A stretch of 23,017 nt of DNA from the IMG/VR virus record IMGVR_UViG_3300032284_000507, positions 1 through 23,017 of that record; one strand, given 5' to 3'. The notes beneath the pieces are model-generated. The model was not told the DNA's origin. It did no database searches and worked only from the letters and a program-made list of their open reading frames with translations. Positions within the stretch are counted from its first letter, which is position 1; each line of letters begins with the position of its first letter. Source of the stretch: a virus. The position numbers and the translations under genes are program-made. Of this stretch, positions 1 to 23,017 are shown piece after piece.

Positions 1-12
1 CCGCATTAATTT

Positions 13-87
13 TGGAAGTGCCTCCCAGAGTTGAACTGGGTTCTCAAGGTTTTGCAGACCTGCGCATTACCGTCCTACTCAGGCACC
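13..87 (-). tRNA. tRNA-Cys (anticodon GCA)
   Basis: Reading the minus strand, a 7-bp acceptor stem closes (GGTGCCT with AGGCACT, G1-U72 wobble), with a T arm CCAGT-type loop TTCAACT, an anticodon loop CTGCAAA (anticodon GCA) and an encoded CCA end. The D arm is weak (GTA/TGC) and pair 27-43 is mismatched. The 5' end overlaps the last 9 bases of the small CDS that ends at 79. Confidence 0.88.
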
Positions 88-285
88 AATATATTCTATT
101 CTTGGATCACTAGGAGTTGGCTGACCATACCATATGGTTGTATCCATTTCCATAATACGATAGATGCGATATTCTGGATAATTGTGTTCAAATAAATTAA
201 ACACATCATTAACAGTATCAACATTACGAACAACACGAGTATGTTGTTTCATATCATAATTATATTGAACGATTACGTCAGTCAT
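79..285 (-). CDS. Small hypothetical protein between tRNA genes
   Basis: A 68-residue protein of unknown function, lying between tRNA-Gln and tRNA-Cys. The ATG at 285 has a good ribosome binding site (AAGGA, about 8 nt upstream). The middle contains a YPEYRI motif (residues about 37-42) resembling the YPNYRI motif of the 57-residue protein encoded at 1895-2068, and both have a VV pair 17-18 residues before it. They may therefore be distant relatives, which is inference from a short match. No signal peptide or membrane segment is visible. The stop codon TGA lies inside the 5' acceptor region of tRNA-Cys, so mRNA and tRNA must be processed from overlapping sequence. Confidence 0.7.
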   Translation of the reverse strand: MTDVIVQYNYDMKQHTRVVRNVDTVNDVFNLFEHNYPEYRIYRIMEMDTTIWYGQPTPSDPRIEYIGA

Positions 286-301
286 ATCAAAATCCTTTAA
301 T

Positions 302-377
302 TGGATCCGGAAGATGGACTCGAACCACCGACACTCAGATTCAGAGTCTGATGTTCTACCAGCTGAACTATTCCGGA
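302..377 (-). tRNA. tRNA-Gln (anticodon CTG)
   Basis: Full cloverleaf on the minus strand: acceptor TCCGGAA/TTCCGGA, T loop TTCGAGT, anticodon stem TCAGA/TCTGA with loop CTCTGAA, and encoded CCA. It reads the CAG codon. Confidence 0.95.
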
Positions 378-524
378 ATAATTGAATTGTGGCAGGTGAG
401 GTATCTGGTCATTGGTTTCAAGGCCTTTGACTTCCCATTCTCCTTTTATCGGTCAATTACTCCGACCCTATCATACACACTGCTGCAGCGAGTGGTATTC
501 CATAGGCTTTCCTTACCACAAAGA
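378..524. other. Spacer within tRNA cluster, no gene recognised
   Basis: About 147 bases between tRNA-Gln and tRNA-Asp. I see no cloverleaf. On the minus strand there is only a ten-codon reading frame starting near 502 behind AAGGAAAG, too short to call. Nothing else is supported here. Confidence 0.5.
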
Positions 525-599
525 TGGCGCTCTCGAAGGGAATCGAACCCTCCTCGTTCCTTAGACAGAGGAATCGCCTCACCAGATGCGTACGAGAGC
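525..599 (-). tRNA. tRNA-Asp (anticodon GTC)
   Basis: Acceptor GCTCTCG/CGAGAGC, discriminator G, encoded CCA, T loop TTCGATT, anticodon loop CTGTCTA (anticodon GTC). Confidence 0.95.
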
Positions 600-603
600 A
601 AAT

Positions 604-679
604 TGGCTCCCCGACGTGGGCTCGAACCACGGACATTCTGATTAACAGTCAGACGCTCTACCAACTGAGCTATCGGGAA
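604..679 (-). tRNA. tRNA-Asn (anticodon GTT)
   Basis: Acceptor TTCCCGA/TCGGGGA, discriminator G, encoded CCA, T loop TTCGAGC, anticodon stem TCTGA/TCAGA with loop CTGTTAA (anticodon GTT). Only four bases separate it from tRNA-Asp. Confidence 0.96.
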
Positions 680-686
680 TCAAACT

Positions 687-761
687 TGGTTGCGGAGGCC
701 GGAATTGCACCGGCGATCTTTTGGGTATGAGCCAAATGAGATTCTGCTTCTCTACTCCGCG
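687..761 (-). tRNA. Initiator-like tRNA-Met (anticodon CAT)
   Basis: Reading the minus strand, the acceptor is CGCGGAG with CTCCGCA, so all pairs form except C1 with A72. That mismatch is the hallmark of bacterial initiator tRNA. The D stem GAGA/TCTC carries the initiator-type A11-U24 pair. The anticodon loop is CTCATAC (CAT) and CCA is encoded. It departs from standard initiators in three ways: only two of the three G-C pairs next to the anticodon loop are present (U-A, G-C, G-C), the short D loop AGCAGAA has no GG, and the T loop is TGCAATT with G instead of U at position 55. It could be a functional initiator or a decaying copy. Confidence 0.82.
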
Positions 762-767
762 ACATTA

Positions 768-843
<76 letters not shown>

Positions 844-852
844 GAATTAGTT

Positions 853-896
853 GGGATGATGTTGTGTACACCGGCCTCGCCAAGCCACATCATCCC
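853..896. repeat. 10-bp inverted repeat between tRNA-Thr and tRNA-Ala
   Basis: The arms 853-862 (GGGATGATGT) and 887-896 are perfect reverse complements, separated by 24 bases. It fills most of the spacer between two tRNAs and may form a processing hairpin in the precursor RNA. The role is inference. Confidence 0.5.
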
Positions 897-906
897 GTAC
901 GCGATT

Positions 907-982
907 TGGTGGAGACATGCGGGATCGAACCGCAGACCTTCTGAATGCAAATCAGACGCTCTCCCAACTGAGCTATGTCCCC
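907..982 (-). tRNA. tRNA-Ala (anticodon TGC)
   Basis: Acceptor GGGGACA/TGTCTCC, discriminator A, encoded CCA, T loop TTCGATC, anticodon stem TCTGA/TCAGA with loop TTTGCAT (anticodon TGC). Confidence 0.96.
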
Positions 983-992
983 ATATTCTATA

Positions 993-1068
993 TGGTAGAC
1001 CGTGTAGGGATCGAACCTACGACAAAGAGATTAAGAGTCTCCTGCTCTACCAACTGAGCTAACGGTCC
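993..1068 (-). tRNA. tRNA-Lys (anticodon CTT)
   Basis: Acceptor GGACCGT/ACGGTCT (G1-U72 wobble), discriminator A, encoded CCA, T loop TTCGATC, anticodon stem GGAGA/TCTCT with loop CTCTTAA (anticodon CTT). Confidence 0.95.
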
Positions 1069-1085
1069 AAATTTCCATACTCATT

Positions 1086-1210
1086 GGGGCTCTTACCCCA
1101 CCCTTGTGGTGTTTCGCCGAGTACGTAGCGCACCGGTGTATTCTCAGATAGCAGCGTTTCGAACCACTACTACTGATAAGCTATGCTGGTTCCACAACGA
1201 GTCACCAGCA
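1086..1210 (-). ncRNA. Candidate structured RNA between tRNA-Lys and tRNA-Ile
   Basis: No CDS or canonical cloverleaf fits, but consecutive hairpins do. 1184-1190 pairs with 1204-1210 (7 bp). 1165-1176 pairs with 1144-1156 (12 bp with one bulged base, using G-U pairs that form only in the minus-strand RNA) around a loop GTTCGAAA. Two 4-bp hairpins lie at 1098-1109 and 1086-1099. The T4 tRNA cluster is known to encode two extra stable RNAs (C and D), so an RNA gene here is plausible. Its exact ends are unknown. Confidence 0.35.
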
Positions 1211-1219
1211 ACCACACTC

Positions 1220-1294
1220 TGGTTGGCGCAGAAGGTAACGATCCTTCCACCCCTGTCTTATCAGGACAGTGCTCTACCTCTGAGCTATGCGCCA
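1220..1294 (-). tRNA. tRNA-Ile (anticodon GAT)
   Basis: Acceptor TGGCGCA/TGCGCCA, discriminator A, encoded CCA, T stem GAAGG/CCTTC with loop ATCGTTA (A at position 54 instead of U), anticodon stem CTGTC/GACAG with loop CTGATAA (anticodon GAT). It is the first tRNA of the cluster in the direction of transcription. Confidence 0.92.
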
Positions 1295-1511
1295 ATACAA
1301 TGCCTCTTCAAGGATGCACCAGCTATCTAACTGCTATAACCACCGTCGTTTTATCGCGAATAAGACGGATTGAGCAGCCTAGTTGGCTTTACGATCACCA
1401 TCGCTCTGATGCACCCATGAAGAGACACTTCATGTCCACATTCGAATGCGACAACTAGTGGCGCAGACTAAAGTGGACGCCGAAGCGTCCGTTAACAATG
1501 TCAAACAGCGA
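1295..1511 (-). other. Non-coding leader of the tRNA cluster, with hairpins
   Basis: About 217 bases without a credible gene, lying between a late-promoter-like site and tRNA-Ile. On the minus strand it contains a GC-rich UUCG hairpin (1475-1490), a 7-bp stem with a 5-base loop (1416-1434) and an interrupted stem (1343-1347 with 1364-1368, plus 1351-1354 with 1360-1363). It may be a transcribed, structured leader or another stable RNA. Confidence 0.35.
1475..1490 (-). terminator. UUCG-loop hairpin in the tRNA leader
   Basis: Minus-strand RNA reads GGACGC-UUCG-GCGUCC, a 6-bp stem with an exceptionally stable tetraloop, followed by ACUUU. The U tract is poor, so this is more likely a structural, attenuating or processing hairpin than a full terminator. 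Confidence 0.4.
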
Positions 1512-1521
1512 CCTATTTATG
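1512..1521 (-). promoter_or_regulatory. Candidate late promoter for the tRNA cluster
   Basis: The minus strand reads GCATAAATAGG, one base from the T4 late-promoter -10 TATAAATA. The same ATAAATAGGT string occurs upstream of the tail gene at 22332-22340. No gene start follows closely, so the transcript would be the non-coding leader and the tRNAs. Confidence 0.45.
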
Positions 1522-1523
1522 CA

Positions 1524-1550
1524 CTGGAGCGAGCGATATACCCGCTCCAG
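1524..1550. repeat. 8-bp inverted repeat after the small wHTH gene
   Basis: The arms CTGGAGCG (1524-1531) and CGCTCCAG (1543-1550) pair perfectly around an 11-base loop. It lies just downstream of the stop at 1562 on the minus strand. There is no U tract, so it may stabilise the 3' end of the mRNA rather than terminate it. Confidence 0.45.
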
Positions 1551-1561
1551 CGAGATTATTT

Positions 1562-1810
1562 TCAGACGAGGCCAGCGGCCTGCGCGCCAAGCGCAGCATA
1601 ACCAGCGGCGATCATCTTACGCGTAGGAGTACCAAGGCGATACTTGGAAACACCCTTGCGAGAGTTCAGATAGATCGGATAGCCAGCCTTGCGCAACGCA
1701 GTGACCGAAGCGGTCGGGTTGACGAGGCCATACTTAGAGGCGATCTGATCAGCGGTGAGCTCCTTGCCGGACTTAAAAGCTTCGACAAGAGCTGCGGTCT
1801 TATTCGTCAT
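1562..1810 (-). CDS. Small winged-helix/HTH-like phage protein
   Basis: An 82-residue basic protein. The pattern (a helix-rich N-terminus, then LTADQIASKYGL, a recognition-helix-like stretch NPTASVTALRKAGY, then a short beta-wing ending KYRLG) matches the small helix-turn-helix proteins frequent in T4-like phages of cyanobacteria and related hosts. A DNA-binding role is inferred from this pattern and the target is unknown. I chose ATG 1810 because GGAG lies 9 nt upstream and the leader (GGAG-n-TGACTATG) matches the one before the gene starting at 2621. ATG 1825 is possible but overlaps that ribosome binding site. It has its own early-type promoter at 1857-1886. Confidence 0.8.
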   Translation of the reverse strand: MTNKTAALVEAFKSGKELTADQIASKYGLVNPTASVTALRKAGYPIYLNSRKGVSKYRLGTPTRKMIAAGYAALGAQAAGLV

Positions 1811-1856
1811 AGTCACTATCTCCATGTTGAGTAGACGACAATTTGTCATCTTGTAT

Positions 1857-1886
1857 ATAGTACACTGTTTTTCAGGCATTGTACAT
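1857..1886 (-). promoter_or_regulatory. Early-type promoter upstream of the wHTH gene
   Basis: The minus strand has ATGTACAA (1879-1886), a 16-base spacer and TACTAT (1857-1862). The -35 block resembles the T4 early-promoter block GTTTACTT and matches the other early-type promoters in this window. Confidence 0.6.
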
Positions 1887-1894
1887 CACTATTT

Positions 1895-2068
1895 TCAGAG
1901 AATGTCAATCACTCGATCATTCTCATCCACCGCACGAATGCGATAGTTCGGGTAGCGAGACTGCAACGAACGCATCTCGCTCAAAATCCGCTGGCTGTTA
2001 TTCTGAACAACCAGATAGGTGCGCCAGTTGCCTGACGTGTCCTGCGCTTGAATGTAGGCATTATCCAT
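1895..2068 (-). CDS. Small conserved phage protein (57 aa)
   Basis: A 57-residue reading frame, MDNAYIQAQD to RVIDIL, with a strong ribosome binding site (GAGGAG) before the ATG. The ATG at 2068 overlaps the stop of the upstream gene in a TGATG arrangement, which supports translational coupling. It begins with a strand-rich half containing GNWRTYLVVQNN and ends with RYPNYRIRAVDEND. From memory, small proteins of this type occur in T4-like cyanophages. The function is unknown. Confidence 0.75.
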   Translation of the reverse strand: MDNAYIQAQDTSGNWRTYLVVQNNSQRILSEMRSLQSRYPNYRIRAVDENDRVIDIL

Positions 2069-2430
2069 CAGCCTCTCCTCATTCGTGCAATGTCCTCGGC
2101 ATCTGACTTAGCAAAGACAGGTACCATGTTAGACTTGTGCATCGTAGCAATACCGAGAAGCTTGCGCTCGCCGGAATACACCTTCGGTGCTGCTTTCGAT
2201 GTTTTACCAGAACCCATGCCTGCCGAATGATAGTTAGATCGGTCGGTACGCAAAGACTCTGTGTATGCCTGCTTCCAGTTAGGATCGCCGGCCTTTTTGA
2301 GGCGGATCTGCTCTGGATGAAGCCCACGCTTCAACAGCCATACGTCATGCTGGTCAAGCTGTTTAGGCTTGACCTTTCTCTGGTTCATGTTCGTCGAGGT
2401 GACGAACGCCGGCAGCAGATGCATCGTCAT
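2068..2430 (-). CDS. Conserved hypothetical phage protein
   Basis: A 120-residue basic, soluble-looking protein with no recognised domain. Stretches such as KPKQLDQHDVWLLKRGLHP (about residues 21-39) and RSNYHSAGMGSGKTSKAAPK (about 64-83) look like small conserved proteins of T4-like cyanophages, but I cannot name a family. GMGSGKT resembles a P-loop, yet no other NTPase feature is present, so I do not call a nucleotide-binding function. The start ATG 2430 overlaps the TAA of the upstream gene (TAATG). A second in-frame ATG at 2424 is an alternative. Confidence 0.8.
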   Translation of the reverse strand: MTMHLLPAFVTSTNMNQRKVKPKQLDQHDVWLLKRGLHPEQIRLKKAGDPNWKQAYTESLRTDRSNYHSAGMGSGKTSKAAPKVYSGERKLLGIATMHKSNMVPVFAKSDAEDIARMRRG

Positions 2431-2621
2431 TAGGCAGTCGCCTGCTGATAACGGTACTCAGCCTCGAACAACGCATCGATGCGTTCAGCTTCCTCGAGGA
2501 ACTCACGGTGAAGCTGCAGCAACTCGGACCGGAAGTCGGACGGAGTCCAGCCTTCGGTATATGAGCGCAGGATCATGAGGTCGAAACGTTCGGCATAGTC
2601 AAGGGCTTCGTTGATGCTCAT
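2430..2621 (-). CDS. Small hypothetical acidic protein
   Basis: A 63-residue, probably all-helical protein rich in Glu, Arg and Leu, with no recognised domain. ATG 2621 was chosen because GGAG lies 9 nt upstream and because the early promoter at 2644-2673 would start transcription just before it. Longer starts would fall inside or upstream of that promoter. It overlaps the next gene by one base (TAATG), so the two are probably co-translated. Confidence 0.75.
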   Translation of the reverse strand: MSINEALDYAERFDLMILRSYTEGWTPSDFRSELLQLHREFLEEAERIDALFEAEYRYQQATA

Positions 2622-2643
2622 AGTCAATCTCCACTGTAGGAAT

Positions 2644-2673
2644 ATTATACCACACACGCGGGTGCTTGTACAT
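2644..2673 (-). promoter_or_regulatory. Early-type promoter inside the end of the upstream gene
   Basis: ATGTACAA (2666-2673), a 16-base spacer and TATAAT (2644-2649), with an extended -10 TGG directly before it. It sits in the last codons of the gene ending at 2645 and serves the gene starting at 2621. Confidence 0.75.
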
Positions 2674-2839
2674 ACTGATCTAACAGACGCTCGAGGTAGC
2701 GAACTTCCTCGCGGACACCTTGAGCATAGCCTAACTCACGAGGAGATAGGTCATCGCTAAGCTCATATGCCTCAAGCAGCTGTGCCGAACGTTGGTAGCG
2801 GCCAACAAGATCTTCGATCAAAGCATCCATTTCCATCAT
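2645..2839 (-). CDS. Small hypothetical protein
   Basis: 64 residues, strongly helical with heptad-like leucines (LIEDLV, LLEAYEL, YLERLLDQY), which suggests a helical hairpin or small coiled coil. The function is unknown. ATG 2839 overlaps the stop TGA of the upstream gene (ATGATG), and AGAGGG lies about 7 nt upstream. ATG 2836 is one codon later and equally possible. Confidence 0.75.
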   Translation of the reverse strand: MMEMDALIEDLVGRYQRSAQLLEAYELSDDLSPRELGYAQGVREEVRYLERLLDQYVQAPACVV

Positions 2840-3165
2840 AGCTTTACCCTCTGCATATAGGATTGCACGTACAGATCGAACCGAGACGCATGTTCAGGCC
2901 GAATGGTCTGAGCTGCATCACGATAGAGCGGTCCACCGACCGCGTAGAGAGGCGCATTGACATTGTGCTTGCCAAGACGGCCACGAGGGACCAACCGATA
3001 GCGAGTCACATACTTAGCGTCGTCAAAGTACACAACCTTAGCTTTACCCTCGAGCTCATCCAACTTTTGACGAGCATTGAGGATCTTGGCAAGCTGTTTA
3101 AGCTTATCAACAAGAGGATCGTTAAGCGAGGTCACGGTAGCTTTGTACTGTCTAGAGTAGCGCAT
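2836..3165 (-). CDS. Hypothetical basic phage protein
   Basis: A 109-residue basic protein of unknown function. It starts MRYSRQYKATVTSLNDPLV, has a helical middle (KLKQLAKILNARQKLDELEG), then a strand-rich YVTRYRLVPRGRLG segment and a YAVGGPLYRDA segment. ATG 3165 is preferred over 3171 because GGAG is 7 nt away, whereas it would be too close to 3171. It overlaps the tail of the tiny membrane-protein gene just upstream by a few bases only, which suggests co-translation. RNA or DNA binding would suit the charge but is a guess. Confidence 0.78.
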   Translation of the reverse strand: MRYSRQYKATVTSLNDPLVDKLKQLAKILNARQKLDELEGKAKVVYFDDAKYVTRYRLVPRGRLGKHNVNAPLYAVGGPLYRDAAQTIRPEHASRFDLYVQSYMQRVKL

Positions 3166-3167
3166 GA

Positions 3168-3266
3168 TCATTCTCCGAGAAGTTCAACAGCGATCAGGCC
3201 GATCAGCATGATCGTAGCAAGAACGAGAAGCGGCGAAAACACAAGGAAAGTTTCATAGCTAGACAT
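3168..3266 (-). CDS. Tiny predicted membrane protein (32 aa)
   Basis: A 32-residue reading frame, MSSYETFLVF to AVELLGE. Residues about 7-29 are almost entirely hydrophobic (FLVFSPLLVLATIMLIGLIA), so a single membrane-spanning helix is likely. ATG 3266 is preceded by AGGA with 9 nt spacing and the conserved TGACTATG leader seen at other early genes here. ATG 3272 is possible. It follows its own early promoter (3302-3330). Tiny membrane proteins of this sort are common among early phage genes, and the role is unknown. Confidence 0.65.
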   Translation of the reverse strand: MSSYETFLVFSPLLVLATIMLIGLIAVELLGE

Positions 3267-3301
3267 AGTCATGTTCCTGTCATTCCGTATTTGATATGGC
3301 C

Positions 3302-3330
3302 ATTATATCACGCTGGCCGGCTATGTACAT
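3302..3330 (-). promoter_or_regulatory. Early-type promoter, cassette copy 1
   Basis: ATGTACAT (3323-3330), a 15-base spacer and TATAAT (3302-3307). The flanks GCATTTT upstream and GGCC-n-TATCAAAT downstream are shared with the promoters at 3655 and 3988. Confidence 0.78.
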
Positions 3331-3357
3331 CACAAAATGCGGTGTCAAACTCGATAG

Positions 3358-3386
3358 CCGGTCAGTGTGATAAAAAAGACACACCG
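3358..3386. repeat. Hairpin with A-rich loop, cassette copy 1
   Basis: GTGTG (3365-3369) pairs with CACAC (3380-3384) around a loop containing six A. It occupies the same place, between a gene end and an early promoter, as the stronger hairpins at 3715 and 4041. On its own the stem is short. Confidence 0.4.
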
Positions 3387-3406
3387 ATTTCATTGTCTAG
3401 TTTTTG

Positions 3407-3610
3407 CTAGGCGTAGGCGGCGAAACGGAGGCCGCCTACGGTCAACTCAATCAGGTAACGATCGTACTCGACGATCGGGTCCGACTCGGGATAGTCGCGG
3501 ACGAAAATCTCGGCCTCGAGGTAGGTAGGGAAAGACGCGATGGCCTCAGGTAGCTCGTCGGAGCCGTAGAACGAACCATACACGGTAAAGGCACGGGGGA
3601 AAGCGGTCAT
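3407..3610 (-). CDS. Small hypothetical acidic protein
   Basis: 67 residues, acidic and aromatic-rich (FTVYGSFYGSDELPEAIASF, then EAEIFVRDYPESDP), ending in a strand-rich YLIELTVGGLRFAAYA. No family is recognised. ATG 3610 has GGAG 9 nt upstream. It is a single-gene unit with its own early promoter at 3655-3683 and a hairpin after it, and codons ending in G or C are more frequent than in the replication genes. Confidence 0.78.
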   Translation of the reverse strand: MTAFPRAFTVYGSFYGSDELPEAIASFPTYLEAEIFVRDYPESDPIVEYDRYLIELTVGGLRFAAYA

Positions 3611-3654
3611 AGTCTAGCTCCAGTTGATGCAGTCAATCTGCATTTGATAGGCCT

Positions 3655-3683
3655 ATTATACAGCATCCAGCCGGTAAGTACAC
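3655..3683 (-). promoter_or_regulatory. Early-type promoter, cassette copy 2
   Basis: GTGTACTT (3676-3683), a 15-base spacer and TATAAT (3655-3660). The -35 block differs from the T4 early consensus GTTTACTT by one base. Confidence 0.8.
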
Positions 3684-3714
3684 CGCAAAATGCACCTCAG
3701 ACTCAATTGCCATA

Positions 3715-3738
3715 CAGTGTGACTTTTTTGTCACACTG
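3715..3738. terminator. Hairpin at a gene end, cassette copy 2
   Basis: A perfect 9-bp stem, CAGTGTGAC (3715-3723) with GTCACACTG (3730-3738), around a six-base T or A loop. The TGA stop of the upstream minus-strand gene lies inside the stem. On the minus strand no U tract follows, and on the plus strand only CCTTTT does, so terminator strength is doubtful. Confidence 0.5.
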
Positions 3739-3949
3739 CCTTTTGAACTTTCTGGTTCTGCTGATATTGAAGATTTTCGCAAACACTAACGATGTATTTG
3801 GCGAATAATTCTAAATCCAAAGCTTCAGCTAAGATTCCGTCAACTCCGACCCCAGCCTTGGTGGTACGATTGATTTCTTCGCATACGCAAATGAGCGTAT
3901 AACCCTCGACGGTGGGATAGCGGGTGAGGAATTGGTGAACCTTGGTCAT
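3731..3949 (-). CDS. Small hypothetical protein
   Basis: A 72-residue protein, mostly helical, with two central cysteines (LICVCEE) and one near the C-terminus (VSVCEN). No family is recognised. ATG 3949 (MTKVHQF) is preferred over the longer frame because GGAG sits 9 nt upstream and the early promoter at 3988-4016 would start transcription inside the longer frame. Its stop codon is part of the hairpin at 3715-3738. Confidence 0.75.
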   Translation of the reverse strand: MTKVHQFLTRYPTVEGYTLICVCEEINRTTKAGVGVDGILAEALDLELFAKYIVSVCENLQYQQNQKVQKAV

Positions 3950-3987
3950 TGCTAAGCTCCAGTGGTTGGTTACCATTTGATAGGCCA

Positions 3988-4016
3988 ATTATATAGCAGC
4001 TGACGGCAAAGTACAC
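3988..4016 (-). promoter_or_regulatory. Early-type promoter, cassette copy 3
   Basis: GTGTACTT (4009-4016), a 15-base spacer and TATAAT (3988-3993), with the GCATTTT upstream and GGCCTATCAAAT downstream blocks shared with copy 2. Confidence 0.8.
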
Positions 4017-4040
4017 TAGAAAATGCGGCCTCAGGCTAAC

Positions 4041-4075
4041 AAAAAGGGGACTGTGACAAAAAAGTCACAGTCCCC
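4041..4075 (-). terminator. Strong Rho-independent terminator
   Basis: A perfect 12-bp stem, GGGGACTGTGAC (4046-4057) with 4064-4075, around a six-base loop, followed on the minus strand by TTTTT. It closes the clamp-regA-small-gene unit and precedes the promoter of the next small gene. Confidence 0.85.
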
Positions 4076-4153
4076 GTGGGTATGGAATCCAGCATCCGAT
4101 CGGCAATCGTCCACCACACGCGCTCTGGGCATGGCCGGTGGATGTGGTTCTGG

Positions 4154-4369
4154 CTAGTCCTCTTCCTCCACGACCTCAACAATATGGTCGGTGAGTGCTT
4201 CCTTTAGCCGAGCTCGAGCTGGTTCGTATCGAGCCACACGGATCTTTTCTGCCTGTTTGTAGTTGCAGAACTTCTCCTCCTGCCACATATCATCACGTGC
4301 ATCGATCATCTCCTCTAGAGACTCGATGAACTTGTCAATGCTCTCTATCTGACGCCTGAACTTTTTCAT
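4154..4369 (-). CDS. Small hypothetical charged helical protein
   Basis: 71 residues, very rich in charged residues (KKFRRQIESIDKFIESLEEM at the start, VVEEED at the end), probably a helical hairpin or coiled coil. The function is unknown. ATG 4369 has the best ribosome binding site in the region (GGAGGA, about 6 nt upstream). The first 35 bases overlap the end of the upstream gene in another frame, which suggests coupling. A terminator follows after about 80 non-coding bases. Confidence 0.78.
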   Translation of the reverse strand: MKKFRRQIESIDKFIESLEEMIDARDDMWQEEKFCNYKQAEKIRVARYEPARARLKEALTDHIVEVVEEED

Positions 4370-4691
4370 AAGCTTCCTCCGCAAGGTCGTCGACGATCAG
4401 GTACTCTGCGTCGGTGATTTCTTGATGGGCCTCGAGGATCTTTCGGACCTCGAAAATACGATTAGAGATTTTCTTGATGGTCTGCTGACATGCAGCGTCA
4501 TTGTAACCATCTTCTAGATCAGACAGGGCGGAGTCGAGGTTCAAGTCAGCCGAATAGTCGACTAGAAACTTTCTACCGTCCTTGTCTATATGGGAGTCGC
4601 TCGGGGGAAATAGAATGTCCCGAATCATATCTAACTTCACTTCAGCCGGTGACTTAGATTTCACCGACTTCTTCATACCAAAAAATTTCAT
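4335..4691 (-). CDS. Conserved hypothetical protein downstream of regA
   Basis: A 118-residue acidic protein. A segment near residues 45-75 (VDYSADLNLDSALSDLEDGY) and a following helix resemble small conserved proteins found next to regA in T4-like cyanophages. That is from memory, and the function is unknown. It begins two bases after the regA stop, so it is in the clamp-loader operon. In T4 the DNA polymerase gene 43 would lie here, but this protein has no polymerase features. Confidence 0.8.
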   Translation of the reverse strand: MKFFGMKKSVKSKSPAEVKLDMIRDILFPPSDSHIDKDGRKFLVDYSADLNLDSALSDLEDGYNDAACQQTIKKISNRIFEVRKILEAHQEITDAEYLIVDDLAEEAYEKVQASDREH

Positions 4692-4693
4692 GC

Positions 4694-5092
4694 CTATTTC
4701 TTCTTTCTGCCGATATTGTACTTTGCTTCCAGAATCCAGTTATCCTTCTCCTTATGAGGCAGGATCTTCACCTGACTCATCGGTGCCTTAGGCTCTTCGA
4801 TTCTCTCTGGTTCTACCACTTTTACCAGGCCCCACTCCTCGAGGAGTAAAGCGATAGTGTTACGTCTTCCCTTATCCTCAGGTGTGAAGTCCGAAGGCTT
4901 CCCATCTAGGGCAAAGAGCTCTTTGAAATGGACAATGTAGTACTTACCCTGCTTGTGGAGGATATGGCACGACTGATAAAGCTTTTGGTCCTTGCGAGAT
5001 GCAACGCCTATACGAGTTAGAGTTTCCTTGATCTTTAGGAAGTCCTCTTCTTCAGCGATTCTCACTTCAACCAGTGATTCGATTAAGTTCAT
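4694..5092 (-). CDS. regA: RegA translational repressor
   Basis: RegA is the T4-family RNA-binding protein that represses translation of many early phage mRNAs by binding near their start codons, including those of its own operon. The 132-residue protein matches T4 RegA along its length: FLKIKETLTRIGVASRKD, then LYQSCHILHKQGKYYIVHFKE, then RRNTIALLLEEWGLVKVV, and a C-terminal W-LEAKYNIG. It is slightly longer than T4 RegA (about 122 residues), mostly through a longer linker. ATG 5092 overlaps the gp62 stop (ATGA). The gene order 45-44-62-regA is that of T4. Confidence 0.95.
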   Translation of the reverse strand: MNLIESLVEVRIAEEEDFLKIKETLTRIGVASRKDQKLYQSCHILHKQGKYYIVHFKELFALDGKPSDFTPEDKGRRNTIALLLEEWGLVKVVEPERIEEPKAPMSQVKILPHKEKDNWILEAKYNIGRKKK

Positions 5093-5466
5093 GTTCCACC
5101 TTTTTCTTCTTTTTGTCTAATAATATCGAGCTGCTCGTCCGTGAGAATCTGCAGTGCTTCCCTTGCTCTCGCATTATTATATTTATAGTGGTCCTGAACT
5201 AAAGCGAAGTTGCTGTCCTTGTCCTGTTTCTTGTCCCTCTTAAAGAACCTCTTCTTCTGCCGGATGGAGAAGAAGAGGTAGTCGTATTGTGGCTTGTCAT
5301 CCAGATGATGAAGCATGTTCATATCATTGGCATAGAGTACAGTGTCAGGGAAGTATGACAGGGACGAGTTTGTACGCCATGCGGAGTACTTGTGCTCATT
5401 CCCATCCGGATCCTGATACTCCTTGGTGGAGTTGATGCTGTTCTCGTATCGCCAATCATATGCCAT
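5089..5466 (-). CDS. 62: Clamp loader small subunit gp62
   Basis: The small subunit of the T4-type clamp loader, which with gp44 opens the gp45 ring and places it on primed DNA. Identification rests on gene order (between 44 and regA) and on sequence features typical of the gp62 proteins of cyanophage-type T4 relatives: an N-terminal YDWRYENSIN-type start, a YDYLFFSIRQKKRFF segment at about residues 61-75 and a KDSNFALVQDHYKYNNARA segment. The 125 residues are shorter than T4 gp62 (187), as in other non-enteric T4 relatives. ATG 5466 overlaps the gp44 stop (TAATG). Confidence 0.88.
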   Translation of the reverse strand: MAYDWRYENSINSTKEYQDPDGNEHKYSAWRTNSSLSYFPDTVLYANDMNMLHHLDDKPQYDYLFFSIRQKKRFFKRDKKQDKDSNFALVQDHYKYNNARAREALQILTDEQLDIIRQKEEKGGT

Positions 5467-6401
5467 TACTCGAACTCACATTTGGTCATGACTTCAGTCA
5501 GGAAGGCCGTGAAGTTGATAACGGGGTCTGCAGCAAATGCAGCCTGGTACTGATACTTGCCAAGTAGCATGACGAGTTGTGCCACACCACCCGGTGTCAT
5601 ATAGGTAGCTGCAGTATCATAGAACTTACGGAACATTGCAGTCTGGTCGATAGTGTTGCTATCTACCCACTTGCGCATGCTTGTGAAGTTCTTATCCTTG
5701 AGCAGACCAACCAACTGATTGAAAGCTTCCTCATCTAGATTGATAAGGATGCCTGTATCGATCTTGCCAGTAGCTGAGTAGCGCTGCAACTCATTGAGTA
5801 CGCGTCGCCAATCAGGGAAGTGCTTCTGAATGACTTCAGCCACTACAGCCTTGTCATACTGAATCTCTTCCCTATCAAGTATACCCTGCACACGCTTGAA
5901 GAACTGCATCGCAAGCTTTGCATTGTCCTTCGGCGTAATCTTAAAGTCTACGACAGAGCACCTAGAATGTAGCGGTTCGATGATTCTAGACTTAAAGTTA
6001 CAGGTGAGAATGAAACCACAATTTCTGGAGAACTCCTCCATGAAATTACGGAGAGCGGGCTGGGTAGAGTTTGGGTTGAGGTAATCAGCCTCGTCAAGAA
6101 TGACGTATTTACGTCCACCCGTGAAGCTGATAGAACTTGCGAACTGCATGATGTCGTTGCGGAGTGTATCGATGTTACCATTCATAGACCCATTGATTAC
6201 AACATAATCACATCCAAGCTCCTCGAGCATAGCACGAGCTACCGTGGTTTTACCCACGCCAGCTGTGCCAGATAAGATCAAGTTTGGAATGTTCTTTTGA
6301 TCGACGAATTGCTGAAACGTTACCTTCAAGTCAGAAGGCAGGATCGTGTCAGCAATCGTCTTCGGACGATACTTCTCTACCCACAGGAATTGCTCTAGCA
6401 T
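5466..6401 (-). CDS. 44: Clamp loader ATPase gp44
   Basis: The AAA+ ATPase of the sliding clamp loader. It shows an N-terminal WVEKYRPKTIADTILP segment typical of RFC/gp44 proteins, Walker A GTAGVGKT (residues 45-52), Walker B ILDEAD (101-106), sensor 1 around ILTCNF (131-136) and the arginine-finger motif SRC (146-148). The 311 residues are close to T4 gp44 (319). It is followed directly by gp62 with overlapping stop and start, and preceded by gp45, so stoichiometric expression of the clamp machinery is likely. GGGAG lies about 6 nt before the ATG. In T4 its mRNA is a RegA target. Confidence 0.97.
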   Translation of the reverse strand: MLEQFLWVEKYRPKTIADTILPSDLKVTFQQFVDQKNIPNLILSGTAGVGKTTVARAMLEELGCDYVVINGSMNGNIDTLRNDIMQFASSISFTGGRKYVILDEADYLNPNSTQPALRNFMEEFSRNCGFILTCNFKSRIIEPLHSRCSVVDFKITPKDNAKLAMQFFKRVQGILDREEIQYDKAVVAEVIQKHFPDWRRVLNELQRYSATGKIDTGILINLDEEAFNQLVGLLKDKNFTSMRKWVDSNTIDQTAMFRKFYDTAATYMTPGGVAQLVMLLGKYQYQAAFAADPVINFTAFLTEVMTKCEFE

Positions 6402-6412
6402 ATCAAACTCCC

Positions 6413-7081
6413 TTAGAATGAAGAGTTTGATTCAGCACCCGTGTAGTACTCGACGTCTTCACCTTTCCAGAAGGCAAGTCCCTTTGCTACTGTGACGTCA
6501 TAGTCACCTGGAAGCAGCTTTAGCGTCTCAAGCTTAAAGATCACTTGAAACGTGTGCTCAGTTGTACCGATAGTGATGTCATAAGAGTCCTTGCTCTTCT
6601 TCGAAGAGTCGATAGTCGACAGCGTCAGCTGACCATCTTGACCGATGAACGCAACGTCAGGATGCTTCAGGAGAGCAGCTGCACGAAGCACATCATTCAA
6701 TACATCAGCAGTCACCTTAACTTCAGCAAGAGTCTCAGGCATACGAACCTTAACATCTGCCTTAGGAGCAATGATGTTCGAAGGATCGGTGAACGTGTAC
6801 TTCACACGCTTCTGACCATTGCTATCCTTAATGACAAGGAACTTCTCATCGATCTGAAGTTCAGGCTCCTTGAACAAGGACATGACACCAAGTAGACGTG
6901 ACAGCTCATAGATAGCAAACTGTGAGTCAAAGCTCTGCGTGATGGTCGCAGTCGCCAAGATAGAAGATGTTGGCGACTGCGTCTTGAGTGTGCTGCCGGG
7001 CGTGAACAGCAACGATGGGTTGATAGAAGAGAAGTTCTTCAGGATATTTGTAGTACGTGTGTCAAGCTTCATGTTCTGCAT
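6413..7081 (-). CDS. 45: Sliding clamp gp45
   Basis: The DNA polymerase processivity clamp. In T4 it is also the mobile activator of late transcription through contacts with gp55 and gp33. The 222-residue protein matches the gp45 family (T4: 228), with an N-terminal KLDTRTTNILKNFSSINPS segment, an SRLLGVMSLFKEPELQI segment and the closing KGLAFWKGEDVEYYTGAES. I chose ATG 7081 because GGAG lies 7 nt upstream. ATG 7093 is in frame but overlaps that site. It is the first gene of the clamp, loader and regA block, and a gap of 26 bases separates it from the glycosyltransferase gene. Confidence 0.95.
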   Translation of the reverse strand: MQNMKLDTRTTNILKNFSSINPSLLFTPGSTLKTQSPTSSILATATITQSFDSQFAIYELSRLLGVMSLFKEPELQIDEKFLVIKDSNGQKRVKYTFTDPSNIIAPKADVKVRMPETLAEVKVTADVLNDVLRAAALLKHPDVAFIGQDGQLTLSTIDSSKKSKDSYDITIGTTEHTFQVIFKLETLKLLPGDYDVTVAKGLAFWKGEDVEYYTGAESNSSF

Positions 7082-7107
7082 AATATACTCCATAATATAA
7101 GTTTCAA

Positions 7108-8100
7108 TTAGCGGGGCGCTTTACGATTAACCCTGCCACCAAGTGCGTTCGGATCAGCGGTAGCGGATGCACCAATAGCTGCAAGGTCCGCCAACGAGCC
7201 ACCAAAGATATAACTGCCAACGTGCTGCAGACGCATCCACGGACAGAACCATGTCTTAATGTCAGCTTCCTGAGCCTTCTGGCAGAACCAGTAGTCCTCA
7301 GACAGATAACGCTTCGACTTCTTGCTATTGATGTCCTGTGCAGTTGCAAGGACCTTCTCAATTTCAGCTTGAACGGCTGAAGGATCAGACAGACCCATTC
7401 CAGAGATACGCTTCATCTCCTGCTCGTAGTACGTCTTAAAGTCGAGCTGGTCGACTTCAGCCTGGAAAACCTGCATGATCTCACGTGAGCCATCGAAGTG
7501 CTCAGTACGAACATGATCAGGCTTATACAGATACTGCGGGAAGGTATCGTAGAACTTCTGCATAGCCGTACGATGAACCATCATAAAGCCAGTGCCAATC
7601 TCTAGAACTTCACAGGGCTCTCCAATCTGGATTGATTGTACACCACCTTTAGGATTAAAGACATAGTCACCGACAAATCTTTCAAGGACGTTCGGATCTG
7701 TATCAGCTACGCCCTTATCAACGGCTCGCTTGATCTTTTCCCATGAAATGCACTTCTTAGGATAAGGACCACCGATAATCTGATACTTTTCAGGCTCATT
7801 ACCTTGCATTACCATCATAGCGATGATGTCCTGAGCGCTAAACCCAATGTCAGAGTCGATGAACATCAGATGATCAGCTCCGGAGCGCATGAACTCGTCT
7901 ACGCAGTAGTTACGTGCACGTGTGATCAGTGACTCGTTGAACAGGAAGTAGAACTGCAGCTGAATGCCATGAACAGCACAGAATGCTGAAAGGTCGGTAC
8001 ATGACTTAGCAAACATACCAACGCATGCGCCGCCGTACATAGGAGTCGCGACAAATAGCTTCTGATTCTTTAGCTTGTCGAACTCAAACTTAATTTCCAT
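7108..8100 (-). CDS. GT-A type glycosyltransferase
   Basis: A 330-residue enzyme with the GT-A (family 2-like) pattern: KLFVATPMYGG near the N-terminus, the conserved FNESLITRARN segment (54-64), a metal-binding DSD in MFIDSDIGF (79-87), GGPYPKK further on, and a C-terminal SEDYWFC then LQHVGSY. Such proteins are common in T4-like phages of cyanobacteria and alphaproteobacteria, and acceptors are mostly unproven. Here it closes a run of genes starting at a dCMP hydroxymethylase, so a sugar acceptor on modified cytosine is a reasonable inference. Surface or virion glycosylation is the alternative. ATG 8100 follows GGAG by 8 nt, and the start overlaps the DUF3310 gene. Confidence 0.85.
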   Translation of the reverse strand: MEIKFEFDKLKNQKLFVATPMYGGACVGMFAKSCTDLSAFCAVHGIQLQFYFLFNESLITRARNYCVDEFMRSGADHLMFIDSDIGFSAQDIIAMMVMQGNEPEKYQIIGGPYPKKCISWEKIKRAVDKGVADTDPNVLERFVGDYVFNPKGGVQSIQIGEPCEVLEIGTGFMMVHRTAMQKFYDTFPQYLYKPDHVRTEHFDGSREIMQVFQAEVDQLDFKTYYEQEMKRISGMGLSDPSAVQAEIEKVLATAQDINSKKSKRYLSEDYWFCQKAQEADIKTWFCPWMRLQHVGSYIFGGSLADLAAIGASATADPNALGGRVNRKAPR

Positions 8101-8428
8101 TCTTAATCTCCTTATCATGCACGTATAGTGCTAAAATGCTGTAGTGAAGGATCTTCAAAAGATCTTGACGATTGCGACCACCCTTCTTGCCGTAGCGAGA
8201 AGCGTACTTAATAATGTCGCCGATGGTGAATCCCATTCCATGGCCAGCAGCCGCAATTAGCTCGAAAGCTTGAACGTTGTCGGTGCCGACATAGTGAGAT
8301 GTGTAGGTACCATCTATATATGCTTTGAGTTCTGCAATCAGATTCTCTTCATCGAACTTGTACTTAATATTCTTCTCATCCAATTTCTTCATAACATTTT
8401 CCAAATATTTTACGTCGTCAGAATTCAT
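8090..8428 (-). CDS. DUF3310-like protein
   Basis: 112 residues. The C-terminal half carries the DUF3310 pattern: YVGTDNVQAFELIAAAGHG, then GDIIKYASRYGKKGGRNRQDLL and a final helix LHYSILALYVHDKE. The family is common in phages, often near nucleotide metabolism genes, and its biochemical role is not established to my knowledge. The start ATG 8428 overlaps the stop of the SGNH gene (ATGA) with AAGGA 9 nt upstream. The longer open frame upstream has no better start. Its place between an SGNH protein and a glycosyltransferase gives no firm clue. Confidence 0.8.
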   Translation of the reverse strand: MNSDDVKYLENVMKKLDEKNIKYKFDEENLIAELKAYIDGTYTSHYVGTDNVQAFELIAAAGHGMGFTIGDIIKYASRYGKKGGRNRQDLLKILHYSILALYVHDKEIKNGN

Positions 8429-9474
8429 TCCATAAATCCTTTCAATGATGAAATTCCATTCCACTTCAATCCCTGCCAATGGGGATAATACTCACGCGAT
8501 AGATGTACTGATTGTGGCTTCTCCATATACTTAAAGTCTAATTCACCAGCTTCGTTCTTCAATCCATCAACCCATCTCTTAATCCAGACGCGCTTGGTAT
8601 TTGCAGCTTCGATTTGTAGATGTGCTCTAAACCAAAGACGAACACGCTCACGCTCTTCCCATGTACCATGAAATGGTTTACCTTTGTAGTATCCAGTCTT
8701 AGGAATCTTGCGTGACTCATTCTCAATAGGCAATGGCTCATATAGATTTACAGTTGCATCATACTTTATAGCTAGCATGTTAGCCTGCTTTACATATGCG
8801 CTGACCAGCTTGAGTGTTGATGCAACAGGATCAGGGAACCTGCAAAGATGATGACGAATATCGATGTTGCCAAAGTAGAAGTCGATCTCTGTAAACTTTT
8901 GATCCTTAGGCAGGAAGGACTCAAGTCCAGCGCTCAATGCACCATGCAGTGTCTTGAAAGGTACAGACACATTTAACCAACCAGGACGGTACAAACTAAT
9001 AGCGTGCGAGTCGCCAACAGCGATCGCAGGATAGTCATGGAACAGGTCATTAGGATTCATGACTGTGCTACGATGTTTGATGATGTTCAAGCCTTCCCAA
9101 TCAACCAGGTTCCAGTCAGGATGTGCATCAGGTGTTTTATCAAGTCTAGTGCGTAGCATACCATGATAGTCAGGATATTCAATACCTATACTATACACCC
9201 TTTTCTTGAATTTTGACATCTTTATTACGCTATCGATGTTAGCATAATTCTTGACACCACCAAACATATTGAGAGTGCCACCCCAATCATTACCATGATA
9301 GACGTACAGAGCATCATACTCATTGTAGTCATCAGGGATATTGCCGGTCATAGCCAGATCGACATCGATACCTGAGAACTCAAGCTGATCAGCATAGATC
9401 ACGCCCTGAGCTGAACGGTGTGATGCAATATTCTTAGATAAAGGAGTGAAGGGAGTTACTACGAGTGCTTTCAT
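8425..9474 (-). CDS. SGNH/GDSL-like protein with unknown N-terminal domain
   Basis: 349 residues. The C-terminal two thirds shows SGNH hydrolase blocks: AVGDSHA (block I, candidate nucleophile Ser), FGNIDIRHH (block III-like), and VHLS near the C-terminus (block V-like His). The first 130 residues start MKALVVTPFTP and contain YVYHGNDWGG. They look like a separate alpha/beta domain that I cannot name. SGNH enzymes hydrolyse or transfer acyl esters. In a DNA-modification setting an acyl or esterase step on the modified base is possible, but a surface polysaccharide substrate cannot be excluded. ATG 9474 follows GGAAAAAGA. The gene overlaps both neighbours. Confidence 0.65.
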   Translation of the reverse strand: MKALVVTPFTPLSKNIASHRSAQGVIYADQLEFSGIDVDLAMTGNIPDDYNEYDALYVYHGNDWGGTLNMFGGVKNYANIDSVIKMSKFKKRVYSIGIEYPDYHGMLRTRLDKTPDAHPDWNLVDWEGLNIIKHRSTVMNPNDLFHDYPAIAVGDSHAISLYRPGWLNVSVPFKTLHGALSAGLESFLPKDQKFTEIDFYFGNIDIRHHLCRFPDPVASTLKLVSAYVKQANMLAIKYDATVNLYEPLPIENESRKIPKTGYYKGKPFHGTWEERERVRLWFRAHLQIEAANTKRVWIKRWVDGLKNEAGELDFKYMEKPQSVHLSREYYPHWQGLKWNGISSLKGFME

Positions 9475-10288
9475 TCTTTTTCCAATCACGATATGAATCT
9501 ACGCGATCATAGATCGTCTCATCTTTTAGTACAGGCTCGGTCCCAACGTTCCACATTAGGATGTTACGACCTGTGTTCTTCGGGATATACTTCCACACCT
9601 TTGCATCATACGTTGCAACCGTTGGAAATGGAGGAAGATATGGTTCTGGTGTTTGAAACGCAAGAGGATCAGAGATAACCTCAGCTCTACCAAGTTCACC
9701 AGCCTTTAAGTTACGTGACACTGCAATACAATGAAACTTAGCTTTAGGCCAAGCGATCTGAAGTGCGCGTGATAGAACACCAGTTGATATAGCTACATAT
9801 ACCTCGTCAGGCGGATCGATCTTACTTGCAGCATATACAATACCAGCAGTTGCAAGCTCATGCTTCAAACCAAGTGGAATGAAGAAAGCATCATTCTTCT
9901 CCGCCCACTCTTTAGCCATAATATTTAGTACAGGCATAGCAGCAATACGTTCAAAGATAGGTTTTGCACCTTGCTCAATACAACATGCCTGATGCAGAGA
10001 GATACGCTTTGATGAAGGCATGAATAACACAACATCCTTGTTATGTACACGCGCAACCTCATTCAATGATACACCAGCCAATCCAGTCCGTGGCTGGACA
10101 TATACCATTGTCTTATAGTTTGTTTTAGCAGCTAGAAGATCGCCGGCACGAGTTTTCGTACCAACGATAAGATCGTCTCTGACTACTCGAACACCCTCAT
10201 GTTCAACGACAACTGGATCAGGATTGTATGGAGTCCAACCATCTGTAAGCGAAAGATAGTACTCCTTCGCTTGCGCCCAGTCCATCAT
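9434..10288 (-). CDS. Candidate PLP-dependent enzyme, fold type II
   Basis: About 284 residues. The segment RVVRDDLIVGTKTRAGDLLA resembles the fold II (tryptophan synthase beta / ACC deaminase / D-cysteine desulfhydrase) signature in which the Lys of G-x-K-T-R binds PLP. It is followed by TGLAGVSLNEVARVH, where these enzymes have their substrate-binding turn, and AISTGVLSRAL, where they bind the PLP phosphate. The match is by pattern only. PLP enzymes are known in phage thymidine hypermodification pathways, which fits the neighbours. The start is uncertain: ATG 10288 has a weak site, and a TTG at 10336, which overlaps the upstream stop, is the alternative. The protein overlaps the SGNH gene by 41 bases. 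Confidence 0.6.
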   Translation of the reverse strand: MMDWAQAKEYYLSLTDGWTPYNPDPVVVEHEGVRVVRDDLIVGTKTRAGDLLAAKTNYKTMVYVQPRTGLAGVSLNEVARVHNKDVVLFMPSSKRISLHQACCIEQGAKPIFERIAAMPVLNIMAKEWAEKNDAFFIPLGLKHELATAGIVYAASKIDPPDEVYVAISTGVLSRALQIAWPKAKFHCIAVSRNLKAGELGRAEVISDPLAFQTPEPYLPPFPTVATYDAKVWKYIPKNTGRNILMWNVGTEPVLKDETIYDRVDSYRDWKKNESTRSNSLHSFI

Positions 10289-10325
10289 GCGTAGATCTTT
10301 ATTATGTCCATCTAGTACGTGATAA

Positions 10326-11471
10326 TCATGCGACAAGTTCGTTTACTTTCCTCTTGTAATCTGCAACGCTCATGCTATGCATATCTAACACATAGCTATC
10401 AGAGGGATGATGATTCATGTTGTTGAACGAGTCAACCAAACCAAGTTGAAGCATTGCTTTTTGTCGGCCAAACGGGTGATCCTTGATTCTACAGGATGAC
10501 CAGATAGCATCACGATCAAGGTGGTCGTAGGCAGAACCTGGCTTAACAAAGTTCTCAACCCAACGAATGAAGTCACAACATACGTCCTCTGCATTATATG
10601 GAAATGAGTTGGTGTCCTCATAGATACGATCCATCACTTCATCTAGGAAGTCAATCTGCTTCTTCTTTTGTGTGTTGATAGCAAGGTATGAGATACACTC
10701 TTTAGCATTTGACCCATAATAGAATGGGCTACGCGGGTTCACGTAGCGTGGGTACCAATCAGCAATGTCTGCAACAATAGCTGCATACTGAAAGTGATAT
10801 TGCTTCAAGCCATTGCGTGTGTTCCAATTAAGCATGAAGTCACCAATCTCGCGAAGATCACGCCCACGCCCTTTCTCTAGGAAGTCAGCAAGATCACGGG
10901 CAAGGCGTGGTGCGAACTCACCAAGATAGTAGTCACCACCTTTTTTGTAGTCGCCTTGTGGTTTTGGAAATTGTGGGAACTGGTAACCAACAGATGTATA
11001 GAATGGGAACTGATAGTTCTTGACGATCTTTACCATATCCTCGATTGTCTTTGACTCATGCAAAGAGAATAGGATACTGTTGTGATAGCCCGATGGCTTC
11101 ACAGCATAATTAATACCAGAACCGGTCACACGATGAACAATGAAAACATAAAGCCACTCAGGCAGCTTGAAATCATCATGCTTACCTGTCCAGTTTTTGG
11201 CTACAACTTCTCTTTGCCGAGAGTGGATACCTCTTTCCATCTTTGTCCAGTATGGGTGGGAGGGGGTCCATCCATGGTAGCAGTCGTGCATGATTTGTGA
11301 AAATCCAGCAAACTTTCGCTGGACAACATCGTAGAGTTCAACATGCTCGAGGAGGTCGTCGCCCATTCTCGATTCAAGGTAGGGGATAGACCCGAGATTG
11401 CATTTCTCTTGCTGTGTCTTAGCCAAAGTGAAGTAACGCAAGTACTCATCGTAATACTCTGTGGTTTCCAT
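10326..11471 (-). CDS. Candidate amino acid:DNA transferase-like protein
   Basis: A 381-residue, largely helical protein. The central LYVFIVHRVTGSGINYAV (about 107-124) and the following KPSGYHN (125-131) recall the R-x-TGSG and GY-x-N motifs that I associate with the phage alpha-glutamyl/putrescinyl-thymidine pyrophosphorylase and amino acid:DNA transferase group. These are DNA-glycosylase-related enzymes that attach amino acids or polyamines to activated hydroxymethyl bases. I rely on memory for this, so it stays a candidate. The context supports it: dCMP hydroxymethylase, a UDG-like gene and a PLP-type enzyme are adjacent. ATG 11471 has AGAGG about 8 nt upstream, and longer starts have none. 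It overlaps the UDG-like gene by 26 bases. Confidence 0.55.
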   Translation of the reverse strand: METTEYYDEYLRYFTLAKTQQEKCNLGSIPYLESRMGDDLLEHVELYDVVQRKFAGFSQIMHDCYHGWTPSHPYWTKMERGIHSRQREVVAKNWTGKHDDFKLPEWLYVFIVHRVTGSGINYAVKPSGYHNSILFSLHESKTIEDMVKIVKNYQFPFYTSVGYQFPQFPKPQGDYKKGGDYYLGEFAPRLARDLADFLEKGRGRDLREIGDFMLNWNTRNGLKQYHFQYAAIVADIADWYPRYVNPRSPFYYGSNAKECISYLAINTQKKKQIDFLDEVMDRIYEDTNSFPYNAEDVCCDFIRWVENFVKPGSAYDHLDRDAIWSSCRIKDHPFGRQKAMLQLGLVDSFNNMNHHPSDSYVLDMHSMSVADYKRKVNELVA

Positions 11472-11856
11472 CAATGTACCTCTTAGCCTCACGAAGCTTC
11501 TGCTTCTCATACTCCGGATCATTTAGTTTTCTATTTAGTCCAGATGGATGAGGCAACACAAAGTGCTCGATACCAAGTATCTCCAACGCACGAGACGGGA
11601 ATTTACCTAGCGCAAGCACTTTATCATGCAGTTGTGCACAATCCATAAGTGTATTATAATCTATATCAGCCGGTTTGTACACACCTGTTGTGTGTACACA
11701 GTTGACAAACGAGAAGTACTCGATACCAAGCTTCTCAGCCCACTTAGATAATCGACTTAAAGTCTTCGATCGAGTTGAGCCCTTGCTTGGATTTATACCC
11801 ACTACTAAGACTCGTATACGAGACGTCGGCTTCGTCAAACATTCTTTGTGTGTCAT
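11446..11856 (-). CDS. Uracil-DNA glycosylase superfamily protein
   Basis: A 136-residue minimal member of the UDG fold: motif 1 as VVGINPSKG (about 18-26) and motif 2 as HPSGLNRKLND (103-113), with a YFSFVNCV strand between. Small UDG-like proteins of this type occur in T4-like phages. Motif 1 has Asn-Pro-Ser rather than the Asp-Pro-Tyr of classical UNG, so removal of uracil is not certain. It could act on another base or only bind. ATG 11856 is chosen because GGAAAG lies 9 nt upstream. ATG 11880 and 11865 are alternatives. The 5' part overlaps the deaminase gene by over 100 bases in another frame, which is unusual but consistent with this compact cluster. Confidence 0.72.
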   Translation of the reverse strand: MTHKECLTKPTSRIRVLVVGINPSKGSTRSKTLSRLSKWAEKLGIEYFSFVNCVHTTGVYKPADIDYNTLMDCAQLHDKVLALGKFPSRALEILGIEHFVLPHPSGLNRKLNDPEYEKQKLREAKRYIDGNHRVLR

Positions 11857-12262
11857 CAAATGCATCTTTCCACTTGTCATCTATATCGATTGGGTAACAC
11901 ATGATCACGCGTTTAATGCCAACTTGGATAACACCCTTGGCACATTCAGAGCATACAGGCAATCCATGCACATATACGGTTGAGTTCTCCAGCGATACAC
12001 CAGAGAACGAAGCATTATAGATACAGTTCATCTCAGCATGAACGACCAGCTTTAACTTAGTTGGTCTATCGTTCAGGCGATCCTTACTATCCTTAATACC
12101 ACGAGGAAAGCCGTTATAGCCCTGTGATAAGATTTGACCCTTATCACCAACTATAACAGCACCAACCTGCGTACTAGGATCCTTCGACCAAGTCGATACC
12201 TCTTTAGCTAGGTTGAGGTATCGATAGTCCCAACTAGTCAATGAGATTAAAGTGTCTCTCAT
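11744..12262 (-). CDS. cd: dCMP deaminase
   Basis: A zinc-dependent deoxycytidylate deaminase, converting dCMP to dUMP as precursor for thymidylate. The 172-residue protein has the family core: QVGAVIVGDKGQILSQGYNGFPRG (32-55), the zinc and catalytic motif HAE (75-77) and the second zinc motif CSEC (104-107). The usual Pro-Cys is Pro-Val-Cys here, but the C-x-x-C pair is kept. T4 Cd is of similar size (193). ATG 12262 starts an N-terminus that fits the fold. ATG 12283 is in frame and possible. It overlaps the dCMP hydroxymethylase gene, so two enzymes that compete for dCMP are co-expressed. Confidence 0.92.
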   Translation of the reverse strand: MRDTLISLTSWDYRYLNLAKEVSTWSKDPSTQVGAVIVGDKGQILSQGYNGFPRGIKDSKDRLNDRPTKLKLVVHAEMNCIYNASFSGVSLENSTVYVHGLPVCSECAKGVIQVGIKRVIMCYPIDIDDKWKDAFDDTQRMFDEADVSYTSLSSGYKSKQGLNSIEDFKSII

Positions 12263-12911
12263 ATACGTGCAAGCTCCCAACATTCCAATGAATTGTACCA
12301 GGTGTCACGTCCATACCACCTTCCATTTCAGAAAGATCGGTAGCAAGAGTGTCGAGTACGTGCTTCTGCCATGCATAGTCATTCTTATAACCAAACACAA
12401 CATCGTTCGAACGCATCTGAACTACAGCTTCAAGCTTACCATAACGAATCATATACTGTACAGCATTAGTGCACATAAAGTCAGAACGACCGTCAAAGTT
12501 ATAGTCATACCACATCGTGGGTCGTGTATAGATCATGGTCGCTCGGCGCGATTCGGGATTCTTCAAGAGCTCAAACAAAACATGCTTGTACTGCTCATGA
12601 TTTTCAGGCGACCAGATAGCCCAACCATAGTTAGAGTTAATGAATCCATCACTATCAGCAACCTGCTTCCAGATAGCAGGAGGACCACCAGGAATATCAT
12701 TGACATTCAGTGACTGTGATTGATACCATGCAAGCTCACGATCGACATAGTCTTGGTTGACCGTGCCAAAGATTGCAGGTGCATCAGCAACAAATGATGC
12801 GCCACGAATCTCAAGCATCTTAACACCGGTCTTATCGGTAACGTAGAGTTCCTGCTGTTTTAGATAGCGGAACTCATCACGGATCTGTTCAACATAGTTA
12901 CGACGAATCAT
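12234..12911 (-). CDS. 42: dCMP hydroxymethylase (gp42-like)
   Basis: Converts dCMP to 5-hydroxymethyl-dCMP with methylene-tetrahydrofolate, the entry to hydroxymethylcytosine DNA. The 225 residues match T4 gp42 along the length: VTDKTGVKMLEIRGASFVAD (24-43), NSNYGWAIWS (92-101), RRATMIYTRPTM (122-133), catalytic Cys147 in DFMCTNAVQY, RSND (167-170) and WNVGSLHVYERHF. Asp178 in FGYKND is aligned with T4 Asp179, the residue that selects dCMP where thymidylate synthase has Asn, so this is a dCMP enzyme, not a thymidylate synthase. It stops about 20 residues before the T4 C-terminus. GGTGAAAGA precedes the ATG, which overlaps the upstream stop. Confidence 0.94.
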   Translation of the reverse strand: MIRRNYVEQIRDEFRYLKQQELYVTDKTGVKMLEIRGASFVADAPAIFGTVNQDYVDRELAWYQSQSLNVNDIPGGPPAIWKQVADSDGFINSNYGWAIWSPENHEQYKHVLFELLKNPESRRATMIYTRPTMWYDYNFDGRSDFMCTNAVQYMIRYGKLEAVVQMRSNDVVFGYKNDYAWQKHVLDTLATDLSEMEGGMDVTPGTIHWNVGSLHVYERHFNLID

Positions 12912-13249
12912 TCTTTCACCACGATCTTCTTGTTAAAGATGTCATAACCGGGCTGCTGGCCTTCGATACCACCACGCAGCCATGCAACAGCGAACGACGC
13001 ATAGTTGATCAGGTCTTTATAGGTATCTTCAAGAGATTCAAAGTTAGCAATATCGGCACGGCCAGACTCAAGCAGAGACTGCGCACGATACATCTTACCT
13101 TGCATAATGTCATGGATAGAATCGATACCGCGACGATAGTGCATTGCCTGCACAACGTTCGAGTTAGGATTCTGATAGTCTTGGGACTTCTTGATCTGAA
13201 GTTCCATACACTCACGAAGGACTGTTACAGAGGCGCGTTCATTGGCCAT
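12908..13249 (-). CDS. DUF1599 / nucleotide-modification-associated-like protein
   Basis: 113 residues. The pattern LRECMELQIKKSQDYQNPNS (11-30), then IHDIMQGKMYRAQSLLE and FESLEDTYKDLINYASFAVAWL resembles the DUF1599 (Nmad1) family, described as associated with nucleotide modification in phages. Similar proteins occur in T4-like cyanophages. No catalytic role is established. It lies one base after the gene upstream and overlaps the start of the dCMP hydroxymethylase gene (ATGA), so translation with gp42 is likely coupled. ATG 13249 has GGAG about 5 nt upstream. Confidence 0.65.
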   Translation of the reverse strand: MANERASVTVLRECMELQIKKSQDYQNPNSNVVQAMHYRRGIDSIHDIMQGKMYRAQSLLESGRADIANFESLEDTYKDLINYASFAVAWLRGGIEGQQPGYDIFNKKIVVKE

Positions 13250-13250
13250 A

Positions 13251-13850
13251 TTAGCTCCGATACTTTACATTGTTATTGTAGACGCAGTTGCCATCTTCCA
13301 TGGCAAAGAAGTGATTATAATACACTGATTTGCGATCCTTGTACACCGGGTGTACAAACTTAGATGGAGATAGGTATTTACGGAATGACTTAGCATCCGC
13401 AATCATATGAAAGCCTACTTCGTAGATGTCTTTATGTCTGACAAGCTTAGGACAAATTACGTAGTCAATCAGATCGATGTGTTTGAACATCGTCTTAAGA
13501 GCATCGGGTGGATAGGTAAACCACTTAGTACCATCTCCAGGTGGCCAGCGCTTTAGCTCAAACGTATCATCGCCGTAGTTTACATCCCAAGCATAGGTCT
13601 TCGGATCCTTATAGTCAAAGTTTTTGTTATAAGGATTCTTTACAAAATTAGGATCGATGTGATGCATAAGGATCTCTGCTGACATATTTTCTGCACTCCA
13701 GAAAACCTGTTCAGCTGTTCTTTTGTCATCCGATCTTTTATTCTTAAAAAGCTCATATGCTTTATGAGCAATAAAGTCCATGAGCTCAGGTGTCTTTTCA
13801 AGGATGAAGCTCTTACCGATGATAAGCTTCGCATAATCATGGATAGACAT
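13251..13850 (-). CDS. Hypothetical protein with possible PD-(D/E)XK nuclease motif
   Basis: A 199-residue protein without a family I can name. Around residues 87-101 it reads AWDVNYGDDTFELKRW. An Asp (89), a short beta-turn and Glu-Leu-Lys (98-100) match the D-x(n)-E-x-K core of PD-(D/E)XK nucleases, and Glu59 in an N-terminal helix could be the supporting acid. One motif is weak evidence. Many unrelated proteins show it. The ATG overlaps the MazG stop (TAATG). Position within a DNA-modification cluster makes a nuclease that attacks unmodified DNA conceivable, but this is inference. Confidence 0.7.
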   Translation of the reverse strand: MSIHDYAKLIIGKSFILEKTPELMDFIAHKAYELFKNKRSDDKRTAEQVFWSAENMSAEILMHHIDPNFVKNPYNKNFDYKDPKTYAWDVNYGDDTFELKRWPPGDGTKWFTYPPDALKTMFKHIDLIDYVICPKLVRHKDIYEVGFHMIADAKSFRKYLSPSKFVHPVYKDRKSVYYNHFFAMEDGNCVYNNNVKYRS

Positions 13851-14248
13851 TAGAAGATCTCTTTGAGTTTGCCTTCATTACCAATATGTGAGGGTGCGGT
13901 CCAACCAGCTGGCTTCATTAGGTCGGGCAGTCCAAGAGGATTAGGTCGACCTTCCTTGATACCAACTTCTTTCTTCATGTTAGCATAGAGAACTTCATTC
14001 CATGCTTTATATGCATCTACATTGTAGGCATCAAGAGTGCCAATAGCCACCACACATAGATCAATAAGAGCATCCACAACATCGTCCGCATTCTTAGCAT
14101 TCTTCATCTCATCAAGTTCTTCCTGAAGGAAGTTAATACGAAACTCAAGGAACTTCTTAAGCTTATCCTTGTCCATGTTATCAAACGCAGTATGCTGCTT
14201 GTAGTGGTTATGCATACCAAAGATGTCTTTTACCCAATCGCGGCTCAT
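13850..14248 (-). CDS. MazG-like nucleotide pyrophosphohydrolase
   Basis: 132 residues with the all-alpha NTP pyrophosphohydrolase (MazG / phosphoribosyl-ATP pyrophosphatase-like) pattern: FRINFLQEELDEMKNA (36-51, metal-binding Glu44 and Glu47) and ADDVVDALIDLCVVAIGTLDAY (54-75, Asp56, Asp59 and Asp63), followed by a helix ending in KEVG. These enzymes hydrolyse NTPs or dNTPs to monophosphates. In a phage that makes hydroxymethyl-dCMP a dNTP-cleaning role would make sense, because T4 removes dCTP with a dedicated enzyme (gp56) not seen here. The substrate cannot be read from the sequence. The start overlaps the previous stop (ATGA). Confidence 0.82.
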   Translation of the reverse strand: MSRDWVKDIFGMHNHYKQHTAFDNMDKDKLKKFLEFRINFLQEELDEMKNAKNADDVVDALIDLCVVAIGTLDAYNVDAYKAWNEVLYANMKKEVGIKEGRPNPLGLPDLMKPAGWTAPSHIGNEGKLKEIF

Positions 14249-14448
14249 TGAATCTCTCCATTTGCCATCTCTTTAAGAAGCTGCATACGACCTTCAACAC
14301 CCATGGTTGCGTCGAGCATCTCAGTGACCCTCTGAAGCATGGCACAAGCCATCATCATAACGTCCTCAGCACCATCACACATCATGATCTGCTCATCTAC
14401 TGGCAGCATGAGCTCTGCCATTCTATCTGCTACTTTAGTCGTTTCCAT
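14245..14448 (-). CDS. Small hypothetical methionine-rich protein
   Basis: 67 residues, acidic and helical, with ten methionines beyond the start (for example DVMMMACAMLQRV). No family is recognised. ATG 14448 has GGAG about 7 nt upstream and overlaps the end of the previous gene by 14 bases. It overlaps the MazG start (ATGA). Its position suggests only that it is co-translated with the accessory enzymes. Confidence 0.7.
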   Translation of the reverse strand: METTKVADRMAELMLPVDEQIMMCDGAEDVMMMACAMLQRVTEMLDATMGVEGRMQLLKEMANGEIQ

Positions 14449-15004
14449 TAATCCACTCCGGAGGTTGACGATTAGTCCACTTGTGCAACTTTGATTTACC
14501 TATTGTATAGTACATTCGATAGTTTGTACATGGGTCATCCGACACTTTGTACTCATCAGGCATACAGCTCGGCATCATAGTCATATCCCACTCCTTCAAC
14601 TCTAGTGGAGGTGACATGAGCAGATAGCTAATATCTAGTGCACACTTGTGGATTTTTCCATAGCGATACGTATACTCACACAGCAGAGCATGGAAGTGAT
14701 CTGCCAGCCAATTATAGTTCTCTATCGAAGTTCGGCACCACACAGCGGATGGATGATTAACATGCGTAGCCTGATACATTGTATCATCCCGAGAATCAGG
14801 AAGCTTCCACGTACGATGCTTACGATACATGGGATTCTCTAATGTACCAGGTATCAAACGCTGTTGAACACGTTCCTCACCGTCAAGGATACGATGAGCC
14901 GTCGAGAGCAACTGAGCGCTCTCGAGGATCATCTTGACTACATGCTTATCGACTAGACACTGAGCCGCAACCACCGGATCAGGGTCGACATAGAAAATAT
15001 TCAT
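14435..15004 (-). CDS. Conserved hypothetical phage protein
   Basis: 189 residues. The N-terminus NIFYVDPDPVVAAQCLVDKH and KMILESAQLLSTAHR, then HVNHPSAVWCRTSIENYNWL and a CEYTYRYGKIHKC segment, resemble a family of hypothetical proteins in T4-like and other large phages. I cannot assign a function. Conserved His, Asp, Lys and Trp residues suggest an enzyme or nucleic-acid-binding protein rather than a structural one. ATG 15004 overlaps the stop of the upstream gene (TGATG) with GGAG 9 nt away. Confidence 0.8.
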   Translation of the reverse strand: MNIFYVDPDPVVAAQCLVDKHVVKMILESAQLLSTAHRILDGEERVQQRLIPGTLENPMYRKHRTWKLPDSRDDTMYQATHVNHPSAVWCRTSIENYNWLADHFHALLCEYTYRYGKIHKCALDISYLLMSPPLELKEWDMTMMPSCMPDEYKVSDDPCTNYRMYYTIGKSKLHKWTNRQPPEWINGND

Positions 15005-15285
15005 CAGATTTCACTCCAATGATAAGTTGAACTCCGAGTCTTGAACCTCACGTGGCTGAATCCGTTTTCATCAACCCACTCATCAGTGATTTCAGTGACA
15101 GGGGAAGTCTGCCACCAATCCTGAGCGGCGTATGTCCGACCGATATACGAGCCGACCCGCACACCACAACCTAGGCGTGGATAGACTTCGTTCGGGATCG
15201 GATTGTAGCCTTCGGCATCTAGAATTTGACACATGGGACCGGAGTCACCGGCGCCGTCACTTGCCCTAACTAACGAGTACCTCAT
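15004..15285 (-). CDS. Small conserved hypothetical protein
   Basis: 93 residues, rich in Tyr, Gly and Ser, with a beta-rich pattern: GCGVRVGSYIGRTYAAQDWW in the middle and HVRFKTRSSTYHW at the end. Small proteins with a QDWWQT-P motif occur in T4-like cyanophages, as I remember, and their function is unknown. ATG 15285 follows GGAAG and lies inside the end of the peptide deformylase gene. Confidence 0.78.
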   Translation of the reverse strand: MRYSLVRASDGAGDSGPMCQILDAEGYNPIPNEVYPRLGCGVRVGSYIGRTYAAQDWWQTSPVTEITDEWVDENGFSHVRFKTRSSTYHWSEI

Positions 15286-15760
15286 TTCGCTTCCACTTCT
15301 TCATTGCCAATTCACGATGGTAACGGTTAGCTCTTTCGTAGAACATGATGCCATCCAGATGGTCTAGCTCATGTTGAAAGATTCTAGCCGACATACCGGT
15401 AAAGGTATCAGTGCGCACATCACCATTTGCCATATGGTACCTAACTCTGATAGACTGCGGTCGCTTGACTTTGACTACCATACCCGGATACGTAACGCAA
15501 CCTTCTTCTAATTGTACCACAGCGTCACCGTAATGTACAATCTTTGGATTGAAGCATACAAAGTTCTCAGGATGACCCCTCATAGCAAAGACTCGATAAG
15601 GAAGTCCGACTTGATTAGCAGCTAAGCCAATACCATTGACTTCGTACATGAATTGAACCATATCCTTAGCCAACTGGATTGGATCCATAGGAGGATTCAA
15701 GAAGTCAAATGGTTTGCATGTTTCACGTAGAATAGGATCAGTGTGTTTAACTAGAAGCAT
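15266..15760 (-). CDS. def: Peptide deformylase
   Basis: Removes the formyl group from N-terminal formylmethionine of new proteins. All three family motifs are present in the 164-residue protein: GIGLAANQVG (43-52), EGCVTYPG (86-93, with the metal-binding Cys88) and QHELDH (129-134, metal-binding His and catalytic Glu). The length is near the bacterial enzyme (about 170) with a short C-terminus, as in phage versions. Phage deformylases are known from T4-like cyanophages and other marine phages. ATG 15760 follows AGGG by 7 nt. A GTG at 15766 is the alternative. It overlaps the 2OG oxygenase gene. Confidence 0.96.
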   Translation of the reverse strand: MLLVKHTDPILRETCKPFDFLNPPMDPIQLAKDMVQFMYEVNGIGLAANQVGLPYRVFAMRGHPENFVCFNPKIVHYGDAVVQLEEGCVTYPGMVVKVKRPQSIRVRYHMANGDVRTDTFTGMSARIFQHELDHLDGIMFYERANRYHRELAMKKWKRNEVLVS

Positions 15761-16331
15761 TGTCACCCTTTAATAAGTCGAAGTTGATGATACAGCGATA
15801 GTTGATCTTTGGTTGTGAACTACAGTGATAACGTAAACCATCAAATAATACTAAACGCCCGCGTTTAGGTTTTACTCTTGCATGCTCTGTAAGCTTTACA
15901 TTTGCGCCACCAGCAATAGTATCTGATGTCTGTTCATAAATGATAGTTTCACCATCACTACCATTTACATAGTATACTGCTGCAACATGTGGCAGTGTAT
16001 CAGGAAGATCTACATGTACACCATTATGTTCCTTCATATAAGGTTCAGCCAATGGCAACTGAAGGAAGATACGTGTATGATAGATGTCACTAAGATCAAA
16101 GCTCTTAAAAACATCAGTAAAAAGACCAGTTACCGGTTTATATAGATTGCTGACATTATCAGCATCAGGATGTTTCATAAGATGTGCAAACCCATGTGAA
16201 GGAAATGATTGATTCTCAGCCCCACTCACATCATTTAGAAACTTCCATGTTGCTTCACGCATGATCATTGAATGTAGATCGTGCGCGGCAACTCTATCTA
16301 GTGCATCGTCAATAACTGTTGTCTTAAACAT
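15747..16331 (-). CDS. 2OG-Fe(II) oxygenase
   Basis: A 194-residue non-heme iron dioxygenase of the prolyl-4-hydroxylase-like kind. The iron ligands are visible as His106 and Asp108 in GVHVDLP and His169 in LRYHCSSQP, with the 2-oxoglutarate-binding Arg179 in NYRCIINF. VYYVNGSDGETIIYE (119-133) is the usual strand before the second half. Such genes are frequent in cyanophage-type T4 relatives and their substrates are unknown. It lacks features that would identify it as a TET/JBP enzyme acting on DNA bases. The start overlaps the gp46 stop (TAATG). Confidence 0.88.
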   Translation of the reverse strand: MFKTTVIDDALDRVAAHDLHSMIMREATWKFLNDVSGAENQSFPSHGFAHLMKHPDADNVSNLYKPVTGLFTDVFKSFDLSDIYHTRIFLQLPLAEPYMKEHNGVHVDLPDTLPHVAAVYYVNGSDGETIIYEQTSDTIAGGANVKLTEHARVKPKRGRLVLFDGLRYHCSSQPKINYRCIINFDLLKGDNASS

Positions 16332-18040
16332 TATGCAGCCACCTTACTGAAGTTTTGCTTCTTCTCAAACTTAAGCACTGACTCAAACTTATCTACAAGC
16401 TGGTCTGTCTTATGGCTGATAATGAAGGTGTTAGTATCCTTTGTGAACTGAAGAAGAATCTTCAAGAACTCCTCGGTACCGTTATTATCAAGCGAGCTAT
16501 CCATTATCTCATCGAGAATGAGTAGATTAGTGCTAACTGAATTGCGCAGTTTAGCAACAGCACGCCAAGTAAACAGGATCGCAAGGTTAATGCGCATCTT
16601 TTCCCCTTCCGAGAAGGAAGCATAAGAAAAGGCGTCTCTAAACCTGGACTTGATTGTTTCGTTAAACTCTTCATCGAGTTCGAACTGCACAAAGAAATCC
16701 ATAGAACTAAGATATTTATTGATGAGCTTATTAATAACAGGAACATACTGCTTGATAATCCTTGCCTTGATACCACCATCCTTCAACAAGGCTGATGCAG
16801 CAACATACACTTGCTTCTGCTCAAGTAGCTTTGTCAGTGCATCGGTTGATGCAGATAGTGCTTGCTCAAGCTCAGAGATCTTATAGTCCTCATCAATAGC
16901 TTGAACACTATTGATTTGGCTGATGTCTCTCTCAAGCTGTTCACGATACTTGATGAGAGCGTCGATGTTGCTCTTAATCTTGTACTGTGACATACTATCA
17001 TTATTGATCTGAGAGTGAATATCCATAATATCAGATAGACGCTGATTAGTTGCGTTGTACTGATTGACCAGCTCTTCAAGCCCACCATCGATAGTTTGAA
17101 TCTCACTCTTCTTCGACTTCAGTGTCTCACTCTTAAAGTAAGTATCAATCTCTTGCTTACATGTGGGGCAGCCATCATGTTCTTCGAAGAAGCGAACATC
17201 ATTGAGTAGCAATGACTTCTTAGCCTCGATCTTATGCTTCAATTGCGAGAGCTGTGTAATCTTCTTATTGACTACATCCATGTCTCCAGAAGATTCGCGA
17301 CTGCTTTGTATCTTTTTTTCAAGATCCCAGTATTGTTCATTAAGAGAGTTGACTTTCTCATTCGTCTCCTCGATACGCTCCACTTTGTCAGCAATGATTT
17401 TCTCATTACTATTTTGCTTTTCCGCCATGGCTTCATGGAAAAGCTTGATTCTCTCAAGGATAAGTTTCTGGTCAGTATTGGCATCAGATACCTCTTCATT
17501 GTTCTTTGAAACACGATCCTTCAACAGAGTATTCATTGTTGTAAAGATCTGTAGGTCCAATAAGTCCTCAATAATCTCTCGACGCTGTGCTGCTGCAAGC
17601 TGCATGAACGGTTGAAACGTTGCAGAACCAAGAACAACAACCTGGCAGAACGACTTAAGGTTCAGCTTCAGGATATGCTTCTCAAGATACTCTTGATAGT
17701 CACGCATCTCAGCAGACTGATTGAGCATGGTACCATTCTGATACACCTCAAACAGATTTGGTTTCATACCGCGACGAATCTTATACTCGTTACGTCCGAT
17801 AACAAACTCAATCTCTACGACCATGTCCTTACGAGTGATAGAGTTTACAAGCTGTGGCTTCGTGATCTTACGGAATGGTTTACCAAACAAAGCGTACGTC
17901 AAAGCGTCGAGGATTGTGGACTTTCCAGCTCCATTCTCCCCGACGATCAACGTTGTATTAGATTTGTTTAAGTCAACCTCGGTGAAGATATTCCCAGTAC
18001 TAAGAATATTCTTCCATCTCAGGGTTTTGAAAAGGATCAT
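16331..18040 (-). CDS. 46: Recombination endonuclease subunit gp46 (Rad50/SbcC-like)
   Basis: The SMC-like ATPase partner of gp47. The complex resects DNA ends for recombination-dependent replication and helps degrade host DNA. The 569 residues (T4: 560) contain Walker A GENGAGKST (34-42), a long coiled coil (about 165-415) interrupted by the zinc hook CPTC (291-294), the ABC signature SFSEGEKM (475-482), Walker B LLILDE (506-511) and the switch His543 in ISHKTD. ATG 18040 overlaps the gp47 stop (ATGA), which suits a stoichiometric complex. Confidence 0.97.
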   Translation of the reverse strand: MILFKTLRWKNILSTGNIFTEVDLNKSNTTLIVGENGAGKSTILDALTYALFGKPFRKITKPQLVNSITRKDMVVEIEFVIGRNEYKIRRGMKPNLFEVYQNGTMLNQSAEMRDYQEYLEKHILKLNLKSFCQVVVLGSATFQPFMQLAAAQRREIIEDLLDLQIFTTMNTLLKDRVSKNNEEVSDANTDQKLILERIKLFHEAMAEKQNSNEKIIADKVERIEETNEKVNSLNEQYWDLEKKIQSSRESSGDMDVVNKKITQLSQLKHKIEAKKSLLLNDVRFFEEHDGCPTCKQEIDTYFKSETLKSKKSEIQTIDGGLEELVNQYNATNQRLSDIMDIHSQINNDSMSQYKIKSNIDALIKYREQLERDISQINSVQAIDEDYKISELEQALSASTDALTKLLEQKQVYVAASALLKDGGIKARIIKQYVPVINKLINKYLSSMDFFVQFELDEEFNETIKSRFRDAFSYASFSEGEKMRINLAILFTWRAVAKLRNSVSTNLLILDEIMDSSLDNNGTEEFLKILLQFTKDTNTFIISHKTDQLVDKFESVLKFEKKQNFSKVAA

Positions 18041-19101
18041 TCGATTGTCAACGCTTCATTGTAAAGTTCAGTGATAGTATTCTCAAGGCGACGTTTGTCA
18101 ACGTTCTGCACTTCCATACCAGATATGTATGTCTTGAAGATGTCGATGGTCGACTCTGCCTCGTTCACGATGTCATCATCATTCACTAATCCAAGGTTCA
18201 TATGATCATCAACGATCTGCATCTCTAGTGCACCAACCTTCTCGATCTGCTCGATGAACTTATCGAATAGGTATGGGTTAGACTTACTAGTGACGATGAC
18301 TTTGACGATCTTACCCTTCAAGCCACTTAGATCAATACCTTGTGGTTCTTTTCCAGGATCAGTGTCATTATACCACACTTTCTCAAACATTGAAAATGGA
18401 TTTTTGATAAATTCCAACTTTCTTGTGTCTGTATCTAGGATGTGGAATCCTTTTGGGTCGTCGTAGTCTGACCACGTGAACTCCGCATGGCTTCCCAGAT
18501 AATAGATAGTACCATCAGAGGAACGATGATGATAGTGACCACTAAGAACCATATTAAAACGATCAAAAAGACTACGATCATCTCCGTGAGAGACCATAGA
18601 GCCTCGGTACATCTCGAAGCCAGCAAGCTCAAGATGTCCCATAACGATTGAAGCAGGAGTCGTCCGGACTTTTTGTAGGCAGATTTCTCTATTCTCATCA
18701 CATATCCATGGTAGCATTAGAACAGTGCAACCATCAAACTCCACCTCACGTGGAATCTGATCATAGACATTAACATTATAACGGTGTCTTACCAGCTCAT
18801 CTAGAGCATTAACTCTATTAGTGTTCTTAAAATAAGTATCGTGGTTGCCAGCAATAATGTGTAGAGCGATACCACGCTCAAAAATGGGGACGAGAAAATC
18901 CTGCCTAAGGCGGAGAGCAGTATTGTAGTTAATATACTTACGCCTATCAACCAGGTCGCCCAGGTGACATATAGTTGTGATATTGTGTTGATCGAGATAT
19001 GGAAAGAAAATATCATCTAGGAACTTCTTACTATTATCCATGAACGCAATATTGTCATTGCGAACACCCCAATGGGTATCAGTGATCAGTGCTATCTTCA
19101 T
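18037..19101 (-). CDS. 47: Recombination nuclease subunit gp47 (Mre11/SbcD-like)
   Basis: A metallophosphoesterase nuclease. Motifs: DTHWG (8-12), GDLVD (48-52), GNHD (85-88), GHLE (near 155) and GHYHHR (near 187), which together form the two-metal site. The 354 residues compare with 339 in T4. It precedes gene 46 with a four-base overlap and follows a small gene with a four-base overlap. Confidence 0.97.
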   Translation of the reverse strand: MKIALITDTHWGVRNDNIAFMDNSKKFLDDIFFPYLDQHNITTICHLGDLVDRRKYINYNTALRLRQDFLVPIFERGIALHIIAGNHDTYFKNTNRVNALDELVRHRYNVNVYDQIPREVEFDGCTVLMLPWICDENREICLQKVRTTPASIVMGHLELAGFEMYRGSMVSHGDDRSLFDRFNMVLSGHYHHRSSDGTIYYLGSHAEFTWSDYDDPKGFHILDTDTRKLEFIKNPFSMFEKVWYNDTDPGKEPQGIDLSGLKGKIVKVIVTSKSNPYLFDKFIEQIEKVGALEMQIVDDHMNLGLVNDDDIVNEAESTIDIFKTYISGMEVQNVDKRRLENTITELYNEALTIE

Positions 19102-19286
19102 TTACGAACAAACTTCTTCTGTGCTGAGATCTTATTCTCTGACAACCTTAGTGCTTCACTACAAAAGTCACGAATAGCCTCTACACGAATAGTGTAGTTA
19201 TACTTCTCATTATCTCTTGTGTTCTTGTCCATCATCTTTTCGACAAGGTCTTGGATATTAACTGGTACTAGATGTAGGTTCTTCAT
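19098..19286 (-). CDS. Small protein between genes 55 and 47
   Basis: 62 residues, highly charged and helical (QDLVEKMMDKNTRDNEKYNY and a basic C-terminus KKFVRK). A small unnamed gene at this site is usual in cyanophage-type T4 relatives. No domain is recognised. ATG 19286 has GGAAG about 6 nt upstream, and the first 29 bases overlap the end of gene 55. The stop overlaps the gp47 start. Confidence 0.78.
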   Translation of the reverse strand: MKNLHLVPVNIQDLVEKMMDKNTRDNEKYNYTIRVEAIRDFCSEALRLSENKISAQKKFVRK

Positions 19287-19830
19287 TTTTCACTTCCTCG
19301 ATAAACTTATCAAGCCCAATCTCTTTTCCCTTCTTAGAATTCTTTAGGAGCTTCTCCTCAAAGTTTCTAATCAAGTCTTCAGAGTACTCGTTGTGTAGTT
19401 TCTGACCATGGTTGACTTCAGCAGATAATTCGCCAAACATATTGATATGCTCAAAGTTCTTATGCTTGACGTATGATTGCTTTTTCTCTTTAGCAATACG
19501 TCTTAGCATAGCATTCCATGCAATCTGCGTGAAGTATGCAAATGGATTTGTTGATTTGGCTGGGTCAAAGCTATGAGCTGCAGCAACACAGTTTTCGATA
19601 GCATCTGCAACCATCTCATCTCTATAAGAGTAGTTCATAAAGTTTGGCTTAGTTGATAACTTATTGCAAATCAACATAAAGCAAGCTCCGACATAATCTG
19701 GAATAATAGGTTGTCGCCTGTCCTGAGCTTTAGCTAACTCGACCTTCTCCTTCCATGCTACCATTGCAAGGTAGAGGTCTTTATTGTTGACGTAATGCTT
19801 TTTGGCTTTAGGTTTTACATATGGTTCCAT
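19258..19830 (-). CDS. 55: Late sigma factor gp55
   Basis: The phage sigma factor that directs host RNA polymerase to the late promoter -10 element. The 190-residue protein follows T4 gp55 (185): a KKHYVNNKDLYLAMVAWKE start, a YRDEMVADAIENC-x-AAHSFD segment and PFAYFTQIAWNAMLRRI-x-KEKKQ, which correspond to sigma region 2. No region 4 is present, as in T4, where gp33 supplies that function. A near-C-terminal GLDKFIEEV may be the clamp-binding tail, as in T4, inferred from position. The start overlaps the uvsW stop (TAATG). ATAAATAGG sites at 1512 and 22332 are its likely targets. Confidence 0.95.
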   Translation of the reverse strand: MEPYVKPKAKKHYVNNKDLYLAMVAWKEKVELAKAQDRRQPIIPDYVGACFMLICNKLSTKPNFMNYSYRDEMVADAIENCVAAAHSFDPAKSTNPFAYFTQIAWNAMLRRIAKEKKQSYVKHKNFEHINMFGELSAEVNHGQKLHNEYSEDLIRNFEEKLLKNSKKGKEIGLDKFIEEVKNEEPTSSTS

Positions 19831-21284
19831 TATGATTCCTTTAGGGCGACTTGGTAGATCTTGTAGTCAAACCCTTCCTCGTTGTAAATTTTAACACGCT
19901 CTGCTAGATGTAGAATTGTAAAGTTCTTACGTGTCTTCCATGTAAGATCATCAGCTATGTCGTAGAGTACAGCTTCCTCCTTTGACTCGGCTTTCCTTAG
20001 ACCGCGTCCAATGGACTGTAAGTTTCTTATTTTAGATTTTGAAGGACTTGCAAATATAACGTTATGCAGATTACGAATGTTAACACCTGTGGAAAAAGTT
20101 CCGTAAGAAGCGACGATAATACTGGATGTCGATTCCTCCACGAGTTTGCGTATTGCTTCACGATCGTCACCATCAACACCTCCATAGACAAAGTGAACAG
20201 GCTTAGTGGTAGCCTTCTTAATTTCATTGTGTAACATTATACCATGCTTTTCAACATATTGAAACAGTAAAAGTGTGTTACCCTCAAGTGATAACGCTAG
20301 ATTTTTAATAAAATTGTTACGTGCTTCATTCCTGACTAGGAAGTCCATCTCAGCTTGATAGTCAGTATCCTTCAGACTCTTTTTAGTTTCATCTGAGTAC
20401 TTGAGTACGATGATCTTGATTCTAAAGTCTGATAGATGCTTTTGTTCAATCAGTTCTGAGGTTGTTGTAACTCTCTTAACATCGCCGAAGAGACCCTGAA
20501 GCACGAGTTCGTTCGTCTCGGCGCCGTCAAGAGTACCAGTGAAACCAAAACGATATGCGCAACCGCTAAGCTTAGACATAATAGATGTAAGACTTTTTGC
20601 TTTGAATAGATGAGCTTCATCACCTATGACCACATCAAATTGTTTGAAGTACTCTTTAGGCATCTTATATATGGACTGCCAGGTTGAGATGGTAACCGGT
20701 TTATCTGTTTGTTTATCTTGTCCAGCAAAGATTCGATGAACGAACCGATCAGATACAAAGCCATAGTCACTAAAGTCAGAGGCAAGCTGACTAACCAGAG
20801 AAGTAGTTGGCACAATAATAAGAGTGCGTGCATTGTAGTATCTCACTAATAGGTATATGATAAACGACTTACCAGAAGCCGTTGGCGATAGCATCAGGGC
20901 TCTATGGTTACGCACTGCGTGTGCAAAGGCTTGAACTTGATAATCTCTACGCTCATATTTATCGGGGATGCCTAGTGTGTCGATAAAGTCATTTGCCTCT
21001 TTAAGGGAAAACTCAGCTTGTGAGAAGTCTGATGTATATACGATCTGATAGTTACGGCTATTGGCGAACTTCTCTACCTTAGAGTTAAGTCCGGCATACA
21101 GCAGTCCAGTCATTGGATTAAACAAACGAATCTTGCCATCCCAGAACTTACTCTTATAGGATGGCATAAACTTTGCACCCGGTACCTCAAATGTGAAGTG
21201 CTCATTGAGCTCCATCATGATACCAGGTTCAGCACTAATCTTATTATATGTGTGATCGGAACGGCCGATCTCAATTATTTCCAT
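19830..21284 (-). CDS. uvsW: UvsW helicase
   Basis: An SF2 DNA helicase that remodels branched DNA and R-loops and drives the switch to recombination-dependent replication. The 484 residues (T4: 503) show an N-terminal DNA-binding domain (YKSKFWDGKIRLFNPMTG, 43-60), Q-motif-like RRDYQVQA, Walker A SPTASGKS (133-140), DEAH (222-225), motif III GFTGT (247-251) and motif VI QSIGRGLRK. ATG 21284 overlaps the uvsY stop (TGATG). A TTG one codon upstream is not needed. Confidence 0.97.
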   Translation of the reverse strand: MEIIEIGRSDHTYNKISAEPGIMMELNEHFTFEVPGAKFMPSYKSKFWDGKIRLFNPMTGLLYAGLNSKVEKFANSRNYQIVYTSDFSQAEFSLKEANDFIDTLGIPDKYERRDYQVQAFAHAVRNHRALMLSPTASGKSFIIYLLVRYYNARTLIIVPTTSLVSQLASDFSDYGFVSDRFVHRIFAGQDKQTDKPVTISTWQSIYKMPKEYFKQFDVVIGDEAHLFKAKSLTSIMSKLSGCAYRFGFTGTLDGAETNELVLQGLFGDVKRVTTTSELIEQKHLSDFRIKIIVLKYSDETKKSLKDTDYQAEMDFLVRNEARNNFIKNLALSLEGNTLLLFQYVEKHGIMLHNEIKKATTKPVHFVYGGVDGDDREAIRKLVEESTSSIIVASYGTFSTGVNIRNLHNVIFASPSKSKIRNLQSIGRGLRKAESKEEAVLYDIADDLTWKTRKNFTILHLAERVKIYNEEGFDYKIYQVALKES

Positions 21285-21718
21285 CAAGCACCCATGGTGA
21301 ATTTAGTCCACTCAATTGCGGACTTGATTTGAAAACCTCTATTGACAAGGCTCTTGATGATAGACTCGAGGAGTTCAATCTTCTCCTGCTGCATACCAAT
21401 TCGTAGCGACATGTCGACAATATCTTTATCAGCTTCCATGTACATAGGTAGATCCGCCTTCAGAATCATACCACGTGCAGGAAGCTGCCAACCCTTCTCT
21501 CTAGACTCTTCGCTTGGCCCCATCGTATAGAATTCATACTTAGAGAGCTTTAGATTCTTATAGTCAGCCTCATATTTACGAAGAAGCAGACGCTCATGTG
21601 TGAACATCTGATAATACTTATGATGGAGTTTGGGGATCTTTAAGGCCTCATCACCGAGCTCTGTCTTATCGATGTCTGAGTCTTTCTTCCACTCTTCGTA
21701 AATATCTTCTAGCTTCAT
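21284..21718 (-). CDS. uvsY: Recombination mediator UvsY
   Basis: Loads the UvsX recombinase on gp32-coated single-stranded DNA. The 144-residue protein follows UvsY (T4: 137): MKLEDIYEEWKKDSDIDKTE at the start, HHKYYQMFTHERLLLRK, KYEFYTMG, and the C-terminal helix LLESIIKSLVNRGFQIKSAIEW. The order uvsY-uvsW is that of T4. ATG 21718 is the true start: a TTG at 21736 would give six extra residues. It is the first gene behind a well-formed early-type promoter at 21748-21777, so the recombination block can be transcribed early, independently of the structural genes. Confidence 0.95.
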   Translation of the reverse strand: MKLEDIYEEWKKDSDIDKTELGDEALKIPKLHHKYYQMFTHERLLLRKYEADYKNLKLSKYEFYTMGPSEESREKGWQLPARGMILKADLPMYMEADKDIVDMSLRIGMQQEKIELLESIIKSLVNRGFQIKSAIEWTKFTMGA

Positions 21719-21747
21719 AATATAATCCTGCCTCAATCTGAAGTTTA

Positions 21748-21777
21748 ATTATACCACAGATTTCAGCAAATGTAAAC
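21748..21777 (-). promoter_or_regulatory. Early-type promoter of the uvsY block
   Basis: GTTTACAT (21770-21777), a 16-base spacer and TATAAT (21748-21753) with extended -10 TGG. Read as sigma-70, it is TTTACA, 17 bases, TATAAT. The -35 block matches the T4 early consensus GTTTACTT in seven of eight positions. Confidence 0.85.
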
Positions 21778-21783
21778 TAGTTT

Positions 21784-22308
21784 TTAGTCAGGTCGAGTGA
21801 CATCGTACATAGTGTATGCAAACTCAGCCGTAGCGGTCACATACTGCACGTCTTGAAGAGTTGTGTCAAAGGTAACATCTGACAGATAGGTTGGGAAAGC
21901 ATCACGGAAGGCAAACTCGAAGTTTGGTGTCTTCGTAGAGTTTAGAATGACTAAGCCAATATCTGAGCGCAGGCCTTCACCTGTATACTGAGGTACCGTA
22001 GTAAGCTTCTTGTACTCATCAAAGTTATCAGGGAAACCTAGAGCACGTATCCAGTCATGGATCTCCATATAGTTTCTCATATCCTCATCAACCTGAAAGG
22101 TTACTGAGAATCTACCGTACTGTAGGTGTGTACGTGTGGTAGGAATATCAATGAAGACGCTAGGAATATCTATCGTAGGCAGGGAGATTGATGGGATATT
22201 AGCCTTGACTACAAAGAAGTTAATATGAGGCGCTCTCTTCAGCAGGAACTTAAAGTTTAATGGGCTAAGAAAGTTCTTATTTGTTGGTGTGTTATCAGTG
22301 GCTGCCAT
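21784..22308 (-). CDS. Tail tube-like virion structural protein
   Basis: 174 residues. An N-terminal TNKNFLSPLNFKFLLKRAP segment, then SISLPTIDIP and FQVDEDMRNYMEIHDWIRALGFP, is a pattern that I recognise from structural proteins of T4-like cyanophages. They are often annotated as tail tube (gp19-like) or tail-associated proteins. The size fits gp19 (163 in T4), but similar paralogues exist, so the exact component is uncertain. The gene is not followed by more structural genes here. GGAG lies 7 nt before ATG 22308, and a late promoter is 24-31 bases upstream. Confidence 0.72.
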   Translation of the reverse strand: MAATDNTPTNKNFLSPLNFKFLLKRAPHINFFVVKANIPSISLPTIDIPSVFIDIPTTRTHLQYGRFSVTFQVDEDMRNYMEIHDWIRALGFPDNFDEYKKLTTVPQYTGEGLRSDIGLVILNSTKTPNFEFAFRDAFPTYLSDVTFDTTLQDVQYVTATAEFAYTMYDVTRPD

Positions 22309-22331
22309 GCAACGTCTCCGTATTGGTTACC

Positions 22332-22340
22332 TATTTATCG
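22332..22340 (-). promoter_or_regulatory. Late promoter of the tail tube-like gene
   Basis: The minus strand reads GATAAATAGG, one base from T4 TATAAATA, with a transcription start expected just before the ribosome binding site of the gene at 22308. The sequence shares ATAAATAGGT with the site at 1512. Confidence 0.7.
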
Positions 22341-22389
22341 TTGTCCCTGTATAGCTATTATACAGTAGATAGACTCAGATGTACATAAT

Positions 22390-22413
22390 AAAAAAGGGCG
22401 CCCGAAGGCGCCC
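22390..22413 (-). terminator. UUCG-loop terminator after gene 23
   Basis: The minus strand reads GGGCGCC-UUCG-GGCGCCC followed by six T. The stem is a perfect 7 bp (22407-22413 with 22396-22402). It lies about 40 bases after the gp23 stop and separates the capsid transcript from the tail gene. Confidence 0.93.
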
Positions 22414-22450
22414 TCTAAGTTTGCGGCTTGAAACCGTCTTCTTTCCTGAA

Positions 22451-23017
22451 TTACATCAGGTTGTTGACGATAACGCGACGATAGTACTTGTTTGTTGAGA
22501 TGACAAGCTCGCCTGAACCCTGGTTCAGACCCTCTGCGAATGGGTTTGCAACCATTCCGTAACGAGTCTTGAAGCCGATCTTAGGCTGGAAGCTTGACTG
22601 GTCAACAGCGCGAACCATCTGAAGCGGAACGTATGGGCAGTAGAAGAGACCAGCATCGAATGCTGAAGAGCCCTTATAACCAACCACTAGGTAGTTACCG
22701 CCGATTGCGTATGGATCGATATAGACCTTTAGGCGACCGTTAAGAACACCAGCGAAGGTGTTGCCTGTATCGTCAACCTGAAGGTTGTTGCTGTTAAGAG
22801 CAGGAGTGTAGTCAAGAACACCGGCCATCTGAAGAGCAGACGCAACGTCTGAAGAACAGATAACGATGTTACCCTTACCGCGACGAGTCTGCTTAGCAAT
22901 TTGGTTAGCTTCGCGCTCGAGCTGGAACATAAGGCCCTTGAACTTTTCAACTGACCAACGACCGTTTGAATCTGTATCAAGATCAAATACACCAGCAGTA
23001 GTGACGTTATCCTGAGC
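22451..23017 (-). CDS. 23: Major capsid protein gp23 (C-terminal part)
   Basis: The C-terminal 188 residues of the T4-type major head protein. The 5' end lies beyond the window. The sequence is very typical: VFDLDTDSNGRWSVEKFKG near the window edge, RGKGNIVICSSDVASALQM, the VYIDPYA segment, VGYKGSSAFDAGLFYCPYVP, then IGFKTRYGMVANPF and the closing NKYYRRVIVNNLM. In T4, gp23 is cleaved at its N-terminus during maturation, a region not visible here. The frame is open to the last base of the window, with no sign of interruption. Confidence 0.97.
   Translation of the reverse strand, partial: AQDNVTTAGVFDLDTDSNGRWSVEKFKGLMFQLEREANQIAKQTRRGKGNIVICSSDVASALQMAGVLDYTPALNSNNLQVDDTGNTFAGVLNGRLKVYIDPYAIGGNYLVVGYKGSSAFDAGLFYCPYVPLQMVRAVDQSSFQPKIGFKTRYGMVANPFAEGLNQGSGELVISTNKYYRRVIVNNLM

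Follow-up and report, generated by a model that had tools for sequence, protein, structure and literature searches.

A candidate exchangeable cassette for decorating hydroxymethylcytosine in T4-like environmental phages

Results

Gene content of the locus

The window, a stretch of 23,017 nucleotides (positions 1 to 23,017 of IMG/VR virus record IMGVR_UViG_3300032284_000507), carries on its minus strand nine genes in one overlapping run, extending from a DUF1599 gene to a protein labelled GT-A. An ORF check of the window recovered every ORF that the first-pass annotation had named between the hydroxymethylase and the GT-A protein, all of them minus-strand and overlapping; neighbours share from 4 to about 140 bases, varying with the start codon chosen. 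DUF1599 (nucleotide modification associated domain 1; 12908..13249; PF07659, E 1.7e-6) is the upstream neighbour of a T4 gp42-like dCMP hydroxymethylase (HMase; 12234..12911; PF00303, E 3e-15, over the cut-off), which is followed by a dCMP deaminase (11744..12283; PF00383, E 2e-19), a UDG-superfamily-like protein (11446..11880; PF03167, E 6e-4, below the cut-off) and a 381-residue helical protein, here called X (10326..11471, longest start 11522), a candidate transferase on the basis of a structure model and a sequence signature. Downstream of X lie a fold-type II PLP enzyme (PALP; 9434..10336; phrog_7093, E 4e-36), an SGNH-domain protein (8425..9474, longest start 9489; assigned by a structure model; phrog_13881, function unknown, E 6e-52), a DUF3310 protein (8090..8479; PF11753, E 2e-11) and the possible GT-A (7108..8118; phrog_1574, E 7e-55). 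A PRA-PH/MazG-like backbone gene, also on the minus strand, is located at 13850..14248 (PF01503, E 1.5e-6).

Two of these genes had been counted as members of the modification cluster and are better regarded as clade backbone: among 80 gp44-anchored control loci of relatives, DUF3310 was found in 54 and the phrog_1574 gene in 67, versus X in a single locus. Nor was the glycosyltransferase label of the latter confirmed, since its matches amount to Anp1 as best Pfam family, at 0.073, and a PHROG of unknown function.

The HMase shares 61.6% identity with T4 gp42, compared with 24.2% with RB69 p048, and keeps both the active-site Cys and an Asp at the position of E. coli TS residue 177, which PMC8670742 describes as the mark of dCMP specificity. 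X loci contain 59 HMase ORFs, of which 58 have this Asp and the remaining one is a 52-residue fragment; together with the identity to gp42, the Asp bears out the earlier claim of a cytosine-specific base former. RB69 p048, which we infer to be of the 5-hydroxy-dCMP type, likewise has Asp at TS-177; the closeness of the HMase to gp42 over p048 favours hmdCMP rather than 5-hydroxy-dCMP as its predicted product. The other nucleotide genes are less tightly bound to X. The deaminase, found in 26 of 58 HMase-bearing X loci, is a frequent, not a constant, partner, and so is the UDG-like gene, which is present in 7/7 HMase control loci but in 38/58 HMase-bearing X loci; DUF1599 occurs in 7/7 and 55/58, respectively.

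Linkage and spread of the module

Relatives of X were found in 540 related stretches in IMG/VR and in none of 50,697 phage records, so that X would escape surveys of deposited phages; the carriers are common but unstudied T4-like environmental phages. In clusters with 4 kb of downstream sequence, SGNH accompanies X in 23/23 and PALP in 22/23, and in those with 3 kb upstream HMase does so in 17/21. The eight large X-bearing contigs all encode PALP, SGNH and a TS-family protein with Asp at TS-177. PALP is distant from X in two of the large contigs, and co-occurrence with X at contig level persists when about 13 or 28 kb separate HMase or PALP from X. Gene order is kept across loci in which identity between the X proteins falls to 58%, which places it beyond chance. 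This co-occurrence with X supports the earlier grouping of X, PALP and SGNH with HMase as a cytosine-side cassette, and HMase, X, PALP and SGNH together are its putative core.

The cassette occupies a slot bordered upstream by the MazG-like gene, which flanks every cassette type seen, and downstream by DUF3310. In the 27 control loci where both MazG and gp45 were visible, this slot holds Tet_JBP with ADDT and kinase (13 loci), Tet_JBP with another gene and with neither ADDT nor kinase (9), HMase without X (4) or HMase with X (1). HMase and Tet_JBP were never found in one locus (0/80 control loci). ADDT and kinase co-occur in all 20 ADDT-bearing slot-A loci, while the six HMase loci without X carry GT-like genes (6/6, judged by eye) and GalE homologues (4/6). 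From this gene content, X-PALP-SGNH-HMase appears to be an exchangeable base-modification cassette of this T4-like clade, and the slot is a place to seek further such cassettes.

The PLP enzyme, X and the SGNH protein

The proposed PLP enzyme is supported by its PHROG family, which it shares with gp52 of phage M6 (2e-159 for gp52); its Pfam PALP match, at 0.005, is below the cut-off. All 71 PALP proteins of at least 240 residues contain a G-x-K motif, whose Lys is the candidate PLP-binding residue, and a C-terminal NVG motif, and M6 gp52 has both in slightly changed form.

X had been described as amino acid:DNA transferase-like. Profile searches gave no Pfam or PHROG match, and none of 31 X members matched ADDT (PF18724) at E<=1, three of them weakly matching unrelated DUFs. 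A contig scan for PF18724 gave a match in 0/8 X-bearing contigs; the three positive contigs had been chosen because their loci showed ADDT. Profile-profile comparison of X, a shallow family (Neff 1.7-2.2), with ADDT gave 0.3% for the M6 family and 5.1% (E 0.008) for the slot-A family, and no significant link to ADDT or HMUDK_hel. The structure model of X (pLDDT 80.6) has an ADDT-named protein as its fourth BFVD match (14% identity, E 6e-4, TM 0.46-0.52); the first match, also ADDT-named, is X itself at 94%. A C-terminal E-x3-C signature, defined post hoc in this analysis, has its E and C columns occupied in 100% of X (87), ADDT (44) and slot-A ADDT (20) sequences, in 97% of those of Y (67), a cousin of X that is missing from 8 of 23 X clusters, and in 68% (E) and 96% (C) of HMUDK_hel (25). 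A longer form of the pattern is present in 87/87 X, 40/44 ADDT, 20/20 slot-A ADDT, 36/67 Y and 15/25 HMUDK_hel sequences, and among the 68 proteins of at least 250 residues in G001, a 167,756-base relative, solely in X. The earlier description is refined in that X is not a member of Pfam ADDT; because of the weak fold match, the signature and the replacement of ADDT at its genomic slot, X is placed near ADDT as a candidate transferase with an ADDT-like role.

For the SGNH protein the earlier fold label held: in its model (pLDDT 88.5), residues 144-333 match 2hsj with Z 14.3 and rmsd 2.6 over 166 residues. GDSH, with the Ser of the GDS block, is present in 68/68 family members and SVH, with the C-terminal His, in 66/68. 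SGNH hydrolases usually have an Asp three residues before this His. In the 68 proteins that Asp is absent (K 43, S 11, Q 10, H 1, R 1, no match 2), and acyl chemistry is therefore not assured. The N-terminal piece weakly resembles T4 beta-glucosyltransferase. T4 BGT is among its PDB matches (E 4.6e-4 to 2e-3), at E values similar to those of unrelated folds (3wrw/3wrx, 5e-5 to 1e-3; decarboxylases, 2e-3), and hhalign aligned the SGNH protein with a 351-residue T4 ORF over 49 columns (E 4e-4, 34%). PF09198 was detected in the SGNH gene of five of the eight X-bearing contigs at E<=0.01, with a best score of 15.1 bits against a cut-off of 27; it exceeded the cut-off in none and was missed altogether at E<=0.01 in three.

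Discussion

We lean, with modest confidence, towards a swappable cassette in which X, PALP and SGNH as a whole decorate hydroxymethylcytosine (hmC), the added group probably being of the amino-acid type. The substrate, the product and the order of steps given here are guesses. HMase would make hmdCMP, which would enter DNA after conversion to the triphosphate. At hmC in DNA, the SGNH protein would then act on the hydroxymethyl group, most plausibly by an acyl transfer that either activates this group or is itself the final decoration. X, with Y where present, might couple the hydroxymethyl group to an amino acid or amine in ADDT-like manner, and PALP could trim or rearrange the attached amino acid, as M6 gp52 presumably does on thymidine. 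Decoration after incorporation most likely proceeds without a hydroxymethyl-base kinase, a point on which we are less sure than on decoration overall. Acylation in place of phosphorylation is conceivable by analogy, as O-acetylserine in cysteine synthesis is a precedent for activation by acylation: the beta-GT-like/SGNH hybrid would O-acylate hmC to create a leaving group, X (with Y) would displace it with an amino acid and PALP would remodel the product. This specific scheme is speculative and on present evidence unlikely; if true, acylation would replace phosphorylation as the activating step in phage DNA hypermodification.

A reading that departs from ours at the activation step only has hmC (pyro)phosphorylated by a phage kinase missed by profiles or by a host kinase, after which X works like ADDT. 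It is possible, if rather unlikely. For thymidine phages, PMC6449724 reports a 5hmdU DNA kinase that precedes the transferases, ADDT is invariably paired with a kinase in the slot-A loci, and in locus L004 a DNMK-like P-loop gene adjoins SGNH (E 5e-6, just below the cut-off). The activating kinase that the first-pass annotation expected elsewhere in the genome was nevertheless not found in recognised form: PF18748, PF18751 and DNMK each matched 0/8 of the large X-bearing contigs, which may be incomplete, and none of the nine G001 ORFs with a Walker-A-like pattern resembles a small nucleotide kinase, judged by eye. We think it quite unlikely that SGNH and PALP instead alter a sugar (for example by acylation or amination) which a glycosyltransferase loads onto hmC, X being a DNA-binding helper. 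Many matched SGNH structures, such as PAF-AH and sialate O-acetylesterase, act on sugar- or lipid-bound acyl groups, and the BGT-like N-terminal piece would fit; moreover, the SGNH homologue of Aeromonas phage 25 adjoins UDP-galactopyranose mutase (UGM) and p227nc, which is homologous to the GT-like gene in slot-B cassettes (E 3e-38). Slot-B homologues are, however, nearly absent from X loci, many of which are short (GalE in 1/88, locus L066; UGM and GTB in 0/88), the phrog_1574 gene is backbone, and PALP falls in one family with M6 gp52.

That X is a DNA glycosylase or a repair or anti-restriction factor, in an island for hmC tolerance or repair, is improbable. The PDB matches of its model include DNA glycosylases, those for 8-oxoguanine among them, and DUF2419, an enzyme of queuine salvage, with a best Z of 8.5, a level the tool calls common among helical proteins, and a UDG-like gene adjoins X; yet the constant SGNH and PALP partners and the exchange of the cassette for ADDT and kinase at one slot would be left unexplained, and E-x3-C is common to X and ADDT. 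Least probable is that nucleotide-metabolism and accessory genes with no functional relation are loosely linked here. Dense phage operons do juxtapose unrelated genes, as with DUF3310 and phrog_1574, and some HMase-bearing X loci lack the deaminase and UDG-like genes, but HMase, PALP and SGNH accompany X at both cluster and contig level, even 13-28 kb apart.

To our knowledge, hydroxymethyl-derived amino-acid hypermodifications have hydroxymethyluracil as their starting base and involve a kinase; the present cassette would differ in starting from hmC, and no recognisable such kinase was found in the contigs searched. In Pseudomonas phage M6 (5-NedU; family names as in Pfam) we take gp58 to be the TS-family enzyme, gp54 the 5-hmdU DNA kinase, gp55 HMUDK_hel, gp51 ADDT and gp52 the PLP enzyme. 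The two systems share a TS-type enzyme, a PALP of the same PHROG and helical E-x3-C proteins, whereas the cassette has a dCMP-type base former and an SGNH protein, and kinase, Pfam ADDT and HMUDK_hel were not found in it. The Tet_JBP+ADDT+Ploopntkinase3 cassette (L198, L200, L226 and others) shares slot, clade and a helical transferase, with a PALP-like gene seen by eye in two loci (Pfam PALP E 0.078); there, a dioxygenase replaces HMase, kinase and true ADDT are present, and SGNH was found in 0/4 contigs searched.

Compared with T4 glucosylation of hmC (gp42 with alpha- and beta-GT), the cassette has the gp42 orthologue and the weak beta-GT-like piece in SGNH, but no X-bearing contig (0/8) has a beta-GT over the cut-off. 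The hmC carbamoylation system described by MetaGPA (PMC8670742) is likewise from environmental phages and has HMase, deaminase and PRA-PH neighbours; its carbamoyltransferase, PF16861, was found in 0/8 X-bearing contigs. In the CmoX/CmoY system, as outlined in PMC12783734, a C5-MTase homologue provides a carboxymethylcytosine handle to which an ATP-dependent ligase adds glycine. An amino acid on a cytosine C5 handle would be common to both, but no gene for such a C5-MTase homologue or ligase was seen in the window, and glycine on carboxymethylcytosine is a separate route (PMC12783734). The slot predicts new DNA chemistry facing restriction enzymes, type IV nucleases and sequencing tools.

A search of Aeromonas phage records at E 1e-3 returned no relative of X or PALP. 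ORF233c of Aeromonas phage 44RR and its relatives are SGNH proteins about 33% identical to that of the cassette; their fused C-terminal part matches HMUDK_hel below threshold. An SSF transporter gene adjoins the 44RR-type SGNH gene.

Gene content of the cytosine cassette

The window, a 23,017-base IMG/VR virus record, comes from a T4-like phage. Its gp23 and UvsY were matched in Pfam; genes such as the clamp, the clamp loader and gp46/47 were assigned by eye, as are all labels of the gp44, gp45, gp46 and gp47 kind used here. Eight tRNA genes lie at its start (302-1294, minus strand). The overlapping gene run described in the first-pass annotation is present on the minus strand, each gene overlapping the next, and its labels stood in part: profiles recovered the gp42-like dCMP hydroxymethylase (HMase, 12234-12911), the deaminase and the DUF3310 protein (8090-8479), with DUF1599 likewise matched, while the UDG-like protein (11446-11880) and the fold-type II PLP enzyme, PALP (9434-10336), remained below Pfam cut-offs. 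The gene at 7108-8118, previously labeled a GT-A glycosyltransferase, was not confirmed as one, its sole match in the profile search being a PHROG without assigned function (phrog_1574). This gene and DUF3310 were rejected as members of the module, since they are found in 67/80 and 54/80 of the control loci anchored on gp44, compared with 1/80 for X, the 381-aa candidate transferase (10326-11471).

The earlier proposal that the base-forming enzyme is specific for cytosine was supported. Along 97% of its length the HMase shares 61.6% identity with T4 gp42; its active-site Cys is retained, and the residue matching Asn177 of E. coli thymidylate synthase is Asp, at a position tied in PMC8670742 to dCMP use and modified cytosine. 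Asp is found there in 58 of the 59 HMase ORFs of X loci, the 59th being a fragment, and likewise in RB69 p048. A 5-hydroxy-dCMP synthase, which we take to be p048, is described for RB69's genus in PMC13390438; an RB69-type enzyme was rejected for the window on the basis of 24.2% identity to p048. The predicted formation of hydroxymethylcytosine (hmC) by the cassette's HMase is well supported at the sequence level.

A C5-cytosine DNA methylase homologue accompanies the HMase in some cassettes, both at X loci (L010, L011, L015-L018, L120) and at HMase loci without X (L194, L195, L205, L249, L262, L263; PF00145 at E 4e-19 in L195). This is odd because hmC already has C5 occupied; the homologue could act on hmC or take another donor.

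Distribution and linkage of the X module

X belongs to no Pfam or PHROG family, has only a chance-level NCBIfam match, and was not found by tblastn in 50,697 phage records. A scan of IMG/VR with a five-sequence alignment returned 540 related stretches, of which the best 80 loci, not a random sample and with near copies included, were fetched. Among 84,980 bacterial and archaeal genomes (species), X occurred on four contigs, all from MAGs, which we read as phage contigs.

Linkage was counted with X clustered at 90%. The counts omit L001 and L009, which duplicate the window and L002, together with phage records L006-L008. In clusters with enough downstream DNA, X was accompanied by the SGNH-domain protein (window 8425-9474) in 23/23, PALP in 22/23 and Y in 15/23; in those with 3 kb upstream, by the HMase in 17/21, the deaminase in 14/21 and the UDG-like gene in 12/21. 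Moreover, all eight X contigs of 102-168 kb carried a thymidylate synthase-family gene (Asp in 8/8), PALP and SGNH, even where the HMase or PALP lay ~13 or 28 kb away. The loci L188 and L190, with SGNH or PALP and without X, are short contigs. The UDG-like gene was present in 7/7 HMase control loci, compared with only 38/58 HMase-bearing X loci. Y, a protein of ~330 aa encoded between X and PALP, was recovered by clustering in 69 and by profile in 71 of the 88 X loci, and is absent from the window and its nearest relative; its Pfam matches were at chance level in the two members scanned, and profile comparison ties it weakly to X (E 0.0046, 7.6%).

Alternative cassettes at one genomic position

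A natural control was provided by 80 near gp44 relatives, the best of at least 600, not drawn at random and including near copies. Many do not have the slot between the MazG-like gene and DUF3310 in view; 27 show both MazG and gp45. The slot held a Tet_JBP dioxygenase with an amino acid:DNA transferase (ADDT) and a P-loop kinase (slot A) in 13 loci, Tet_JBP without ADDT or kinase in nine, the HMase without X in four, and HMase with X in one, which is not independent, as control locus L192 and X locus L016 are one contig. HMase and Tet_JBP were never found together in the 80 control loci, and homologues of the slot-A dioxygenase, ADDT, kinase and PALP-like gene were found in none of the 88 X loci. 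These cassettes alternating at one place are the strongest support for the hypermodification reading.

Pfam matches identified Tet_JBP (6e-25), ADDT (5e-22) and Ploopntkinase3 (1e-12) in L226, and an epimerase, a UDP-galactopyranose mutase and the C5 DNA methylase in L195. Two ADDT loci contain a PALP-like gene, with a Pfam PALP match of only E 0.078. The Tet_JBP, ADDT and Ploopntkinase3 cassette occupies, in T4-like phages, the slot of the window's cluster (L226:3335-7560, L200, L198 and others). In eight of the nine Tet_JBP-only slots (L221-L223, L228, L229, L231, L235 and L246, not L202), Tet_JBP is followed by a gene for a 260-263-aa protein that appears glycosyltransferase-like by eye, an arrangement reminiscent of base J-like systems. 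The HMase cassette of L194 encodes a 366-aa protein (3811-4911) with, by eye, a HAD-like start and a kinase-like part, adjoining a cytidylyltransferase-like gene.

Resemblance of X to amino acid:DNA transferases

The alignments of X, Y, M6-type ADDT (named for Pseudomonas phage M6), HMUDK_hel and slot-A ADDT each contain one conserved E-x3-C pair at ~70-90% of length. Both columns are invariant in X (n=87), ADDT (n=44) and slot-A ADDT (n=20), and 97% conserved in Y (n=67); in HMUDK_hel (n=25), E reaches 68% and C 96%. The signature was spotted first and counted later, using a longer pattern found in 87/87 X, 40/44 ADDT, 20/20 slot-A ADDT, 36/67 Y and 15/25 HMUDK_hel sequences and, in G001, a 167,756-base X-bearing relative, only in X out of 68 proteins with 250 aa or more. 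Because of this signature, noticed before counting, we consider that X probably works like an ADDT and is probably a remote relative, without classing it as a member of that family.

The structural model of X (pLDDT 80.6, pTM 0.84) retrieved itself from BFVD, named 'Amino acid:DNA transferase domain-containing protein', along with two unnamed relatives at 25-26%, a 14% relative that bears that name too (E 6e-4) and, further down, an HMUDK_hel protein (E 0.34) and an aGPT-Pplase1 protein (E 0.46). Its PDB matches were queuine salvage DUF2419, at Z 8.5 with rmsd 5.2 across 219 residues, and 8-oxoguanine glycosylases, at Z 7.8, a level that, by the tool's own warning, may reflect just a common helical arrangement; the absence of an ADDT structure among these matches carries no weight. 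By sequence, the best match to a solved structure was at E 0.69, and profile-profile comparison (hhalign) with the M6 ADDT, HMUDK_hel and slot-A ADDT families was not significant. A BFVD near-match in Tenacibaculum phage PTm1 (E 9.5), presumed to be a 291-aa ORF near an SGNH homologue, was rejected as an X relative, being membrane-protein-like and lacking profile support.

Candidate decoration of hydroxymethylcytosine

PALP falls in phrog_7093 (E 4e-36), as does M6 gp52 (2e-159), whose proposed substrates are thymidine-linked amino acids. All 71 sequences compared conserve the candidate PLP lysine and a C-terminal motif, which M6 gp52 also shows in slightly altered form; among solved structures, sequence comparison places cysteine synthases nearest (E 7e-6). 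In the model of the SGNH protein (pLDDT 88.5) the SGNH domain is plainly recognizable (Z 14.3); the usual Asp before the His is missing, so acyl chemistry is only a candidate activity. Three weak signs hint that its N-terminal piece is T4 beta-glucosyltransferase (BGT)-like: Foldseek matches to T4 BGT at E 4.6e-4 to 2e-3, with unrelated folds at similar values; PF09198 below cut-off in five of the eight X contigs, every time within the SGNH gene; and a profile match to a 351-aa T4 ORF (E 4e-4, 34%, 49 columns). The last takes in residue 100 of the T4 protein, the position changed in entry 1nzd; Asp or Glu stands there in 19 of 22 rows of alignment A3.

Judging from its partners, its slot and remote similarity, we lean towards X, PALP and SGNH together decorating hmC. 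The order of steps, the particular amino acid or acyl group, and acylation as the means of activating hmC are all guesses. A sugar pathway is an unlikely alternative, made less so by Aeromonas phage 25 (L182:3791-7062), in which the SGNH homologue adjoins genes for a UDP-galactopyranose mutase and for p227nc; the latter is homologous (E 3e-38) to the glycosyltransferase-like gene of the HMase cassettes with sugar-type genes. This homology and the unrelated folds beside T4 BGT weigh slightly against decoration by X, PALP and SGNH and in favor of the sugar pathway. The alpha-glucosyltransferase search gave no match even in its own controls and carries no information. Carbamoylation of hmC by the cassette was rejected, the hmC carbamoyltransferase family PF16861 being found in 0/8 X contigs. 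Searches of an open library listed no work in which hmC is the substrate of an ADDT, a PLP enzyme or an SGNH enzyme.

The kinase that the first-pass annotation expected elsewhere in the genome did not emerge in a search confined to P-loop kinases: profile scans for the hydroxymethyl-base kinase families PF18748 and PF18751 gave 0/8 each on the large, possibly incomplete X contigs. Among four slot-A/Tet_JBP contigs, PF18751 was detected in the three with ADDT, picked because their loci showed kinase and ADDT, and the fourth had neither. Nine ORFs of G001 have a Walker-A-like pattern, by eye representing larger ATPases, known replication proteins or chance patterns.

Related genes in other phages

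The PALP family is fused to or adjoins ParB-like and DNA methylase domains in Erythrobacter phage R6L gp1 (L006:4759-7190) and Microcystis phage Mae-JY30 (L007:4339-6657), possibly another DNA modification system. Of the 43 phage records that contain an SGNH homologue, 38 are of Aeromonas phages. In 44RR and UP87 the homologue is fused to a sub-threshold HMUDK_hel-like part, and the UP87 fusion protein has the E-x3-C pattern near its end. The fusion adjoins a sodium:solute symporter gene (L008:5408-9388 in 44RR; L183), which might import a substrate.
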